From Polynucleobacter antarcticus (GTDB lineage Bacteria; Pseudomonadota; Gammaproteobacteria; Burkholderiales; Burkholderiaceae): DNA of 64,000 nucleotides. Of the stretch, positions 1 through 64,000 are shown one piece after another. Where the stretch lies: NCBI RefSeq assembly GCF_013307245.1, contig NZ_CP028941.1, positions 682,001-746,000 on the forward strand, read 5' to 3'. How positions within the stretch are numbered: the stretch's first letter is position 1; every line of letters starts with the position of its first letter. Below the pieces are notes generated by a model, which saw only the letters and a list, made by a program, of their open reading frames with translations, was not told the DNA's origin and ran no database searches. Both the position numbers and the translations under genes were made by a program.

Positions 1-182
1 GCTGAGGGTAATAAAGTACCAGCAGGCTTCTTGCGTAAAACGATCTGCTGATTCGCACAAGTGATTTTGTAGGTTGGATTAGATTGCCCACCAACTAGTG
101 GCTGTACTTCAAAACTCTGGGTGTCCCACCCTGTCTGCTGCAAATAAGACCGAAGCGCATCGGTGTTTAAAGTATTAGACAC
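1..182 (-). CDS. Phosphotransferase (APH/ACAD10-like kinase), N-terminal fragment
   Basis: Only the first 60 codons are inside the window; the gene runs off the left edge. The reading frame opens with GTG at 182, 17 bases after the stop of the SDR gene upstream, and starts SNTLNTDALRSYL. It then carries PLVGGQSNPTYKI and IVLRKKP, the glycine-rich loop and the ATP-binding lysine strand typical of aminoglycoside-phosphotransferase-fold kinases of the COG3173 / ACAD10-11 N-domain kind. Members of that group phosphorylate small hydroxylated molecules, including 4-hydroxyacyl-CoA in levulinate catabolism. The place directly downstream of an SDR and an acyl-CoA dehydrogenase fits that role. The catalytic HxD loop lies outside the window, so the family call is good but the substrate is inference. 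Confidence 0.75.
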   Translation of the reverse strand, partial: MSNTLNTDALRSYLQQTGWDTQSFEVQPLVGGQSNPTYKITCANQQIVLRKKPAGTLLPS

Positions 183-198
183 GGTGTGTAGCCATGCT

Positions 199-972
199 CT
201 ACAAGGAACCCACGAGGTGTGCGCCGTCTACAGCAATCGTACTGCCAGACATTGCCTTGCCCGCATCTGAGGCTAGCAATAAAATAGGTCCATCCAAATC
301 CCTCAGCTCACTAAAGCGACGACTCGGAATGCGCATGCGTAATTTTTCACCCAGCTCACTCTGTAAAAACGCTCGATTTAAATCTGTCACCACGTATCCA
401 GGCAAAATAGCATTGACACGAATGTCATGACGCGCCAGCTCTAAAGCCATTGTTTTGGTAGTCTGAATGACGCCTGCTTTAGAAATAGCATAAGGTGCGA
501 CCCCATTAATTTGTCGCTCACCCAATATGGAAGCGATATTGATAATGGAGCCTGCTGTTTTATGCGCTACCATCCGACGCGCAGCTTCCGTAGCCACTAA
601 CCATACACCCTTGAGATTCGTATCCATGACCTGATCCCAGTCGGCTTCAGTTTGCTCTAGCAAACTCTTAGCAACGGATACTCCAGCGTTATTGACCACG
701 ATACTGGGTGTACCCCATGTTTCAATAGCATCGAAGCAGGCCTTGATACTCTCAGACTTAGTCACATCGAGAGAGAAAGCTTTTGCCAAACCGCCTTGTT
801 GTTCAATCGCTTGAACCAGAGACTCGAGTTGATCGATGCGGCGGGAGGCGACTGCAAGCTTGGCGCCCATGCTAGCCAATAACATACTGCAGTGATATCC
901 AATACCACTCGAAGCACCTGTGACTAAAGCAATTTGACCGTCTAAACGAAAGCGCTCAAGCAGAGTACTCAT
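199..972 (-). CDS. SDR family oxidoreductase (3-ketoacyl/3-hydroxyacyl-CoA dehydrogenase type)
   Basis: A 257-residue classical short-chain dehydrogenase. The NAD(P)-binding TGASSGIG sits at 18-25, NNAG at 94-97, the catalytic Ser near 148 and the Tyr161-x3-Lys165 pair follow in the usual order, so it should be an active cytoplasmic oxidoreductase. Its start overlaps the stop of the acyl-CoA dehydrogenase gene by four bases (ATGA), which indicates translational coupling in one minus-strand operon with the kinase downstream. The context suggests it oxidises or reduces a hydroxyacyl-CoA intermediate made by the dehydrogenase. The substrate cannot be read from the sequence; a FabG-like role is possible but less likely in this operon. 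Confidence 0.88.
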   Translation of the reverse strand: MSTLLERFRLDGQIALVTGASSGIGYHCSMLLASMGAKLAVASRRIDQLESLVQAIEQQGGLAKAFSLDVTKSESIKACFDAIETWGTPSIVVNNAGVSVAKSLLEQTEADWDQVMDTNLKGVWLVATEAARRMVAHKTAGSIINIASILGERQINGVAPYAISKAGVIQTTKTMALELARHDIRVNAILPGYVVTDLNRAFLQSELGEKLRMRIPSRRFSELRDLDGPILLLASDAGKAMSGSTIAVDGAHLVGSL

Positions 973-2132
973 ACTTTTTGATCCAGCAATTTTCTGGCCA
1001 TACTCCAGCGATGTACTTCACTTGGGCCATCGTAAATTCGGAAGCCGCGCATATCGGTAAAGATACGCATGATGGCAGTTTCACCAGTCACGCCCTGGCC
1101 ACCCATGATTTGTACACAACGATCCACTACGCGCCACTCTGCTTCAGAGCAAATAACTTTTGCACGACTAGATTCGTAATTGCAGCGCTCTCCTTGATCG
1201 AGTAGCCATGCAGTTTGAAAAATATGCAGGCGTGATGTTTGGAGATCCATATCGTTATCTGCCAACATAAAGCCAATGCCCTCATGATCACCCAAGCGTT
1301 GGCCAAAGGCCTGACGTTTTTGCGCATAGGCTAAGGCAATATCATGGGCTCGTCGTGCTTGACCAAGCCAACGCATGCAATGCGTTAAACGAGCCGGCGC
1401 TAAACGCACTTGCGCATAACGAAAGCCTTTACCAAGCTCGCCCAAAATACAATCTTGAGGTACGCGCACATTGGTCAAGCGCAACACACTATGACCACCA
1501 ACGAAACATTGATCTAGCGAATCCATATTGCGCTCAATAGCGATGCCAGGCGCATCCATATCAGATAAAAACATGGTGGCTTGACCATCTTCGGTACGCG
1601 CCATGATGATGACGTAATCAGCGCCGTCAGCGCCCGTAATAAACCATTTAAGACCATTGATTAAATAATCTGCGCCATCCCTGACAGCCGTAGTCAGCAT
1701 CATCGAGGGATCAGAACCAGCCCCTGGAGCAGGCTCGGTCATCGCAAAGCAAGAACGCAATTTCCCTTCAATTTGTGGAACCAGCCACCGTAGCTGTTGT
1801 TCAGGCGTTGCCACCTGCTCCATGAGATGAATATTGCCTTCATCCGGCGCATGAATATTCATCGCAGTAGGGCCTAATCGTGAGTACCCCGCCTCTTCAA
1901 AGACAACCGCCTTCTCAACGTGACTGAGGCCTAAGCCGCCATAGCGTTTAGAGGCATGCGGGGTGAGTAGGCCCGCTGTTTTGGCAAGTCCAATGAGCTC
2001 TTGACGAAATACATCCGTAGGGCCGTGAGGGGTTTCTCGGGGATCACCCTCTAAAGGAATAATCTTTTCGACAATAAATTGCCGTGTGCGATCTCTTAAA
2101 GCAATCAGCTCTGGGGATAGTGCAAAGTCCAT
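969..2132 (-). CDS. Acyl-CoA dehydrogenase (ACAD10/11-like)
   Basis: A 387-residue flavoprotein of the acyl-CoA dehydrogenase family, which removes two hydrogens from the alpha-beta bond of an acyl-CoA and passes electrons to ETF. The N-terminal helical domain is followed by the FAD/substrate segment FAMTEPAPGAGSDP near 153 and the C-terminal YDGPSEVHRW at 367-376, where Glu372 sits at the place of the catalytic or flavin-contacting acid in the ACAD11-like branch. The length is normal. It is the first gene of the minus-strand operon whose next genes are an SDR and an APH-type kinase; this trio matches ACAD10/11-type systems, where kinase and dehydrogenase act in turn on 4-hydroxyacyl-CoAs. 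The promoter should lie in the 142-bp gap shared with the liv genes. Confidence 0.9.
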   Translation of the reverse strand: MDFALSPELIALRDRTRQFIVEKIIPLEGDPRETPHGPTDVFRQELIGLAKTAGLLTPHASKRYGGLGLSHVEKAVVFEEAGYSRLGPTAMNIHAPDEGNIHLMEQVATPEQQLRWLVPQIEGKLRSCFAMTEPAPGAGSDPSMMLTTAVRDGADYLINGLKWFITGADGADYVIIMARTEDGQATMFLSDMDAPGIAIERNMDSLDQCFVGGHSVLRLTNVRVPQDCILGELGKGFRYAQVRLAPARLTHCMRWLGQARRAHDIALAYAQKRQAFGQRLGDHEGIGFMLADNDMDLQTSRLHIFQTAWLLDQGERCNYESSRAKVICSEAEWRVVDRCVQIMGGQGVTGETAIMRIFTDMRGFRIYDGPSEVHRWSMARKLLDQKV

Positions 2133-2274
2133 ATCTCATTGTAATAGCAGGCATTTCAAGAGAATTAGGAATTTTTGCGCCCTAAACCTTGGAAGTGCCT
2201 AGGGTTTTCACTATGCAGCGTAACTGTTTACTGCCATTATCCTTAGATGATTAAAGTAAATAAGGTTGTAAATT

Positions 2275-3048
2275 GTGGCGGCAGATGATTTCATATTAAA
2301 GACAAAAAACTTAAGCAAATCGTTTTATGGATTTACTGCAGTAAATAATGTCAATCTCAATGTTAAGCGAGGGAGTATTCACGCCTTAATTGGACCCAAT
2401 GGGGCTGGTAAAACAACCTGTTTTAATTTGCTCACCAAATTTTTAGAGCCCACGGCCGGTCATATTGATTTTAATGGCCACGACATCACTAAAGAAAAGC
2501 CTGCGCAAATTGCCAAGCGCGGCATTATTAGATCCTTTCAGATTTCAGCAGTATTCCCCTACATGACTGCCTTAGAAAATGTTCGCATTGGCCTGCAGCA
2601 AGAGCTTGGAACTTCGTTTTTCTTTTGGAAAAGCGAATACTCCTTAGATATATTGAATGATCGAGCGATGGATGCTCTTCGCCAGGTAGGTCTTGATAGT
2701 TTTGCGGATGAGCTAGCCGTCAACCTTCCTTATGGGCGTAAACGCGCTCTTGAAATTGCTGCTACGGTAGCCATGAATCCTGAATTAATGCTGTTAGATG
2801 AACCGACTCAGGGTATGGGGCACGAAGATGTCAGTCTAGTTACCGAATTAATCCAACGGGTCTCTCACGGAAGAACCATATTAATGGTTGAGCACAATAT
2901 GAAGGTCGTAGCCAATATTGCAAATACGATTTCTGTATTGCAGCGAGGCGAAGTGATTGCCGAAGGATCTTATGAGCAGGTCTCCAAAAATCCGCAAGTA
3001 ATGGAAGCCTACATGGGTACTGCCGATACTGAATTGCAAGGGCATTGA
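2275..3048 (+). CDS. livG: Branched-chain amino acid-type ABC transporter ATP-binding protein
   Basis: A 257-residue ABC ATPase of the LivG type. The Walker A motif GPNGAGKT is at 40-47, the LivG-style signature LPYGRKR at 151-157 (in place of LSGGQ) and Walker B LLDEPTQG around 173-180, with the switch histidine in VEHNMKV. It starts with GTG at 2275. It is the first gene of a five-gene importer operon (two ATPases, periplasmic binding protein, two permeases), and works with LivF as the cytoplasmic motor. HAAT importers take up branched-chain amino acids, but also amides, urea or aromatic acids, so the substrate is open. The divergent acyl-CoA dehydrogenase operon hints at an organic-acid substrate. 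Confidence 0.93.
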   Translation: MAADDFILKTKNLSKSFYGFTAVNNVNLNVKRGSIHALIGPNGAGKTTCFNLLTKFLEPTAGHIDFNGHDITKEKPAQIAKRGIIRSFQISAVFPYMTALENVRIGLQQELGTSFFFWKSEYSLDILNDRAMDALRQVGLDSFADELAVNLPYGRKRALEIAATVAMNPELMLLDEPTQGMGHEDVSLVTELIQRVSHGRTILMVEHNMKVVANIANTISVLQRGEVIAEGSYEQVSKNPQVMEAYMGTADTELQGH

Positions 3049-3055
3049 ACTCGTT

Positions 3056-3763
3056 ATGACTGTACTCGCTTTAGAAATTGATCACTTGAACGCATGGTAC
3101 GGTGAGTCCCATGTCTTGCATGGCATTAACCTATCTGTAAAAAAAGGTGAAGTGGTTTGCCTATTGGGACGCAATGGCGCTGGTCGTAGCACCACGCTCA
3201 GATCTATCTTAGGCCTCGTTGGTAACCGTACAGGCTCCATTAAAGTCAATGGCCAAGAAGTGATTGGCATGCCAACCTATCAGGTGGCACAACTCGGCAT
3301 TGGATATTGCCCTGAAGAGCGCGGCATCTTTACTAGCTTATCCTGTGAACAAAATCTCATGTTGCCCCCTAAGGTAGGTGACGGTGTGGCAATGAGCGTA
3401 GAAGAGATTTATCAGATGTTCCCTAATTTATATGAACGACGCTCCAGCCCTGGCGGTAAGTTATCCGGTGGTGAGCAACAGATGCTGGCCATTGCACGCA
3501 TTTTGCGAACTGGCGCGAGTCTCTTACTACTCGATGAAATCACGGAAGGCTTGGCCCCTGTCATCGTACAAAAACTCACGGAAGTAGTGCGCACTCTGAA
3601 AGAACGGGGATTCACGGTAATTTTAGTAGAACAAAATTTTCGATTTGCTTCAAAGCTCGCGGATAGAAACTATGTGATAGAGCATGGGCAAGTTGTTAAG
3701 ACGGTCGAGAAGCATGAACTCGAGGCCAGCCAGGAAGAGCTCAAGACTTTATTGGGTGTGTAA
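3056..3763 (+). CDS. livF: Branched-chain amino acid-type ABC transporter ATP-binding protein
   Basis: A 235-residue LivF-type ABC ATPase, the partner of LivG, starting seven bases after the livG stop. The signature LSGGEQQ is at 136-142 and Walker B LLLLDEITEG ends with Asp160-Glu161. Two core positions are unusual: Walker A reads GRNGAGRS (38-45), with Arg44 where the phosphate-binding lysine is normal, and the post-Walker B proline is Ile. An arginine P-loop occurs in LivF of several betaproteobacteria as far as I recall, so this may be a lineage trait, with LivG supplying the competent canonical site. No clear Shine-Dalgarno precedes the ATG, which suits coupling to livG translation. Confidence 0.92.
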   Translation: MTVLALEIDHLNAWYGESHVLHGINLSVKKGEVVCLLGRNGAGRSTTLRSILGLVGNRTGSIKVNGQEVIGMPTYQVAQLGIGYCPEERGIFTSLSCEQNLMLPPKVGDGVAMSVEEIYQMFPNLYERRSSPGGKLSGGEQQMLAIARILRTGASLLLLDEITEGLAPVIVQKLTEVVRTLKERGFTVILVEQNFRFASKLADRNYVIEHGQVVKTVEKHELEASQEELKTLLGV

Positions 3764-3800
3764 GTAAAAAAATGAAAGCAGTTTACAAGGAGAAGTTCAA

Positions 3801-5015
3801 ATGAAAAAAACGGCAATTGCAACACTAGTTGCATCTTGTTTTGTGGCAACTGCGCTTTCTGCGCAAGCTCAAACAGTTTCCGATAACGAAGTTCGTATTG
3901 GGGTACTCACCGACCTCTCTGGTATTTACTCTGCGATTGAGGGCCCAGGTGCACTGTTAGCTGCTCAGATGGCTGCTAAAGACTTTGGTGGCCAAGTACT
4001 CGGTAAAAAGATTGTGATTACCTCTGCGGATACACAATCGAAAGCAGACCTTTCCGGCTCAAAAGCCCGCGAAATGTTTGAAAAAGATAAAGTGGACATG
4101 ATTGTGGGTAACGTATCCACTGCTTCTGCATTAGCAGCGATGGAAGTTGCTGAGCAATTTAAGCGCGTATCGATTGTGACTGGCGCAGCATCCCTGCCTA
4201 TCACCAATGAAAAATGTACGCCATACACTGTTCACTACGTCTATGACACCTACGCACTCTCACGCGGCACCGGTAAGGCTGTGGTGGATTCTGGTAAGAA
4301 GACTTGGTTCTTCGTAACAGCAGACTATGCCTTTGGTCAAACGCTTGAACGCGATACTACTGAAGTAGTATTAGCAAATGGCGGAAAAGTATTGGGTAGC
4401 GTGAAGCATCCAATTAACACTACGGATTTTTCATCCTTTATTGCTCAGGCTCAATCATCCAAAGCGGAAGTAATTGGCTTGGCTAACGCTGGTGGAGACA
4501 CAATTGGCTCCATCAAACAAGCGGCAGAGCTTGGCATCATGGGCTCGAAGCAGACCGTTGTTCCGCTCTTAATGTTTATTAGCGATGTGCAAGCTCTGGG
4601 CTTAAAAACTACCCAAGGCATGAACTTCACTGTAGGTTGGTATTGGGATTTCAATGACTCCAATCGAAAGTTTGCTGAGCGCTTTATGAAAGAATTTAAA
4701 GGCAAGGCACCAACCTCCGTTCAAGCTGGTGTGTATTCATCTACTATGCAGTATTTAAAAGCCATTGAAGCGACTAAAACAGATAACGCTGATGCAGTCA
4801 TGAAGCAGATGAAGTCAGTTGAAATTAATGACGGTCTCTTTAAAGGCAGAATTCGTGCTGACGGTAAGTTTGAGCACGATATGTACTTACTTGAAGTCAA
4901 AAAGCCTAGTGAGTCTAAAGGGCCTAATGACGTAGCGAAGGTGGCGAAGGTGATTGCAGCAAAAGATGCAACTCTACCTTTAGCGCAATCGAAATGTAAG
5001 TTTGTTACTAATTAA
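3801..5015 (+). CDS. ABC transporter periplasmic substrate-binding protein (Peripla_BP_6)
   Basis: A 404-residue protein with a cleavable signal peptide (residues 1-23, ending AQA) and a type I periplasmic-binding fold: it begins VSDNEVRIGVLTDLSGIYS and contains an INTTDFSSFIAQ segment, both typical of LivJ/AmiC-like binding proteins for HAAT importers. An AAGGAG ribosome site lies nine bases before the ATG, stronger than those of its neighbours, as expected for a binding protein made in excess. It captures the substrate in the periplasm and hands it to the LivHM permeases encoded next. The DUF-like aromatic/organic-acid binding subgroup cannot be told from a true leucine binder by eye. Confidence 0.92.
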   Translation: MKKTAIATLVASCFVATALSAQAQTVSDNEVRIGVLTDLSGIYSAIEGPGALLAAQMAAKDFGGQVLGKKIVITSADTQSKADLSGSKAREMFEKDKVDMIVGNVSTASALAAMEVAEQFKRVSIVTGAASLPITNEKCTPYTVHYVYDTYALSRGTGKAVVDSGKKTWFFVTADYAFGQTLERDTTEVVLANGGKVLGSVKHPINTTDFSSFIAQAQSSKAEVIGLANAGGDTIGSIKQAAELGIMGSKQTVVPLLMFISDVQALGLKTTQGMNFTVGWYWDFNDSNRKFAERFMKEFKGKAPTSVQAGVYSSTMQYLKAIEATKTDNADAVMKQMKSVEINDGLFKGRIRADGKFEHDMYLLEVKKPSESKGPNDVAKVAKVIAAKDATLPLAQSKCKFVTN

Positions 5016-5034
5016 TTGAGGAATACTCTAAGCT

Positions 5035-5949
5035 ATGTTTGAGTTTCTCGGAATCGCCCCACAAGCCCTTGTTTCTCAGCTCCTGATTGGACTGATTAAC
5101 GGCTCCTTCTATGCTCTATTGAGTTTGGGCTTGGCGGTGATTTTTGGTTTACTCAATGTGATTAACTTCACCCATGGCGCGCAATATATGTTGGGCGCCA
5201 TGGTAGCTTGGATTGGATTAACTCAAATTGGTGACTGGATCGGGATGCCAGAGTTTCAGATCAACTATTTTGTTGCTCTGTTCCTGGCACCACTGATCGT
5301 AGGACTTTTTAGCATCGTGATTGAAAAAACGATGCTAAAGCGTCTTTATCATCTAGACCATTTATATGGACTGCTACTGACCTTCGGTCTTGCCCTAGTA
5401 ATTGAAGGCATGTTCCGCCACTGGTTTGGCGCTCTGGGAAATAGCTATCCTGTGCCCGAACTATTGCAAGGCGGCCTCCGAATTGCAGATCTCTTTTTGC
5501 CGTTTTACCGACTCTGGGTCGTCTTCTTAGCATTGATTGTTTGTTTTGCTACCTGGTACTTTATTGAGCGTACTAGCTTAGGAAGCTTATTACGGGCAGG
5601 CACTGAAAATCCGCGTTTATTACAGGCATTAGGTGTGAACGTCCCACTCATTGTGACACTCACCTATGGTGCAGGCTGCGCCCTAGCAGCGTTTGCTGGG
5701 GTAATGGCTGCCCCTATTTATCAAGTGACAGCGGTCATGGGTTCTAACCTGATTATTGTGGTGTTTGCAGTGGTGGTCATTGGCGGTATGGGGTCGATTG
5801 CTGGCGCCATTCTGACAGGCTTAGGCTTAGGTGTCGTTGAAGGGCTAACTAAGGTCTTTTACCCGCAAGCCTCTTCAGTATCTATTTTCGTGATCATGAT
5901 CATCGTGCTCTTAATTAAGCCAGCAGGACTCTTCGGAAAATCCAACTGA
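5035..5949 (+). CDS. livH: Branched-chain amino acid-type ABC transporter permease
   Basis: A 304-residue inner-membrane permease with about eight hydrophobic helices. It shows the LivH hallmarks GLINGSFYALLSLGLAVIFG near the N terminus, NFTHGAQYMLGA, and the EAA-like loop with ENPRLLQALGVN that docks on the ATPases. The length is normal for LivH. It lies 19 bases after the binding-protein gene and its TGA overlaps the ATG of livM by one base, so the two permeases are made in a coupled way and should form a heterodimer. The substrate path is not identifiable from sequence alone. Confidence 0.93.
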   Translation: MFEFLGIAPQALVSQLLIGLINGSFYALLSLGLAVIFGLLNVINFTHGAQYMLGAMVAWIGLTQIGDWIGMPEFQINYFVALFLAPLIVGLFSIVIEKTMLKRLYHLDHLYGLLLTFGLALVIEGMFRHWFGALGNSYPVPELLQGGLRIADLFLPFYRLWVVFLALIVCFATWYFIERTSLGSLLRAGTENPRLLQALGVNVPLIVTLTYGAGCALAAFAGVMAAPIYQVTAVMGSNLIIVVFAVVVIGGMGSIAGAILTGLGLGVVEGLTKVFYPQASSVSIFVIMIIVLLIKPAGLFGKSN

Positions 5950-6887
5950 TGAAACTGACACTATCTCCTCTCGACAAAATTTCGATAGTCATCATCGGCT
6001 GCTTAACATTAATTCCATGGCAAGGCTTTGTCTACGACCTATTCATGATGAAGGTATTTTGTTTCGCCATTTTTGCAGCCTCTTTAAATCTGTTGCTAGG
6101 TTTTGCAGGATTACTCTCCTTTGGTCATGCGGCTTTTTTTGGTACGGGTGCCTACATCACTGCCTATGTCATGAGATCGTGGGGACTCACTCCTGAGCTA
6201 GGTCTGATTTGCGGTGTTCTATGTTCAACCGCATTAGGTTATGTTTTTGGTGCGCTAGCGATTCGTCGGCAAGGTATTTACTTTGCCATGATTACCTTAG
6301 CGCTAGCCCAGGTGGTTTATTTCTTAGCCACCCAAGTGCCATTTACTAATGGTGAGGATGGCATTCAAGGGGTGCCTCGAGGTCATTTCTTAGGGCTGAT
6401 TGATCTCTCCAGCTCCACCCACATGTATTACTTTGCTTTAGCGGTGTTTACTTTAGCCTTTTTTACCATCAAGCGGATTGTAAGTTCGCCATTTGGCCAG
6501 GTAATGAAGGCGATTAGAGAAAACGAGCCACGCGCTATTTCCTTGGGGTATGACGTTAATAAGTACAAATTAATTGCCTTTACTTTATCTGCAGGCTTGG
6601 CAGGTCTAGGCGGCGGCTTAAAGAGTTTAGTCTTGCAATTAGCTTCCCTATCCGATGTGTTCTGGCATACCTCAGGTGAGGCCGTACTGATGACTATTCT
6701 AGGTGGCATTGGCACCCTTTGGGGTCCAGTAGCGGGGGCTGCAGTAATCATTAATTTACAAAACTACTTAGCCAACTTAGGCGGCTGGAGTACTATCGCA
6801 ACCGGCGCTATTTTTGTGGTTTGCGTTCTGGCCTTTAGACGCGGCATCGTAGGTGAAATTGCTTACCGGCTCAAGATTAAGCTGTAA
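5949..6887 (+). CDS. livM: Branched-chain amino acid-type ABC transporter permease
   Basis: A 312-residue permease of the LivM type, with roughly eight to nine transmembrane helices. Typical motifs are NLLLGFAGLLSFGHAAFFG around residues 47-65, the cytoplasmic docking loop with IRENEPRAISLGYDVNKYKL, and LGGIGTLWGPVAGA near the C terminus. Start and livH stop share one base (TGATG). It completes the importer: binding protein, LivH, LivM, LivG and LivF. Nothing abnormal in length or motifs. Confidence 0.93.
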   Translation: MKLTLSPLDKISIVIIGCLTLIPWQGFVYDLFMMKVFCFAIFAASLNLLLGFAGLLSFGHAAFFGTGAYITAYVMRSWGLTPELGLICGVLCSTALGYVFGALAIRRQGIYFAMITLALAQVVYFLATQVPFTNGEDGIQGVPRGHFLGLIDLSSSTHMYYFALAVFTLAFFTIKRIVSSPFGQVMKAIRENEPRAISLGYDVNKYKLIAFTLSAGLAGLGGGLKSLVLQLASLSDVFWHTSGEAVLMTILGGIGTLWGPVAGAAVIINLQNYLANLGGWSTIATGAIFVVCVLAFRRGIVGEIAYRLKIKL

Positions 6888-6944
6888 TTCCTCTGCACTT
6901 CTGAGAAAGATGTTCATAAACAATCACAATACTCATAAGATAAA

Positions 6945-8315
6945 GTGGCTCCACAAGATATCGTTATAGTTGGCGCTGGATTTTCAGCAGCAGCACTCGT
7001 CATTCATTTATTAAAGCGCGGTTTCCCTGCTTCTCATTTGACGGTGATTGGTCATGGCTTATTGGGTGCTGGTAATGCCTATGGCTGTAATAGCGATGTA
7101 TTTCGCCTCAATATACGAGAAGATTTACCCATCATTTTTTCTGAAGATCCACTCCATTTTGCGCGTTGGGCTAAAGTGCACGTTGATGACCATGACGCTA
7201 AAACCCATGCAGGATATTTTTATTTACGGCGAGATTTTGCAAAGTATATTAATCAACTCATTCAGGAATATGATCCTCAGAGACAACTAAGGCAAATTCC
7301 TGCTAACGTCATCAATATCCAACAAAACCAAACGCTATGGCAATTAGCACTAGATACAGGTGAGTCAGTACTAGCTAAAAACCTTGTATTAGCTACTGGC
7401 AATATGCCTCCTAAATGGCCTTGCCCTATTCATATTAATGCAAATAAAACCTCAGAAAAATTAGCAGCGTATTCTCTCGTTGAAAATCCTTGGTCAGGTG
7501 AGTGGGTTCAGACTATTAATCAGACTGACGATATTATTTTATTGGGCGGTGGTCTCACGGCCCTCGATACCATCAGTGCATTAGAAAATATCCATCATCG
7601 TGGAAAGATTTATATTGTTTCACCTAGAGGCAAACTTCCTCCGGAACAGGCTACATGGATTCGATCTCAAAAACCCCTATGGCCGAGCCAGCTTACCCCA
7701 AGAACTTTAGTGCGATTTATGCGGTCTTACCTACCTGATGCCTCGGTACATAGTGTGGAATGGCAATGTGCCTGGGAAGAATTAAGGCCTCAGCTAAATG
7801 AAATTTGGCAAGGGTTTTCAGCACAGCAGCGTGCAAAACTTTCGAAGCGATTGGGTTGGCTTTGGTCCTTATACCGGTTCAGGGCATCACCTCAAAGTAT
7901 TGCTGCCTTTCAAAAACTGAAACAGCAAATAGATATTCAAATAGGTAGAGTAAAAGAGGTACAGGTAAATGACGATGATATTTCAGTCAACCTTAATAAC
8001 GGCACCCGCATTACTGGTCATTGGGTAATTAATTGCACTGGGGTAGGTGTTGATGGATTAGCTGAAAATCTGATCATTAATAAAATAGCTATAGCCGATG
8101 CCTTAGGAATTTCAATTGCTGTTAATAAGCACTTTGAAGTGCTGCGTACAACATCCACGTCTTGGGATAATCTGTTTTTGCTTGGGCCAGGAACGATGGG
8201 AAGTTTAGGGGATGTGGTAGCCGCTAGTGCGATTGCTGCACAGGCAGAGAGGCTCTCCTTACAACTCAAAACCAGGGGACAGAGAGCTTCAATGGATAGA
8301 CCTTTATCAGCCTAA
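6945..8315 (+). CDS. FAD/NAD(P)-binding protein (COG4529-like)
   Basis: A 456-residue protein with an N-terminal dinucleotide-binding motif, IVIVGAGFSAAAL (Rossmann GxGxxA at 9-15), the family segment GLLGAGNAYG...FRLNIRED, and a second glycine-rich motif ILLGGGLTALDT near 200, all typical of COG4529-type FAD/NAD(P)-binding oxidoreductases. Members look like flavin-dependent monooxygenases or reductases, but none has a well-defined reaction that I can assign here. It starts with GTG at 6945, 57 bases after livM, and may be the last gene of the importer operon, in which case it could act on the imported compound. A 14-bp hairpin just after its stop separates it from the converging Bug gene. 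Confidence 0.75.
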   Translation: MAPQDIVIVGAGFSAAALVIHLLKRGFPASHLTVIGHGLLGAGNAYGCNSDVFRLNIREDLPIIFSEDPLHFARWAKVHVDDHDAKTHAGYFYLRRDFAKYINQLIQEYDPQRQLRQIPANVINIQQNQTLWQLALDTGESVLAKNLVLATGNMPPKWPCPIHINANKTSEKLAAYSLVENPWSGEWVQTINQTDDIILLGGGLTALDTISALENIHHRGKIYIVSPRGKLPPEQATWIRSQKPLWPSQLTPRTLVRFMRSYLPDASVHSVEWQCAWEELRPQLNEIWQGFSAQQRAKLSKRLGWLWSLYRFRASPQSIAAFQKLKQQIDIQIGRVKEVQVNDDDISVNLNNGTRITGHWVINCTGVGVDGLAENLIINKIAIADALGISIAVNKHFEVLRTTSTSWDNLFLLGPGTMGSLGDVVAASAIAAQAERLSLQLKTRGQRASMDRPLSA

Positions 8316-8337
8316 TGCTTCTAGATTAATAAATAGG

Positions 8338-8373
8338 CTTCACTTCTAGAGCAGTCTGCCTCTAGAAGTGAAG
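8338..8373. terminator. Strong hairpin between convergent genes
   Basis: Perfect 14-bp inverted repeat: arms CTTCACTTCTAGAG (8338-8351) and its complement (8360-8373) around an eight-base loop. It sits between the stop of the FAD/NAD(P)-binding gene and that of the converging Bug gene, where a shared terminator is expected. Neither side has a real T-run, so it may be an mRNA 3'-end stabiliser rather than a classic intrinsic terminator. Confidence 0.6.
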
Positions 8374-8395
8374 AATTAACTCAAAAATCTGAGCC

Positions 8396-9391
8396 TTATT
8401 TACGTAAACCTAAGGTGTTACCCAGTTTTTCGTATAGCTCTACCTGCTGACGAGCAAATACCTCAGTCTCAGCAGGAGATCGAATAGCAGCAATTGCGCC
8501 AGCCGTCTCATTACCCCTAGCCCACGCTGGATCTTGAGCGACTTTCTTTAATACCTCTACCCATTTATTAACGACTTCACTTGGCAAGCCAGGAGGGCCA
8601 TATAAACCACTCCAGCCCATCACCTCTTCAAATTGGAGAAGGCCTAAATCACGGCCAGTTGGGACATCAGGAAAGTCTTTTAAGCGCTCAGGTGTGGACA
8701 CCATCAATGCGCGCACTGTTCCCCCTTTAATTTGACCAGCAAGAGTAGGTAAATTATTGCAAATAAAATCCACCTGATTACTCAATAATGCTGTAGTGGC
8801 TTCACCACCACTCTTATATGGAATCATCAAAGCAGCCGAGGACGGGAGATTAGATGCATTGAGTGCTACCTCTACCGCCAAATGCTGAGTCGTGCCAGAA
8901 CCTGCGGAGGCATAGTTCAACTTACCTGGCTCTGCACGAATAGCTGCTAGCAATTCTTTCATCGTTTTATATTTTGAATCACTTTTGACAACGCACGCTA
9001 CGGGGTTCAAATCTAAAATCGCAATAAATGTGAAGTCATTCCATTTATACGGTGTTTTGCTATCTAGGGCTGGAGAGATCGCTTGCGAACCTCCGCGTGC
9101 GATTAAGAGGGTATAGCCATCAGGCGGACTGGTACGGACTTTTTGTGAGCCAATCGTGCCCGAAGCACCCACAATATTTTGGACTATTAAAGGCTGATTA
9201 ATATATTTAGTAGCTACTGCAGCTAAATTTCTACCGGAGAAGTCACTATCACCACCAGCAGAATAAGGTGCAACTAAGGTGATGGGTTTATTGGGATAGG
9301 ATTGCGCATTTGCAATCTTCATAACACTGCTCATACCTAAAAGAGCAAATATAAACATGGCGCATCTTCGTTGAATGCTTCTATTTTTCAT
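8396..9391 (-). CDS. Bug family tripartite tricarboxylate transporter substrate-binding protein
   Basis: A 331-residue periplasmic binding protein of the Bug (TctC) family. The signal peptide covers about residues 1-29 and the mature part opens YPNKPITLVAPYSAGGDSD, the family's defining N-terminal motif, followed by IVGASGTIGSQKV and GYTLL. I place the start at 9391 because AGGA lies eight bases upstream; a longer in-frame ATG at 9418 has no such site. No TctA/TctB membrane genes lie nearby, so it is an orphan Bug, as is common in this order. It follows a TauD-like dioxygenase gene in the same operon and may bind that enzyme's substrate. Confidence 0.9.
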   Translation of the reverse strand: MKNRSIQRRCAMFIFALLGMSSVMKIANAQSYPNKPITLVAPYSAGGDSDFSGRNLAAVATKYINQPLIVQNIVGASGTIGSQKVRTSPPDGYTLLIARGGSQAISPALDSKTPYKWNDFTFIAILDLNPVACVVKSDSKYKTMKELLAAIRAEPGKLNYASAGSGTTQHLAVEVALNASNLPSSAALMIPYKSGGEATTALLSNQVDFICNNLPTLAGQIKGGTVRALMVSTPERLKDFPDVPTGRDLGLLQFEEVMGWSGLYGPPGLPSEVVNKWVEVLKKVAQDPAWARGNETAGAIAAIRSPAETEVFARQQVELYEKLGNTLGLRK

Positions 9392-9432
9392 ATTGTCGTT
9401 CCTATTGAAATACGGCATGGGTAAAGGTTGTT

Positions 9433-10512
9433 CTAGTGAGGTTCAAGCTGAACCGTTGGCTTAGCTCCGGCAACAATAATCCCGCCCCGTTTGCCTGGTG
9501 TTGTTGAGATCCATCTAGGTTCATAGTAATTTGGAAGTGGCCGAGCATTCATTGGGGCTATCCATAGACGCAATAAATGTCGATGGCGCTCTGGTTCGGG
9601 CCAGTTTTCAAAATCACTTCGTGAATGTAAAATTTGGTGGTTATTTAGTATTTGAATATCCCCGGGCTCAAAAGCCATCGGCAAAACGATCTCACCTTCT
9701 GCCAAAATAGAGTCTATTAAATTCATTGCCTCAATTTGTGCATCACTGAGTCGCGGCACTTCAGGGAAATTACGTTGTGCAGCATCAATGTACTGTCGAA
9801 TATAAGTACAAGTCAGTTGATTTTCATACCAAGTAAAAATTGGCATGCTGTACCAGGGATCACAGCCATCGGGTATTTCGCCTCGTCGATCTGTTGGAAA
9901 AGGAGTAAAGAGTGCCTCGATTAAATCAGGTCTACGCAGAGATATCTCATTAAATAAACTCATTGAACTAGCAATATAAGACTCGCCTCCTGCCTTGGCC
10001 TTTTGCAGACAAAGTAGTCCAACTAAATCGGCAGAATCTGTATGAAAATCGAGTTTTTTATTGGTTTGGTAAAAGCGCACATTCCTATTTTGAATATCAG
10101 CACCTTGATCTTTGACATGTCCTAGTAAGTGCCCTTTGGCATTGTTACTTCGTAAATTACCTAGATGTACTCCTAGCCCAAGATAAATGACTGCAGAAAG
10201 TTCAACACCAAATTTTTCCACAGGTAAGCCCTTGAGCAAAACAAATCCGCGCCCGTTGAGCAATACGTTGGAGATAGCATCAATCTGAGGTTTTAATTTG
10301 GGAATTGGAAATAAACTCGGTGAGATGTTCTCTAGGGGTTGATTTAATGACAGGAAGTATTTGCCCGCATTTTCCAGATCTGCTATTTGAGAGGATGTCC
10401 ATGAGATTATCCAATTGCTCTCCTTGACTAAATCTTTACCCAGCCATGCGCTTGGACCAGTAAGCAGTTTAGGCACCTGATTTATGACCATGTTTGGCAT
10501 TAACTTATTCAA
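9433..10512 (-). CDS. TauD/TfdA-family 2-oxoglutarate/Fe(II)-dependent dioxygenase
   Basis: A 359-residue enzyme of the TauD/TfdA fold. The facial triad is visible as His157-Thr-Asp159 (in LDFHTDSAD) and a distal His at about 296 (ILHSRSDF), and Arg315 in HLLRLWI is placed to bind 2-oxoglutarate. Such enzymes hydroxylate unactivated carbons of organic acids, sulfonates or phenoxy-acids with loss of CO2 from 2-oxoglutarate. The protein is longer than TauD (about 280 residues), with an N-terminal region of some 80 residues. It is the first gene of a minus-strand pair with the Bug protein and diverges from the ThDP enzyme operon, so it may start the same catabolic route. The substrate is unknown. 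Confidence 0.85.
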   Translation of the reverse strand: MNKLMPNMVINQVPKLLTGPSAWLGKDLVKESNWIISWTSSQIADLENAGKYFLSLNQPLENISPSLFPIPKLKPQIDAISNVLLNGRGFVLLKGLPVEKFGVELSAVIYLGLGVHLGNLRSNNAKGHLLGHVKDQGADIQNRNVRFYQTNKKLDFHTDSADLVGLLCLQKAKAGGESYIASSMSLFNEISLRRPDLIEALFTPFPTDRRGEIPDGCDPWYSMPIFTWYENQLTCTYIRQYIDAAQRNFPEVPRLSDAQIEAMNLIDSILAEGEIVLPMAFEPGDIQILNNHQILHSRSDFENWPEPERHRHLLRLWIAPMNARPLPNYYEPRWISTTPGKRGGIIVAGAKPTVQLEPH

Positions 10513-10590
10513 CTAAGCTCCCAGCAAATAGACAAATTCTTACGATGTATAACTTTCAGATTTAAATCCTAATGCTTGTATTTTATTTTT

Positions 10591-10610
10591 CTAAGGGGGT
10601 TAACCCTTAG
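10591..10610. promoter_or_regulatory. Dyad, candidate operator between divergent catabolic operons
   Basis: CTAAGGG (10591-10597) and its exact complement CCCTTAG (10604-10610) are separated by GGTTAA, in the 254-bp gap between the divergent dioxygenase and ThDP-enzyme genes. Its size suits a dimeric repressor or LysR-type activator. No regulator gene is adjacent, so the cognate protein is unknown. Confidence 0.4.
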
Positions 10611-10695
10611 TTTTGAAGATCTTCTGTTTTACCGCCATCATGCTGTGAGCTGCAAACTATAAAACCCCTAATAAATTGCAATCATTTAACATAAG

Positions 10696-10735
10696 TAAGG
10701 TGTCGACAAGAGAGCACCTTATTCGTCACTATAAT
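10696..10735 (+). promoter_or_regulatory. Promoter with overlapping dyad for the ThDP-enzyme operon
   Basis: A perfect -10 hexamer TATAAT lies at 10730-10735. Where the -35 box should be there is no TTGACA match; instead a dyad TAAGGTG (10696-10702) / CACCTTA (10715-10721) covers that region. A poor -35 with an overlying dyad is the layout of an activator-dependent or repressed promoter. The predicted 5' leader is only about 25 bases and has no ribosome site. Confidence 0.45.
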
Positions 10736-10766
10736 TTTCTCTATCAATTTTTTACCTTCACACCCT

Positions 10767-12425
10767 ATGATCCCAAAACGCGGCGCCGATTTTTTAGTTG
10801 AGGCTTTTGAAAAACAAGGCATTACAACTGTTTTCACCTTATCCGGCAATCACATCATGCCTATTTTTGATGCCCTGATTGGTCGTGATATTCAATTAAT
10901 TCACACTCGCCACGAGGCATCAACCGTGCACATGGCAGATTGCTGGGCCAGACTAAAGCATGAGGTGGGCATTGCGATGGTGACTGGTGGACCTGGGCAT
11001 GCCAATGCTGTGTCAGCCCTCTATACGGCACTGATGGCAGAATCGCCGGTAGTTTTATTGTCAGGGCATGCGCCAAATACGCAAATTGGTCGGGGCGCTT
11101 TCCAAGAAATGCGTCAAGCCGAGATGTGTGCCCCAGTTTGTAAAGCATCTTGGACCTGCGCAGGCCCAGAATTCTTGGCTGCTGATTTTAAATTGGCATG
11201 TGCCATTGCACTATCAGGCCGGCCTGGACCCGTACACCTGAGCTTACCGTCAGATGCCTTAGAAGATAGCTCCCAAAAAACCCAATCCACCATAGCGAGC
11301 CCAGATGCGCCCTCTCTGAATGTACTGAAAGTGAAAGAGCCTTCTGCAGCGGTTTGTGAAAGCATTACTGCTGCATTACAGAGCGCAAAAAGGCCGTTAA
11401 TTCTGTGTGGGCCAAGTGGAGCACACACTTTTTCTGCAGAATTAGCATTGCTAGAAAATGCATTGCATATACCGACTATTGCAATGGAAAGCCCACGTGG
11501 GCTCGCTGATCCATCTTTAGGCTCGTTTTCCGAAGTCATAGAACAAGCAGATGTAATTTTATTGCTCAATAAACGAAGTGATTTCACAATGAAATTTCTG
11601 AGCGCGCCTCCATTTGCAAAAAATGTTTCTTTTATTCAACTAGACTCTGATCTTGACGAAATTGAGCGCACAAAAATAGCTGCACAAAATCGATTGCCAC
11701 TTTCTGTACAGGCAGATTTACTACCTTCCATCAATGGGTTATTACAGGCAGTATCAGAGAAGAAGTCTACATCTCATAATGAGTCTGCTTGGTATGACTT
11801 TGTAAAATCCGCTGTTCGTTACCGTCCTGCGGAGTGGGCTACTCTTAAATCCCTGCAAGATAATGTAGTTCATCCAGTCAATGCCTTGTTACCACTGCAA
11901 GTGATTTTAGATAGCCATCCCGATTCGGTACTAGTATCTGATGGAGGAGAAATTGGCCAATGGGCGCAAGCCTGCTTGCACGCACCTAATCGCATACTTA
12001 ATGGCGTAGCAGGCTCTATTGGTAGCTCCCTACCCTTTGCAATCGCTGCGGCCTTAGCCAAAAAAGATGTTCCTGTAGTCGCTGTTCTAGGGGATGGTAC
12101 ATTTGGCTTTCATAGCTCTGAAATCGATACTGCGGTCAGATATCAAGCCCCATTTTTAGCAGTCATCGGTAACGATGCTTGCTGGAATGCAGAGTATCAG
12201 ATTCAGGTTCGGGAATACGGCACTGCACGCGCATTAGGTTGCGAACTCTTACCCAGCACTAGATATGATCAAGTTTGCATGGCGTTCGGTGGTGTAGGTG
12301 AGTTAGTAAATACGCATGATCAGGTATTACCTGCGGCATTAAGACTTCACCATGCTAAGTTACCTGCCTGTTTAAATATCTTAATAGAGGGTGCGCCCGC
12401 ACCAAATTTAAAGCGCCCTAGTTAA
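10767..12425 (+). CDS. Thiamine diphosphate-dependent enzyme (acetolactate synthase/decarboxylase-like)
   Basis: A 552-residue three-domain ThDP enzyme. The catalytic glutamate is Glu50 in TRHEASTVHMADCWAR, the central domain spans about 190-320, and the ThDP/Mg motif GDGTFGF...GNDACWN lies near 440-470. It belongs to the broad acetolactate synthase / benzoylformate decarboxylase / oxalyl-CoA decarboxylase group, which cleaves a C-C bond next to a carbonyl. It lacks an FAD-specific hallmark I can point to, so acetolactate synthesis is less likely than a 2-keto-acid decarboxylase or lyase in catabolism. It leads a plus-strand operon with a PcaD-like hydrolase, a Bug protein and a lactonase-like hydrolase. 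No ribosome site is visible before the ATG. Confidence 0.82.
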   Translation: MIPKRGADFLVEAFEKQGITTVFTLSGNHIMPIFDALIGRDIQLIHTRHEASTVHMADCWARLKHEVGIAMVTGGPGHANAVSALYTALMAESPVVLLSGHAPNTQIGRGAFQEMRQAEMCAPVCKASWTCAGPEFLAADFKLACAIALSGRPGPVHLSLPSDALEDSSQKTQSTIASPDAPSLNVLKVKEPSAAVCESITAALQSAKRPLILCGPSGAHTFSAELALLENALHIPTIAMESPRGLADPSLGSFSEVIEQADVILLLNKRSDFTMKFLSAPPFAKNVSFIQLDSDLDEIERTKIAAQNRLPLSVQADLLPSINGLLQAVSEKKSTSHNESAWYDFVKSAVRYRPAEWATLKSLQDNVVHPVNALLPLQVILDSHPDSVLVSDGGEIGQWAQACLHAPNRILNGVAGSIGSSLPFAIAAALAKKDVPVVAVLGDGTFGFHSSEIDTAVRYQAPFLAVIGNDACWNAEYQIQVREYGTARALGCELLPSTRYDQVCMAFGGVGELVNTHDQVLPAALRLHHAKLPACLNILIEGAPAPNLKRPS

Positions 12426-12461
12426 GTCGAGAATGACAATACATATTTTGAAAGTCAAATC

Positions 12462-13253
12462 ATGAAACAATTTATTAACGCCAACCAAATCAAGATGGCC
12501 TATCAAATCGATGGGCCGATTGATGGCCCGTCCGTATTCATGAGTAACAGTCTCATGTCTAGCCTTGAAATGTGGGATAGCAATATACGGTCATTAACAG
12601 ATCGCTATCGCGTTGTACGTTATGACACTCGGGGTCATGGTCAATCTGAAGTGACTCCAGGCCCCTATAGCATCTCCCTGCTTGCTACCGATCTTGTCGC
12701 ACTAATGGATGCCCTCAATATCAAGCAGGCCCATTTAGTGGGCTTATCCATGGGTGGCATGATCTGTCAGTACATTGGCGCGCATCATCCAGAGCGGGTT
12801 CTTTCTCTCAGCTTATGCGATACCGCCAGTGAAATGCCGCCACGTAGCCTATGGGAAGAACGTTTTGCGATCGCTAAAGAAAAAGGGATTGCAGGCTTAG
12901 TAGACGGCACTATTGGGCGATGGTTTCTGAAAGATTTTATTGAGCGCGAACCAAACCAGATTGAAGTAGTCAAAAAAATGATTTTAGGAACACCACTTGA
13001 AGGCTATCTCGGTTGCGCAAGCGCAGTGCGTGACATGGCTCAATCGACAATGCTTCTCAAAATCAAAGCACCGACCATGGTCTTGTTGGGCAAACAAGAT
13101 CCTGCCTGTACGATCGACCAAGCCACGGTATTGCATCGATTGATTTCGCACTCCAGTATGACCGTGATTGATCAAGCAGCCCATCTTTCCAACATTGAAA
13201 AACCTTCAGAATTTAACTCTGTGTTGAGAAAGTTTTTAGACTCTGTGTCCTAG
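12462..13253 (+). CDS. Alpha/beta hydrolase, 3-oxoadipate enol-lactonase-like
   Basis: A 263-residue alpha/beta hydrolase. The triad can be read: nucleophile Ser96 in GLSMGG, Asp213 in GKQDPAC and His241 in DQAAHLSNIEKP. The sequence around RYDTRGHGQSEVTPGPYSI is typical of PcaD-type enol-lactonases, which hydrolyse 3-oxoadipate enol-lactone in aromatic degradation. No other beta-ketoadipate genes are in the window, so I keep the call to the subfamily and not the pathway. It lies 36 bases after the ThDP gene and 33 before the second Bug gene, in one operon. Confidence 0.83.
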   Translation: MKQFINANQIKMAYQIDGPIDGPSVFMSNSLMSSLEMWDSNIRSLTDRYRVVRYDTRGHGQSEVTPGPYSISLLATDLVALMDALNIKQAHLVGLSMGGMICQYIGAHHPERVLSLSLCDTASEMPPRSLWEERFAIAKEKGIAGLVDGTIGRWFLKDFIEREPNQIEVVKKMILGTPLEGYLGCASAVRDMAQSTMLLKIKAPTMVLLGKQDPACTIDQATVLHRLISHSSMTVIDQAAHLSNIEKPSEFNSVLRKFLDSVS

Positions 13254-13286
13254 TTCAGTTGTAATTAAAAAAATATAGGAGATGTT

Positions 13287-14282
13287 ATGCAATTCAGTTT
13301 TTATTCAAAGCTACTAGGCTCCCTCGCTCTTTTAGGAAGTGTTCTTACTTTACAGAGCAACATTGCTCATGCTCAAGCGAATGTAGCTAATTACCCTTCC
13401 AAAACAGTCAAAATGATTGTGCCGCTAACGCCTGGTTCCGGTGCTGATATCGCTGGACGCATTGTCGGCAAAAGCCTGACAGAAATCTGGAAGCAGCCTG
13501 TGATTGTAGAAAATAGGCCAGGTGCAGGTGGTCTGATTGGTACGGGTGTAGTTGTCAACTCCGATTCTGATGGCTATACACTTTTAGTACAGTCGGCCTC
13601 GTATGCCGCTAACCCAGCTATTTACAAGAAATTGCCTTATGACCTCAAGAGTCTTACTGATGTCAGTATTTTAGGTACGAGTCCTTATGCACTCGTTGTA
13701 TCTGCTGAGAGTCCCTATAAATCTATTAAGGATTTAGTGGATGCTGCTAAAGCACAGCCAGGAAACATTCCCTTTGCTAGTGCTGGTGTTGGCAGCTCTA
13801 CTCACCTTGCCGCAGAGTATTTCAATCAAACTATGGGCATCAAAATGTTGCATGTGCCTTACAAAGGCTCACCTGAAGCTATTCAAGAAACCATTGCGGG
13901 ACGCACTGCCTATTACATGGCTCCTCTGCAAACTGCCATTGGCCAGATTCAAGGGGGTAAGGTACGCGTTCTTGGCCTGACTAGTGCTACTCGCTCGGAG
14001 ATAGCAGCTGATATCCCAACGATTGCCGAACAAGGCTTCCCAAATTTTGAAATTGGTCTATGGGTTGGTGTCTGGGCTCCATCAGCTACGCCTAAGGGCA
14101 TCTTGCAAAAGATCAATACTGATATCAATAAAGCATTGCAAGAGCCTGAAGTGAAAACAGCGTACGCTAAAGCCGGAATCACTATTAAGCTCATGAATTT
14201 AGCTGAAACTGAAAAATTTGTGCGTAGTGAAATTAATAAGTATTCCAAGATTGCTAAAGACGCTGGAATCGAACCTCAATAA
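13287..14282 (+). CDS. Bug family tripartite tricarboxylate transporter substrate-binding protein
   Basis: A 331-residue Bug protein with a signal peptide of about 30 residues ending AHAQA, then YPSKTVKMIVPLTPGSGADIAGRI and ENRPGAGGLIGTGVV, the two conserved segments that line the binding cleft. It has a good ribosome site (AGGAG five bases before ATG). Like the first Bug protein in this window it has no TctAB partner nearby. Its place between a PcaD-like hydrolase and a pyrone-lactonase-like gene suggests it binds an aromatic-derived or dicarboxylic acid. The 3' end is followed at once by an 11-bp perfect hairpin. Confidence 0.92.
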   Translation: MQFSFYSKLLGSLALLGSVLTLQSNIAHAQANVANYPSKTVKMIVPLTPGSGADIAGRIVGKSLTEIWKQPVIVENRPGAGGLIGTGVVVNSDSDGYTLLVQSASYAANPAIYKKLPYDLKSLTDVSILGTSPYALVVSAESPYKSIKDLVDAAKAQPGNIPFASAGVGSSTHLAAEYFNQTMGIKMLHVPYKGSPEAIQETIAGRTAYYMAPLQTAIGQIQGGKVRVLGLTSATRSEIAADIPTIAEQGFPNFEIGLWVGVWAPSATPKGILQKINTDINKALQEPEVKTAYAKAGITIKLMNLAETEKFVRSEINKYSKIAKDAGIEPQ

Positions 14283-15180
14283 GCATCCGCTTTGTCAGCC
14301 ACCAGATCAGGTTCTAAAAAAACCTGATCTGCTTGTTGGAGAACATGCTACGGATTGTCATGCCCATATCTGTGGGCCTGACTCAATCTACCCCTACTCC
14401 CCAAATCGTATTTACACACCGCATGATGCCCTACTTCCCCAGTACATAGAGCTCCTAAAGTCCTTAGGCATCAGTCGTGCTGTATTAGTGCAACCCAGTA
14501 TTTATGGCAACGACAACCGAGCACTGCTCAATGCACTACAAACAGATCCTGTTCATTTTCGAGGGGTTGCAGTGGTGGACTGGGATATTTCTGAAAATGA
14601 ACTAGAGCATCTTCATCACTCCGGCATTAGGGGAGTACGTTGCAATATTGTGGATTTAGCAGAAGAAAAAGGAATGTTACCCATCTCAAAACTTCGCTAT
14701 CTTGCAGAAAAGATTGCCCCACTGGGATGGCATATTGAATTTCTAATGCATGCAAATGAATTTCCTCATCTCTATGAAGACTTAAAAGATTTTCCTGTGC
14801 CTGTCGTTCTAGGCCACCTGGGTTATCTCAAAACAGAACTTGGTATTGAAGATATTGGCTTTCAGAATCTTTTGGCACTGATGCGTGAAGAGCGTGCCTG
14901 GGTAAAACTCACAGGTCCTTATCGAATATCATCGGAGAGCCAACCTCCTTATGCTGATACCAAGATATTTGCGAGGGCACTACTTGAAGCAAATGATCGA
15001 CAAATCGTTTGGGGAAGTGACTGGCCCCATGTCATGGTTAAAGGCTTTATGCCAAACGATGCAGACCTGCTAGATATATTGCAAAGCTGGGCACCAGACC
15101 CAATACAAAGAGCGAATATTCTGAGTAATAACCCAGCGCGGCTTTATCAATTTATTGAGAGTATTAATAAGAAAGTTTAG
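14251..15180 (+). CDS. Amidohydrolase family, 2-pyrone-4,6-dicarboxylate lactonase-like
   Basis: A TIM-barrel metal hydrolase. The opening DCHAHICGP and the late WGSDWPHVMVK are the two marks of the LigI / COG3618 group, which hydrolyses lactones such as 2-pyrone-4,6-dicarboxylate. The start is uncertain: the frame has no ATG before DCHAH. Options are TTG at 14218, GTG at 14227 or TTG at 14251, all inside the upstream Bug gene in another frame, which would make the two genes overlap by about 30-65 bases. I chose 14251 because LigI-like proteins begin shortly before the PLCQPP segment. The coding region then contains a perfect 11-bp hairpin (14303-14331). Function is by family; the natural lactone is unknown. 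Confidence 0.78.
   Translation: MLKTLESNLNKHPLCQPPDQVLKKPDLLVGEHATDCHAHICGPDSIYPYSPNRIYTPHDALLPQYIELLKSLGISRAVLVQPSIYGNDNRALLNALQTDPVHFRGVAVVDWDISENELEHLHHSGIRGVRCNIVDLAEEKGMLPISKLRYLAEKIAPLGWHIEFLMHANEFPHLYEDLKDFPVPVVLGHLGYLKTELGIEDIGFQNLLALMREERAWVKLTGPYRISSESQPPYADTKIFARALLEANDRQIVWGSDWPHVMVKGFMPNDADLLDILQSWAPDPIQRANILSNNPARLYQFIESINKKV
14303..14331 (+). promoter_or_regulatory. Perfect 11-bp hairpin at the Bug/lactonase junction
   Basis: CAGATCAGGTT (14303-14313) and its exact complement (14321-14331) flank the loop CTAAAAA. It begins 20 bases after the Bug stop codon and lies within the first codons of the lactonase-like frame. There is no T-run after it, so as a terminator it would be weak; it could protect the upstream mRNA 3' end or dampen translation of the lactonase gene. 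Confidence 0.55.
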
Positions 15181-15243
15181 ATATATCATCATGTTTTTTA
15201 TTTAATTCTGAGCTAGCGCTATAGATTGCTACTATTCAAACAT

Positions 15244-15260
15244 GCCCAGATTTAGTGGGC
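15244..15260 (+). terminator. Weak hairpin after the lactonase-like gene
   Basis: GCCCA / TGGGC with a seven-base loop, followed by TAACTTTATA. It lies 63 bases past the stop codon of the plus-strand operon. The short stem and broken T-run make it only a possible terminator. Confidence 0.3.
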
Positions 15261-15279
15261 TAACTTTATATAACCAATG

Positions 15280-15307
15280 AAAAAAGGACTGAGCAAAGCC
15301 CAGTCCT
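15280..15307 (-). terminator. Rho-independent terminator of the rubrerythrin gene
   Basis: Read on the minus strand, the arms AGGACTG and CAGTCCT enclose a nine-base loop and are followed at once by TTTTTT. It lies 27 bases beyond the rubrerythrin stop, the classic layout of an intrinsic terminator. Confidence 0.85.
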
Positions 15308-15334
15308 CTTGGTAAAACTCAACAAACGTTGAAA

Positions 15335-15772
15335 TTACACGTTTGCCAAATGCGCTTCTAAAGTCTTAGTGAACTTGTTGGCATGACTACGCTCAGCTTT
15401 AGCCAAAGTTTCAAACCAATCAGCGATTTCATCAAAGCCTTCGTCGCGTGCAGTCTTAGCCATACCTGGGTACATATCAGTGTACTCATGTGTTTCACCG
15501 GCAATCGCTGCTTGCAATGCTTCTGCAACAGTCTTTGCTGGCATACCTGTACCTGGCTCGCCTGCGCCGCCTTCAATCAAATACTCCATGTGACCATGGG
15601 CGTGGCCAGTTTCACCTTCTGCAGTTGAACGAAATACTGCAGCAACGTCATTTGCGCCAGCGATGTCAGCTTGGTTCGCGAAATACAAATAGCGACGGTT
15701 TGCCTGTGATTCACCAGCAAATGCTTCTTTCAAAGACTGTTCTGTCTTTGAACCTTTTACAGTTTTAGCCAT
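15335..15772 (-). CDS. Rubrerythrin family diiron protein (no rubredoxin domain)
   Basis: A 145-residue four-helix ferritin-like protein. The diiron ligands can be followed in the two half repeats: E in [28 protein letters not shown], then [12 protein letters not shown] and [12 protein letters not shown]. It lacks the C-terminal rubredoxin CxxC pairs of classic rubrerythrin (about 190 residues), so it is the short, rubredoxin-free form. Rubrerythrins reduce hydrogen peroxide in the cytoplasm. It is transcribed away from the Fe-S protein and DUF3501 genes, with which it commonly clusters, and OxyR is encoded close by; together these point to peroxide defence. A clean terminator follows. Confidence 0.93.
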
Positions 15773-16273
15773 TTTGTGACTCCTAAGATCAATTGTTAAA
15801 AATAGGGTGAAAACGTTTCACCACGGGGTAATTATCAACAAAACTAGCGGACTTAATAATCGTATTTTTGTATTGAGTTGATAGTTAAAAACAACTGATA
15901 TTCAAATATCGATTGATTTAATAAAAGTATACACATTGTCTTTTTAAGCCTGAAATCAAGACTTGAGGGAGATAAACCTCATTAAGTTAGCATTTACTAT
16001 CAATAAAAGCTTTTATTTGTAATGATGTCTAGTTTTATTTGAAATGAGCCTCTTGAGACCTGTAACCAAAAGAAGGCTATCCCAATATAAGCAGAGATTT
16101 TAATGAATCTCCTCTTAAGACACATTTTGACTGCCCGAACCCTGGAACATAGAAATTAGTTTTTACCTATCAATATTGTTAATTAATACAATTTGGCTAT
16201 CGATCGTTGAGACTCTACACTATCGCTATAGTTCGCCAAATAGATTGCATGGCGCAGATCTAAAGAGGAAAAA
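15773..16273. other. 501-bp divergent control region, no gene seen
   Basis: AT-rich stretch between rubrerythrin and the Fe-S protein gene. I see no coding frame. It holds a perfect 16-bp palindrome AATAAAAGCTTTTATT (16002-16017), a GAGATT/AATCTC dyad (16094-16111) and a TTGT/ACAA dyad around TTAATTAA near 16170-16190. It must carry both promoters and is long for this compact genome, so more than one regulator may act here. I could not fit an OxyR tetrad box with confidence. Confidence 0.5.
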
Positions 16274-17611
16274 ATGAGCATAAGCGAAGGTAGTTTAGAG
16301 GCGCCAACACGCCACCCCCTAGATTGGAAAAACCCGAAGTTCTACGATAAAGCCGATCTTGAGGCTGAAATGGAGCGAGTGTTTGATCTTTGTCACGGCT
16401 GTCGTCGTTGTGTGAGCCTGTGCGGTTCATTTCCAGCACTATTTGACTTAGTAGATGCCACAGCAGACTTAGAGATGGAGCAAGTCGATAAGGCAGACTA
16501 TCAACAAGTCGTTGATCAGTGCTATTTGTGCGACGTATGCTACATGACTAAATGCCCTTATGTACCGCCACATCCTTGGAATATTGATTTTCCGCACCTC
16601 ATGTTGCGCGCTAAGGCAGTCAACTTTAAAGACGATAAGGCAACCTTCCGTGACAAGCTGCTCTCCTCCACCGATAAGCTAGGTCACTTTGCAGGCATTC
16701 CGATCGTGACCCAAACAGTCAATGCGGTCAACAGTACTGGGCTCGCACGCCTAGTGATGGAAGGTGCATTAGGTGTTGATAAAAAGGCATGGATTCCGGA
16801 GTACGCACCCAAAACTTTCCCACAGTTGGCCGAGAAATCCCCCCACTTACCCGTTGTTGATGGTGCCAAGACACCTGGCAAAGTAGCAATCTATGCAACC
16901 TGCTATATCAACTACAACGAGCCTGGCATTGGTCAAGATCTCATCAAGGTGCTGCAACACAATCAGATTCCGTATGAGTTGGTGGATAAAGAAGCCTGTT
17001 GCGGTATGCCTAAGCTTGAGCTCGGTGACTTAGAGTCCGTTGCAGAGAACAAAGAAAAGAATATTCCTAAGCTCGCAAAATTAGCACGGGAAGGTTACGC
17101 TATTTTGACACCCATCCCCTCTTGTACTTTAATGTTTAAGCAAGAGTTACCGCTCATGTTCCCTGATTGTGTAGATACTCAATTAGTAAAAGAGGCCATG
17201 TGGGATCCATTTGAATACTTCATGGCACGCAACTCCGATGGTTTGCTCAAGAAGGATTTCAATACCGAATTAGGTCACGTCAGTTATCACATGGCATGCC
17301 ATTCCCGGGTTCAGAATATGGGTCAAAAAACAGCGGAGACGCTGAGACTCGTTCCAGGTACTGAAGTGAATGTCGTGGAGCGTTGCTCTGGCCACTCGGG
17401 AACCTGGGGAGTGAAGAAAGAGTTTCATGACATGGCTATGAAAATCGGCAAGCCGGTTTTCAAAAGGATGGCTGAGGATGAGCCCAATTACATCAGCTCT
17501 GATTGCCAGTTAGCAGGCCATCATATTGCGCAAGGTATGGAAGAGTTGGGTTTACCTAGATCAGAGATGGCCCATCCCCTGACATTGCTTGCAAAGGCTT
17601 ATGGAATATAA
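16274..17611 (+). CDS. Fe-S protein, heterodisulfide reductase subunit D / GlcF-like
   Basis: A 445-residue cytoplasmic iron-sulfur protein. Two 4Fe-4S cluster motifs are near the N terminus: CHGCRRCVSLC (about 41-51) and CYLCDVCYMTKCPY (about 82-95). Two cysteine-rich CCG-like domains follow, with CYINYNEPG...EACCGMPKLE and MACHSRVQNMG...ERCSGHSGTW; note the second has CSG rather than CCG. This is the HdrD/GlcF architecture. In betaproteobacteria this protein is repeatedly found beside rubrerythrin and DUF3501, where it is thought to deliver electrons for peroxide reduction. A ribosome site AGAGGA lies seven bases before ATG. The electron donor is unknown. Confidence 0.87.
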   Translation: MSISEGSLEAPTRHPLDWKNPKFYDKADLEAEMERVFDLCHGCRRCVSLCGSFPALFDLVDATADLEMEQVDKADYQQVVDQCYLCDVCYMTKCPYVPPHPWNIDFPHLMLRAKAVNFKDDKATFRDKLLSSTDKLGHFAGIPIVTQTVNAVNSTGLARLVMEGALGVDKKAWIPEYAPKTFPQLAEKSPHLPVVDGAKTPGKVAIYATCYINYNEPGIGQDLIKVLQHNQIPYELVDKEACCGMPKLELGDLESVAENKEKNIPKLAKLAREGYAILTPIPSCTLMFKQELPLMFPDCVDTQLVKEAMWDPFEYFMARNSDGLLKKDFNTELGHVSYHMACHSRVQNMGQKTAETLRLVPGTEVNVVERCSGHSGTWGVKKEFHDMAMKIGKPVFKRMAEDEPNYISSDCQLAGHHIAQGMEELGLPRSEMAHPLTLLAKAYGI

Positions 17612-17649
17612 GCTCGCTTTATTAGATAACAGAATAGGAGTAGTACAGT

Positions 17650-18237
17650 ATGGCAAAAATTACCCGCGATAGCCTCTTAAGTCTTGAGGCATACCATAAA
17701 GAGCGTCCCGCTTTTCGTGAGAAGGCGATTCAAGAACGTCGCATACGTACTGTGCATCTTGGTGATCATTTAACAATGATTTTCGAGAATGAATTTTTAA
17801 TGCGCTATCAGATTCAAGAAATGTTACGCGTAGAAAAAACTTTTGAAACTGAAGGTATCAAAGATGAGCTTAATGCTTACAACCCTTTAGTACCAGACGG
17901 CTCCAATTTCAAAGCTACCATGATGTTGGAATACCCTAATGAAGCAGATCGCAAAGTCGCGCTTGCTAAATTAGTCGGTGTTGAGCATCAAGTTTTTATT
18001 GAAGTAGAAGGTCAACCACGCGTCTATGCAGTGGCCGATGAAGATTTAGAGCGCTCTACTGCAGAAAAAACATCCGCAGTGCACTTTATGCGTTTTGACT
18101 TAAGTCCCAATATGAAGATTGCCTTAAAAGCAGGTGCCCAGATCATGGTTGGCTGTGATCACAAAGGTTACCCTATGCATGTTGAAACGGTAGCCCCTGA
18201 AACACTGGCTTCATTAGTGTCTGATTTAAGTGCTTAA
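17650..18237 (+). CDS. DUF3501 family protein
   Basis: A 195-residue soluble protein of the DUF3501 family, recognisable from MAKITRDSLLSLEAYHKERPAFR, the HLGDHLTMIFENEFLMRYQIQEMLR block at about 36-60 and ELNAYNPLVPDG. No catalytic motif is evident and the function is unknown. It lies 38 bases after the Fe-S protein gene in the same operon and opposite rubrerythrin; this three-gene neighbourhood is conserved in many proteobacteria, so a role with the rubrerythrin electron chain is likely. It has a GGAG ribosome site. Confidence 0.88.
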   Translation: MAKITRDSLLSLEAYHKERPAFREKAIQERRIRTVHLGDHLTMIFENEFLMRYQIQEMLRVEKTFETEGIKDELNAYNPLVPDGSNFKATMMLEYPNEADRKVALAKLVGVEHQVFIEVEGQPRVYAVADEDLERSTAEKTSAVHFMRFDLSPNMKIALKAGAQIMVGCDHKGYPMHVETVAPETLASLVSDLSA

Positions 18238-18277
18238 ATACTTAAATAACGATTAATTTCGTAGCGGTTAAAGTTGA

Positions 18278-19204
18278 TTAAATAAATGTCACACCGGGCA
18301 GATCACATTGGCGAATGACCTTCGCCAATGCTTCCATGGCCGGTGCACGTCGACATCCTTTACGCCAAACTAAACACACTCGTCTGGTAGGAACAGGTTC
18401 ATCCAGAGGGATATAACGAATCAACTGATCTGATGCAGTCAAATCAGATACTGATGTTCTCGGCAGTACAGAGATGCCAATACCCCCTGCTACCATTTGT
18501 CGAATCGTCTCTAACGATGAGCCTTCAAAACTACGTTGCTCTCCAATCGTTGAGCCTGAACCTAAGCGGTTTAATTCTGGACACACCCCAAGTACGTGGT
18601 CCCGGAAACAATGTCCTGCCCCAAGTAGTAATGTGTTTTGTTCTTTAAGCTCGCGGTGCGGAATAATCGTGCGCATTTCCCAAGAATGGCCTTTAGGAAC
18701 GGCTACCAAAAAGGGTTCATCGTACAACTCAATACTTTCTAGCCCAGTACTAGCGTAAGGGGCTGCAATCACTACACAATCCAAGGCACCTTGGCGCAAC
18801 ATCTCTAATAAACGGGTCGTGAAATTCTCTTCTAAAAATAAAGGGACATTAGGCATCTGCACTCTAGCCACTCGCACTAAGCTGGGGAGTAGATAAGGAG
18901 CGATGGTGTAGATAGCGCCCAGTCGCAGCGGCCCAGATAAAGGATCTTGCCCATGTTTCGCAAGATGCTTGAGGGAGTTAGCTTCTTCCAAAACGCGTTG
19001 AGCCTGACTCACAATTTGCTCACCTAAACTAGTCATCGTCACTTCAGAATTGGCTCGCTCAAAAATTTGCGTATTGAGCTCTTCTTCTAACTTCTTAATC
19101 GCCACAGATAAGGTCGGTTGAGAGACAAAACACGCTTCTGCTGCCCTACCAAAATGGCGCTCATGCGCAACGGCAACGATATAGCGAAGTTCTGTCAGTG
19201 TCAT
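18278..19204 (-). CDS. oxyR: Hydrogen peroxide-sensing LysR-type regulator OxyR
   Basis: A 308-residue LysR protein: winged HTH at about 1-60 (HFGRAAEACFVSQPTLSVAIKKLE) and a two-lobe sensor domain. The redox pair is preserved at exactly the E. coli positions, Cys199 and Cys208, in GHCFRDHVLGVC, so this is a true peroxide sensor and not just a LysR paralogue. It should form a disulfide on peroxide exposure and activate defence genes; the rubrerythrin and Fe-S genes beside it are obvious candidates. It is convergent with DUF3501 and divergent from the YqhA gene. The C-terminal HPxD-type variation does not affect the call. Confidence 0.94.
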   Translation of the reverse strand: MTLTELRYIVAVAHERHFGRAAEACFVSQPTLSVAIKKLEEELNTQIFERANSEVTMTSLGEQIVSQAQRVLEEANSLKHLAKHGQDPLSGPLRLGAIYTIAPYLLPSLVRVARVQMPNVPLFLEENFTTRLLEMLRQGALDCVVIAAPYASTGLESIELYDEPFLVAVPKGHSWEMRTIIPHRELKEQNTLLLGAGHCFRDHVLGVCPELNRLGSGSTIGEQRSFEGSSLETIRQMVAGGIGISVLPRTSVSDLTASDQLIRYIPLDEPVPTRRVCLVWRKGCRRAPAMEALAKVIRQCDLPGVTFI

Positions 19205-19325
19205 GCTCCAATTATCAGCCCTTTATCCGTTCCGTGCATAGCGGCCAGAGGGCTGATGGTTGACATAGAAAAGTGGTACGTTCTGCGTAATGCATATTGA
19301 TCTGAACCATAGGAATAAATAAGAC

Positions 19326-19862
19326 ATGTCCGACGAAATCGCTAAACTTGAGAAAAAACTAAGGCCACTACCAAGATGGCTATTTATGACCCGTTGGCTT
19401 CAGGCGCCACTCTATATCGGCTTAGTCGTTGCTCAAGCTGTGTATGTATGGCAATTCTGGGTAGAGTTAGTTCACCTGATTGGCATGCTATCGAGCAAAA
19501 CTCCTTCAGAAACTGAAATCATGTTGGTAGTCTTAGGCCTGATTGATGTGGTGATGATCTCTAACCTGCTTGTCATGGTGATTGTTGGAGGATGGGAAAC
19601 ATTTGTTTCACGTTTAGGATTGGAAAATCATCCTGATCAGCCCGAGTGGCTTTCTCACGTCAACGCTGGTGTACTCAAAGTGAAATTGGCAACTGCCATT
19701 ATTGGAATTTCTTCCATTCATTTACTAAAGACATTCATTAATGCAGCTAGCTATGATGAAAAAACTTTAATGTGGCAGACCATCATCCACATTACTTTTG
19801 TACTTTCCGCTATAGCGATTGCCTATACAGAAAAGATCGTCGCTTCAGCGAAGCACCATTGA
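19326..19862 (+). CDS. yqhA: YqhA family (UPF0114) inner-membrane protein
   Basis: A 178-residue membrane protein with about four helices. The motifs [38 protein letters not shown] and [17 protein letters not shown] are those of the YqhA/UPF0114 (TIGR00645) family. The function is unknown; the family has been linked to stress and possibly ion-channel-like roles. It is transcribed alone and its last 18 bases overlap the end of the convergent yggT gene. Confidence 0.88.
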
Positions 19863-20405
19863 TTGCACATTAGCTAAAACGACCTGTAGTATCTGAATAG
19901 CTATTAATAGTGCTAAGGGAGACAGGTCGAGCATGCCTAGTTTCGGTAAGGTATTACGAATTGGCTTTAATAAGGGCTCGGTGAGCGCTGATAAAAAATA
20001 GTAGGCCATTGAGCTTGCCGCAAACCAAGATAGCAAAATGCTGGCAAATATGGCGCCAATCACACCGGATAAAAATAAATTCACTATCTCAAAAAGACTC
20101 TGGATAAATACATAGCTCACGGCATTATTAGCTCCACTCAAAAACCAAAGTGTGCCAACCTGGATCAAGGCAATCAAATAAGCAGCTAAGAAGCTCGCGA
20201 GATCAAACCTTCCAAAACTCGGTAACACCTGACGTAAAGGCAAGATAATCCAATTGGTCAAACTATGAAGGTAGCCGCTAATTTGATAGCCAGCTGCTCG
20301 TCCTAAATCTATGTAGAAAAAACCCATATAGCAACGAATGAGGCAGGCGCCGCCAATGAGAACAAGGAAGACCTCTAGTAATAGGCTGGATATTTGATAG
20401 ATCAT
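19845..20405 (-). CDS. yggT: YggT family membrane protein
   Basis: A 186-residue protein with two copies of the YggT repeat, each a hairpin of hydrophobic helices ending in a [11 protein letters not shown] / [14 protein letters not shown] segment (second copy [27 protein letters not shown] before, [32 protein letters not shown] after). YggT proteins have been tied to osmotic and K+ stress, FtsZ-ring or envelope functions in different bacteria; the role here is not settled. Its 3' end overlaps yqhA by 18 bases in convergent orientation, so the two stop regions share sequence. Confidence 0.88.
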
Positions 20406-20483
20406 GTTTAGATTGTAAAGCTGATTATTGAGTATCTTTAAATGCCGTCTGATTGCACCCTATTTTCTCTAAAAAGATGGGGG

Positions 20484-20512
20484 TAAAAAAGAGGCCCTCA
20501 CGAGGAGGGCCC
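20484..20512 (-). terminator. Rho-independent terminator after the Usp gene
   Basis: On the minus strand the stem GGCCCTC / GAGGGCC (20505-20511 and 20493-20499) with a five-base loop is followed by TCTTTTTT. It lies 30 bases after the Usp stop codon. Confidence 0.88.
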
Positions 20513-20541
20513 AAAGAGAGAACAGCAGGATAAAACTAAAA

Positions 20542-21051
20542 CTAATTCGTCACAATCGCGACTACAGCGGTTGCAGCACCAGCACTCAAAGCCGGGACAG
20601 CCCAACGTTTCAATGGCGTAGAAGCATCTCCCGTAATCACTTCTACAGGGATATCACTAATTTCTAATAACTTAGCGGTGGTTGAATTTTCCAGAAATCT
20701 ATTTAAAGAATTTTTCTTTGAGGCGCCAATCACAATACGGCTGCATTTTAAGCGCATTGCTTCATTCCATAAAGCATCACCTGCGCTACCACAAACATAG
20801 CTAGAAGAAAATTGTGCATTGTGTGTTTTAAGCAGCTCTGAAGCTGAAGCAAGCGCTAGACTTGCACGCTCTGCGTGCCATTGATCAATAGATTGCTTGC
20901 TTAAAAATTTGCTGATATGCCTAAATAATCTAGGCTGCACATTGCAAATATGAAAATTCCTATCTGATTCAGCCCCGTATACGTTTAGGGCATGCTTGAC
21001 TGCTAAGTCAGAATTTTTAGATCCGTCAACTGGAATAAAAATGGTGTTCAT
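20542..21051 (-). CDS. Universal stress protein (UspA family)
   Basis: About 169 residues with an N-terminal Usp domain starting MNTIFIPVDGSKNSDLAVKHAL and the ATP-loop-like segment IVIGASKKNSLNRFLENSTTAKLLEISDIPVEVI. I start at 21051, where AGGA lies eight bases upstream; an in-frame extension to 21129 would run back into the terC gene and has no site. The last 25 residues (PALSAGAATAVVAIV) are hydrophobic and could be a membrane tail, unusual for Usp. It follows terC by 16 bases, so the two are one operon. A strong terminator follows. Confidence 0.9.
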   Translation of the reverse strand: MNTIFIPVDGSKNSDLAVKHALNVYGAESDRNFHICNVQPRLFRHISKFLSKQSIDQWHAERASLALASASELLKTHNAQFSSSYVCGSAGDALWNEAMRLKCSRIVIGASKKNSLNRFLENSTTAKLLEISDIPVEVITGDASTPLKRWAVPALSAGAATAVVAIVTN

Positions 21052-21067
21052 TGCATTTTCCTTTGAA

Positions 21068-21766
21068 TTAAACTGCTGCTGATTTTTTTGGAGATACTTT
21101 ACTTTGGGCATAGCCTGCCACCAAAACACCTAAGATAACCACCGCTTGCACAACATATTCCAAACTCATGCTGACGGAATCTAACCACGCTTGAACCATC
21201 GGTTCGGAAGTCATCATCTTTCCAGCAGTAAATGCGAGCACAGCAGCACCAAAATAAATAATGGATGGATAACGATCAACCAGTTTTAGTATTAGTGTTG
21301 AGCCCCAAACCACAATTGGAATACTAATGAGCAGTCCGATGACAACCAGTAAATAGCTTCCACCAGCCGCTCCCGCAACCGCTAGGACGTTATCCAATCC
21401 CATGACAGCATCTGCAATCACAATGGTTTTCATAGCGCCCCAGAAGGTGTTTGCAGCATGATCTTGGCCAGCACCCTCATTGGCTGCAGGCTTTAATAAC
21501 TTATAGGCAATCCATACCAAGAGTGCACCGCCGATAAACATCAGACCAGGAATACCGAGCAAATAGACCACGATGAGCGTCATGAAACTTCTGACTGCAA
21601 TGGCGCCTACTGCGCCCCAAATAATCGCCTTCTTCTGCAGATGCGGCGGAAGATTTCTGGCGGCCATGGCAATCACAATGGCATTATCACCGGCCAATAC
21701 TAGGTCGATGACAATAATGGCGAGTAAAGCAGATAAAAATTCAGGTCCAAAAAAGTCCAATTTCAA
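21068..21766 (-). CDS. TerC family integral membrane protein
   Basis: A 232-residue membrane protein with about seven helices. LVLAGDNAIVIAMAARNLP near 24-42 and the second DAVMGLDNVLAVAG near 118-131 are the paired acidic motifs of TerC proteins, which are implicated in manganese export and tellurite tolerance; the acidic residues are likely metal ligands. The YjbE-like short form fits. I looked for a yybP-ykoY manganese riboswitch in the leader and saw none. It is followed by a universal stress gene in the same operon and diverges from an NhaR-like regulator. Confidence 0.9.
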   Translation of the reverse strand: MKLDFFGPEFLSALLAIIVIDLVLAGDNAIVIAMAARNLPPHLQKKAIIWGAVGAIAVRSFMTLIVVYLLGIPGLMFIGGALLVWIAYKLLKPAANEGAGQDHAANTFWGAMKTIVIADAVMGLDNVLAVAGAAGGSYLLVVIGLLISIPIVVWGSTLILKLVDRYPSIIYFGAAVLAFTAGKMMTSEPMVQAWLDSVSMSLEYVVQAVVILGVLVAGYAQSKVSPKKSAAV

Positions 21767-21883
21767 TTCCTTAATAAATGGTGTGTTCGCAAAAAAAGCA
21801 AATTTCTATGCTCCTAATTTACAGGGAGTTGTATTAAGTTAAAAGAAGATATATATTGATAGTAATTTCGGAAATTACTGAAG

Positions 21884-22762
21884 ATGACTATGTCCTATAA
21901 CTACCGACACCTTTACTACTTTTGGGTAGTGGCCAAAGAGGGCAGCATGTCCAAAGCGGCCATACGCCTGGAAATGGCCATTCAGACGATTAGCGCCCAG
22001 GTGCATGAGCTAGAGAAGTCTCTGGGCTACTTACTCTTTAAGCCTGCTGGGCGAGGCATTACCCTGACAGAATCTGGATTTGCAGCGCTCGAGATAGCAG
22101 ATCAAATATTTTCACTGGGGGAAAAGCTACCGGAGATTCTCAAGAGTGCCTCGAAATCTCCAAAATATAAAATTCATATTGGGGTATCCGATGGCTTGTC
22201 TAAGCTGGTAACAAGGCAACTACTAGACCCTCTACTAAAGATAGCCAATGTACAAATGATTGTGCATGAAGGTGAATTTGAGGACTTATTAGCTGACTTA
22301 GCATTACATCGACTCGATATTGTCCTGGCAGATCGGCCAGCTCCCAATAGCAAAAATCTTAACCTCTATAGTGAAGAGCTGACTAAATCTTCACTGACTT
22401 GGTATAGCCCAAAACAGTTCATTGAGGAATCCAAAAAAGCGTTTCCGGAATGCTTAAACCATCTACCCATACTGCTGCCCACTACTCACTCCACAGTGCG
22501 CTTCTTGATTGATCAATGGTTTACTAAAAACGGTATCACTCCAAACATTGTTGGAGAATTTGAGGACAGCGCTCTTCTTAAAACTTTTGCTGAAAGTGGC
22601 ATGGGCGTCTTTCCTTCAGTTGAGATTATTCAAAAAGAATTAAAGCAATCCTATGGCATTGAAGTCTTGGGTCATTGTAAGGATATTTATGAGTATTTCT
22701 TTGCCATTCGATCTGAAAAGAAAATTGCCAATCCTTTAGTAGAAGCAATCATTAAACAGTAA
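21884..22762 (+). CDS. LysR family regulator, NhaR-like
   Basis: A 292-residue LysR regulator whose N terminus YNYRHLYYFWVVAKEGSMSKAAIRLEMAIQTISAQVHELEKSLG is the form typical of NhaR, and whose sensor domain has PLLKIANVQMIVHEGEFEDLLADLALHRLDIVLADRP. E. coli NhaR responds to sodium and controls the nhaA antiporter. Here the next gene, 38 bases on, is an SbtA-like sodium-dependent bicarbonate permease, so sodium- or bicarbonate-linked control of that gene is the natural guess. Two ATGs (21884 and 21890) are possible starts. The TMSY start has no strong ribosome site. Confidence 0.86.
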   Translation: MTMSYNYRHLYYFWVVAKEGSMSKAAIRLEMAIQTISAQVHELEKSLGYLLFKPAGRGITLTESGFAALEIADQIFSLGEKLPEILKSASKSPKYKIHIGVSDGLSKLVTRQLLDPLLKIANVQMIVHEGEFEDLLADLALHRLDIVLADRPAPNSKNLNLYSEELTKSSLTWYSPKQFIEESKKAFPECLNHLPILLPTTHSTVRFLIDQWFTKNGITPNIVGEFEDSALLKTFAESGMGVFPSVEIIQKELKQSYGIEVLGHCKDIYEYFFAIRSEKKIANPLVEAIIKQ

Positions 22763-22800
22763 ATACTTAAAAGCTATCGACACATCACTGACAAGAACCT

Positions 22801-23784
22801 ATGGCCAATTTTTTAGATCCCGCAATTTTATTTTTTATCTTTGGCATCTTTGCGGGTAGTGTCAAATCTAATCTCGAGATTCCACAGCCGATATCTCGCT
22901 TTTTATCGCTTTACTTGTTGATGGCGTTGGGACTGAAGGGTGGATTTGCCCTGAATAAATCCGGCCTGACTGCAGAAATTGCTTTATCTCTGGGTCTAGC
23001 AGTACTCCTTGCCACTATCATTCCTATCATTGCTTACTGGCTGCTTCGTAAATACTTAAATCCATTTGATTCAGCAGCGATTGCTGCGACCTATGGCTCA
23101 GTCAGTGCGGTGACCTTTATTACTGCGACCCAATCTTTAGACCATTTTGGTATTGCATATGGTGGCCATATGGCTGCTGCGATGGCTCTCATGGAATCCC
23201 CTGCCATTATTTTGGCAATCGTTCTAGCCAACAAGGCAAGAGTCGCTCATGCGGCTAATCAGATCACTACTAGCAAACCTCTGGAACCTCCAGCAACAGG
23301 GATGTCAAAAATATTGCATGAGTCATTTACCGATGGTGCACAACTATTGCTGCTTGGCTCGATGATGGTAGGCCTCTTTAGTGGTGATGCAGGCCAAAAA
23401 CTGATGGCACCTTTTTCGATTGACTTGTTTAAAGGGATGTTGGCTTTCTTCTTACTGGATATGGGTCTGATGGCTTCGAGAAGTTTCAAGGGCCTCCGAG
23501 GCAAGCCACCCATCACCCTCTTGTATGCGATTGGATCACCACTTGCGCATGCGCTTTTAGCGCTAGCATTTTGTAAGCTTGTTGGCCTTCCTTTGGGCGA
23601 TACCATCTTACTAATGGTGCTGGCTTCAAGCGCATCTTATATTGCTGTGCCTGCAGTGCTGCGTCATGCCCTACCCGAGGTCAATCCAGCGCTGTATATG
23701 GGAATGTCGCTAGGCATTACCTTCCCCTTTAATATCATCATTGGCATCCCGCTCTACACCTTGATTGCCGAACAGTTACTGTAA
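22801..23784 (+). CDS. Sodium-dependent bicarbonate permease, SbtA-like
   Basis: A 327-residue membrane protein with around ten hydrophobic helices in two inverted halves joined by a hydrophilic loop at about 150-175. ILFFIFGIFAGSVKSNLEIPQPISRFLSLYLLMALGLKGG and YGSVSAVTFITATQ are family marks of SbtA (PF05982), which in cyanobacteria takes up bicarbonate with sodium. In a heterotroph it may feed carboxylases or act on another anion. No SbtB-type PII gene follows; instead a DUF6671 gene lies 33 bases downstream. Upstream is an NhaR-like regulator in the same direction. Confidence 0.88.
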   Translation: MANFLDPAILFFIFGIFAGSVKSNLEIPQPISRFLSLYLLMALGLKGGFALNKSGLTAEIALSLGLAVLLATIIPIIAYWLLRKYLNPFDSAAIAATYGSVSAVTFITATQSLDHFGIAYGGHMAAAMALMESPAIILAIVLANKARVAHAANQITTSKPLEPPATGMSKILHESFTDGAQLLLLGSMMVGLFSGDAGQKLMAPFSIDLFKGMLAFFLLDMGLMASRSFKGLRGKPPITLLYAIGSPLAHALLALAFCKLVGLPLGDTILLMVLASSASYIAVPAVLRHALPEVNPALYMGMSLGITFPFNIIIGIPLYTLIAEQLL

Positions 23785-23817
23785 ACATCACCCTCACTGA
23801 CTTTAGCAATCATAGAT

Positions 23818-24660
23818 ATGGGCATCTTTTCTCATCGCATCGCTAGCTTACTTACAAAGCACGGTAAGGAAGCAGTGATGACGCCCGACCTCCTGGCACT
23901 CACAGGGTGTGATGTCAAGCATACAGATGCATATGACACTGATCAATTGGGTACCTTTACGCGCGAGATACCAAGACACGGCACACAATTAGACGCAGCA
24001 CGTAAAAAAGCATTGATGGGTATGAAGTTATTAAATACTGATTTAGGGATCGCTAATGAAGGGGCTTTTGTAGGAGATCCCTACACGGGGATGCTGCCTT
24101 GGAATAATGAAGTGGTGATGCTGATTGATCAACTTCACCAAATAGAAATCATTGGTTTTTCTGGTGCGCCAGCTCAAAGTGCTAGTGGCTACTTTAGTCA
24201 CTGGGAAGAATTAGAGGCCTTTGCTGAAACAGCTCTTTTCCCATCGCACCACCTAGTCATTAAACCCACAGATGAACATCACCCTGAATCTATCAAAGGG
24301 ATTTACGATCTATCGGCTTTGCAAGAAGCCTTCCAATGGGCTATAGCTCAGTCTTCAACAGGGGTAGCTTTTGTTGAAAATGATCTGAGGGCATTTGCAA
24401 ACCCCACTCGCATGGAGAATATTCACAAAGCGACTGTAGATCTGGCAAATAAGATGAACTCCGCATGCCCTCAATGTCAGACGCCAGGCTATTGGGTCAA
24501 AGACATTCAGCGTGGACTGCCTTGCAATGCCTGTGGCCTTCCTACGGAGCAAGCGATCGCAAAAATCTGGGGCTGCCTCAAATGTACCCACCAAGAAACT
24601 GAAGGGATGAAAGTACTCCAGTTTGCAGACCCCTCAAAATGCAGTTACTGCAATCCTTAG
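23818..24660 (+). CDS. DUF6671 family protein with C-terminal zinc-ribbon motifs
   Basis: A 280-residue soluble protein. The middle part (DLGIANEGAFVGDPYTGMLPWNNEVVMLID) is the conserved core of the DUF6671 family. The C terminus has three Cys pairs, CPQCQTPGYW, CNACGLP, CLKCTHQE and CSYCNP, which look like one or two structural zinc ribbons. The role is unknown. It closes a plus-strand cluster after NhaR-like and SbtA-like genes, so a link to bicarbonate or sodium handling is possible but unproven. It is convergent with the YdiJ-like gene. Confidence 0.72.
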   Translation: MGIFSHRIASLLTKHGKEAVMTPDLLALTGCDVKHTDAYDTDQLGTFTREIPRHGTQLDAARKKALMGMKLLNTDLGIANEGAFVGDPYTGMLPWNNEVVMLIDQLHQIEIIGFSGAPAQSASGYFSHWEELEAFAETALFPSHHLVIKPTDEHHPESIKGIYDLSALQEAFQWAIAQSSTGVAFVENDLRAFANPTRMENIHKATVDLANKMNSACPQCQTPGYWVKDIQRGLPCNACGLPTEQAIAKIWGCLKCTHQETEGMKVLQFADPSKCSYCNP

Positions 24661-24691
24661 GCGGAAGTTACAGCGCTAATCTGGTGCTTTT

Positions 24692-27625
24692 CTAGTGCCG
24701 AGCATCATTCGCTTGATGAGCCATCTGCAAGAGTTCGGCCAAATGCTTTACCTTGCGACCAGTCTCTTGCTCAATTTGCTCACGGCAACTAAAGCCATTG
24801 CTCAGAATGATCGTGTCCTCTTGCGCGGCACGCACTGCTGGCAGCAACACTAATTCACCAACGGCTTTAGATATCTCAATATGCTCAGGATTAAAGCCAA
24901 AAGATCCTGCCATGCCACAGCAACCACTATCAATGTAATTGGCTTTTGCACCCAAGGCAGTTAATAAAGCGACATCGCCCTTTGTACCAAATAAAGACTT
25001 TTGATGGCAATGAGAATGGACTAAGACTGTGCAATCTAATGGCGGCGGTGTATAGCCCTGCTCATGCAAAAAGTCTCCCAATAAATAGCTACTCTCTGAA
25101 AGCAACTGCGCCCTAGGATCATCCGGGAAAAACTTTAAAAGCTCATCTTTGAATACTGACATACATCCAGGCTCCAGACCGACCACTGCAATCGGTGAAT
25201 CATCACCTGCATCGATTTGATCGCCAATCGCGTCAAGGATTTTCTCAAGCTTTTGTTTAGCAAGATCTAGATAGCCAAAGTCATATAAAGGCCGGCCACA
25301 ACATAAAGGTGTCTTGGGTAAGGTTGCTTCAAAGCCAGCATGCGCTAGCACTTCCACTGCTGCATTGGCGACTTCTGGATGAAAGTGCTCACAGAAAGTA
25401 TCTACCCATAAGATCACTTTTTTTTGCTCAATACCCTGAGACTTGGCCAGAGGATGAGCTTGTTGACGTTTCTGAAATTGCTTGGAGAAAGTAGGATTAG
25501 CAAATTTTGGTAAGCTGCGCTCTTGCGCTACGCCACCTAACCATTTAGCAATACTGGATAAAACAGGTGTTTGCATCACGCCATTAAGCAACCAACTTAC
25601 TTTGCTAGCGAATGGCGCCCAATCACCGATGCGGCCCATGGTGAGGGCTTGACGAGGTCGGCCATGTTTCTCATGAAAATGGGATAAAAATTCTGCTTTA
25701 TACGACGCCATATCTACGTGGGCAGGGCAATCACTCTTGCAGCCTTTACAGGATAAGCAAGTATCTAGTGCCTCTTTGAGTTCCTGACTATCCCAGCCGT
25801 CCTTAATGACCTCGCCTTGCAACATCTCCCAGAAGAGTCTGGAACGACCGCGGGTAGAAAAGCGCTCTTCTTTTGTAGCGCGATAACTCGGGCACATCGT
25901 CCCCACTTTTTCACTGCGGCACTTACCCATACCAACACAACGCTCTACTGCTCTCTGAAATCCATTACCTTCTTGGCTTAGGAAATTTAAGCGTGTCTTG
26001 ATATTGACTATTTTGTATTCTGGACCCATTCGCAAGTTTTCATCCACACGATAGGGGTGCACTACTTTTCCTGGATTGAGTCTATTTTCAGGATCCCAAA
26101 TCCGCTTGAACTCATGCATAGCACCCATCAACTCTTCACCAAACATAATAGGTAAGAATTCTGCTCGGGCCTGGCCATCGCCGTGCTCGCCTGTTAAGGA
26201 ACCTCCGAATGACACGACTAAGGTAGCTGCATCACGAATGAATGATCTAAAGTGCGCTACCCCTTCTGCTGTACGCAGATTAAAAGTGATGCGTGCATGA
26301 ACACAGCCATCACCAAAATGCCCATAGAGAGAAGTGTCATAGCCGTAAGAGTCGACCAATGTCTGAAACGCCCGTAAATAATCACCCAAACGCGCAGGGT
26401 CTACCGCAGCATCCTCCCAGCCTACGACTGGGTCTGGAGTGTTCGGATCAACGGAGAGATGGGTTGCTGAGGCACCATTCTCACGAATAGACCAAATACG
26501 TTTTTGCAATTGGGGGTCTGGCACTAACCATGTTGATGGCTGAGGCCCCTTGGTTCTTGATTTAAAATACTGTTCTGCCCGCTCTGCCTGAGCCACAGCA
26601 CCTTCAAGGATATCGTCACCAAATTCAACCATGACCCACGCTTTACCTGCGGGCAATAAATCAATTTCTGCTTTAGCCAAGTTGCGTTGATGCAAGCCTC
26701 GAATGATCTTGTAATCCAAGCCTTCAATAGCGATGGGGTTAAAAGACTGATACTCCGGGACGGCATCGCCTGCAATATAAATATCTTCAAAGCCCAATAC
26801 CAACACTACCCGCTTAGGTGGACTTTTGACTAGCCTGACTTTTGCAGCCAAGGTGAGCGCGCACGTGCCTTCCGTTCCTACTAAAGCGCGAGCCACGTTA
26901 AAGCCATGCTCGGGTAAAAGCTGATCTAGGTTGTAACCAGATACACGACGCTTAATATTCGGAAAACGCGCCCGAATCAGATCGGCATAACGGTCACGCA
27001 AGGTAAGCAAGTCTTGATAGATTTGGCCTTTGCGACCACCTGCTGCAATAATCTCTTGTAATTCTTGATCGGAGGTAGGCCCTACCCAAAAGCGCTCGCC
27101 GTCATAGGTCAAAATTTCTAAGGCCTCGGTATTCTCGAGTGTCTTACCCGCCATGACAGAATGGGCACCACAAGAATTATTGGCCACCATACCACCCAAG
27201 GTGCAGCGACTATGAGTAGAGGGATCGGGAGCGAAAGTTAAACCATAGACTTCAGCAGCATCGCGTAAGGAATCACAAATCACACCCGGCTCAACTGTTG
27301 CAGCACCAGCGACAGGATCTAAATCCAAAATGTGATTGCAATACTTGGAGATATCAAAGACCACTGCGTTATTCACAGTTTGGCCATTCATAGAGGTACC
27401 TGCACCGCGCATTAATACCGGCGCCCTATTACGATGGCAAATCTCAATACCTTTAACAAACTCCTCAGTATTTTTTGGCGTTACTACTCCAATCGGAATT
27501 TGACGGTAATTGGATGCTTCTGAAGCGTAAATTGCCTGATGAGCCACATCAAAATGCACTGAACTACCTAAGGCAGCTGTCAGCTCGACATTTAACTGCT
27601 CCCATTGAGAAATGCCACCCATCAT
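24692..27625 (-). CDS. FAD- and Fe-S-binding 2-hydroxyacid dehydrogenase, YdiJ-like
   Basis: A 977-residue fusion. The N-terminal half is a PCMH-type FAD domain (APVLMRGAGTSMNGQTV near 52-68, then VGTEGTCALTLAAKVRLV) with the C-terminal oxidase cap ending LNPGKVVHP. The second half carries 4Fe-4S motifs (CLSCKGCKSDCP near 633) and HdrD-like cysteine domains with CCGRPLYDFG and CCGMAGSFGF. This architecture and length match YdiJ-type enzymes, which oxidise D-2-hydroxyglutarate or related D-hydroxyacids and pass electrons to the quinone pool or a carrier. An AAGGA site supports the start at 27625. It is transcribed alone. Confidence 0.88.
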   Translation of the reverse strand: MMGGISQWEQLNVELTAALGSSVHFDVAHQAIYASEASNYRQIPIGVVTPKNTEEFVKGIEICHRNRAPVLMRGAGTSMNGQTVNNAVVFDISKYCNHILDLDPVAGAATVEPGVICDSLRDAAEVYGLTFAPDPSTHSRCTLGGMVANNSCGAHSVMAGKTLENTEALEILTYDGERFWVGPTSDQELQEIIAAGGRKGQIYQDLLTLRDRYADLIRARFPNIKRRVSGYNLDQLLPEHGFNVARALVGTEGTCALTLAAKVRLVKSPPKRVVLVLGFEDIYIAGDAVPEYQSFNPIAIEGLDYKIIRGLHQRNLAKAEIDLLPAGKAWVMVEFGDDILEGAVAQAERAEQYFKSRTKGPQPSTWLVPDPQLQKRIWSIRENGASATHLSVDPNTPDPVVGWEDAAVDPARLGDYLRAFQTLVDSYGYDTSLYGHFGDGCVHARITFNLRTAEGVAHFRSFIRDAATLVVSFGGSLTGEHGDGQARAEFLPIMFGEELMGAMHEFKRIWDPENRLNPGKVVHPYRVDENLRMGPEYKIVNIKTRLNFLSQEGNGFQRAVERCVGMGKCRSEKVGTMCPSYRATKEERFSTRGRSRLFWEMLQGEVIKDGWDSQELKEALDTCLSCKGCKSDCPAHVDMASYKAEFLSHFHEKHGRPRQALTMGRIGDWAPFASKVSWLLNGVMQTPVLSSIAKWLGGVAQERSLPKFANPTFSKQFQKRQQAHPLAKSQGIEQKKVILWVDTFCEHFHPEVANAAVEVLAHAGFEATLPKTPLCCGRPLYDFGYLDLAKQKLEKILDAIGDQIDAGDDSPIAVVGLEPGCMSVFKDELLKFFPDDPRAQLLSESSYLLGDFLHEQGYTPPPLDCTVLVHSHCHQKSLFGTKGDVALLTALGAKANYIDSGCCGMAGSFGFNPEHIEISKAVGELVLLPAVRAAQEDTIILSNGFSCREQIEQETGRKVKHLAELLQMAHQANDARH

Positions 27626-27730
27626 TCATCCTTGTTGTATGTAATTGCCCTCAAAGGGCCACGGGTTATTCTAACCATTCCTGATGATTTTCACTCGGTC
27701 GGTTTGACAAACAGGACTTCACAAGCAAGA

Positions 27731-28441
27731 ATGGCTTCCATGAATACCTTACCGACAGTATTAGCATTTGATGTCTTTGGCACCGTAGTGGATTGGCATG
27801 GCTCAATCGCTAGCGAAGTCACTCGCTTAGGCTTGCAGGTCAATCCGGATGCATTTGCCACGGCCTGGCGTCAGGGATATAGGCCAGCGATGGCTAAAGT
27901 ACGCTCTGGGGCCTTACCTTGGACCAAGATTGATGACCTGCATCGCCTAATTTTGAATGATGTCTTAGATGACTTCAATATCCAAGGGCTTTCTGAAAAC
28001 CAAATTCATCATCTCAACCTAGTGTGGCATCGCCTCAATCCCTGGCCCGATACAGTAACCGGCCTCAATCGATTAAAAAAACAATTTACGCTTGTTACTT
28101 TATCTAATGGCAACTTGGGCTTACTAGCCAATATGGCAAAAAATGCTGCCCTACCTTGGGATTTAATTCTGTCAGCAGAAGTATTTCGTCATTACAAGCC
28201 AGACCCAGAAACCTATCTAGGTGTAGCACAAATATTTGATATAGAGCCCTCGGCTGTCATGTTGGTAGCAGCCCATAAAGATGACTTGGCATCTGCATAT
28301 GAGTGCGGCTTAAAAACTGCTTTTATAGAAAGGCCGTTAGAGTTTGGAGCCAAGGTCACCCGCACAGATTTACATGTCGAGACCTACATTAACTACCATG
28401 CGAAAGACTTTATCGATCTAGCAGACCAGTTGGGTACTTAA
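27731..28441 (+). CDS. Haloacid dehalogenase type II (HAD superfamily)
   Basis: About 236 residues. The HAD nucleophile Asp is in VLAFDVFGTVVDWHG at the start, followed by TLSNGN (motif II) and HYKPDPETYLG (motif III Lys), and the late AAHKDDLASAYECGLKTAFIERP, all typical of L-2-haloacid dehalogenases, which replace a halogen with hydroxyl. True substrates are often other small molecules. I start at ATG 27731; the open frame reaches back to 27605 but that part overlaps the divergent promoter of the YdiJ-like gene. An alternative ATG is nine bases on, at 27740. Confidence 0.87.
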   Translation: MASMNTLPTVLAFDVFGTVVDWHGSIASEVTRLGLQVNPDAFATAWRQGYRPAMAKVRSGALPWTKIDDLHRLILNDVLDDFNIQGLSENQIHHLNLVWHRLNPWPDTVTGLNRLKKQFTLVTLSNGNLGLLANMAKNAALPWDLILSAEVFRHYKPDPETYLGVAQIFDIEPSAVMLVAAHKDDLASAYECGLKTAFIERPLEFGAKVTRTDLHVETYINYHAKDFIDLADQLGT

Positions 28442-28468
28442 CTCCGAGTATCACTGAATACTTTGGAG

Positions 28469-28867
28469 TTAAACGTATTCTGCAACCTCAACTAGGTTGC
28501 TATCTGGATCACGCAAATAGACGGAACGAATCGGGCCTAAGGCACCTCGCCTAGAAACAGGGCCAACATCAATCGCAATCTGATTCTGGTTTAGGTGCGC
28601 AATGAAGTCATCTAAGGGAATAGACGCAATCAAACAAAAATCACCCGAGCCAATGGTGGGCACTCTAGCTTTGGTTGGAGTCTCGGTATCTTTGTCTTGA
28701 AGATTGATTTTGGATTGTCCAAAAAGTAAAGCATGACGTGGCTGACCCTCTGGTCCTTTAAAAAACTCGCGCTCAAATCCTAAGGCTTTTTCATACCACT
28801 GGGTAGTTACCTCAATATCAGTCACTGTTAGTACCAGGTGATCAACGCGGTCAATGATATTTTTCAT
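28469..28867 (-). CDS. VOC family protein (glyoxalase/dioxygenase fold)
   Basis: A 132-residue vicinal-oxygen-chelate protein made of two beta-alpha-beta-beta-beta modules: IDRVDHLVLTVTDIEVTTQWYEKALGF at the N terminus and RSVYLRDPDSNLVEVAEYV at the C terminus. The His in VDHLVL and Glu in LVEVAEY are at metal-ligand positions. Close relatives are annotated as biphenyl-diol-dioxygenase-like or virulence-linked VOC proteins without known reaction. It lies 54 bases after the PII-like gene across an A/T pentamer repeat, and converges on the HAD gene. Confidence 0.87.
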   Translation of the reverse strand: MKNIIDRVDHLVLTVTDIEVTTQWYEKALGFEREFFKGPEGQPRHALLFGQSKINLQDKDTETPTKARVPTIGSGDFCLIASIPLDDFIAHLNQNQIAIDVGPVSRRGALGPIRSVYLRDPDSNLVEVAEYV

Positions 28868-28880
28868 CGTGTTCTCTATG

Positions 28881-28917
28881 TTTTGTTTTTTTATTTTGTT
28901 TTATTTTATTTTATTTA
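28881..28917. repeat. TTTTA pentamer low-complexity repeat
   Basis: An imperfect run of TTTTA/TTTTG units fills the gap between the PII-like gene and the VOC gene. On the coding (minus) strand this is a pure A-rich leader just before the VOC ribosome site. Short tandem repeats of this kind can change length by slippage. Confidence 0.6.
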
Positions 28918-28921
28918 TGGA

Positions 28922-29239
28922 CTAATTTTTAGCAATAAAAAATGCTTTAGGCACTTCAGTGCACCAGACTACACCATCGCCTATTTGGGTAGTCTGACAA
29001 ATGGCAACAATCCGATCCATGAGGATCTGAGCGACTTCATCATTGCAAACGATTTCGATCTTCACCTTCGCAGAGTAATCCGTTAACTCTTCTTTAATAT
29101 TTGCTTTACTGGTGCGATTAGGGGCACTACAGCCCTCTACCTTAGTCACTGTCATGCCAGGAAATCCTGGGATTTCCATCAGCGCCGTTCTTAATAGCGG
29201 CAGTTTATTGGGGCGGATTACCGCCTTGACTTCCATCAT
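28922..29239 (-). CDS. PII-like signalling protein linked to metal RND efflux (PII-NG type)
   Basis: A 105-residue protein of the PII (GlnB) fold: MEVKAVIRPNKLPLLRTAL, KVKIEIVCNDEVAQILMDRIV and GDGVVWCTEVPKAF match the PII signature regions. The T-loop part (about 37-55) is different from GlnB/GlnK and has no tyrosine at the uridylylation tip, so it is not a classic nitrogen regulator. It overlaps the RND pump gene by four bases (ATGA), with the pump upstream. PII proteins coupled to CusABC-type efflux genes have been described as a separate PII subgroup; it may sense a nucleotide or metal and tune the pump. That role is inference. Confidence 0.85.
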   Translation of the reverse strand: MMEVKAVIRPNKLPLLRTALMEIPGFPGMTVTKVEGCSAPNRTSKANIKEELTDYSAKVKIEIVCNDEVAQILMDRIVAICQTTQIGDGVVWCTEVPKAFFIAKN

Positions 29240-32200
29240 GCTTCCACCTCTTTATCTTCAAACCATCTGTATAGGACAGGGAGTACTAATAATGTTAACG
29301 CAGTTGAAGTCACGAGGCCAGCAATCACTACCGCTGCAAGGGGGCGCGTGACCTCAGACCCCGGGCCGCCAGAAAATAGCATGGGTACCAAGGCCAGCAT
29401 TGCCACAGAGGCAGTCATCATCACCGGTCTAAAGCGATGTCCACAACCATGCAGTAAGGCATCTTCCATGGTGTAACCATCCTCACGCAATTGCTTAATG
29501 AAGGAGATCAGCACCACGCCATTGAGTACGGCAATACCCCAGAGGTTAATAAATCCGACTGCTGCGGGTACGGACAAATACTCCCCAGCAAGGAATAGCC
29601 CGAATACCCCACCAATTGATGAAAAAGGGAGCACCAAAATAATCAAGGCAGCTAACCTTAAAGACTTAAACAGCATAAAGAGTAAGAAGTAGATTGCCAA
29701 GATTGTGAGGGGAATAATGACCATCAGGCGGGCCATTGCACGCTCCATATTTTCAAACTGACCGCCCCACTGCAGGGTATAGCCCTGAGGTAATTCGACA
29801 TTCTTAGCAATCAATGACTGTGCCTCCGATACAAAACCACCTAAATCTCGGCCTTCTACGTTGACACCAACCACTAAACGTCGTTTGCCAGATTCACGTG
29901 AAATCTGTGCGGGGCCGTCCACTAATGTAATCTCCGCTAAATCACGCATCAAAACTTGCGCACCCTCGGGAGAATGCAAGATGATATTTTCAATCGCATC
30001 TACTTTATCTCTGTAGGTTGCGGGATAGCGCAGCATCAGTGGAAAGCGTCTCTCCCCTTCATAGACGATGCTCGCTTGTTTGCCCCCAATCGCGGTCTCA
30101 ATCACCTCATTGACATCAGAAACATTAATTCCGTAACGGGCGATCGCATCTCGATTAATAATGATGTTGAGGTAATTCTGGCCAGAGGCCTGCTCAATCC
30201 GCAAGTCATTGCTGCCCTTCATCTTGACCAGAATCTGACTGATTTGAGCGCCGATCTTTTGTAAAGTTACCATGTCATCGCCAAAGATCTTAATCGCCAC
30301 TTGTGAGCGCACCCCAGAAACCATTTCATCTACGCGCGCTGCAATCGGTTGTGAAATCGATAACTCGATACCTGGGAGTGTTTTGAGCTTATCCCGAATC
30401 TCTTGGGCAATCTCTTCCTGACTCAGCTTGCGATCCCCTAAGGGCTTGAGTGTCACGATGGGATCGGATTCATTAGGCTGACCAGGATCCGCAGGGGATT
30501 CGCCCTTACCCAAGCGGGATACTGCCATCTGCACATCGGGTATGGTCATGATGCGCTTGATGGCTTCAAACTCTAATTTAATAGACTCATCTAAAGAAAT
30601 GTTCGGCGCCCGCACAATCACAGGCGTAATAGAGCCTTCTTGCATCACCGGTATAAATGCTTTACCGAGGAGTACAAAGCCCACGATACTCACTGCCAAA
30701 GCTATTAAAGATCGCTTCACTACTAACTTAGGGTTCGCTAAACTCCAGTGCAACCAACGCTCATACGGAGCACGCAAACGGGCAACCATCTTTGTATCAT
30801 CTTCGCTACCGCCCTTAAGAATGTAGGAGCATAAAACCGGAGACAAGGTAAAGGATAGGATCAAAGAAATCGTTAAGGCAATGGCAATCGTGATCGCCAT
30901 CGGCGCAAACATTTTGCCCTCCATACCCTCTAGCGATAAGAGCGGCATAAATACCAAAATGATGATGCCCACACCAAAGAGGACTGGCTTACCGACTTCA
31001 GTAGCCGCTTCTAAAATGATACGGCTCTTCGATTCACCAGATTTGAGTTTTTGACCCAACTTCGCGAAGGTATTTTCTACTACAACGACGGAGCCATCGA
31101 CCATAATGCCGATCGCGATCGCCAGACCCCCTAAAGACATCAAGTTAGCGGAAATGCCATATCGGTTCATCACTAAAAAGGTGAGTAGTGGCGTCAAGAT
31201 TAAAGTAGCTACCACGATTAGGGAGGAGCGCACATCCCCTAAAAATAGAAAGAGCAAGATGATGACCAGAATCACGCCTTCAACCAAGACCTTGGCAACG
31301 TTAAACATGGCTGCATTGACCAAATCAGTACGATCGTAAAACGGCACAATCTGTAAGCCATCTGGCAAAAGCTTGCCTTCGTTAATCTCTTCTACCTTTA
31401 GCTTGATGCGATTAACTACCTCGCGTGCATTACCGCCGCGGATCATCTGAATAATGCCGGCAACACTTTCGGTATAGCCATTTTTAATAGCAGCGCCCTG
31501 CCGAATTTCATTACTAATAGTCACTTCGGCTACGTTTCTGACGTAGACCGGGATACCCTTAACTTCTTTCAGAATAATTTTTCCAATATCTTCGGGCTTG
31601 GTAATTAAACCCACTCCGCGAATCAGGTAACGCTCTGCATAGGAGGGAAGCTGTCCACCACCGGAGTTAGCATTATTTCTAGCGAGAGCTTCGTACACAT
31701 CACGTAAGCTGAGTTGGTAGTGTCGCAGTCTCTCTGGGTTAACTAATACTTGATACTCACGAGCATAGCCACCTTGCGTATTAATCTCAGCCACTCCAGA
31801 AATGGAGCGCAACATCGGACGCACGACCCAGTCCTGAATGGTGCGACGCTCTTGCAGCTCCTCAACCGTCAGCTCCCGCTTACCATCCGAGGGATGGTCT
31901 AGGGTGTACTGATAGATCTCCCCTAAACCTGTCGATGGCGGGGCTAAGACCGGAGTAATACCTACCGGCATTCTGGAGGACACTTCAATTAAACGCTCGG
32001 TAACCAATTGCCTAGCAAAGTAAAGATCTGTTTTTTCAGTAAAAACTAAGGTAATCACAGAAAGCGCATTGCGATTGAGTGAGCGCATTTCAGTTAAGCC
32101 AGGCAACCCTGTCATTGCTAACTCAATAGGTACCGTCACAAACCGTTCAACCTCTTCCGGAGATCGCCCAGGCGCTTCCGAAGCTATTTGCACTTGCACG

Positions 32201-32331
32201 TTCGTCACATCAGGAAAAGCATCGACGGAAAGGCGCTTGGTTGCCAAGAGGCCAGCAATCATGAGTACAAGACAAATGATGACTACTAGTAGTCGCTGCT
32301 GCAGCGAGAGCCGGACAATTTTCTCAATCAT
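29236..32331 (-). CDS. Heavy-metal RND efflux pump inner-membrane subunit (CusA/CzcA family)
   Basis: A 1031-residue RND permease of the HME branch with 12 helices and two large periplasmic loops. LSVDAFPDVTNVQVQI at about 34-49 and TMH4 segment AIAIGIMVDGSVVVVEN (about 400-416) are family marks. In that helix the first acidic residue of the CzcA pattern (DFG) is replaced by Ala-Ile, as in copper/silver pumps, but the periplasmic methionines of CusA are not evident either, so the exported metal cannot be called. Together with the adaptor and TolC upstream it should span the envelope. The stop overlaps the PII-like gene by four bases. Confidence 0.92.
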   Translation of the reverse strand: MIEKIVRLSLQQRLLVVIICLVLMIAGLLATKRLSVDAFPDVTNVQVQIASEAPGRSPEEVERFVTVPIELAMTGLPGLTEMRSLNRNALSVITLVFTEKTDLYFARQLVTERLIEVSSRMPVGITPVLAPPSTGLGEIYQYTLDHPSDGKRELTVEELQERRTIQDWVVRPMLRSISGVAEINTQGGYAREYQVLVNPERLRHYQLSLRDVYEALARNNANSGGGQLPSYAERYLIRGVGLITKPEDIGKIILKEVKGIPVYVRNVAEVTISNEIRQGAAIKNGYTESVAGIIQMIRGGNAREVVNRIKLKVEEINEGKLLPDGLQIVPFYDRTDLVNAAMFNVAKVLVEGVILVIILLFLFLGDVRSSLIVVATLILTPLLTFLVMNRYGISANLMSLGGLAIAIGIMVDGSVVVVENTFAKLGQKLKSGESKSRIILEAATEVGKPVLFGVGIIILVFMPLLSLEGMEGKMFAPMAITIAIALTISLILSFTLSPVLCSYILKGGSEDDTKMVARLRAPYERWLHWSLANPKLVVKRSLIALAVSIVGFVLLGKAFIPVMQEGSITPVIVRAPNISLDESIKLEFEAIKRIMTIPDVQMAVSRLGKGESPADPGQPNESDPIVTLKPLGDRKLSQEEIAQEIRDKLKTLPGIELSISQPIAARVDEMVSGVRSQVAIKIFGDDMVTLQKIGAQISQILVKMKGSNDLRIEQASGQNYLNIIINRDAIARYGINVSDVNEVIETAIGGKQASIVYEGERRFPLMLRYPATYRDKVDAIENIILHSPEGAQVLMRDLAEITLVDGPAQISRESGKRRLVVGVNVEGRDLGGFVSEAQSLIAKNVELPQGYTLQWGGQFENMERAMARLMVIIPLTILAIYFLLFMLFKSLRLAALIILVLPFSSIGGVFGLFLAGEYLSVPAAVGFINLWGIAVLNGVVLISFIKQLREDGYTMEDALLHGCGHRFRPVMMTASVAMLALVPMLFSGGPGSEVTRPLAAVVIAGLVTSTALTLLVLPVLYRWFEDKEVEA

Positions 32332-32336
32332 GTTGA

Positions 32337-33683
32337 TTAATTAGCGGTAAGTTGGCGTTTACGTTCAGTGTTCAGATGAAAGGCGCCATTCACGGCAATC
32401 TCTTGCCCATCGCTGAGCCCTGATATCACAGGACGATAGCCCTTACCCTCTGGACCGAGTTTGACGCCCACCATACGATACCTATCTTCATCCTCACGCA
32501 CAAAGACGTGATCCAGATTGTCCTCACGAATGACTGCACTCACAGGTACCAATAATCTCTCCGTGGGCTGACTTTCAATCAGCATGGTCGCTAACATACC
32601 AGGTTTAATTTGCCCTTCTTTATTAGGCACTTCCATTCTGACAACAACCGTACGGGTCTGGGGATTCACGATCGAATCAACGTGCGCTACCAGACCTTCT
32701 ACTTCTGCATTTTTTAAAGCAGGAATGACTAAAGTTACTTTCTGACCCTTACGAATCAGATAAGCATTACTCTCCGGAATTTCTGAAATTGCCCACAAAG
32801 AACCCAGGTCAGCAACCGTAAACAGTGCCTCAGCAGGCTGAACTACCTGGCCTTTATTAATTTTTCTTTCGACAATTTCCCCAGGAATAGAGGCAATCAC
32901 GTTATTCGTAGATTCAATCAAGCCCGATTTTGCGAGGCGGTCAATACTGGCCTGATCCATTCCTTGCACGCGCAATTGATCATTACTCGCAAGGTACTCA
33001 GCTTTGGAACTATTCGCTTCAGCTTCCCGTCTTTGCAATTCCGCCAGCGCAATCACGTCTTCTTTATACAGAATTCTGGCGCGGTTAGCAGCTTGATCTG
33101 CCAGTAGACTGCCACTCTTGGCTTTCAAGAAAGAGAGTTGTGATTGGGTCAACTCTGTCGAAGTAATCTTCGCTAAAATATCGCCTTTTTTTACCATTTG
33201 CCCAGGAATGGCCAAGATCTCAGATACGCGCCCTGTGACATTGGCACCAATCCGCGCTAAAAATTGTTCATTGAAATCAACCCGTCCTGATGCCCGTAGC
33301 TCCTCAGAAAACGAGGCTACTTGTGCACGACCGTTCGTAATCATATTACGCAAATCTGCATTGACTAAAACGGTATTGGGGTCTTGTACTGACTTAATAG
33401 TTGGACGAGGATCAAATACATTGAAGTAGTTCAAGATAATCAGAAACAGGCAAAACCATGGCAGGTAAAACAGACTTTTTTGAGTCCACGCAGGGCTACG
33501 GTCATATTGCCGAGCAATCACAGGGACATGCGCAGTAAACCACTCATGCGTCTGGGTGTACAAATGATTTTGAGCACTAATGGTGCTGGCAACCCATTCT
33601 TTTACATAGACTTGGGCTTTGGCCAGATACGGTGCATACCAGCCCTTTGCTATTTCTAGTCTGGAGATCAATTCTTTTTTCAT
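32337..33683 (-). CDS. RND efflux membrane-fusion (adaptor) protein with long cytoplasmic N terminus
   Basis: About 448 residues. The adaptor core has the lipoyl-type segments GANVTGRVSEILAIPGQMVKKGDILAKI and ASIPGEIVERKINKGQVV around a coiled coil, then beta-barrel domains. Start at 33683 is supported by AAGG five bases upstream and by an ATGA overlap with the tolC stop. Unusually there is no signal peptide: about 70 hydrophilic residues precede a single membrane helix (LFYLPWFCLFLIILNYF), which would leave a cytoplasmic domain. There are no His- or Met-rich metal sites. It links pump and TolC in the periplasm. Confidence 0.88.
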   Translation of the reverse strand: MKKELISRLEIAKGWYAPYLAKAQVYVKEWVASTISAQNHLYTQTHEWFTAHVPVIARQYDRSPAWTQKSLFYLPWFCLFLIILNYFNVFDPRPTIKSVQDPNTVLVNADLRNMITNGRAQVASFSEELRASGRVDFNEQFLARIGANVTGRVSEILAIPGQMVKKGDILAKITSTELTQSQLSFLKAKSGSLLADQAANRARILYKEDVIALAELQRREAEANSSKAEYLASNDQLRVQGMDQASIDRLAKSGLIESTNNVIASIPGEIVERKINKGQVVQPAEALFTVADLGSLWAISEIPESNAYLIRKGQKVTLVIPALKNAEVEGLVAHVDSIVNPQTRTVVVRMEVPNKEGQIKPGMLATMLIESQPTERLLVPVSAVIREDNLDHVFVREDEDRYRMVGVKLGPEGKGYRPVISGLSDGQEIAVNGAFHLNTERKRQLTAN

Positions 33684-34975
33684 TGCCTTCCACTCTCTAT
33701 TTTTGCAACCCACTCTGGGGTTGCCCTTAAACGCGCAATTTCAGTCATCACTGAAGCCAAATCAAAGCGCGCTCTGATTAAGTCATTACGCGCCAATCTA
33801 AATGTTCTTTGGGCATCTAAATACTCCAACATCCCACGCTCACCATAGCGATACGACACTTCTGCAATCTGCCGTGCACTTGCTGCCAGTTGAACCACTT
33901 CCTCATCCAAAATTTTGACTTGGTAACTAGTGATTTGATAGAGCTTGTAGGCGGTTTCCATTTGCTGCTCTAGACTTTGGCTTTGGGCATTGAGCTGATT
34001 TTTTGCTTTAGAAAGATTGGCTGCGGCCTCATCAATTTGCCCGCCCTTAAAATCCCAAATGGGGATGCTAACTACTAAGCCATACAGCCGGTCGGTGAAA
34101 TTCGGGTCATTGTATTGCTGCGCCTTAAATGCCAGTTTAGGCAGACGGGCATTTTGAGCAAAACTCAACCTCGATTCACTAGCCTCTACTTCTGCTTTGG
34201 CGCGCTGTAACTCTGGACTTTGCGATTGCAACTCACCCAGCAAAGTAGGGAGGGGAGGTAAAACCTCAGCCTTAAAAGACTGTGAGACCACTTCAAAATT
34301 AGCAGGCAAACGATGCCCTACGGCCTGTCGCAATTGAGCTTTAGCCTGATCGACTCTGAGTTTGCTCGATTCTGAATTAATTTGCGCATTCAGAAATTCT
34401 GTTTGAGAACGAATGAGCTCAAAGCGTGCTGTCTCACCCACGTCGTAACGTATTTGCATCCGATCCCGAATTTGCTTAGTCAAATCATAATCGGCTTCAG
34501 CGGCTTTTAATTCTGCATCTCGACGCATCAATTCAAAGTAGCGTTGCTGCACTCTAGAAATCGTTTCAATTTCAAATGCGATGCGCGCTGCTTCAGCCCC
34601 GCGCAGACTTGCCTCCGCAGCGTTGACTCTGGGAAAACGCGTATAGGGCATATCGAGAGGCTGCGTCACCGCCCATGAAGATACATTGCCAGTAGTCAGC
34701 GGTCCAGAAGCAGATCTTTGCTGACCAGAATTGATTTCAAATTCCGGATTCGGAATAGCGCGCGCAGAAGATAGTTGGCCTTTGACTGCTCTGGATTGAT
34801 CTCTGGCTGCCAGGATCTGGGGGTTAGACTCCAGTGCAAGGGCAATTAATTCATTCACCGTAAATGCTTTTTTTTCCTGTGCATTTACTGCGCCTACTGA
34901 ACTAAATAAGCCTGCTAAGGCTACTAAGCTCCACATGCCAACAGCAACAATATTCACTAATTTCGAAGGATTCAT
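33680..34975 (-). CDS. TolC family outer-membrane efflux protein
   Basis: A 431-residue protein with a signal peptide (to about residue 32, VNAQ) and the two helical-hairpin OEP repeats typical of TolC/CzcC: FTVNELIALALESNPQI at the mature start, and long coiled-coil regions rich in Ala, Glu and Gln such as ALRGAEAARIAFEIETISRVQQRYFELM. It forms the outer-membrane channel of the metal pump. It is the first gene of the operon tolC, adaptor, RND, PII-like. An IR at 35131-35149 upstream is a candidate operator. Confidence 0.9.
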   Translation of the reverse strand: MNPSKLVNIVAVGMWSLVALAGLFSSVGAVNAQEKKAFTVNELIALALESNPQILAARDQSRAVKGQLSSARAIPNPEFEINSGQQRSASGPLTTGNVSSWAVTQPLDMPYTRFPRVNAAEASLRGAEAARIAFEIETISRVQQRYFELMRRDAELKAAEADYDLTKQIRDRMQIRYDVGETARFELIRSQTEFLNAQINSESSKLRVDQAKAQLRQAVGHRLPANFEVVSQSFKAEVLPPLPTLLGELQSQSPELQRAKAEVEASESRLSFAQNARLPKLAFKAQQYNDPNFTDRLYGLVVSIPIWDFKGGQIDEAAANLSKAKNQLNAQSQSLEQQMETAYKLYQITSYQVKILDEEVVQLAASARQIAEVSYRYGERGMLEYLDAQRTFRLARNDLIRARFDLASVMTEIARLRATPEWVAKIESGRQ

Positions 34976-35130
34976 TACAGCAGTTTTTGGATTTCAAGAT
35001 CATCTTGTAATCCACTACTCTACTACCTTTAAGGGGCTAGAAGCTCCCCAATTAAGGGATGGCAGTTCAGTTTTAGTGAGACATTACGCATATTGGGGCA
35101 AAACATCACCAATCCAATGCCTTCGGGACC

Positions 35131-35149
35131 GCTTAAGTCTAACTTAAGC
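35131..35149. promoter_or_regulatory. Inverted repeat upstream of the efflux operon
   Basis: GCTTAAG, five bases, CTTAAGC: a perfect 7-5-7 dyad in the 223-bp gap between tolC and the phasin gene. Its form fits a dimeric regulator or two-component response regulator. A second, imperfect G/C-rich dyad (CCTT..GGGG / CCCC..AAGG) lies at about 35026-35058. No metal-sensor gene is nearby. Confidence 0.35.
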
Positions 35150-35198
35150 TCAGCCCAACCGATCCCTAAACGAAAAAAGCTGCATGCTAAAAGCGGCC

Positions 35199-35777
35199 CT
35201 ATTTCTTGGTAGCGCTCTTTTTAGCTGCACTGCCCTCTTTTTGGATGCCTGAGTAATCACCCATATTTTGTAAGCTCTTTTCAAAATGAGCAAAAGAGTC
35301 GGCCATTCCTGCACGAATCATCTCAAAATTTTGCAGGGTACTGTTAAAAGAAGTTTTAAATATCGAGGTGTAAGGCTCAGTTCCAGCCGGCGCATTCTGG
35401 GTAGCTTCATTCACAAAATGAATCAAATCATGTTGCGACTCTTTAATCATGGTTTCAGCAATCTTTGTTAATTCCTGATTACCGCTTGCTAAAGCTTCAA
35501 ATAACTTCGCTTGATATTGAGCCACTTCTTTTGCTGCATCTTGTAATACTTGCGCGTGCGCATATTCGAAGGCAGCTTTAGGATCTTTGTTTTTCGTCAG
35601 CTCAGTAACTATATTATGCAGACGCACCGTCAACTCTTGGGCCGTTGCTTGATTAAGTTTAGCAATAGCCTGGGCACTAGTTAGTGTGGCCTCGCCCGCT
35701 GCTTTAGCAGCTTTGACAGCTTTAGCTCCCTTGGCCTGATCCGTCATCCCTTGAACATTGAATGGATTTTTACCCAT
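35199..35777 (-). CDS. Phasin family protein
   Basis: About 192 residues, rich in Ala, Lys, Gln and Glu, almost wholly helical, with a lysine-rich tail (AAKKSATKK). NPFNVQGM at the start and the amphipathic coiled-coil middle are typical of phasin-fold proteins, which coat polyhydroxyalkanoate granules. The start at 35777 is fixed by a strong AAGGAGG five bases upstream; a GTG two codons earlier is inside the spacer. No PHA synthase is in the window, so granule binding is inferred from family only. Confidence 0.87.
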   Translation of the reverse strand: MGKNPFNVQGMTDQAKGAKAVKAAKAAGEATLTSAQAIAKLNQATAQELTVRLHNIVTELTKNKDPKAAFEYAHAQVLQDAAKEVAQYQAKLFEALASGNQELTKIAETMIKESQHDLIHFVNEATQNAPAGTEPYTSIFKTSFNSTLQNFEMIRAGMADSFAHFEKSLQNMGDYSGIQKEGSAAKKSATKK

Positions 35778-35873
35778 TACCACCTCCTTAGTTTTTGAAT
35801 AGCCTATTTAATCTACTCTTGATTTCATCATATTCAGATAGAGAAATACCATTAGAAAGAGAGAAGAATTGGG

Positions 35874-36689
35874 TTACTGAACAACGATGGTCGCACTGTT
35901 TCTAAGCTGGGAAAGAAATTCAAACTGCTTTTTCTGCATCATGCCATTCCGAATGGCGGGCTTAGCTTGCTCAAAAGTGGGTGGCGGACTCGTTTTTTTG
36001 TCTTCTAGCTTAATTAAATACCAGCCTTGTGGCATCTGGATCGGCGCCGGTGACACCTGTCCTTTGGCGAGCGTAGTCATAACAGCAGCAATCTGCGGCA
36101 AGGTTTGCCCAGCCTGAACCCAGCCCACTGCACCACCCTGTACTTTATTGGGTGCCAATGACACACTCTTAGCCACCTTATCAAAGGACTCCCCTTTTTT
36201 GATTCTGGCTAGGGCAGCTTGTGCATCAGTAATAGTCGCCACTGCAATATCACTCACCTTGTATTCCACAATCATGCCTTGTGGCCCCAAAGAAGCAATT
36301 TCACGCTGATACTCTGCTTGAAGATCAGCATCGCTTACCGGATTATTGGCAATAAAAGTTTTGATCTGTAAATCTGCTAAATAGTTTTGACGAATGAGTG
36401 CAAGTTGGCGATTCGCTCTCTCTGAATCAGCCAGGCCATCTCTGTCGGCCTGCTGAGATAAGAGGGAAATTTCAATCAGCTTGCCCAATACTGCTTTTCG
36501 TAAGTCGGGAGAATCTGCTTGACCTTGAGCTATCGCCGCTTGTATTCCCATCTCTACCGTGTCATTGGAAATAATGAACCCGTTTACAGAGGCTGCAGCA
36601 GTCAAAGGTAAAGTACCCTGAGCAAAGGCAGTGCCTACTAATACCGAAGAAAGTAGGAATAGCTGAAGAAATAATTTCGGAAATGACAT
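35874..36689 (-). CDS. Periplasmic parvulin-type peptidyl-prolyl isomerase (SurA/PpiC-like)
   Basis: A 271-residue exported protein: signal peptide at 1-24 (GTAFAQ), an N-terminal chaperone-like helical part with AVLGKLIEISLLSQQAD, and one rotamase domain at about 135-235 containing YKVSDIAVATITDAQAALARIKKGESFDKVAK and GGAVGWVQAGQTLPQIAAVM. It should help outer-membrane proteins fold. It is encoded after a small proline-rich exported protein and a TSUP permease in the same direction. It has one PPIase domain, not two as in SurA. Confidence 0.88.
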   Translation of the reverse strand: MSFPKLFLQLFLLSSVLVGTAFAQGTLPLTAAASVNGFIISNDTVEMGIQAAIAQGQADSPDLRKAVLGKLIEISLLSQQADRDGLADSERANRQLALIRQNYLADLQIKTFIANNPVSDADLQAEYQREIASLGPQGMIVEYKVSDIAVATITDAQAALARIKKGESFDKVAKSVSLAPNKVQGGAVGWVQAGQTLPQIAAVMTTLAKGQVSPAPIQMPQGWYLIKLEDKKTSPPPTFEQAKPAIRNGMMQKKQFEFLSQLRNSATIVVQ

Positions 36690-36718
36690 CGATGACTCTT
36701 TTCTCTAAAAAAGGAATA

Positions 36719-37051
36719 TTAAAACTTGAATGTTGCTGGCATTGGCTCAAATGGTGCAGCAGACTCCATCTCCTGCCCTTCAGCTTGTGCTTCACCAGCA
36801 GGTTTTTGCACATAACGCGCATCGAGGGGTGAAGGCTGCTGTGGATTGCCCGGAATAGTATTGGGATCTACTGGGCCTAAGGGACTCTCCATTGGAGAAA
36901 GCGGCTGACTATTGAGTTGTTTCAACTGCTCTGGCGTATATGGGGAAAAAGTTTGCCCTTGTCCAGTATGCGCAAAGAGCAGGCCTAAGGTAAGTATTAG
37001 AAAGTACTGAAAGCACTGAAAGCGATACGAGGGTTGTTTAATTTTTATCAT
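36719..37051 (-). CDS. Small exported proline-rich protein of unknown function
   Basis: About 110 residues from ATG 37051 (the open frame reaches to 37093, inside the TSUP gene). A hydrophobic stretch FQYFLILTLGLLFAHTGQGQ looks like a signal peptide, then a low-complexity part rich in Pro, Gln and Asn: SPYTPEQLKQLNSQPL, VDPNTIPGNPQQPSP. No cysteine lipobox. I do not recognise a family. It lies between the TSUP and parvulin genes (29 bases before the latter) and may be its partner or client. Confidence 0.6.
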   Translation of the reverse strand: MIKIKQPSYRFQCFQYFLILTLGLLFAHTGQGQTFSPYTPEQLKQLNSQPLSPMESPLGPVDPNTIPGNPQQPSPLDARYVQKPAGEAQAEGQEMESAAPFEPMPATFKF

Positions 37052-37070
37052 CACACGTCTTAATATATAC

Positions 37071-37844
37071 CTAAGCCAGTAATCCATCCGCAATCAATTT
37101 AATGCTAGCCACCAGTAGAAAGAATTGAACCACGATGTAATACCATTTGGCGGAAATTCTATCGGCCAAATAAAAGCCCAAATAAACGCCAACAGGTACT
37201 AACGGTAGCAACAAAATGGAAGTAGCCAGTTGACTTAAATTGAGTAAGTCTAAATATGCATAGGGAACAATCTTCCCAAAATTGATTGTTGTGAAAAATA
37301 TTCCTAGCGTGGAGGTATAAACAATGGGTGAGACTTTCTTTCGAAGCATATATATTGTAATCGGGGGTCCCCCAATATGCGCTACAAAGGAGGTGAAACC
37401 TGATATGCCCCCCATTAACCCTCCCAGCCAAGGATAAGGTTTAGCTTTTTTATTTTTTAGACGCGACATGACAACATTTTGTGTCAAGAATAACAAGGTA
37501 AAGATGCCAATCGAGAGGGACAGTATTTTAGGAGTAATGGCTGCAAAGAACAGGAAGCCTAAAAGCATTCCCAGTGCTGCCGAAGGTATGACCAGTTTTA
37601 AGATGGTCCAATCAGCATTTTTTAAAAATCTCCGCAAACTCACCAAATCAATCGCAATTAATAATGGCAACAAAATGGCTAAAGCTTCAGCAATACTGCT
37701 TTGACTTGCCATCAAAGGAAGAGAGAGCGCTCCAAGGCCAGCACCAAAGCCACTCTTGGAGATACCAACAATAATGACGCTGAGGGTAGCAAGCACAAAA
37801 AAGAGGGTTGAGTGCTCGTGAAATGCCTGGACTAAAGAAATCAT
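37071..37844 (-). CDS. TSUP (TauE/SafE) family permease
   Basis: A 257-residue membrane protein with about eight helices in two halves. Marks are GISKSGFGAGLGALSLPLMA near 28-47 and GGISGFTSFVAHIGGPPITIYML near 134-156, both typical of TauE/SafE permeases that move sulfite, sulfoacetate or other organic anions out or in. The substrate cannot be told. It is the first gene of a minus-strand group with the proline-rich protein and parvulin, but these need not be functionally linked. Confidence 0.9.
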   Translation of the reverse strand: MISLVQAFHEHSTLFFVLATLSVIIVGISKSGFGAGLGALSLPLMASQSSIAEALAILLPLLIAIDLVSLRRFLKNADWTILKLVIPSAALGMLLGFLFFAAITPKILSLSIGIFTLLFLTQNVVMSRLKNKKAKPYPWLGGLMGGISGFTSFVAHIGGPPITIYMLRKKVSPIVYTSTLGIFFTTINFGKIVPYAYLDLLNLSQLATSILLLPLVPVGVYLGFYLADRISAKWYYIVVQFFLLVASIKLIADGLLA

Positions 37845-37927
37845 GATTCATTTTAAGGTCAACATATAGTATCTGGTCACATAAACAGGCTATCCTAGGT
37901 TATCCCTCAGTATGAAATGAGCGTTTT

Positions 37928-38465
37928 ATGGCAAGAGCAGCAGCTTACCCAGACAAAATGAACCCCATAGGTAATAGTGTTGGCTATGATATTCGACCTA
38001 TTCAGCCTGATGATAGGGATCGAATGATTGGGCTGTTTAATCACCTCTCCCCCCATAGTCGCTATTTAAGATTTGCCCATGCCGTTTCTCAACTGCCTGA
38101 TGACTTTTTAGAAGATATTCTGCATTTAGACTACAAAAATGAGCTCGCCTTAGTCGCCGTCATTCAAACAAAAAATACTGTCAGAAGAAATCATTGGCAT
38201 TGCACGTTATGTCAGTCTGCCTAGTGAGCATACTTGTGAGTTTTCACTTAGCGTCAGTGATGACTACACTCACCAAGGAATCGGCACCCATTTGATGCAG
38301 TCTCTGATACGATCTGCAAAAGAAAATGGCTTAAAAAAAATGTTGGGATATGTCTTACATAGCAACACTAAGATGTTGCAACTTGTTGTTGATCTCGGGT
38401 TTGAGATCCAACAACCGAAACTAGAAGCCTCTCCTGACTTTAAGACAGTTAGCATCCTATTATGA
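37928..38465 (+). pseudogene. GNAT acetyltransferase interrupted by a frameshift in an A-run
   Basis: The first 98 codons give a GNAT start (YDIRPIQPDDRDRMIGLFNHLSPHSRYLRF) that ends at 38224 in nonsense. In another frame from about 38180 the domain goes on: EEIIGIARYV, FSLSVSDDYTHQGIGTHLMQSLI (the Q/R-x-x-G-x-G/A acetyl-CoA loop) to the stop at 38465. Removing one A from the AAAAAA at 38170-38175 restores one 179-codon frame reading QTKILSEEIIGIARY. The TGA at 38463 overlaps the ATG of the next gene (ATGA), which supports the restored frame. It may be a real mutation, a slippage-controlled gene or a sequencing error. Confidence 0.8.
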
Positions 38466-39022
38466 GAACCAATACTATGCAAACCTCACTCGTGATTGAT
38501 TCAGAAACCTCAACCCTACTTCTGATTGATGTACAAGAACGCTTAATGCCGGCGATCGATCAAAGTGAGGAGGTATTACGTCAATGCATCCGTACTGCCA
38601 AGATTGCCCAACTATTACAGATTCCAATAATTGCTACTGAGCAAAGCCCCCAAAGTATTGGCAGTAATCTACCGTCTATTAAAGTGTATTGTGACAAAAC
38701 TGTTGTCAAAGAACACTTCAATGCGTGCAAAGATGGTCTGATTGAAGCGCTGCCAGCGAAGCGCCATCAATTAATTGTGATGGGTTGTGAAACCCATGTG
38801 TGCTTAATGCAAACCGTGCTCACACTCTTAGAAAAAACATATGATGTCTCGATTGTGGTTGATGCAGTAGGCTCGCGCCGAGCATCAGATAAGCAAATAG
38901 CATTGGACCGACTCAAGTCTGCTGGTGCGAGACTCATTACTGCAGAAATGCTTGCGTTTGAATGGCTAAAATCTGCCCAGCATCCTGCTTTTAAAGAAAT
39001 TTTGAATCTCATAAAAGAATAG
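38462..39022 (+). CDS. Isochorismatase-family cysteine hydrolase
   Basis: A 186-residue alpha/beta hydrolase of the isochorismatase-like group. The triad is visible: Asp in TLLLIDVQERLM (near 23), Lys in TVVKEHFNAC (near 84) and the nucleophile Cys in GCETHVCLMQT (near 116). Relatives include nicotinamidases, YcaC and human ISOC1-like hydrolases; the substrate here is unknown. The start overlaps the GNAT stop by ATGA, so an operon and coupled translation are likely. A later ATG at 38477 is the alternative. Confidence 0.87.
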   Translation: MRTNTMQTSLVIDSETSTLLLIDVQERLMPAIDQSEEVLRQCIRTAKIAQLLQIPIIATEQSPQSIGSNLPSIKVYCDKTVVKEHFNACKDGLIEALPAKRHQLIVMGCETHVCLMQTVLTLLEKTYDVSIVVDAVGSRRASDKQIALDRLKSAGARLITAEMLAFEWLKSAQHPAFKEILNLIKE

Positions 39023-39079
39023 CGCTGGGCTAGTGCGGTTTTATTTGCTATTCTGCAGAATCACTCTTAAAGGATCAAT

Positions 39080-39295
39080 ATGACAAACGATACTCAAACG
39101 CAAAACGATGAAGATTTTGACTATGGGTGCGAATGCGCTATGACCCTCTTAAATGAGCCAACGGAAGATTGTTTGAATGATCTGATGGATGAGCTCGATG
39201 AAGATGGCATGATTGCCACCGAAGTTGTCTATGGACTCTTAGCCACGATCCTGATGAGTATTACCTCAGAAGATGAGGATGAAGAAGCGCATTAA
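39080..39295 (+). CDS. Small acidic protein of unknown function
   Basis: A 71-residue very acidic protein (DEDFDYGCECAM, DELDEDGMIATEVV, EDEDEEAH), with two cysteines close together and a hydrophobic middle. AAAGGA before ATG is a good ribosome site, and it sits alone between two convergent coding blocks. I know no family; similar short acidic proteins occur in related genomes. It could be an interaction or titration protein. Confidence 0.7.
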   Translation: MTNDTQTQNDEDFDYGCECAMTLLNEPTEDCLNDLMDELDEDGMIATEVVYGLLATILMSITSEDEDEEAH

Positions 39296-39308
39296 TTTAG
39301 GTATTCGC

Positions 39309-39605
39309 TTATACCTGCAGGGCAAATCGATCCATGGCGCAAGCCATAGCAATGTCGAGCTCAGTGAGTGTCTTCATGGAATGCGTACTGAGACGCACAG
39401 ATACTTTATTCCAGGTATTAGACCAATCGGGATGATGATTGATTTCTTCTGCAAAATTTGCAGATAGCGTCATAAATTGAAAAGCACCTTTAAAGTCCTT
39501 GAAAATAAATTCCCGTGCAAGTTGCGTTGATCCTTCGATACGCTGCCATTGGGGTACGGTAGCGACAAAGTCAAAGTGGTCTGGTATTAATTTAGGCTGT
39601 GACAA
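39309..39605 (-). CDS. phhB: 4a-hydroxytetrahydrobiopterin dehydratase
   Basis: A 98-residue PCD/DCoH protein. The catalytic His cluster is read in INHHPDWSNTW (about 54-64) with a third His in STHSMKTLTELDIAMA. It dehydrates the carbinolamine form of the pterin cofactor made by aromatic amino acid hydroxylases; in bacteria without such a hydroxylase it may serve in molybdopterin or folate chemistry. No phenylalanine hydroxylase is in the window. Its start lies 14 bases inside the rsuA gene upstream, so it is coupled to it. Confidence 0.93.
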   Translation of the reverse strand: MSQPKLIPDHFDFVATVPQWQRIEGSTQLAREFIFKDFKGAFQFMTLSANFAEEINHHPDWSNTWNKVSVRLSTHSMKTLTELDIAMACAMDRFALQV

Positions 39606-40332
39606 CTGCGCTCTCCATACTTTTAGATAATTGTATTAAATCATTTGGATACAGCCAACGCCATTGGCCCTCTGCTAAATCTAATGGCAAGGTATATTGA
39701 CCGATCTCGGTGCGATGTAGCTGGGCCACATGATTGCCTACAGCCGCCATCATGCGCTTGACTTGATGATAACGCCCCTCGACGATGGTCATGGCTAATA
39801 CCCTATCACTCAGCTGTTTACAAGCTGTTGCATAACAAGGTTTGGGATCATCATCCAACACCACCCCTTTAAGTAAATGATCGATTTGCTTTTGGGTGAT
39901 CGGGTCTGCAGTTGCAATCTGATAAACCTTACCAATATTTTTCTTAGGTGTCGTCATCTTATGAATAAACTGACCATCATCCGAGATCAAGATCAAACCC
40001 GTTGTATCAAAATCTAAGCGCCCAACACACTGTAGGCCCCGTTCTACGAATGGCTTAGGTAATAAGCTATAAATACTAGGATGATGCGTAGTTTTATGAG
40101 AGCACTCGTAATTCATGGGTTTATGAAAGGCAATATAGGCTTTTTCATGAAACTCCCAATCCTGTCCCTCGACATTTAACAAGAGCCCCTCCGTCAGAAT
40201 GCGCTCATCGGGGTCTTCGGCCAGTACACCATTAACTTTAACCAAATCAGAAAAAACGAGGTCACTACAGTAACGCCGGGTACCAAAGCCCTGGCTAAAT
40301 AATATTTTTTCGAGTGGAAGTGGTTTAGCCAT
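39592..40332 (-). CDS. rsuA: rRNA pseudouridine synthase (RsuA family)
   Basis: A 246-residue enzyme with an N-terminal S4 RNA-binding domain and the catalytic GRLDFDTTGL motif near 113, where the Asp is the nucleophile. The RsuA-style features YECSH(K) after HKP and VEGRYHQVKRMMAAVGNHV are present. RsuA makes pseudouridine 516 in 16S rRNA; RluB, E and F are close relatives with short forms, and the S4 domain with YECS favours RsuA. It leads an operon with phhB, overlapping by 14 bases. Confidence 0.88.
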   Translation of the reverse strand: MAKPLPLEKILFSQGFGTRRYCSDLVFSDLVKVNGVLAEDPDERILTEGLLLNVEGQDWEFHEKAYIAFHKPMNYECSHKTTHHPSIYSLLPKPFVERGLQCVGRLDFDTTGLILISDDGQFIHKMTTPKKNIGKVYQIATADPITQKQIDHLLKGVVLDDDPKPCYATACKQLSDRVLAMTIVEGRYHQVKRMMAAVGNHVAQLHRTEIGQYTLPLDLAEGQWRWLYPNDLIQLSKSMESAVVTA

Positions 40333-40470
40333 ATCTGTTGCCGAGCATACTACAAAGCTAAGAAATAGGACCTGAATAAATAGATGACGTTATGATAGAT
40401 GTTTCAAAGATTGTTCATCAATCTTGATTGATCTTAGCTTCATTTAACCCACCCTATTGAGGTACTGCTG

Positions 40471-41004
40471 ATGCTTTCCAGTCCAGACCCGAGAAGCCCA
40501 TTACACACTCGAGAAATTACCTTTCAGGGCTATGCGCGTGAGGATGGCTTATGGGATATTGAAGCCCATTTAAGAGACTTCAAAACCACCCCCTTCACCA
40601 CTGGTGACAAAACCTGGGAGCCTGGTGAGGCTTTTCATGACATGTGGATTCGGCTTACAGTAAATCTGGAATTAGTGATCCAAGGAATTGAAGTAGCGAT
40701 GGATAGCCACCCCCATCCAGAATGCCCTGAAGTGGTTCCGCCGATGGATGCCTTGATTGGAGCGCAAATAGGTAAAGGTTGGCGTAAAACTATTAATGAA
40801 CATCTCGGTGGCATTAAAGGCTGCACCCATTTGCGTGAACTCCTAACCAGTATGGCTACAGCAGCATTTCAATCAATCCCCGGAGCGCTATGTGATCTTG
40901 ATGCTACCCAGCCGCCACTCTATTTGGGTACCTGCAAGTCTTGGGATTTTGATGGGCCTGTAGTACTGCGTCAATACCCCAAGTTTTACCAATGGAAGGC
41001 TTAA
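40471..41004 (+). CDS. DUF2889 domain protein
   Basis: A 177-residue cytoplasmic protein of the DUF2889 family (REITFQGYAREDGLWDIEAHLRDFK at the start, MWIRLTVNLELVIQGIEVAMDSHPHPECPEV in the middle, and GCTHLRELL with a CTH motif). The function is unknown; relatives in Burkholderiales are found near catabolic genes. It is single, and its stop overlaps the stop of the convergent SDR gene by a few bases. Confidence 0.85.
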   Translation: MLSSPDPRSPLHTREITFQGYAREDGLWDIEAHLRDFKTTPFTTGDKTWEPGEAFHDMWIRLTVNLELVIQGIEVAMDSHPHPECPEVVPPMDALIGAQIGKGWRKTINEHLGGIKGCTHLRELLTSMATAAFQSIPGALCDLDATQPPLYLGTCKSWDFDGPVVLRQYPKFYQWKA

Positions 41005-41672
41005 GTTTTAGTTGCTGGCATCAACTCTAGTCGATTGATGTTCATATGATGCGGTAAATGGCTGACCCAAAAAATAGACTCTGCTACATCATTGGCACTC
41101 AATAATTCTTTCTCAGTAGCGATGGTATGAATGCTACTTACCCGTACTGCTGTGCCGATGAGATCAGCCCTTAAGTTCAAACTAAATTGCTGAAAGAAAG
41201 CCTTCGTACCTCCATAGACATCGCCACCCAAACAGGGATTTTGAGCTCCTACAGCTCCTACATTAATCACATGACCACATTGACGCTCAACCATCCCAGG
41301 TAAAAGTATTCGAGTCACATGGACTAAACCTTTAATATTTCTATTAATTCCCAGACTCCAATCTGTCTGCTGCGCCTCGCGTTGTTGCCCTTGGGTGGGT
41401 GTCAAACTGGCATTATTGACCAGCACTGTGACTGCAGAAAACTCTGGCAGTAGGCTAGCAATCAATTCATCCACCTGCTCAGCATCACTCATATCCAAAG
41501 ATAGGGTCAGTATTTTTTGCTGCTGATCGACTGGAAGTGAGAGCTTCATGTCCTCTAATTGGCTTGACTCTGCATCCAATGCAATCACCCGATGGTCATG
41601 GGCTAAAAAACGTCGCACAGATGCCTCGCCCAATTCGGTACTTGCGCCTGTCACTAATGCTATATGTTGCAT
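41001..41672 (-). CDS. Degenerate YdfG-like short-chain dehydrogenase
   Basis: A 223-residue SDR whose body is like YdfG (TRILLPGMVERQCGHVINVG and VYGGTKAFFQQFSLNLRADLIGTAVRV). Compared with YdfG (about 248 residues) it lacks the roughly 25-residue substrate loop after VRVSSI. The cofactor motif is TGASTELG, NNAG reads NNAS (86-89), and the catalytic serine is replaced by Ala140 (INVGAVG), while Tyr153 and Lys157 remain. Activity is therefore doubtful. It is the last gene of a minus group led by msrP; it could be a redundant or non-catalytic member. Confidence 0.82.
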   Translation of the reverse strand: MQHIALVTGASTELGEASVRRFLAHDHRVIALDAESSQLEDMKLSLPVDQQQKILTLSLDMSDAEQVDELIASLLPEFSAVTVLVNNASLTPTQGQQREAQQTDWSLGINRNIKGLVHVTRILLPGMVERQCGHVINVGAVGAQNPCLGGDVYGGTKAFFQQFSLNLRADLIGTAVRVSSIHTIATEKELLSANDVAESIFWVSHLPHHMNINRLELMPATKT

Positions 41673-41703
41673 GCTCTCTTTGCCTTACATGTATGACTGC
41701 ATA

Positions 41704-42642
41704 TTAATCTAGGTTCAGCAAATAACCCTGCTCAATTTTGGCAGCATTTGATTTTACTAAAGCATGAGGTAACCACTTCTGAAAATCTTCCATACTCATT
41801 TGCAGTTGCCCCCTCATCTGATTGAGTATGGGCGTTTGTGCAATCCACTGATCTACTGACAGCATGTCCATACTGCGCCACTCTAGAAGCTTGAACTTAA
41901 GTAATACCTTGGCACCATGGCGTGCGTTACGATCAGGCTCACTAGCCAGATAATCTAAGCGAGACTTTGCGCTAGCAATCGCTTGCTTCACTTCTGTGAA
42001 TGGTTTGCCATGACCGGGGATCACAAGAGCAATCGGCAACTCCTCAATCAAGTCAATGGTCTGGCCAACCTCAGTAAAACCCCCTTCCCCCCAGAGTTCT
42101 GGAAAGATCGCCCCAAAACCATCCTCCCAAAGTGCATCTCCAGAAATTAAGATCTGATGGTCCGCTTGATAGAGCATGATGGCGTGATGATCATGCCCTG
42201 GTGCGGCTAATATCTGCCATAAATAGCGACCTAATAGGATTTCTTGGCCCGGTACGAGTAGCTCTTGATAAGTGAAGCGCGGACATACTTGACCAAGCTG
42301 CTGATAACTTAGTAAATCGACATTCCAATCTAAAACTGCTTGGGCCTCTGAAGCAGGTATCCAAATCTCCGGGTGAAAAGTATCAGATAAGGCGGCATTA
42401 CCGCCACAATGATCGGAGTGTAAGTGGGTATTGATAATCTTATGAAGCGTTTTTAAACCCTGTTGCTGTAAGGCATTAGCTACGAGATCAACGGTGAGCT
42501 GCTGATGGGCACAGTAGCCAGAGTCGACGAGCGAAACATCCTCATCGCCATACATAAAAATAGTATTTGCTGACAACCAACCCCGCTCAAATATTTCTAT
42601 ACCAGGGGGGAGTAGGTAATCTCCTATCCACTGTTTTGTCAT
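41704..42642 (-). CDS. MBL-fold metallo-hydrolase
   Basis: About 312 residues of the metallo-beta-lactamase fold with THLHSDHCGGNAAL (HxHxDH), a later GHDHHAIMLY and ISGDALWEDGFG (Asp), that is the metal ligands of glyoxalase II-like hydrolases. The start at 42642 directly follows the lipocalin stop (TAAG-ATG); the open frame extends further but would overlap the lipocalin gene. Its substrate is unknown. It is the fourth gene of the msrP-msrQ-lipocalin-MBL group. Confidence 0.87.
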   Translation of the reverse strand: MTKQWIGDYLLPPGIEIFERGWLSANTIFMYGDEDVSLVDSGYCAHQQLTVDLVANALQQQGLKTLHKIINTHLHSDHCGGNAALSDTFHPEIWIPASEAQAVLDWNVDLLSYQQLGQVCPRFTYQELLVPGQEILLGRYLWQILAAPGHDHHAIMLYQADHQILISGDALWEDGFGAIFPELWGEGGFTEVGQTIDLIEELPIALVIPGHGKPFTEVKQAIASAKSRLDYLASEPDRNARHGAKVLLKFKLLEWRSMDMLSVDQWIAQTPILNQMRGQLQMSMEDFQKWLPHALVKSNAAKIEQGYLLNLD

Positions 42643-42643
42643 C

Positions 42644-43219
42644 TTAAGGTTTCTGTGGTGTGAGCTCGAGCTTGAGCACATCAAACTGCTGCTGCTTTAA
42701 TTTCTGTAAGAGTTGCTCATAGACTGAGAGATCTATCTGGGGCGTTCTCGATAAAATCCAGAGATACTCCCTCCTCGGATCACTTACAACAGCAAGTTGA
42801 TACTGGCTATCTAAATCGATGACCCAGTAATCACCCCATACCATGGGCAAGAAAGAAAGCCACACAGGAGCAAAACGCACCTCTAACTTTGGTGAATCTT
42901 TGGCGCCAATCTGCCTAGCTTCCCCCTCCGCCGTAGAAATATCCCCATTACTTAATCTGCAGCTATTAAGTACCTGCAGATTGCCATCCGGTTTTGTTGA
43001 ATAGACTGCTTTTGTATCACTGATGCATTTTCTCTGAAACCAGTTTGGGAACTTGGCAATCTCATACCAAGTGCCTAAGTAGCGAGAAACATCTAAAGAG
43101 GTAATCGTCTGAACGGGGGGCAAGTCAGTAGATTGCGCCTTAGCCTGGATCGTACTTAAGCTAAAAACCATAACAATGGCAGCGCTCAAGAGCGAAAGGT
43201 GTGTGCGTGTGCGTGGCAT
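42644..43219 (-). CDS. Lipocalin family protein (Blc-like)
   Basis: About 191 residues with a signal peptide (to about residue 28, QAKAQ) and the lipocalin first motif SRYLGTWYEIAKFPNWFQRKC, then FWILSRTP-like C-terminal GxW region (REYLWILSRTPQIDL). Bacterial lipocalin Blc binds lipids at the outer membrane, often under envelope stress. No Cys lipobox at the signal peptide end, so it is probably soluble in the periplasm. The ATG at 43219 is used; an upstream TTG exists. It lies just after msrQ. Confidence 0.88.
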   Translation of the reverse strand: MPRTRTHLSLLSAAIVMVFSLSTIQAKAQSTDLPPVQTITSLDVSRYLGTWYEIAKFPNWFQRKCISDTKAVYSTKPDGNLQVLNSCRLSNGDISTAEGEARQIGAKDSPKLEVRFAPVWLSFLPMVWGDYWVIDLDSQYQLAVVSDPRREYLWILSRTPQIDLSVYEQLLQKLKQQQFDVLKLELTPQKP

Positions 43220-43237
43220 TGTTACATCATCATCCAA

Positions 43238-43822
43238 TTAAGAACCTCTACTAAGGAGGCGGTTACGTATATAAGGAATTCTGAAACACAATAATACAAG
43301 TAGGATGACAGCATAAATACTCACGGTATCTAAATCATTCTTACTAGCTTTATGCCACCAGTAGTGCAAGATGGCTGTGCAGGCAATCACATAAACGAGG
43401 TAATGTAACTTTGACCAGCTACGACCCAACTTTCTTTGGGCCCAGTGATTCGATGTGAGTGCAAGCGGTGTTAGCAATACCAAGCTCGTGAACCCCATAG
43501 TGATAAAGGGTCGCTTCACCACATCTTTGAGCATATCGATCAAATCAAAGTTTTGATCTAGCCATAACCAAATTCCAAAATGCAGGCAGGCATAGAAAAA
43601 ACTAAATAAGCCCAGCATTCTGCGATACCGAATCCACACTGTCGAATGCGTTATTAAACGCAGTGGCGTCATCGAAAGCGTGAGGCACAAAAACACTAAG
43701 GCCCAGGTTCCGGTGGAGCGAGTAATAAACTCAATCGGGTTAGCGCCTAAACCATCCGTAAAACCAAGCCATATCAAGCGATCAAGCGGGATGAGCGCTA
43801 AAAGAAAAATAACTGCCTTCAT
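43238..43822 (-). CDS. msrQ: MsrQ, heme-binding membrane subunit of MsrPQ
   Basis: About 194 residues from ATG 43822 with six hydrophobic helices of the ferric-reductase-like (YedZ) family: MKAVIFLLALIPLDRLIWLGF, TLSMTPLRLITHSTVWIRYRRMLGLFSFFYACLHFGIWLWL and KLHYLVYVIACTAILHYWWHKAS with the heme-ligand histidines. MsrQ takes electrons from quinones and gives them to MsrP. The frame overlaps the end of msrP; ATG at 43822 matches homologue starts. The next gene, a lipocalin, follows directly. Confidence 0.92.
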   Translation of the reverse strand: MKAVIFLLALIPLDRLIWLGFTDGLGANPIEFITRSTGTWALVFLCLTLSMTPLRLITHSTVWIRYRRMLGLFSFFYACLHFGIWLWLDQNFDLIDMLKDVVKRPFITMGFTSLVLLTPLALTSNHWAQRKLGRSWSKLHYLVYVIACTAILHYWWHKASKNDLDTVSIYAVILLVLLCFRIPYIRNRLLSRGS

Positions 43823-43841
43823 AAAAGCAGAGTAATCACTA

Positions 43842-44801
43842 TCAATTAAATTTCTTGAGGTCCATGCCCGCATACATACTAGCTACCTGGTCGGCGTAAC
43901 CGTTAAACATTTGGGTTTTGATCTTGGGTGCAAAGATGCCTTTGACATTACCAATACGACGCTCTGTCGCCTGACTCCAGCGTGGATGATCTACTAAAGG
44001 GTTCACATTGGAATAAAAACCATACTCGCGAGAATCAAACTGACTCCAGCTAATCTTTGGCATCTCTTCGGTCAAACGAATCGTAACCAGTGATTTGGCG
44101 CTTTTAAAGCCATACTTCCAGGGCACTACGATTCTTACCGGTGCACCGTTTTGATTGGGCAGCACCTCTCCATACAAACCAAAGGTTAGGAGTGTGAGAG
44201 GATTCATCGCCTCATCTAGACGCAAACCCTCGCGGTAAGGCCACTGAATCACTTGGCTTTTCAAGCCTGGCATTTGTTTGCGGTCCGCTAGAGAAATAAA
44301 TTCTACAAACTTAGCAGAACCTAGAGGCTGAACATAGTTTAGTAATTTAGATAAGGCATAGCCATCCCAGGGAATCACCATAGACCAACCCTCGACACAG
44401 CGCATACGATAGACCCGTTCTTCCATCGGCGCCAATTTAAGCAAGGCGTCAATATCTAAGGTCACTGGCTTTTTCACCAAACCTTCAATCGATACTGTCC
44501 AAGGGCGGGTTTGTAAACTACCAGCATTCGCAGCGGGATCCGCCTTATCTGTTCCGAACTCATAAAAATTATTGTAGGTAGTGACGTGCTGATAACCCGT
44601 AGTCTCTTCTTTAGTAGAGAAAGCCAGGTTAGGCGTAGCGATGAGTTTTTGTGGAGATGCCAATGCCTCACGCGAAAACCAAGGTGCCAGTGCCATGCCA
44701 AAGGCGCCAGCTGCTGCCGACTTCATCAAGCTACGGCGATTTTCAAATACGGCCTGAGGGGTAATCTCACGGGCAAGTAACTTTTGATCATCAAGACGCA
44801 T
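43842..44801 (-). CDS. msrP: MsrP, periplasmic molybdopterin methionine-sulfoxide reductase
   Basis: A 319-residue molybdoenzyme. The twin-arginine signal [22 protein letters not shown] shows Tat export with its cofactor; the mature part has [13 protein letters not shown] and [15 protein letters not shown], whose Cys binds molybdenum. MsrP (YedY) repairs oxidised methionines in periplasmic proteins, with electrons from MsrQ. It is the first gene of the operon msrP-msrQ-lipocalin-MBL-SDR. Peroxide defence genes are elsewhere in the window, in line with an oxidative-stress theme. Confidence 0.94.
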
Positions 44802-45031
44802 AGAGGAACCTTTTTAAACTAAATGATGAATACATCCGAATAGGAACATTCTCCTACGGAAGTCGATTTAGTGCAGGAGCATAGAATAGAGAGGCGGAAG
44901 ATGGGGTATTTTTAGCCTTCTAAGCATGCTTTTTTTAAAAACTCCGCCCTTTTGAATGTAGTAAACAATATTGGCCCAGGCTTACTAGGATGTTTTGAGG
45001 TTTGCTGATGTTTATTTAATGGAAGGACAAA

Positions 45032-45061
45032 AAAAATGCAAACCCGAAAGTTTGCATTTTT
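45032..45061 (-). terminator. Rho-independent terminator of the isocitrate dehydrogenase gene
   Basis: Perfect 12-bp stem AAAAATGCAAAC / GTTTGCATTTTT with a six-base loop; read on the minus strand it is followed by a T-run (TTTTTTTG), 27 bases after the stop. Both strands have terminal T/A-runs, so it may work in both directions. The rest of the 286-bp gap (44802-45087) shows no gene. Confidence 0.88.
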
Positions 45062-45087
45062 ATCGCGCATTTACCTCAGCTACTACA

Positions 45088-47319
45088 TTAAGCTGCTGCC
45101 TTCAAGATCTGATTAAAGGTAGCACTTGGACGCATAACGGCTTCACACTTCGCGAGATCAGGTGCATAGTAACCACCAATATCGGCGGGTTTACCTTGCA
45201 CTGCCTTAAGTTCAGCAATAATCTTCTGCTCACTATCTGCCAATGATTTAGCAATCGGGGCAAAGTGAGACTGCAACTCTTTGTCTTCAGTTTGTGTAGC
45301 TAAAGCCTCTGCCCAATACATCGATAGATAGTACTGACTACCGCGATTGTCTAATTCGCCAGTTTTTGGCGAAGGTGACTTGTTGTTGTCCAATAATTTA
45401 CCAGTGGCTTCGTCTAAAGTACGCGCCAAAATCTTTACTTTGGGATTGCCAGTTTTGTCACCAATATCTTCTAATGACACCGCTAAGGCTAAGAACTCGC
45501 CCAAGGAATCCCAGCGCAAATGGTTTTCTTCCAGTAATTGCTGAACGTGCTTAGGGGCTGAACCCCCTGCACCTGTTTCAAACAGTCCGCCACCGGCCAT
45601 TAAAGGCACGATGGATAACATCTTGGCACTGGTACCCAATTCCATAATCGGGAATAGGTCAGTCAGGTAATCGCGCAAAATATTACCAGTGACAGAGATC
45701 GTATCTTTACCCCGAATCAAGCGCTCTAAGGTGTAACGCATTGCGCGCGTCTGCGACATCACCTGAATATCTACACCCGTTAAGTCGTAGTCTTTGAGGT
45801 AAGTATTTACCTTCTTAATCAACTCTGCTTCGTGTGGACGGTACTCATCCAACCAAAAGACTGCTGGTGTGTGTGAGAGGCGCGCTCGGTTAACGGCTAA
45901 TTTCACCCAATCCCGAATCGGTTCATCTTTGACCTGACACATGCGCCAGAGATCACCCTCTTCTACATGCTGTTCTAGCAATACTGTGCCATCTTCAGCA
46001 ACAATGCGTGCTACACCAGCCTCGGCAATTTCAAAAGTCTTGTCATGTGAGCCGTATTCTTCGGCTTGTTGCGCCATTAATCCCACGTTCGGAACGGTGC
46101 CCATCGTTGTGGGGTCAAAGTTACCGTGCGTTTTACAAAAGTTCAGTACTTCTTGATAGATACGCGCAAACGTACTCTCTGGAATAACCGCCTTGGTGTC
46201 ATGCAAACGGCCATCGGCGCCCCACATCTTGCCGCCCACACGAATCATGGCCGGCATGGATGCATCCACAATTACATCACTTGGTGAATGTAGATTGGTA
46301 ATGCCTTTTGCTGAATCCACCATCGCTAAGGACGGACGGTGCTCATGGCAAGCATGCACGTCGTGAATGATTTCTTCCTGCTTGGATGCAGGCAAGCTCT
46401 TGATCTTGTCATACACACTGCTCATGCCGTTATTGGGATTGACGCCTAACTCTTCAAACAACTTCGCATGCTTAGCAAAGGCATCCTTGTAGAAAATCTT
46501 CACCGCATGACCAAACACGATAGGGTGCGAGACCTTCATCATGGTTGCCTTGACGTGCAGAGACAGCATCATGCCTGTCTTGTAAGCATCATCAATTTCT
46601 TGTTCATAGAATTCACACAAGGCTTTTTTACTCATAAACATACTGTCGATGATTTCACCAGCAAGTAAAGAGACTTTGGGTTTAAGCACGATAGTCTTGC
46701 CACTCTTCGTGACAAGATCCATCTTCACATCTGCTGCTTTAGTCATGGTCATAGACTTCTCACCTGCGTAGAAGTCACCACCATGCATATGGGATACGTG
46801 GGTACGGGAGGCTTGACTCCACACGCCCATCGAATGCGGGTTCTTGCGGGCGTAGCGCTTTACTGCATTGGGAGCGCGACGATCAGAATTGCCCTCACGC
46901 AATACCGGATTCACTGCACTACCTAAGCATTTAGAGTAGCGCGCCCGAGTGACTTTTTCAGCCTCATTCTTGGGATCATCCGGAAACTCTGGGAGTGCAT
47001 AGCCCTTAGCCTGTAATTCTTTAATGGCGGCAAGTAACTGCGGAACTGAAGCACTAATGTTTGGCAGTTTAATAATGTTGGTATCTGGCAGCAAAGTCAT
47101 ACGACCGAGCTCAGCCAAGTTATCAGGCACTTTCTGCTCAGCGGTCAGGCAATCTGAGAACTCAGACAAGATACGTGCCGCAACAGAAATATCGCTCTGC
47201 ACCACATCAACACCAGCCTGTGATGTAAATGTCCGAATGATCGGCAAAAAGGCAGCAGTCGCCAGGTATGGCGCCTCATCTGTCAGCGTATAAACGATCT
47301 TTGATTTCTCTACAGCCAT
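45088..47319 (-). CDS. icd: NADP-dependent isocitrate dehydrogenase, monomeric type
   Basis: About 743 residues, the size of the monomeric (IDH-II) enzyme rather than the 45-kDa dimeric one. Landmarks are [21 protein letters not shown] near 130, [42 protein letters not shown] near 580 and [21 protein letters not shown] [17 protein letters not shown]. It oxidises isocitrate to 2-oxoglutarate and CO2 in the citrate cycle. I start at ATG 47319 (MAVEKSK), with GGGGAA nearby upstream; the frame opens 18 codons earlier without a site. A strong terminator follows. Confidence 0.95.
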
Positions 47320-47474
47320 GAATGTTTCCCCAATCTGGATAAATGATGATTCCGGCCCACACCATGACATCAATACATCTTCTTGCCAGGCTTTTGACCT
47401 TCTGATGGAAATGGGCTTAGTTCTCTATTTTAAATCATCGAATCGAGCTACTGAAGGGTAATGAAAGCCATGTG

Positions 47475-48728
47475 ATGCCCTTTATCGGGGCAGTAAGCCA
47501 TCCAATAAGCCGTAAACTGCTGAACATGACCGGTAAACACCCACTACTCAATAAAAATCTCGTCCTTCTGATTCTCTGTCAGGGCCTGTTTCTCACCAAT
47601 AATGTGACGTTTATCGCCATTAATGGGCTGGTTGGCCTGAGCCTGAGCCCGGAAGCTTGGATGGCAACCTTACCCGTGATGGGCTATGTGGTGGGGGGTG
47701 CATTTTCAACTTCGATTGTGGCGAAGTCCCAAAGTCGTTTTGGTAGAAAGATCTCCTTCCAACTAGGCTTATTGGTTGCCGTCTTTTCAGCCCTGCTCTG
47801 CGCCTATGCCGCCTATTCCAAGAATTTCTGGCTCTTAGTATTAGGGACCTTTATAGCGGGGTACTACAGCGCCAATGGCCAACTGTATCGCTTTGCCGCT
47901 GCCGAACTGACGGTTGCCAGCCAGCGTGATAAAGCAGTCTCTTGGGTCTTAGCAGGAGGTATTCTTGGGGCCGTAATTGGTCCGAACTTGGCATCCTGGA
48001 CTAGGGATATGTTTGATACAGCCTTTTTGGGGGCTTACCTCACTCTATCGATTGCAGGCGTGATCGGGGTTTTGGTGATGCAGTTCATTCACTTTCCCGA
48101 TGAATTCAAAACCAAGCATGATCTTTCAGCTGGTCGGGATTTAAAAACTATCTTAAGCCAGCCTGTATTTATAGTGGCGATCATTGGCGCCTCTCTGGGT
48201 TATGGCGTCATGAATCTCTTGATGGCCGCTACCCCACTCGCCATGCAAATGTGTGGCATCGCATTCTCGGATACGGCACTGGTATTGGAGTGGCATGTCA
48301 TCGGCATGTTTGCCCCTGGGTTTTTCACAGGGTCCCTGATTCAACGCTTTGGCACACTCAAAATTATGGGTGTGGGTGTCATCCTTAATCTCATTTGTAT
48401 CGCGATTGCTTTAACAGGCGTCAACCTTCATCAATTTTTAATTGCCCTCTTTTTATTGGGTGTCGGATGGAACTTTTTATTTACTGGCGCTACTTCTCTT
48501 GCCATGACGGCTTACCGACCTGAAGAGCGCGATAAGGCCCAAGCTGCCATTAATTTCTTTGTGTTTGGCACCATGGCATTCAGCTCCTTTGGCTCCGGTG
48601 CCCTAGTCACCACGCAAGGCTGGAATTTACTGAACCTGGGATCGTTATTCCCGGTATTCGTTACCGGCGCAGCGCTAATTTGGCTGAGCACTCACAGAAA
48701 AAAACATGCCAAATCAGCATCTGTTTAA
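47475..48728 (+). CDS. MFS transporter
   Basis: About 417 residues with 12 predicted helices, and the MFS loop SIVAKSQSRFGRKISFQLG (about 79-97) between helices 2 and 3. The second half begins after a cytoplasmic linker FKTKHDLSAGRDLKTILSQ. It looks like an uncharacterised DHA-type efflux or uptake carrier; the substrate is unknown. Start choices are GTG 47472, ATG 47475 or ATG 47526; none has a good ribosome site. It diverges from the isocitrate dehydrogenase gene and ends 11 bases before the convergent DUF6352 gene. Confidence 0.85.
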   Translation: MPFIGAVSHPISRKLLNMTGKHPLLNKNLVLLILCQGLFLTNNVTFIAINGLVGLSLSPEAWMATLPVMGYVVGGAFSTSIVAKSQSRFGRKISFQLGLLVAVFSALLCAYAAYSKNFWLLVLGTFIAGYYSANGQLYRFAAAELTVASQRDKAVSWVLAGGILGAVIGPNLASWTRDMFDTAFLGAYLTLSIAGVIGVLVMQFIHFPDEFKTKHDLSAGRDLKTILSQPVFIVAIIGASLGYGVMNLLMAATPLAMQMCGIAFSDTALVLEWHVIGMFAPGFFTGSLIQRFGTLKIMGVGVILNLICIAIALTGVNLHQFLIALFLLGVGWNFLFTGATSLAMTAYRPEERDKAQAAINFFVFGTMAFSSFGSGALVTTQGWNLLNLGSLFPVFVTGAALIWLSTHRKKHAKSASV

Positions 48729-48739
48729 GGCGCCGACTA

Positions 48740-49756
48740 CTAAGATACTTTGGCTAAGGGCAAGTTAAACAAAAGATTTTGGGGTTTAAGTTTGAGTTGC
48801 TTTTGATCATTCATCGCTATGCCCATATAGACTGGCTTACCCACCTGTGCCTGAGATACAGCTGCCTCATCAATAAAGTCTAAGCGAAATAAACAGATGA
48901 TTTTTTCTAATTCATCTGGATCGACTGTCTCTTTGTTATAGAGTTTATTCAGAATGTCAGTAGCTACTGCATCCAAGCCTACATGCCAAGACCATTTAGC
49001 ATCGGTAATTTGTTGCATAGGAGTGACACGCACCTTCACTCCCAAGAAATGCGCTATCCACTTTTCTAATAGGCGAGAGAAATGATTGATGGGAGGCTGG
49101 CCAAAGTTCAGTTGAATTGCAAATGCATATTCTTCGTTTTGCTCCCAATACAGATCCGCGTTTTCTTCATGCAAGACATCCAAATCAATGGATCGCATCG
49201 TCATCGATTTACCCTTGAGTAAATCCATGATGTCACCGTTTTCACCAGCCTTCGCATTGCGATCGACTACCTCTTCATCTGCACCCATCACAATACTGTC
49301 TTCCAGTACGCTAATTTTTTGGGTACGGAAAAAGAGTTCACCCATCCGCGCATCCAAAGGGTGGCAATCTTCACCCAAAATGTGTCTCACAAAGATTTGC
49401 GCTAAAAGCCCAATAAATAAAGGTGGCACATCCACGCCATCGCCCTTAAATAAACTCATGTAAAAGTTCTCTAAGGAGCTGGCGGCTAAGAGCTTTGCTC
49501 GGTACCTTAACCATACTTGGTAGTTCACCTGAATATCCACATCTGCCATTGCTGCAATTTCTGCATCAGCAATCTCTGCACGGGGATCATCACTTAAGCG
49601 TTTATGCAAAGCGCGTTCAGCATCACACGATTCAGGAACGAGATTGAGTTCGGGTCGCAGTAAATAGGTTCGCAAAAAATCATCTGTCACTTGCAGTTGA
49701 TTATCAGGACCCACTATGAGGGTTTGATACGCAGATTGGAGCCAGAATGTAGTCAT
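48740..49756 (-). CDS. DUF6352 family protein
   Basis: About 338 residues, soluble, starting MTTFWLQSAYQTL, then QVTDDFLRTYLLRPELNLVPESCDAERALHKRL; this first part is the mark of DUF6352, found in Burkholderiales. No known fold or catalytic motif; residues 150-260 are acidic. I start at 49756 as relatives do; the open frame reaches 49828. Next gene on the other strand is an FKBP isomerase, divergent. Function unknown. Confidence 0.8.
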   Translation of the reverse strand: MTTFWLQSAYQTLIVGPDNQLQVTDDFLRTYLLRPELNLVPESCDAERALHKRLSDDPRAEIADAEIAAMADVDIQVNYQVWLRYRAKLLAASSLENFYMSLFKGDGVDVPPLFIGLLAQIFVRHILGEDCHPLDARMGELFFRTQKISVLEDSIVMGADEEVVDRNAKAGENGDIMDLLKGKSMTMRSIDLDVLHEENADLYWEQNEEYAFAIQLNFGQPPINHFSRLLEKWIAHFLGVKVRVTPMQQITDAKWSWHVGLDAVATDILNKLYNKETVDPDELEKIICLFRLDFIDEAAVSQAQVGKPVYMGIAMNDQKQLKLKPQNLLFNLPLAKVS

Positions 49757-49842
49757 GTTGTTAATTGCACTGGTGAACTCATACAAAAGATAAAGCTCAG
49801 AATATACTAGCTGCTCAATGTGGGCCAAATAGGAGGATAAAC

Positions 49843-50190
49843 ATGACTGAATTGAACAAAATAGACACTGTAGTAGGAGATGGTACGGAAGCTACTGCCG
49901 GTAAGCACGTTGACGTGCATTACACAGGCTGGTTATATGATGACAAAGCGCCAGATCAGAAGGGTCAGAAGTTTGATAGCTCGCTGGATCGCGGCCAATT
50001 ATTTAGCTTTGCGCTCGGTGCTGGCCAAGTGATTAAAGGCTGGGATGAGGGCGTTGCCGGCATGAAAATTGGTGGCAAACGCACCCTCATCATCCCATCT
50101 GAAATGGGTTATGGTGCCCGTGGCGCTGGTGGGGTTATTCCACCCAATGCCACTCTGATATTTGATGTGGAGTTGCACGGGGTCAATTAA
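49843..50190 (+). CDS. FKBP-type peptidyl-prolyl cis-trans isomerase
   Basis: A 115-residue single-domain [85 protein letters not shown] covers the whole active-site pocket. No signal peptide, so cytoplasmic. It speeds proline isomerisation in folding proteins. AGGAGG ribosome site eight bases before ATG. A very strong terminator follows. Confidence 0.95.
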
Positions 50191-50210
50191 TGTTGATGTA
50201 ACCTAAATGG

Positions 50211-50246
50211 AATAATGGCCACTCCCAGAGTGGCCATTATTTTTTA
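50211..50246 (+). terminator. Rho-independent terminator after the FKBP gene
   Basis: Perfect 13-bp stem AATAATGGCCACT / AGTGGCCATTATT (50211-50223 and 50229-50241), five-base loop, then TTTTTA. It lies 20 bases after the FKBP stop and 20 before the convergent lytic transglycosylase end, so may be shared. Confidence 0.92.
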
Positions 50247-50265
50247 TGCGTTCCTGCTGCAAATC

Positions 50266-51168
50266 TTAAGAGCGTAAATCCTTACCATTCAGAGTCAACT
50301 TATTCGATGGCACTGTTTGACACAGGGCAATCAAACGATCTCTTTCGGCGATCACCTTATCAGCGTAGCCGCCATCATGCTCAGCATTAGCAGCACCCAC
50401 ATAGTATTTCAAGCCATTGCGTAGTGAGCCGGCATTGGCGATTAAATGCTTCAAGATATATGCCCCCACCCGAATATTGACTTCTGGCTTAACAGCATCG
50501 CCGATGCCACCATACAAGGCGTACTTATCTTTATGAATTAAGGTCATCACTTGCATTAATCCCTCTGCTCCAGCGTGACTCTTAACAGCTGGATTGAAAT
50601 TCGATTCAACGGAAATCACGGCCAGCAATAGTACGGGATCAATATTGACTTCGTTTGCAATGAATACCGCATTGGATACGTACTCTTCAATCTTCGTACG
50701 ATCCAAGTTGTATTTTTTCTCAAAAAAGTCAGCAACAGCGCGTTGATTACGTACCGACACCATTAACTTAGAGTCTTGCGCTTGTGGATCTATTTTGGAT
50801 GTGGGGATGCGATCTGACAGATGAGAAATGGGTCTGACTTGAGCATGGGCTACGGAGGGCATTAACAAAGCAATCTTCTGCTGCTGAGGGGTAGCTTCCT
50901 GGTATTGATCAAGCATGCCAGCGCCGCTTTGCCAAACTATCTGACGGGCTTCCTCGGGCACCAAGATTCTAGCGAGATCAAAAACACCTGCCTGTGTACC
51001 GTTTCCTGAAAGCCAAAACCCAACAACCATAAAAACCATTAAGGCCAGCAGGCCATTCATCACCCGATATATCGGAGATAAGGTGTGCGTCAGAAGTAAC
51101 TTAGCGCCAGTAATTGCTGAATGCGATCCTGGAAAGTTGCTGACATTATTTAAAAAACATTTAATCAT
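50266..51168 (-). CDS. Membrane-anchored lytic transglycosylase (SLT domain)
   Basis: A 300-residue protein. Residues 35-58 form one hydrophobic segment (VMNGLLALMVFMVVGFWL); the C-terminal half is an SLT/lysozyme-like domain: VDPVLLLAVISVESNFNPAVKSHAGAEGLMQVM, with the catalytic Glu in the ES pair near 206, and YVGAANAEHDGGYADKV. It cleaves peptidoglycan in the periplasm, releasing anhydromuropeptides. The upstream region (51169-51779) is long and without genes. A strong terminator lies just after its stop. Confidence 0.88.
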   Translation of the reverse strand: MIKCFLNNVSNFPGSHSAITGAKLLLTHTLSPIYRVMNGLLALMVFMVVGFWLSGNGTQAGVFDLARILVPEEARQIVWQSGAGMLDQYQEATPQQQKIALLMPSVAHAQVRPISHLSDRIPTSKIDPQAQDSKLMVSVRNQRAVADFFEKKYNLDRTKIEEYVSNAVFIANEVNIDPVLLLAVISVESNFNPAVKSHAGAEGLMQVMTLIHKDKYALYGGIGDAVKPEVNIRVGAYILKHLIANAGSLRNGLKYYVGAANAEHDGGYADKVIAERDRLIALCQTVPSNKLTLNGKDLRS

Positions 51169-51779
51169 TCTTGGTCTTGCACCACTCCATAAATTAAAGA
51201 AACCAATCTATGTTGCACTGCAATAAGTAATAAACATGCGTCATCCTATGAAGGTTCTTATATCTAGTCAAGCATAAAGGAATAGATTTACATAACTTTT
51301 GGATCTTGTTACGGACTTTACCTTGTCACTGGATATCCAGCCACACATTTATTTGTTTATATTCAATTACTTAGGAAAGTTAGTAAGGACTTATTCCACA
51401 CTATAAGAAAGACCTGAAAATCCGTCTTTTTTTCTATTTTGGCTCTCAAAAAAACGGTGCTTGACCCATACATCTAGTGTGTAACCTGTGCTTTATTTCT
51501 ACCGGTAGTGTTTGATGGAGACTTTAGAGCGCATCTTTTTTGCCTTCTCATCAAGTCATTTTTACTCTCTATTAATCTTTGCTTTTGTCTCTTGTTTTAA
51601 TCTCTAATGCGGTTAAACCCTGATGAGTACTAGCTTCACAGCTAATGTTTCCAAACTTGTTGAATGGCTAAGTCATTATTCAGAGAGCTTATTAAGAAAG
51701 CCTATTAAGAGAGTTAATTTGTAGTAACAGTGGGCCCAAGTTGAGTAACCACCCCCATGCTCCCCTACACTGTCATTAC
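51169..51779. other. 611-bp non-coding stretch
   Basis: No frame I believe in. AT- and pyrimidine-rich. It contains a perfect 12-bp palindrome CTGGATATCCAG (51329-51340), and a terminator-like hairpin AAAGAC / GTCTTT with a 10-base loop and a T7 run (51408-51433) on the plus strand, with no gene ahead of it. It must also hold the promoters for the lytic transglycosylase and perhaps the nuclease. A small RNA is possible, not shown. Confidence 0.4.
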
Positions 51780-52538
51780 ATGAAATGGCTCACCCACCCC
51801 CTCTTATTCATAGCGCTTAGCCTTCCCCTGAGTGCTCATGCACTATTTGATCAATGCAAGAGCCTCTTTCCAGGTCAGCAGGTTCCTAGTAGCGTCCAAG
51901 TAGGCAGAGACCTTTGTTTTGATGACTTTGCGATTTTGTACTCGCCCACAGATAAAAAACCAATCTATACCGTGGAAAAACTCAATGGTCGAGCGCTAGA
52001 GGGTCAGCGCCCAAGACGTACCAATCAGTTCTATGAGGAGGCAAGACTGCCCTTACGTGAGCGTGCCTTGCTCGCGGATTACCGTGGCAGTGGTTATGAC
52101 CGAGGGCATAACGTACCCGCTGGTGATATGACCCGCGAACGGGGTATGGCTCAATCATTTTCTCTGGCGAACATGATGCCGCAAGCCCCACAAAATAATC
52201 AGGGCATCTGGGCCAAGCGGGTTGAAGAGCCTACCCGCATGTATGCCAAACGTGCGGCAGGGGATCTTTATGTCTTTACGGGTTCGTACGGAAGCTTAGG
52301 CAGCATAGGCATCAGTAAGGTCACTATTCCCTCTCACCTATATAAGTTGGTCTATGACCCCATTAAAAAAGATGCATGGGCTTACTGGATAGAGAACACC
52401 AATGAGGCGCAAGTCAGCCCTCTGATTTCCTATGCGGAGTTGATGCAAAAAATTGGGATTGATTTTCATTTGCTAATTGGATCTGGTGAGCCAGCAGATT
52501 CCAAAGACTCAACAGTTCCTTTAGTACCCACCAAATAA
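51780..52538 (+). CDS. Secreted DNA/RNA non-specific endonuclease (NUC family)
   Basis: About 252 residues: signal peptide MKWLTHPLLFIALSLPLSAHA, then the beta-beta-alpha-metal nuclease domain with DYRGSGYDRGHNVPAGDMTRERGMAQSFSLANMMPQAPQNNQGIW, where His of DRGH is the general base and Asn of N(Q) binds the metal. NucA/EndoG-type enzymes degrade DNA and RNA; outside the cell this could recycle nucleotides. The start is ATG 51780; a TTG at 51741 would add a useless leader. No ribosome site is evident. Confidence 0.9.
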   Translation: MKWLTHPLLFIALSLPLSAHALFDQCKSLFPGQQVPSSVQVGRDLCFDDFAILYSPTDKKPIYTVEKLNGRALEGQRPRRTNQFYEEARLPLRERALLADYRGSGYDRGHNVPAGDMTRERGMAQSFSLANMMPQAPQNNQGIWAKRVEEPTRMYAKRAAGDLYVFTGSYGSLGSIGISKVTIPSHLYKLVYDPIKKDAWAYWIENTNEAQVSPLISYAELMQKIGIDFHLLIGSGEPADSKDSTVPLVPTK

Positions 52539-52539
52539 A

Positions 52540-52797
52540 TTAGTCGTTTTCACGTAAACGGGATGTCATCCCATGCGCCTTCTGAATAGGTGCCAACAAG
52601 CCACGTAAACCATTGTGATCCAGGGTGTGCATCAGCTCCAACAATTGCCCTAGCTCGCTCTTCGGAAATCCCTCGCGTGCAAACCACGCTAAATAGTTAC
52701 CAGGCAGATCAGCTAATGCGCGCCCAGCATGCTTGCCAAAAGGCATCTTCATGGTTACCAACTTTTCAAGGATATCTGGGTTCATAGCTGGGTTCAT
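52540..52797 (-). CDS. DUF3820 family protein
   Basis: A small protein of about 85 residues with MKMPFGKHAGRALADLPGNYLAWFAREGFPKSELGQLLELM, the DUF3820 core; these are sometimes called quorum-sensing-regulated virulence factors but the function is not known. The start is made unclear by a 12-base tandem duplication that gives MNPAMNPD: ATG 52797 or ATG 52785. Convergent with the nuclease gene, with one base between them. Confidence 0.85.
   Translation of the reverse strand: MNPAMNPDILEKLVTMKMPFGKHAGRALADLPGNYLAWFAREGFPKSELGQLLELMHTLDHNGLRGLLAPIQKAHGMTSRLREND
52774..52797. repeat. 12-bp tandem duplication at the DUF3820 start
   Basis: GGGTTCATAGCT occurs twice in direct succession, at about 52779-52802; it duplicates the start codon and next three codons of the DUF3820 gene. 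It keeps the frame. This is recent-looking slippage or a start-site duplication. Confidence 0.7.
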
Positions 52798-52852
52798 AGC
52801 TGTGCATCTTACAAGCTTGGCTGACATTAGACGTAAAAGGGTCTTACAGTTT

Positions 52853-52899
52853 AATTGATAATCATTCTTATTTACTGTATATTGAGAATCATTCTCAAT
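52853..52899 (+). promoter_or_regulatory. Fur box(es) before the OMP/FMN-binding/ApbE operon
   Basis: A 9-1-9 inverted repeat ATTGAGAATCATTCTCAAT (52881-52899) is perfect apart from its central base, the form of a Fur site. A second, overlapping-type copy, TTGATAATCATTCTTA, lies at 52855-52870 and keeps the GATAATCATT core. They are 58-100 bases before the start codon of the outer-membrane protein gene. Repression by Fe-loaded Fur of all four downstream genes is the natural reading. Confidence 0.85.
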
Positions 52900-52956
52900 T
52901 GAGAAAAACGATGTTCACATTCTGTTAGCTTCTTTTTCAACCCCTTTCAAGGCACC

Positions 52957-53871
52957 ATGAAATTCAATATCAAAAGACTCATTGCTTTTAGCTTCGTATT
53001 GGCAGCTGCTCTCCACTTCTCTTTTGCCCATGCCGGTGAAGGCGTATTTGGTTGGATCTACACCTTAGACCTACAACCCAAAGGTAAGCTTGAATTTGAA
53101 CAACGGCTGCAACTAAATAAACAACAAGCAGCGGGTTCTTACGATGCCTGGACTGCCAGAACGGAATTGGAATATGGCTTGACCAATGACTTGCAGATTG
53201 CGGGTTACATTAATTCTTATTACACCAATGCCAGTCAGAACTACACGAACCCTGAAGCCTGTGGAGAAAGCGCTAGTTGTACAGGGGGTTATGGCGTGCC
53301 CTCTAGTCATGATCCCGCCACCCCTTTTAGAAAGAGTGGCATCGAGGGCGCTTCATTGGAAGCCATTTACCGCATTACCAATCCGGTAACTTCACCCGTG
53401 GGAGTGGGGCTATACCTCGAACCGACCATTGGCAGAAACAAAAATGAGATTGAAGCCCGCTTATTACTGCAATCGAACTTTATTGATGATCGCCTCATTT
53501 TGGCCGGAAACGTGGTGGTCGCTAATGAGCGCTTGAAGTTTGTTGAGAATGGCAATGTGCCGGAGTCGACGTTGGATTTTCTGGTGGGGGCAAGTTATCG
53601 CTTTGCACCCAAATGGTCTGCGGGTGTAGAGGCACGCTTTCATAATGATTATTCTGAATTGAATTTACGCAATCAAGTGCAACGCGCTACCTTTGTTGGT
53701 CCAAATATGCACTATGCCGCTAAAGACTGGTGGGTCACTGGTGCGTGGCGCTACCAACTCAAAGGGGGCACTTGTATGGGTGGTGGTGAAGCGGAGTGCT
53801 CTAACGCCCGTGTATGGGATAGTCACTCTGTGAATGAGTTCATTGTCAAAGTTGGCTTTCCACTAAATTGA
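52957..53871 (+). CDS. Outer-membrane beta-barrel protein, DUF6662-like
   Basis: A 304-residue protein with a signal peptide (to Ala26, SFAHAGEG), then GEGVFGWIYTLDLQPKGKLEFEQRLQL and a series of alternating strands (GLTNDLQIAGYINSYY, PVGVGLYLEPTIGR, LDFLVGASYRFAPKWSAGVEARFH), a beta-barrel pattern. The start and the EFEQ segment resemble DUF6662. It has no TonB box or plug, so it is not a siderophore receptor. AAGG lies before ATG. It is the first gene behind a Fur box and heads an operon with an FMN-binding protein and ApbE, thus a link to iron is expected. Confidence 0.78.
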   Translation: MKFNIKRLIAFSFVLAAALHFSFAHAGEGVFGWIYTLDLQPKGKLEFEQRLQLNKQQAAGSYDAWTARTELEYGLTNDLQIAGYINSYYTNASQNYTNPEACGESASCTGGYGVPSSHDPATPFRKSGIEGASLEAIYRITNPVTSPVGVGLYLEPTIGRNKNEIEARLLLQSNFIDDRLILAGNVVVANERLKFVENGNVPESTLDFLVGASYRFAPKWSAGVEARFHNDYSELNLRNQVQRATFVGPNMHYAAKDWWVTGAWRYQLKGGTCMGGGEAECSNARVWDSHSVNEFIVKVGFPLN

Positions 53872-53887
53872 AACTACATAGAACAGC

Positions 53888-54475
53888 ATGAACTGGAAAC
53901 CCAACCCCTTGCTCATTACGGGGCTCGCGCTCGTGAGTGCACCCCTTGTGGCTCATGCCAAGATTTATGTCTCTATTGAGCAAGCACAAAAGCTACTACT
54001 ACCTAATGTAGGCTTGGTCAAAAATCCCATTATCGTCACCGATAGCTTGCAGGACAAAATGCGGGCTGCCTCTAGTATTCGCCACCCATTTCAGGGCAAT
54101 CTGATTTGGAGATCGGCAGATGGCAGCTGGTTCATCGTCGATGAGGTTGTGGGTAAACATGAAATGATCACCTACGCCGTAGCCCTCAGCCCTACGGGTA
54201 CCGTCATCGGGGTAGAGATTTTGGAATACGTTGAATCCTATGGCTATGAGGTTGCTGAAGCGCAATGGCGCAAACAATTTATTGGTAAAACAGCAGCAGA
54301 CCCCATCAAGCTCAAGCAAGATATTCAGAATATTGGTGGAGCTACCTTGTCTTGCAAACATTTAACCGATGGTGTGAAACGGGTTACGGTCTTATTTGAC
54401 TTAGCCTTGAAGCAGGACACTCTAACCCATAAAACAGCAGTTGCAGCTACAGCAACAGCAACTACGAAAAAATGA
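53888..54475 (+). CDS. Exported FMN-binding domain protein
   Basis: A 195-residue protein with a signal peptide (VAHA-KIYV, to about residue 24) and an FMN-bind domain at about 90-170. The acceptor motif reads IGGATLSCKHLTDGV: Gly151-Ala-Thr153 with Thr153 as the likely residue to which ApbE links FMN through a phosphoester. The rest (SIEQAQKLLLPN, VGKHEMITYAVALSPTGTVIGVEILEY) matches RnfG/NqrC-like FMN domains. It starts 17 bases after the barrel gene and its stop overlaps ApbE (ATGA). It should carry electrons in the periplasm. The Ala/Thr-rich tail after 175 is low complexity. Confidence 0.88.
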   Translation: MNWKPNPLLITGLALVSAPLVAHAKIYVSIEQAQKLLLPNVGLVKNPIIVTDSLQDKMRAASSIRHPFQGNLIWRSADGSWFIVDEVVGKHEMITYAVALSPTGTVIGVEILEYVESYGYEVAEAQWRKQFIGKTAADPIKLKQDIQNIGGATLSCKHLTDGVKRVTVLFDLALKQDTLTHKTAVAATATATTKK

Positions 54476-55287
54476 TCCGCTGTAAACCGCTCCTCGGTAC
54501 CTTTGTAGAAATTACCGTTGAAGATGAAGCGGTCTGTAGCAATGCTATCGAGCAGGCTTTTGATAGTATGGCGCAGGTGCAGCTACTGATGGGTTTTCAT
54601 AATCCTCATAGTGAGCTATATAGGATCAATCGAGACAGTCATGTAAAGCCTGTTCGCATTCATCCTTGGACGGCGCAAGTTCTCAGTACGGCACAAGCCG
54701 TTCATAGAGAATCAATAGGCATCTTTAATTGTGGTGTTGGGCAGCGCCTCGTAGAGGCTGGCCTCCTTCCAAAGCACTGCCATAAAGAACATGTGTTTGG
54801 TGGCATCGAACATATTCAATTTATGGAGCCCCACTTAGTTCACTCTGATTTGCCACTATGCCTTGACCTTGGTGGCATAGCCAAGGGCTTTGCTGTCGAC
54901 GTGGCTGTGCAGACCCTACAAGCCCAAGGGATTGAACAGGGTTCTGTCAATGCCGGTGGTGATTTTCGTGTCTTTGGAAACCAAGCCCAAGCTATTCATA
55001 TCAGAAACCCAGCGCAGCCCCATGAACTCTTTCACTTGGGTGCATTACAAGAAGGGGCGATTGCTACTAGCAGCTTGTACTTTGCAAGAAGAGCATCTCA
55101 GTCATTGAGTTATATGGTTCATCCCAGTAGTCAGCAATTAATTGATTTTTCACCATCGTATTCTGTGATTGCGAAGGAATGTATTTATGCAGATGCTCTC
55201 ACCAAAGTCATTGCGATCTCTGGAAATACCACCCATCCTTGTCTAGCTAAGTTTTCAGCGCAGGCGATCGCAGTAATGGCACAGTAA
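54472..55287 (+). CDS. apbE: FAD:protein FMN transferase (ApbE)
   Basis: A 271-residue ApbE, which takes FMN from FAD and attaches it to Thr of the acceptor motif. Present: CKPLLGTFVEI, LCLDLGGIAKGFAVD (near 130-142), VNAGGDFRVFG (near 158) and ECIYADALTKVI (near 235), all key parts. It begins at once with the mature domain (MIRCKPLLGTF) and has no signal peptide or lipobox, unlike periplasmic ApbE. The gene is 4-base coupled (ATGA) to its acceptor. So modification may occur in the cytoplasm before export, or export is by other means. Confidence 0.9.
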   Translation: MIRCKPLLGTFVEITVEDEAVCSNAIEQAFDSMAQVQLLMGFHNPHSELYRINRDSHVKPVRIHPWTAQVLSTAQAVHRESIGIFNCGVGQRLVEAGLLPKHCHKEHVFGGIEHIQFMEPHLVHSDLPLCLDLGGIAKGFAVDVAVQTLQAQGIEQGSVNAGGDFRVFGNQAQAIHIRNPAQPHELFHLGALQEGAIATSSLYFARRASQSLSYMVHPSSQQLIDFSPSYSVIAKECIYADALTKVIAISGNTTHPCLAKFSAQAIAVMAQ

Positions 55288-55305
55288 AACTAGAGCTATA
55301 TCCGT

Positions 55306-55749
55306 ATGACTACCCGAAACCGCCTAGGAAAAATGCCGAACTGGCAAAGGCATTTTGTCTTAATAGGAATGCTGAGTTGCTCCATGACCGGAATTGCTTA
55401 TTTATTGGGTCATGAGTTTTATATTCAGCGCAGTTTATTGGGGTCGCATGCGATATTAGCCTGGCACGGGGTCACCGCCATCATCGCTACAGCAGCTTTA
55501 GGCTCTGTCCTGCCAGTCCATTTGAAGGCTGGCCTCAAATCGAAGAAAAAGTTTTGGAGTGGCATGAGTCAACTGACTTTTCTAATGGCCTTATGTTGCT
55601 CTGGCGCTCTACTCTATTACGGCCCCGAACCAATCCGTGAATCTGTGACTACAAGCCACTGGGTGATTGGCCTTATATTCTTTACTATTTTTTTACTGCA
55701 TGGTGTTTTTATCCGCAAAGATAAAAATACTAGCGCATTGAGCTCATAG
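55306..55749 (+). CDS. Four-helix membrane protein with conserved-looking histidines, possible b-type cytochrome
   Basis: A 147-residue protein with about four hydrophobic helices (16-36, 48-68, 88-106, 115-134). Histidines lie in or near the helices: His36, His48, His54, His118 and His132; the last two are 14 residues apart on one helix, the spacing used for two heme ligands in b-type cytochromes, and His48/His54 in helix 2 could pair with them. I do not recognise a family. As the last gene of the Fur-controlled operon with an FMN-binding protein and ApbE, it is a plausible quinol-to-FMN electron carrier. No motif proves this. Confidence 0.6.
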   Translation: MTTRNRLGKMPNWQRHFVLIGMLSCSMTGIAYLLGHEFYIQRSLLGSHAILAWHGVTAIIATAALGSVLPVHLKAGLKSKKKFWSGMSQLTFLMALCCSGALLYYGPEPIRESVTTSHWVIGLIFFTIFLLHGVFIRKDKNTSALSS

Positions 55750-55775
55750 AGACTCAATACGCTAGTTTCATTTCG
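55729..55775 (+). terminator. Hairpin at the end of the Fur-controlled operon
   Basis: ACTAGCGCATTGAG (55729-55742) pairs with 55753-55766 with one mismatch over 14 bp, ten-base loop, followed by TTCATTT. It starts within the last codons of the membrane protein gene. A likely, though T-poor, terminator. Confidence 0.6.
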
Positions 55776-55797
55776 GCTTCTTAATAGGGTCTTCTAT

Positions 55798-55986
55798 TTA
55801 CTTCGGGCAAGAACTCAGGCCCAGTAATGGATAGGCTGGGCAGAATCGAAAGACTCCCGTAGCCAAAGGAATTATCCCGAGCCATCCCCACCACCCAATC
55901 ATCCCGCTTACTGCTAATGCAATCAGCAATAGTCCTGCTGCGATTCTGACAATACGATCTATACCGCCGACGTTACATTTCATCAT
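55798..55986 (-). CDS. DUF2892 (YgaP-like) membrane protein
   Basis: A 62-residue protein: CNVGGIDRIVRIAAGLLLIALAVSGMIGWWGWLGIIPLATGVFRFCPAYPLLGLSSC. The NVGxxDRxxRxxxG start and FCPAYPLLG end define DUF2892, which in YgaP is fused to rhodanese. Two helices and three cysteines. It is the last gene of the ArsR-type regulator operon, fitting a sulfide or sulfane-sulfur role. Confidence 0.9.
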   Translation of the reverse strand: MMKCNVGGIDRIVRIAAGLLLIALAVSGMIGWWGWLGIIPLATGVFRFCPAYPLLGLSSCPK

Positions 55987-56021
55987 GAACTCCTCTTTGT
56001 AAGTGATACTGTAAATATGTT

Positions 56022-56351
56022 TTACCGCTTGCAGTAGTGCTTATAGAGCAAGCTAATGACTGAAACCACTACCTGGCTAGCAAGTGAATAGTAAATTTGC
56101 TTTCCTTCTCTGCGTGTCTTGACTAGCTTTCCCTGACGAAGCACTGTTAACTGCTGAGAGAGGGTAGGTTGATGTATATCTAGTGCTGTTTCTAATTCAC
56201 TGACGCATCTTTCCCCTTGGCCAAGCTCACATAAGAGCATCATGCGATCACGGTTGGATAAGACTTTCATCAGCTTGCAAGCCTCATCCGCAGAAGACTG
56301 CATCTTTTTAAGTTCTGTTTTAGAAATGGTGAGCTTCATATTGGTAGCCAT
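56022..56351 (-). CDS. ArsR-family sulfane-sulfur sensor (SqrR/BigR-like)
   Basis: A 109-residue winged-helix repressor: LMKVLSNRDRMMLLCELGQGERCVSELE and LDIHQPTLSQQLTVLRQGKLVKTRREGKQIYYSL. Cys41 and Cys107 are at just the positions of the reactive pair in SqrR (BigR 42/108), which form a tetrasulfide with persulfides and release DNA; a further Cys25 and Cys49 are extra. Neighbours are an MBL persulfide-dioxygenase-like enzyme, a TSUP permease and DUF2892, the classic BigR regulon. It should repress these, with the AT-rich dyad at 57294-57338 as a likely site. Confidence 0.9.
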   Translation of the reverse strand: MATNMKLTISKTELKKMQSSADEACKLMKVLSNRDRMMLLCELGQGERCVSELETALDIHQPTLSQQLTVLRQGKLVKTRREGKQIYYSLASQVVVSVISLLYKHYCKR

Positions 56352-56372
56352 CTATTGATTTTTATTATGTTT

Positions 56373-57245
56373 TTACACTGCGTTCAATGGAATTTTTAAG
56401 TAAGCAATTCCATTGCTCTCTGGCTCAGGAAAGTGACCCGCCCGAATATTTACCTGAATAGACGGCAGAATTAAGGTGGGCATCTCTAAAGTTTTATCTC
56501 GGGCGGTACGCATCTGGACAAACTGCTCTTCACTTACCCCATCCCGAACATGAATATTTTTCGCTTTTTCTTCACCTACCGTGGTCATGAACTCTGGAGG
56601 TCGATCTGCAGGTGGGTAGTCATGGCACATATAGAGTTTGGTTTGTGCTGGGTAGGAAAATATCTTCTGAATAGATCGATACAGCGCTGCCGCATCTCCA
56701 CCAGGAAAATCACAGCGTGCGGTGCCCACATCAGGCATAAATAGGGTATCGCCTACAAAAATAGCATCCCCAATTTCATAAGCCATACATGCTGGTGTGT
56801 GGCCAGGTACATAGAGCGCTTTTAAGCTGAGATGGCCAAAAGGAAGGGACTCATCCTCCTTAAGTAAGCGATCAAACTGCTTGCCTTGGGTATCAAATTG
56901 CGCATCTAAATTAAAGACGCCTTTAAAGACACTTTGCACCTGGGTAATATGATCACCAATCACCAGCTTACCGCCTAATTGCTCTTGCAAGTAAGGGGCT
57001 GCAGTTAAATGATCCGCATGGGCATGGGTTTCTAGAATCCAACTGACCGTGAGCTGATGATGCTTCACAAATGTAATCACCTCGTCTGCTGAAGTCGTTG
57101 TAGTTCTGCCCGACTTAGGGTCGTAGTTCAATACCGAGTCAATGATGACGCAGGGACTGCCATCACCCTCATAGACAACATAGGTATAGGTCCAGGTTGC
57201 TGGATCAAAAAAGTGTTGAATCACTGCCAAGGCTGGGGTAGTCAC
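56373..57245 (-). CDS. MBL-fold hydrolase, persulfide dioxygenase/Blh-like
   Basis: A 290-residue metallo-beta-lactamase fold protein. ETHAHADHLTAAPYLQ (HxHxDH), YVPGHTPACMAYEIGDAIFVGDTLFMPDVGTARCDFPGG and MCHDYPP provide the iron ligands and the RCDFPGG signature of ETHE1-like persulfide dioxygenases. Blh in the BigR operon is the direct counterpart. It would oxidise glutathione persulfide to sulfite. It lies 21 bases before the regulator gene in one operon; divergent from the TSUP gene. Confidence 0.9.
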   Translation of the reverse strand: MTTPALAVIQHFFDPATWTYTYVVYEGDGSPCVIIDSVLNYDPKSGRTTTTSADEVITFVKHHQLTVSWILETHAHADHLTAAPYLQEQLGGKLVIGDHITQVQSVFKGVFNLDAQFDTQGKQFDRLLKEDESLPFGHLSLKALYVPGHTPACMAYEIGDAIFVGDTLFMPDVGTARCDFPGGDAAALYRSIQKIFSYPAQTKLYMCHDYPPADRPPEFMTTVGEEKAKNIHVRDGVSEEQFVQMRTARDKTLEMPTLILPSIQVNIRAGHFPEPESNGIAYLKIPLNAV

Positions 57246-57293
57246 AATCGTTCCTATGCTTCATGTTGAGGGAGTTACTTATAAGTCATTAAT

Positions 57294-57338
57294 ATTTTAT
57301 ATTGCTATATATATTTATATACTATATTAATATAAAAT
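57294..57338. promoter_or_regulatory. AT-rich dyad between divergent sulfur genes
   Basis: ATTTTATATT (57294-57303) and its exact complement AATATAAAAT (57329-57338) bracket a run of TATA-type sequence in the 101-bp gap between the MBL and TSUP genes. BigR/SqrR sites are AT-rich dyads, so this is the best candidate operator for both. Exact half-site match not known to me. Confidence 0.45.
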
Positions 57339-57346
57339 TACTAGCA

Positions 57347-58186
57347 ATGGAAGCCTTACCCGCACTTGAATACTCCAACCTCATAGGTCCTGCACTAGGT
57401 ATGCTGGTGGGGGTCCTAATGGGTCTCACTGGTGCAGGTGGAGGCATTCTCTCGGTACCACTACTGGTCTTTTTCTTAGATCTTTCAGTAGCCCAAGCTG
57501 CACCCATTGCCCTTTGTGCAGTTGCCCTTGCTTCATGCATCGGAGCCATCATGGGGCTTAAGAGCAAAACCTTGCGCTACAAAGCAGCAGGTTTTATGGC
57601 GATCTTTGGTTTAGCGCTCTCACCATTGGGCTTATGGATTGCGCCACAGATTCCGAATACGCCTTTACAGATTTTGTTTAGCCTGATTTTGCTATTTGTT
57701 GCTGTACGATTATTGATGCAAGCTCGTAATGACATCATGGGTATCGTCGAGCCACTCCGAAAGCCTCCCCCGTGTTTAGTAAACCCCGCCGCCGGAAAGC
57801 TGACATGGACTATGCCTTGTGCGCGCTCACTGCTATTTGCGGGTAGCCTTGCAGGCTTTTTGTCTGGCTTACTGGGCGTTGGTGGTGGATTTATTATCGT
57901 CCCCGCTCTGAAGCGTTATACCGACCTTCCTATTCAGTCGATTGTGGCTACCTCTCTTGGGGTGCTGGCGATCATTACAGGTGGTGGCGCCCTCTTTTCA
58001 GCGCTATCAGGTAACTTGAATATAGCCCTGGCTGCACCCTTCTCTATAGCTGCCTTATTGGGCTTATTACTCGGCCAACTTCTCGGGAAAAAATTAGGTG
58101 GTTCGCGTATTCAGCTGATCTTTGCTATCTTTACCTTCCTGATTGCTGGAAGCTTGCTTATTAAAGGACTGTTGGCTCTCGGCTAA
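57347..58186 (+). CDS. TSUP family permease, probable sulfite/sulfur-anion exporter
   Basis: About 279 residues, eight helices in two halves, with MLVGVLMGLTGAGGGILSVPLL near 20-42 and LAGFLSGLLGVGGGFIIVPAL near 168-188, the two TauE/SafE repeats. In BigR/SqrR regulons such a TSUP protein exports sulfite made by the persulfide dioxygenase. The ATG at 57347 has no good ribosome site, with very AT-rich leader; a TTG at 57302 is in the promoter. Diverges from the MBL and regulator genes and converges on the yoeB-like toxin gene. Confidence 0.9.
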   Translation: MEALPALEYSNLIGPALGMLVGVLMGLTGAGGGILSVPLLVFFLDLSVAQAAPIALCAVALASCIGAIMGLKSKTLRYKAAGFMAIFGLALSPLGLWIAPQIPNTPLQILFSLILLFVAVRLLMQARNDIMGIVEPLRKPPPCLVNPAAGKLTWTMPCARSLLFAGSLAGFLSGLLGVGGGFIIVPALKRYTDLPIQSIVATSLGVLAIITGGGALFSALSGNLNIALAAPFSIAALLGLLLGQLLGKKLGGSRIQLIFAIFTFLIAGSLLIKGLLALG

Positions 58187-58214
58187 TTTAGGCTGAGATT
58201 TATCCAAATCTTCA

Positions 58215-58481
58215 TTATTCGTAGTGAGTCCACATTCTTAAAATACGAACTATCTTTTCTTTACGAAAGATTTCATAAACCAGGCGATGTTGGATATTAA
58301 TTCTGCGTGAGTATGCCCCTTTCAAATCACCTACCAACTTTTCATAAGGCGGGGGATTTTGTAGAGGGTCTACTTCTAAAATATCTAGTAATGCCTTTGC
58401 TTTATCTTTCAGGCCTGCGGCAGATAATTTTTTAGCGTCTTTTATAGCGTATTTAGAATAAGCCAAACTCCAAGTCACCAC
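58215..58481 (-). CDS. YoeB-type mRNA interferase toxin
   Basis: An 88-residue protein of the Txe/YoeB family: WSLAYSKYAIKDAKKLSAAGLKDKAKALLDIL, YEKLVGDLKGAYSRRINIQHRLVYEIF and RMWTHYE, the last with the catalytic His and C-terminal Tyr-like end of YoeB. These cleave mRNA on the ribosome. It overlaps the antitoxin gene by seven bases with antitoxin first, the typical TA layout. All catalytic positions seem kept. Confidence 0.92.
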   Translation of the reverse strand: MVTWSLAYSKYAIKDAKKLSAAGLKDKAKALLDILEVDPLQNPPPYEKLVGDLKGAYSRRINIQHRLVYEIFRKEKIVRILRMWTHYE

Positions 58482-58717
58482 TTCAGTACCTTTTTGCTCT
58501 TAGCTATAGGCTCGGCCATGGCGTCTTTGATTGATTCACGCATTCCAGGAATGGCCAAAAGGTAAAGCGTCTCCTGAATAGCACTCCAATCCTCTTCGGA
58601 AACTAAAACAGCATTTGCCCGTTTACCAGAAATAACTATCGGCTTGTGTGACTCCGCCGCTTGATCAATCAAACGGTAAAGACCGGCTCGCGCTTCACTT
58701 GCGGTTAATGTAGTCAT
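58475..58717 (-). CDS. Phd/YefM-type antitoxin
   Basis: An 80-residue Phd/YefM protein: LTASEARAGLYRLIDQAAESHKPIVISGKRANAVLVSEEDWSAIQETLYLLAIPGM, which is the complete DNA-binding N domain, with a C-terminal region that wraps the toxin. GGAG lies eight bases before its start. It neutralises the YoeB toxin and represses its own operon; the operator at 58732-58757 lies just upstream. Confidence 0.92.
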   Translation of the reverse strand: MTTLTASEARAGLYRLIDQAAESHKPIVISGKRANAVLVSEEDWSAIQETLYLLAIPGMRESIKDAMAEPIAKSKKVLKW

Positions 58718-58731
58718 CGTCTCACTCCTTC

Positions 58732-58757
58732 ACTATATAGTACGTAAAAGCGTACGT
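58732..58757 (-). promoter_or_regulatory. Operator of the YefM/YoeB-type operon
   Basis: Two dyads in tandem directly ahead of the antitoxin gene: the palindrome ACTATATAGT (58732-58741) and ACGTA-n6-TACGT (58742-58757). They overlap the region where the promoter must be, as expected for autoregulation by a YefM-YoeB complex. Confidence 0.55.
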
Positions 58758-58885
58758 TTTGTCAAGTGCCACCTTCTGTCCGGCATGAGAAAGTACCCAG
58801 TAAAAGCGGGGCATTAGTTAAGCTCTTAGAAGCGTAGGGCTAAATCTAATCATATTTTAAAACACAATATTATCTTGCTCAATAG

Positions 58886-58899
58886 TAACAAATTTGTTA
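58886..58899 (+). promoter_or_regulatory. Palindromic operator of the HigBA-type operon
   Basis: TAACAAATTTGTTA is a perfect 14-bp palindrome ten bases before the toxin ATG (58910). No ribosome site is between them. It is the likely autoregulatory site bound by the XRE antitoxin. Confidence 0.6.
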
Positions 58900-58909
58900 T
58901 CATATACAC

Positions 58910-59233
58910 ATGGTCTATTCAATCCTTTATTACAGCCAAGAAGTTCAAGAAGACATCATGAGTTTGCCTGCAACACTACAAGCCCGTTATATTGGCTTAA
59001 CTAATCGAATGATGGAGTATGGTCCTAATTTAGGCTTGCCGCATACTGATTCTTTTGGCGGTGGTCTATTTGAATTAAGGCTTAAGGGTGCCGAGGGTAT
59101 TGCGAGGGTTTTCTTTTGCACAATGGTTGGACAAGAAATTATCATGCTCCATAGTTTTATCAAGAAGACGCAAAAGACCCCAGATAAAGAATTAAAACTT
59201 GCCAAGCAACGCATGAAGGAGTTGAGGAAATGA
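58910..59233 (+). CDS. HigB-like toxin (Gp49/RelE family)
   Basis: A 107-residue toxin with LYYSQEVQEDIMSLPATLQARYIGLTNRMMEYGPNLGLPHTDSFGGGLFELRLKGAEGIARVFFC, the Gp49-like HigB family pattern (basic ELR core followed by R-VFF). It is an mRNA-cleaving toxin placed first in the operon, as usual for HigBA. It overlaps the antitoxin by ATGA. No visible Shine-Dalgarno; the leader is AT-rich. Confidence 0.9.
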   Translation: MVYSILYYSQEVQEDIMSLPATLQARYIGLTNRMMEYGPNLGLPHTDSFGGGLFELRLKGAEGIARVFFCTMVGQEIIMLHSFIKKTQKTPDKELKLAKQRMKELRK

Positions 59234-59547
59234 CGATAAAAATCAATAAAAGCAGCAAAACTCTGACACACAAACAAATGGTCGGCAAGATGCTTAAGAA
59301 TTCGGCCGTTAAAGCCGAGGTGGATAAACTCAATCGTGAGGAGTTTGCAATTTTGGATGAGATTCTTACCGCCAGAAAAGAAGCGGGGCTATCTCAAGCC
59401 CAAATTGCTAAACGTATGGGAACACAAGCGCCTGCCATTGCTAGATTAGAAAGTGCCTTAGCCACCGGAAAACATTCCCCAAGTCTAAGTACCCTCAGAA
59501 AGTATGCAGCGGCCCTAGGCAAGAGAGTGGAACTGCACTTAGTCTAG
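59230..59547 (+). CDS. HigA-like XRE-family antitoxin
   Basis: A 105-residue protein with a C-terminal XRE helix-turn-helix: EILTARKEAGLSQAQIAKRMGTQAPAIARLESALATGKHSPSLSTLRKYAAALGKRVELHLV. The N-terminal 40 residues form a variable lysine-rich part that probably binds the toxin. Coupled to HigB by ATGA overlap. It should bind the palindrome at 58886-58899. Confidence 0.92.
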   Translation: MTIKINKSSKTLTHKQMVGKMLKNSAVKAEVDKLNREEFAILDEILTARKEAGLSQAQIAKRMGTQAPAIARLESALATGKHSPSLSTLRKYAAALGKRVELHLV

Positions 59548-59626
59548 TAACTCTTCCGCCCAAACATATGAACATGTCCTGTAAAGACGAGACATTCTTT
59601 GTTTTGGCCTATTTGGAGCTTTACTC

Positions 59627-60118
59627 ATGACCATTCAACCTAGCACCCTATTTAATAGCAAAGTGAGCGTACTTTCCGGAACAGTAAGTAAGTTAAATCA
59701 TGAGCTACTAGAGTACGTCAATCCCGAGAAACCAATGAATGATGATTCAGCAATCTATTTTCAACGCTTCTATATTGCTCAATTTAATTTAGATGACCGT
59801 GCCATCGTAGCTCAATTTTCTAGTCCAATGACTATCCACCAAGGGGATGTGCTGGCTGTGTCAGGCTATCCCAAAGGAAATGTCTTTCAGGTACTTGCTT
59901 ACGCCAATCAAACGCAAGATGTCCGAGGCGCTGAGAACTGGCTCATACTTGCCCTAGGTGCCCTCTTCTTTTTGGCAGTTGCAATTGGCTTACTTAATTC
60001 TGCGTTGGTGAGTGAAGGTAGTCTCGTTCCCAAACTCTTTCTGATGGGGTTTGTTGGTGTTGGCCTCTATATGGTCTATCGGGCTTTACTGATTCGTGAA
60101 GCAATTGCACTGCTTTAG
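59627..60118 (+). CDS. Hypothetical membrane protein with two C-terminal helices
   Basis: A 163-residue protein. Residues 1-100 look like a small beta-rich soluble domain (FNSKVSVLSGTVSKLNHELL, AQFSSPMTIHQGDVLAVSGYPKGNVFQVLAYANQT), then two hydrophobic helices (LILALGALFFLAVAIGLL and LFLMGFVGVGLYMVYRALL). GGAG lies nine bases before ATG. I do not recognise a family; the N domain would be on the cytoplasmic or periplasmic side depending on topology. It lies between the HigBA-like genes and the convergent EamA gene. Confidence 0.65.
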   Translation: MTIQPSTLFNSKVSVLSGTVSKLNHELLEYVNPEKPMNDDSAIYFQRFYIAQFNLDDRAIVAQFSSPMTIHQGDVLAVSGYPKGNVFQVLAYANQTQDVRGAENWLILALGALFFLAVAIGLLNSALVSEGSLVPKLFLMGFVGVGLYMVYRALLIREAIALL

Positions 60119-60131
60119 GGATCTTAAATAG

Positions 60132-61058
60132 TTATGAGGCTTTTGCGCGCAGGCTAGGCCAAAAGAGATTCACCATCAGGCCGGTAATCACCAAACCTGC
60201 CGCCATTAATTTCCAAGCGGGTAAGGATTCATCTAGAAAAATGGTAGAGGCGCCCATGCCAAAAATAGGCACTAGTAAAGGAGCGGGTGCTACCAGTGCT
60301 GCAGGGTGTTTAGATAGCAGCCAAGCCCAAGCGGCATAACCAAACAGGGTATTGGCCCAGGATTGCCAAAACACCGCAATCCAAGCATTGAGCGGCGCAG
60401 TCAAGGTGACATCCCATAAGTGGGCTGCACCCCCTTCAAAGACTGCAGCCATAAGTAGTAGCGGCGGGATTGAAAACGCACTAGCCCACACCACATAAGA
60501 CAGCATATTGATCGAGCCCGCTTTACGACTCACTGTGTTGGCAATCCCCCACGATAGTCCTGCAAATACCACCAAAGCAATACCTAAAACGGTTGTAGTG
60601 GCATCGGTATGAATAGCAATGATGCACAAGCCCGTCATCGATATAGCAACAGCGACTGCTTGATAGCGCTTAAGACCTTCTTTAGCAAAAAACATCGCAA
60701 AGCCAATAGTGAAGAACACCTGGGTTTGCACGACCAAAGAGGCTAAGCCTGGCGTGATCTGACTATGGACTGCGTAATACAGCACCCCAAACTGCCCCAC
60801 TCCGGTGGCTATTCCATACACACAAAGATTGGTCCATGAGACCTGTGGGCGAGGCAGAAAAAAGATTAAAGGCAACAAAGCAAAACAGTAGCGCAGTGCT
60901 GCAAAGTAAAACGGCGGGAAAGTACTGAGGGCATTTTTCATCACAACAAAGTTGGTGCCCCACACTGCGACGATGACTAAAGCGAGTAGGAGGTGGCTGG
61001 CTGGCAGTTGATGATGCTGCTTTCTATGATGAGTGCTATCAGCTGGGAGATTAAGCAC
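60132..61058 (-). CDS. EamA/DMT family transporter
   Basis: A 308-residue transporter with two EamA repeats and ten helices (VVAVWGTNFVVMKNALSTFPPFYFAALRYCFALLPL at the start; FAGLSWGIANTVSRKAG in the second half). Such proteins export amino acids or metabolites; substrate unknown. Its start overlaps the end of the GMC oxidoreductase gene by eight bases, so both are in one operon. Confidence 0.9.
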   Translation of the reverse strand: MLNLPADSTHHRKQHHQLPASHLLLALVIVAVWGTNFVVMKNALSTFPPFYFAALRYCFALLPLIFFLPRPQVSWTNLCVYGIATGVGQFGVLYYAVHSQITPGLASLVVQTQVFFTIGFAMFFAKEGLKRYQAVAVAISMTGLCIIAIHTDATTTVLGIALVVFAGLSWGIANTVSRKAGSINMLSYVVWASAFSIPPLLLMAAVFEGGAAHLWDVTLTAPLNAWIAVFWQSWANTLFGYAAWAWLLSKHPAALVAPAPLLVPIFGMGASTIFLDESLPAWKLMAAGLVITGLMVNLFWPSLRAKAS

Positions 61059-62685
61059 CGGTAATCAGTTCTGCTGCGCGCTGTGCAATCATCATCGTGG
61101 GTGCGGCGGTATTGCCGGAGGTAATAGTAGGCATGGCTGAGGCATCAACCACTCGCAGATGCCCAATACCTCTGACCCGAAGTTCAGAGTCCAGCACGGC
61201 CATAGGATCATCTGCTCGTCCCATTTTACAAGTTCCTACCGGATGAAAAATCGTCGTCCCAATATCCCCCGCTGCTTTAATTAATTCTGCATCGGTTTGG
61301 TACTGCTTACCGGGTTTGTATTCATCTGGGGAGTAAGGTTTTAATGCGGGGCTCTCCATAATCTTGCGGGTGAGACGCAATGACTCTGCAGCTACCTGAC
61401 GATCTTCAACAGTAGATAAGTAGTTTGGGGCAATCACGGGTGGTGCCTTAGGGTCGGCGGCACTAATGTGCACACTGCCGCGTGAGGTCGGGCGTATATT
61501 GCAAACGCTGGCAGTAATCGCATTAAAGGCATGCAAGTCTTCACCAAACTTTTCAAGGGATAAGGGCTGTACGTGATATTCCACATTGGCTGAGGGCTGA
61601 TCTGGCGAGCTATAGGCAAATGCACCAAGCTGTGAGGGGGCCATCGACATCGGTCCAGAGCGCTTGAACAGATACTCCAGTGCAATCATCAGCTTTCCAA
61701 AAAGAGAATTGGCTTTGGTATTGAGAGTGCTAATACCCTTGACCTGATAAATCATGCGTAATTGCAAATGGTCTTGTAAGTTCTCACCTACTCCCGGTAA
61801 ATCTGCTATCACCGGAATACCTAAGCTCTGAAGATGGGCTGCAGCACCAATGCCAGAACGTTCTAAAACTTGCACACTGCCAATTGCACCCGCACTTAAG
61901 ATCACTTCACCTTGCTGGGTAATATTGCAGAACGCAGATTGTGTTTTGCCATTTTTAATGTATTGCACACCGAGGCATTCTTTACTGACCGGATCAATCA
62001 GTAGCTTATTAACAGTTGCCTCAGTGAGTACCGTGAGATTGGGTCGCTGAGCAGCATCCCTTAAAAAGGCTTTCACAGTATTGAGGCGCCAGCCTTTACG
62101 TTGATTGACATCAAAATAACCCACCCCAAAATTATCACCTTGGTTAAAGTCATCTGATGCTGGTATGCCTGCCTCTATCGCAGCCTGCCTAAAGATATCC
62201 ATGATGGGCCAACGTAAACGTTGTTTAGAAACAGTCCATTCACCACCCTTACCATGCCATACATTAGCTCCGCCATGGTAATCCTCAAATTGCTTATAGC
62301 GTTGTAGCGCATGTTCCCAAGACCAAGCCTCATCACCGGTTACCTTCACCCAAGATGTGTAATCACTTGCTTGGCCGCGCATATAAATCATGCCATTAAT
62401 CGATGAAGATCCACCTAAAACCCGTCCACGAGGATACAAGAGAGAGCGGCCATTCAGGCCCTGTTCATTAGCGGTCTTAAAACGCCAATCTGCTCTAGGG
62501 TTATCGATGCAATACAAATAACCTACCGGAATATGAATCCAAATGTAATGATCATTTTTGCCCGCCTCAATCAAGAGTACCCGCTTACTGGGGTTCTCAG
62601 TCAGACGCTTAGCTAGCATGCAACCAGCACTACCTGCACCAATGATGATGTAGTCATAAACGCTAGGCTGGGCTGTACTAGTCAT
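61051..62685 (-). CDS. GMC family FAD-dependent oxidoreductase (choline/alcohol dehydrogenase-like)
   Basis: About 544 residues: YDYIIIGAGSAGCMLAKRLTENPSKRVLLIEAG (FAD motif near 10-42), PRGRVLGGSSSINGMIYMRGQASDY (PROSITE GMC 1), GAIGSVQVLERSGIG (GMC 2) and HPVGTCKMG with the catalytic His near the C terminus. It oxidises alcohols to aldehydes; BetA is one relative. The start at 62685 gives the usual N terminus; earlier in-frame ATGs at 62730 and 62757 exist. Operon with an EamA transporter; divergent from the third toxin gene. Confidence 0.92.
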   Translation of the reverse strand: MTSTAQPSVYDYIIIGAGSAGCMLAKRLTENPSKRVLLIEAGKNDHYIWIHIPVGYLYCIDNPRADWRFKTANEQGLNGRSLLYPRGRVLGGSSSINGMIYMRGQASDYTSWVKVTGDEAWSWEHALQRYKQFEDYHGGANVWHGKGGEWTVSKQRLRWPIMDIFRQAAIEAGIPASDDFNQGDNFGVGYFDVNQRKGWRLNTVKAFLRDAAQRPNLTVLTEATVNKLLIDPVSKECLGVQYIKNGKTQSAFCNITQQGEVILSAGAIGSVQVLERSGIGAAAHLQSLGIPVIADLPGVGENLQDHLQLRMIYQVKGISTLNTKANSLFGKLMIALEYLFKRSGPMSMAPSQLGAFAYSSPDQPSANVEYHVQPLSLEKFGEDLHAFNAITASVCNIRPTSRGSVHISAADPKAPPVIAPNYLSTVEDRQVAAESLRLTRKIMESPALKPYSPDEYKPGKQYQTDAELIKAAGDIGTTIFHPVGTCKMGRADDPMAVLDSELRVRGIGHLRVVDASAMPTITSGNTAAPTMMIAQRAAELITGA

Positions 62686-62766
62686 ATATCTATTTGGAGA
62701 GCTGAAAACTGAGTACTTATTATTCACCATACTGCAAAGATTGGTAATTCTTGTCATATTTGTTGA

Positions 62767-62803
62767 TTTGATATAGAATCAAATTTGATCTAATATTAGA
62801 TCA
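62767..62803 (+). promoter_or_regulatory. Two dyads overlapping the toxin start codon
   Basis: TTTGAT-n5-ATCAAA (62767-62783) and the perfect 18-bp palindrome TGATCTAATATTAGATCA (62786-62803). The last A of the palindrome is the first base of the toxin ATG. A bound antitoxin would block both promoter and ribosome access. No Shine-Dalgarno is present. Confidence 0.65.
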
Positions 62804-63102
62804 TGCAAATTAACTACAAACGACCTTTCACCCACTTTGTTAAGAAAGCAATTAAGCCTCTTAAACTCGCCATTAAAGATAATGTAACGAGGATAAGCAA
62901 TAATCCTAATTTAGGCGAACCTAAATTAGGAGACCTAAAAGGAATTTTTATTCATAAGTTTCGTTTTGATGGGCAGGAATATTTAATGGCATATCGATGC
63001 AGAGTAAACAGCAAGATTGAGATAATTTGGATTGACTTTTATAAAGTAGGTAGTCACGAGAACTTTTATGATGACTTAAAACAATATTTACGCCAAGAAT
63101 AG
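62803..63102 (+). CDS. RelE/ParE-like toxin
   Basis: A 99-residue basic protein: INYKRPFTHFVKKAIKPLKLAIKDNVTRISNNPNLGEPKLGDLKGIFIHKFRFDGQEYLMAYRC, similar to RelE/ParE-fold toxins (G-L-K/R then F-x-x-x-YR-in-strands). The gene is more AT-rich than its surroundings, a sign of transfer. The antitoxin-like gene follows 16 bases downstream. Which target it acts on, ribosome or gyrase, cannot be seen. Confidence 0.78.
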   Translation: MQINYKRPFTHFVKKAIKPLKLAIKDNVTRISNNPNLGEPKLGDLKGIFIHKFRFDGQEYLMAYRCRVNSKIEIIWIDFYKVGSHENFYDDLKQYLRQE

Positions 63103-63118
63103 CGCGTGGGAGAAAAAA

Positions 63119-63430
63119 ATGGGTTTGACAATAACAGCAAAAGATATGTTTAATCAGGTGAAGAAAATGCCCTCAAAGGAGCGCATTAAATTCTTCGCAT
63201 TAATTGCTACAAATGCATTTAGAGAAAATGACTTTACGGATGAACAGGTTTTTGGCAATTTGAAGAATGACACTTTTACTGCGGAAGAGTCAGCTCAATA
63301 TCTTGAAATCTCTATGCCAACTTTTCGTCGCCATGTACAGTCAGGAAAATTGATACCAAAAACAGTTGTAGGTAGAAGTCAGTTTTTTGCAACTGGTGAC
63401 CTTCAGCGCTTCAAGCAAGAGCTAGACTAA
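63119..63430 (+). CDS. HTH protein, probable antitoxin of the third TA pair
   Basis: A 103-residue protein. Residues 1-50 are helical (FNQVKKMPSKERIKFFALIATNAF), and 57-100 form an excisionase-like HTH: TFTAEESAQYLEISMPTFRRHVQSGKLIPKTVVGRSQFFATGDLQRFKQ. AGAAAAAA before ATG is a weak site. It directly follows the RelE-like gene; HTH_17-type antitoxins of such toxins are known. AT-rich as its toxin. Confidence 0.78.
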   Translation: MGLTITAKDMFNQVKKMPSKERIKFFALIATNAFRENDFTDEQVFGNLKNDTFTAEESAQYLEISMPTFRRHVQSGKLIPKTVVGRSQFFATGDLQRFKQELD

Positions 63431-63472
63431 GTTTAAAATTGATTATTGACGATATCCGTCTAAAATAGATTT

Positions 63473-64000
63473 ATGCACGTTAATGAGAAAAACCGGACGC
63501 CCAAGAAAGAAGATTTGGACGCGGGCCCAAGCAAATCAGAGCTAAAGCGCCAGATGACGGAGCGTCAGAAACTAGCCGAGGTTCTGGCTTCGCTCAGTAG
63601 TGATGGTCTCAAGTCCATCCCTATGGATGAAGCTATCAAAGTAGCCATTGCAGAAACACCTAAAATCAAGAGTTTTGAGGCCATCCGCCGCCATAAGCAA
63701 TATCTTGGCAAGCTCATGCGCTTTTTAGATGACGAAGAATTAGCGACTATTCAAAAACGTCTAGATGCCATTCAAGGAGTCAGTAAAGCAGAGACAGCCA
63801 AACTTCATTTTTTAGAATCCTACCGTGATCGTTTAGTAGCTGATGATGCCGCCTTTACGAAGATGATTGAGCAATACCCCGATATGGATATTCAGAACAT
63901 GCGGACGATGATTCGTAATGCGCGTAAAGAAAAAGAAATGAATAAGCCACCTAAGGCTTATCGTGAGATCTTTCGTGTTTTGAAAGATATGGGTATTTAG
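63473..64000 (+). CDS. darP: Ribosome-associated protein DarP (YjgA, DUF615)
   Basis: A complete 175-residue protein ending with TAG at the last base of the window. SKSELKRQMTERQKLAEVLASLSSDGLKSIPMDE, ESYRDRLVADDAAFTKMIEQYPDMDIQNMRTMIRNARKEKEMNKPPKAYREIFRVLKDM are the DUF615 family core. DarP helps in late 50S subunit assembly. Length is near the E. coli protein (183). It lies 42 bases after the HTH antitoxin gene, which is a probable insertion before this core gene. Confidence 0.94.
   Translation: MHVNEKNRTPKKEDLDAGPSKSELKRQMTERQKLAEVLASLSSDGLKSIPMDEAIKVAIAETPKIKSFEAIRRHKQYLGKLMRFLDDEELATIQKRLDAIQGVSKAETAKLHFLESYRDRLVADDAAFTKMIEQYPDMDIQNMRTMIRNARKEKEMNKPPKAYREIFRVLKDMGI

What the first reader, a model, noticed from the sequence alone, without database searches (positions are those of the whole stretch)
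52853..55749. Fur-controlled outer membrane / flavin / ApbE / heme-like operon: candidate extracytoplasmic iron reductase
Seen: a 19-bp Fur-like palindrome plus a second partial one before four co-directional genes with tight spacing: an exported beta-barrel (DUF6662-like), an exported FMN-bind protein with a GGAT acceptor motif at Thr153, ApbE coupled by ATGA, and a four-helix protein with His118/His132 spaced 14 apart. Known: ApbE-flavinylated FMN domains carry electrons in the periplasm, and Fur-repressed genes serve iron uptake. Inference: under iron starvation the membrane protein passes quinol electrons through FMN to Fe(III) near the barrel. I know no described system with just this set.
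Basis: partly seen in the sequence, partly recalled or inferred. Interest (0 to 1): 0.78.

Follow-up and report, generated by a model that had tools for sequence, protein, structure and literature searches.

The report
Iron-controlled flavin electron-transfer operon
A lake bacterium carries a four-gene set, apparently switched on when iron is scarce, that probably moves electrons across its inner membrane to a flavin protein in the cell envelope, most likely to make iron usable; the same set recurs in many related bacteria.

Summary
Two Fur-like boxes sit on a TTGATA-N17-TATATT promoter before four co-directional genes: a DUF6662 outer-membrane barrel, an exported FMN_bind protein (acceptor Thr153), ApbE (ATGA overlap) and a 147-residue four-helix membrane protein. 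One box is the best in the genome, which shows one Fur-family, one FMN_bind and one ApbE match. The order is not chance: 69 of 80 named loci keep it (Polynucleobacter to Acinetobacter), and in 300 genomes of the order 20 of 20 barrel places lie by the FMN gene. Best reading: a Fur-repressed chain, quinol to cytochrome b to flavinylated periplasmic protein to a ferric acceptor, with a 12-strand barrel as entry pore. Electron transfer is well supported; ferric reduction is inferred. Against it: no FeoB or Nramp importer was found, and 13 of 24 distant loci lack a good Fur box. Unexplained: by hydropathy none of 99 ApbE rows has an export signal, though its substrate is exported. New variant of a known kind.

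The parts
52856..52870 (+). Fur-like box 2, TGATAATCATTCTTA (13 of 15 to the 7-1-7 consensus), overlapping the -35
52881..52899 (.). Fur-like box 1, 19-bp perfect palindrome ATTGAGAATCATTCTCAAT; its 15-base core is the best match in the genome
52855..52883 (+). sigma-70-type promoter match TTGATA-N17-TATATT, 10 of 12, under the two boxes
   Evidence: consensus match only
52957..53871 (+). DUF6662 outer-membrane barrel, 304 aa, N-terminal signal (hydropathy; cleavage after AHA by eye), 12 predicted strands, pLDDT 90
53888..54475 (+). exported single-domain FMN_bind protein, 195 aa, Sec-type signal (residues 1-24 by eye); only FMN_bind match found in the genome
54344..54346 (+). codon of Thr153 (GGAT), predicted FMN attachment site
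54472..55287 (+). ApbE (FAD:protein FMN transferase), 271 aa, no signal peptide by hydropathy; only ApbE match found in the genome
55306..55749 (+). four-helix predicted diheme cytochrome b, 147 aa
55465..55467 (+). codon of His54 (helix 2, predicted periplasmic-side heme ligand)
55519..55521 (+). codon of His72 (helix 2, predicted cytoplasmic-side heme ligand)
55657..55659 (+). codon of His118 (helix 4, predicted periplasmic-side heme ligand)
55699..55701 (+). codon of His132 (helix 4, predicted cytoplasmic-side heme ligand)

Best explanation
A Fur-repressed operon, made when iron is scarce, that builds a short electron-transfer chain. The 147-residue protein takes electrons in the inner membrane (probably from quinol) and passes them through two b hemes (H72/H132 towards the cytoplasm, H54/H118 towards the periplasm). 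The exported FMN_bind protein, carrying FMN on Thr153 put there by the operon's own ApbE, takes them and reduces a ferric compound in the periplasm or at the outer membrane; the 12-strand DUF6662 barrel most likely admits that compound or docks the flavoprotein. Shown by computation: boxes and promoter match, gene identities, four invariant His and Gly, acceptor motif, predicted barrel fold, conserved linkage. Inferred: Fur repression, covalent FMN, heme, quinol as donor, Fe(III) as acceptor, the barrel's role.
For: Fur: best box in the genome, a single Fur-family match; a box of 13 or more of 15 within 200 bp upstream of the barrel match in 51 of 51 loci with barrel identity of 75% or more and in 11 of 24 more distant ones, against 0.7% and 0.08% of shuffles and 0% and 0.3% of random windows; two other one-mismatch sites lie before a TonB gene that is followed by a TonB receptor, and before a HiPIP, and a pair of two-mismatch sites before a FutA-type iron-binding protein gene. 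Electron transfer: H54/H72/H118/H132 and G29/G66/G86/G122 in 93-94 of 94 rows; DUF4405 matched in 14 of 19 members and b561 in 9 of 19 at E up to 1 (best 5.7e-4 and 1.3e-5); model pLDDT 86.7, structural rows led by designed diheme 4D2, with FdnI and CybB near the top. FMN: acceptor motif in 107 of 108 rows; the one miss reads LAGATLS and so keeps GAT. Linkage. Iron: relative G060 places the FMN and cytochrome homologues after P19, OprB, a ferritin-like protein, cupredoxin, FTR1, an Fer4_5 protein and Porin_O_P, behind three Fur-like boxes.
Confidence: 0.62

Rival explanations
1. The same Fur-controlled electron chain serves something other than iron reduction, for example repair or reduction of another envelope substrate, or disposal of electrons when iron-rich respiratory enzymes run short.
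For: In other Burkholderiales the FMN-cytochrome pair stands beside Porin_O_P-like barrels, CxxCH-containing peroxidase-like genes or an exported protein with a Tat-like signal (by eye) rather than iron genes. No convincing FeoB and no Nramp found here.
Against: Fur boxes recur with the DUF6662 form, and one relative sits in a P19/FTR1 operon.
Confidence: 0.2
2. Iron sparing: under iron starvation a flavin carrier replaces an iron-containing periplasmic carrier, with no role in iron uptake.
For: Fur repression plus a flavin in place of iron recalls flavodoxin replacing ferredoxin (recalled).
Against: The operon includes a predicted two-heme cytochrome, which costs iron, and a dedicated outer-membrane barrel, which a carrier swap does not need.
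Confidence: 0.1
3. The barrel is an iron-chelate pore and the other three genes are linked to it only loosely.
For: 12-strand barrel whose top fold matches are channels and secretion pores; FMN-cytochrome pairs also occur without DUF6662.
Against: 20 of 20 barrel places in 300 genomes of the order lie within 3 kb of an FMN place, and 18 of 20 within 4 kb of a cytochrome place.
Confidence: 0.05

Closest known systems
Caulobacter crescentus CC3059-CC3063 operon (Fur-repressed; PMC3751524, passages seen)
   Same: Fur sites over the -35/-10; a first gene called 'Transporter', then DUF2271 (a flavinylation-substrate family), ApbE and a flavo/heme protein; derepressed by iron limitation and in a fur mutant, with Fur binding shown by gel shift
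   Different: DUF2271 and DUF4198 instead of FMN_bind; a flavoprotein annotated as sulfite reductase (PMC8238504, passage, cites the Caulobacter clusters as PepSY-like) instead of a 147-aa four-helix protein; no DUF6662 named
DUF4405 / FezC flavinylation- and ferrosome-associated cytochromes (PMC11334425, section 11 and passages seen)
   Same: membrane cytochrome with four conserved His, encoded with ApbE, including in Proteobacteria; heme B spectra shown there for one DUF4405 protein and for FezC
   Different: DUF4405 described as six-helix, ours predicted as four-helix; the partner often found there is a flavinylated Flavodoxin_4; no barrel or Fur box in what I read
P19/FTR1 clusters with FMN-binding genes (PMC8238504, section 15 read)
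   Same: FMN-binding protein in iron assimilation; relative G060 has its FMN and cytochrome homologues in such a cluster
   Different: no P19 or FTR1 among the nine window proteins scanned
DsbD/DUF3570 flavinylation systems (PMC8238504, section 12 read)
   Same: ApbE with its own substrate; a possible iron role was suggested
   Different: electrons are thought to come from DsbD thiols there, not from a cytochrome b
RnfG / NqrC
   Same: nearest solved structures to the FMN protein family by sequence (RnfG 7zc6, E 3.8e-10)
   Different: no Rnf or Nqr subunits in the operon; far below the NCBIfam cut-off (24.5 of 102 bits for rnfG)

Membership tests
ApbE-dependent extracytosolic flavinylation systems | ApbE with its conserved motifs | tested here: met
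   PF02424 131.1 bits, cut-off 25.6; DLGGIAKG-like motif in 95 of 99 rows and ADALT in 91 of 99 (motifs recalled)
ApbE-dependent extracytosolic flavinylation systems | FMN_bind substrate with acceptor Thr | tested here: met
   PF04205 37.9 bits, cut-off 22; T153 invariant in 13 of 13; motif in 107 of 108
ApbE-dependent extracytosolic flavinylation systems | substrate exported | tested here: met
   signal-like hydrophobic stretch in the first 35 residues of the window protein (2.29) and in 95 of 108 rows at a line of 1.6 that I set (hydropathy only, no signal-peptide program)
ApbE-dependent extracytosolic flavinylation systems | ApbE itself exported or lipidated (usual form) | tested here: not met
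   window ApbE 0.96; 0 of 99 rows reach 1.6 (median 0.96, highest 1.59; 0 of 93 distinct); a minority cytosolic form is known (PMC12052999 passages)
ApbE-dependent extracytosolic flavinylation systems | covalent FMN on the substrate | not testable with these tools
   needs mass spectrometry
DUF4405 / b561-type cytochromes | Pfam match over cut-off | tested here: not met
   window protein: no match at E up to 1. Relatives: 14 of 19 match DUF4405 at E up to 1, and the distant L192 protein passes the cut-off (28.5 against 26.7)
DUF4405 / b561-type cytochromes | four conserved His as heme ligands | tested here: met
   H54, H72 in 94 of 94 and H118, H132 in 93 of 94 rows; that they bind heme was not testable
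DUF4405 / b561-type cytochromes | six membrane helices, as described for DUF4405 | tested here: not met
   model has four long helices, 12-37, 48-79, 83-105, 108-146
Fur regulon | Fur box over the promoter and a Fur protein in the genome | tested here: met
Fur regulon | iron- and Fur-dependent expression | not testable with these tools
   needs expression data
DUF6662 | Pfam match over cut-off | tested here: met
   49.2 bits, cut-off 27, but residues 202-272 only; Moraxellaceae homologue L140 matches nearly full length
PepSY / DUF2271 / DUF4198 Fur-repressed ApbE clusters | PepSY, DUF2271 or DUF4198 genes in the cluster | tested here: not met
   none among the nine window proteins scanned; the rest of the genome was not searched for them
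P19/FTR1 iron-assimilation clusters | P19 and FTR1 genes in the cluster | tested here: not met
   none among the nine window proteins scanned; present in relative G060; the rest of this genome was not searched

The most novel reading that the evidence does not exclude
A flavin-based outer-membrane electron gate: the flavinylated protein docks on the DUF6662 barrel and reduces Fe(III) chelates (for example ferric humics) in or through the pore, a flavin counterpart of porin-cytochrome conduits; and, because ApbE appears cytosolic throughout the family, FMN is attached to the precursor before Sec export, an order of events I know of in no flavinylated envelope protein.
Probability: 0.17. Interest if true: 0.85.

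Novelty: new variant of a known kind. Interest (0 to 1): 0.6.

Why it matters
Polynucleobacter is a common freshwater genus (recalled). [quoted passage not shown] an iron-controlled envelope electron chain found in most of the genus genomes searched (cytochrome match in 29 of 37) is a candidate for the missing reduction step, though whether P. asymbioticus itself carries it was not checked. The operon also gives the uncharacterised family DUF6662 a testable setting, extends flavinylation-linked cytochromes to a minimal four-helix form, and raises a sharp question: how does an ApbE without an export signal flavinylate an exported protein?

Tried and rejected
Classical Fur 19-mer with up to 3 mismatches: no hit in the window; the 7-1-7 form fits better. 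Close-relative search of viral contigs with the FMN protein: none. DUF6662 in the literature: 0 papers. A. baumannii iron-limitation paper (PMC3055841, passages): no mention of ApbE, FMN or flavin in the main text. Flavinylation before export: no paper on it among the 10 listed of 29 (listing only). Foldseek for the cytochrome: nothing under E 0.001; VIA rows are suggestive only, and the absence of other families from that list means nothing. Cytochrome profile against PDB sequences: nothing relevant. DUF6662 by the Pfam model in 229 genomes of the class: 3 matches, because that model fits only part of our branch; my own alignment served better. Nramp in the own genome: none. Considered and dropped: glycerol-3-phosphate acyltransferase (weak match, E 0.15; the invariant His pattern does not fit); chance gene order; a TonB-type receptor (12 strands; no plug matched; the genome has three plug matches elsewhere).
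Full report
WHAT IS THERE. The window lies in a single-contig 2.15 Mb genome; its nearest named relatives are mostly Polynucleobacter or unnamed freshwater Burkholderiaceae. Two Fur-like boxes precede four co-directional genes with gaps of 16, -4 and 18 bp. Pfam names the first three: DUF6662 barrel, FMN_bind, ApbE; the fourth had no credible match. The boxes are the only 13-of-15 matches to TGATAATCATTATCA in 64 kb, the downstream one is the only site in the genome without mismatch to TGAKAATCATTMTCA, and they cover the -35 and abut the -10 of TTGATA-N17-TATATT. Such a promoter match is by itself no more than chance (4 found, 5.0 expected), but its position under the boxes fits repression.

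THE REGULATOR. The genome has one FUR-family match, so the boxes can be assigned to it rather than to a Zur or PerR relative. I opened six of the other sites. One-mismatch sites lie upstream of a TonB_C gene that is followed by a TonB-receptor plug gene, and before a HiPIP; a pair of two-mismatch sites lies between a permease gene and a solute-binding protein closest to FutA-type iron-binding proteins (PDB 6g7n, E 2.3e-106). One two-mismatch site lies before a photosynthetic reaction-centre gene, and two lie inside coding sequence with no evident iron link. So part of the list looks like an iron regulon, with our operon as its strongest site, and part may be chance.

CONSERVATION. In 61 genomes (own plus 60 relatives) the 147-aa protein was found in 34: 29 of 37 in the genus and 5 of 24 outside. 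I took 34 regions from 32 of these genomes (all but G000 and G022). Of 28 genus regions, 23 hold barrel, FMN, ApbE and cytochrome in that order unbroken, 2 hold broken versions, 1 lacks a barrel match and 2 hold only a distant cytochrome homologue; none of the 6 regions outside the genus has a barrel match. Of the 80 best named loci for the FMN profile (a list limited to the nearest of 547), 69 hold all four genes in order on one strand; 7 of the 11 others are cut by a contig end, 2 have the barrel divergent (one of these also shows no ApbE), 1 shows no ApbE only and 1 shows only barrel and FMN. The 69 include Variovorax, Aquabacterium, Pseudacidovorax, Duganella, Ralstonia and Acinetobacter. 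They are not independent: most are one genus. In 300 genomes drawn evenly from the order, barrel profile A3 hits 20 genomes, cytochrome profile A1 49 and FMN profile A2 59. All 20 barrel places are within 3 kb of an FMN place, 18 of 20 within 4 kb of a cytochrome place, and 47 of 50 cytochrome places within 3 kb of an FMN place; of 71 FMN places 47 have the cytochrome and 20 the barrel nearby. So FMN-cytochrome is the core and DUF6662 a specific partner.

FUR BOX CONSERVATION. In the 200 bp before the barrel match, a box of at least 13 of 15 (relaxed consensus) occurs in 51 of 51 loci whose barrel is 75% or more identical to the best query, and in 11 of 24 more distant ones; 5 of the 80 could not be scored. 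Dinucleotide shuffles give 0.7% and 0.08%, random windows of the same loci 0% and 0.3%. Distant positives include Acinetobacter piscicola, A. bouvetii and Perlucidibaca. The 13 distant negatives, among them Variovorax, Duganella and Ralstonia, count against universal Fur control.

THE FLAVIN PROTEIN AND ITS ENZYME. The FMN protein has a signal-like N-terminus and the GGAT acceptor; the motif is present in 107 of 108 rows and the one miss reads LAGATLS. Nearest solved relatives are RnfG and NqrC. ApbE carries its sequence motifs in most rows (95 and 91 of 99) and aligns with solved FMN transferases. But no ApbE row of 99 reaches the hydropathy line of 1.6 in its first 35 residues (median 0.96, highest 1.59), which 95 of 108 FMN rows and 85 of 96 barrel rows pass (a plain measure, with a line that I set). 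Taking the most upstream start in 69 of these rows gave no clear signal either. It is the only ApbE match in this genome, and the FMN protein the only FMN_bind match. The cytosolic ApbE of Klebsiella described in PMC12052999 (passages) acts on a soluble fumarate reductase. Either FMN is attached before export or ApbE leaves the cytosol by an unknown route; nothing here decides.

OTHER FORMS. Elsewhere in the order the FMN-ApbE-cytochrome set stands beside a Porin_O_P-like barrel instead (L065 over the Pfam cut-off; L180, L184, L187, L189 by eye; L059 matched no family). In G060 the FMN and cytochrome homologues follow P19, OprB, a ferritin-like protein, cupredoxin, FTR1, an Fer4_5 protein and Porin_O_P, behind three Fur-like boxes; no ApbE was found beside them. 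G333, of the same genus, has a 15-of-15 box directly before Porin_O_P-FMN-cytochrome. L178 and L181 have a 14-of-15 box directly before the FMN gene. Many of the 25 loci show no box. G060 is the strongest link to iron assimilation outside the box evidence.

MECHANISM. I commit to: iron-scarce cells make a cytochrome b wire and a flavinylated envelope protein that reduce a ferric compound admitted by the barrel. Electron transfer across the inner membrane I hold at about 0.85, an iron role at 0.75, ferric reduction at 0.6 (my estimates). The weak point is the fate of Fe(II): no convincing FeoB and no Nramp was found, and the iron ABC system seen is of the FutA type, whose Trichodesmium member is described as serving Fe(III) (PMC6254336, passages). 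Reduction may instead serve to strip iron from a chelate.

AGAINST WHAT IS KNOWN. It works like the Fur-repressed ApbE operons of Caulobacter (PMC3751524, passages) and uses a cytochrome related in pattern to DUF4405/FezC (PMC11334425, section 11), but with a different flavoprotein, a smaller cytochrome and a DUF6662 barrel. I found no paper describing this set (searches; open-licence full texts only, of which I saw listings and the passages cited). In the passages and sections of the two flavinylation surveys that I read it is not named; their supplementary lists were not available. I file it as a new variant of a known kind.

Noticed in passing
54472-55287 and homologues: By hydropathy ApbE shows no export signal in any of 99 rows although its only evident substrate is exported; unexplained.
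   Followed up: partly
L162 (G000:C1:667196): A TGAGAATTTTTCTCA palindrome directly upstream of a photosynthetic reaction-centre gene (Photo_RC, 327 bits): the genome is that of a phototroph, and the box may tie photosynthesis genes to iron or be chance.
   Followed up: no
[quoted passage not shown]
   Followed up: no
window 56022-58186: ArsR-type regulator, metallo-beta-lactamase hydrolase and TauE/SafE transporter: looks like a BigR-type sulfide-detoxification cluster (name recalled).
   Followed up: no
window 58910-59547: Gp49/HigB-like gene overlapping an HTH_3 gene: looks like a toxin-antitoxin pair.
   Followed up: no
G011 and G017 (L057, L054): Cytochrome gene broken into two frames, and in G017 the barrel match is incomplete: the operon seems to be decaying in some Polynucleobacter species; 8 of 37 genus genomes show no cytochrome match.
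   Followed up: partly
L055, L056 (G025, G003): Orphan cytochrome homologue (36-37% identity) without barrel, FMN or ApbE matches, beside an exported-looking kelch-repeat protein.
   Followed up: partly
L173, L177, L060: FMN-ApbE-cytochrome set downstream of a quinone-oxidoreductase-like gene (by eye) with a 14-of-15 Fur-like box about 300 bp before it.
   Followed up: no
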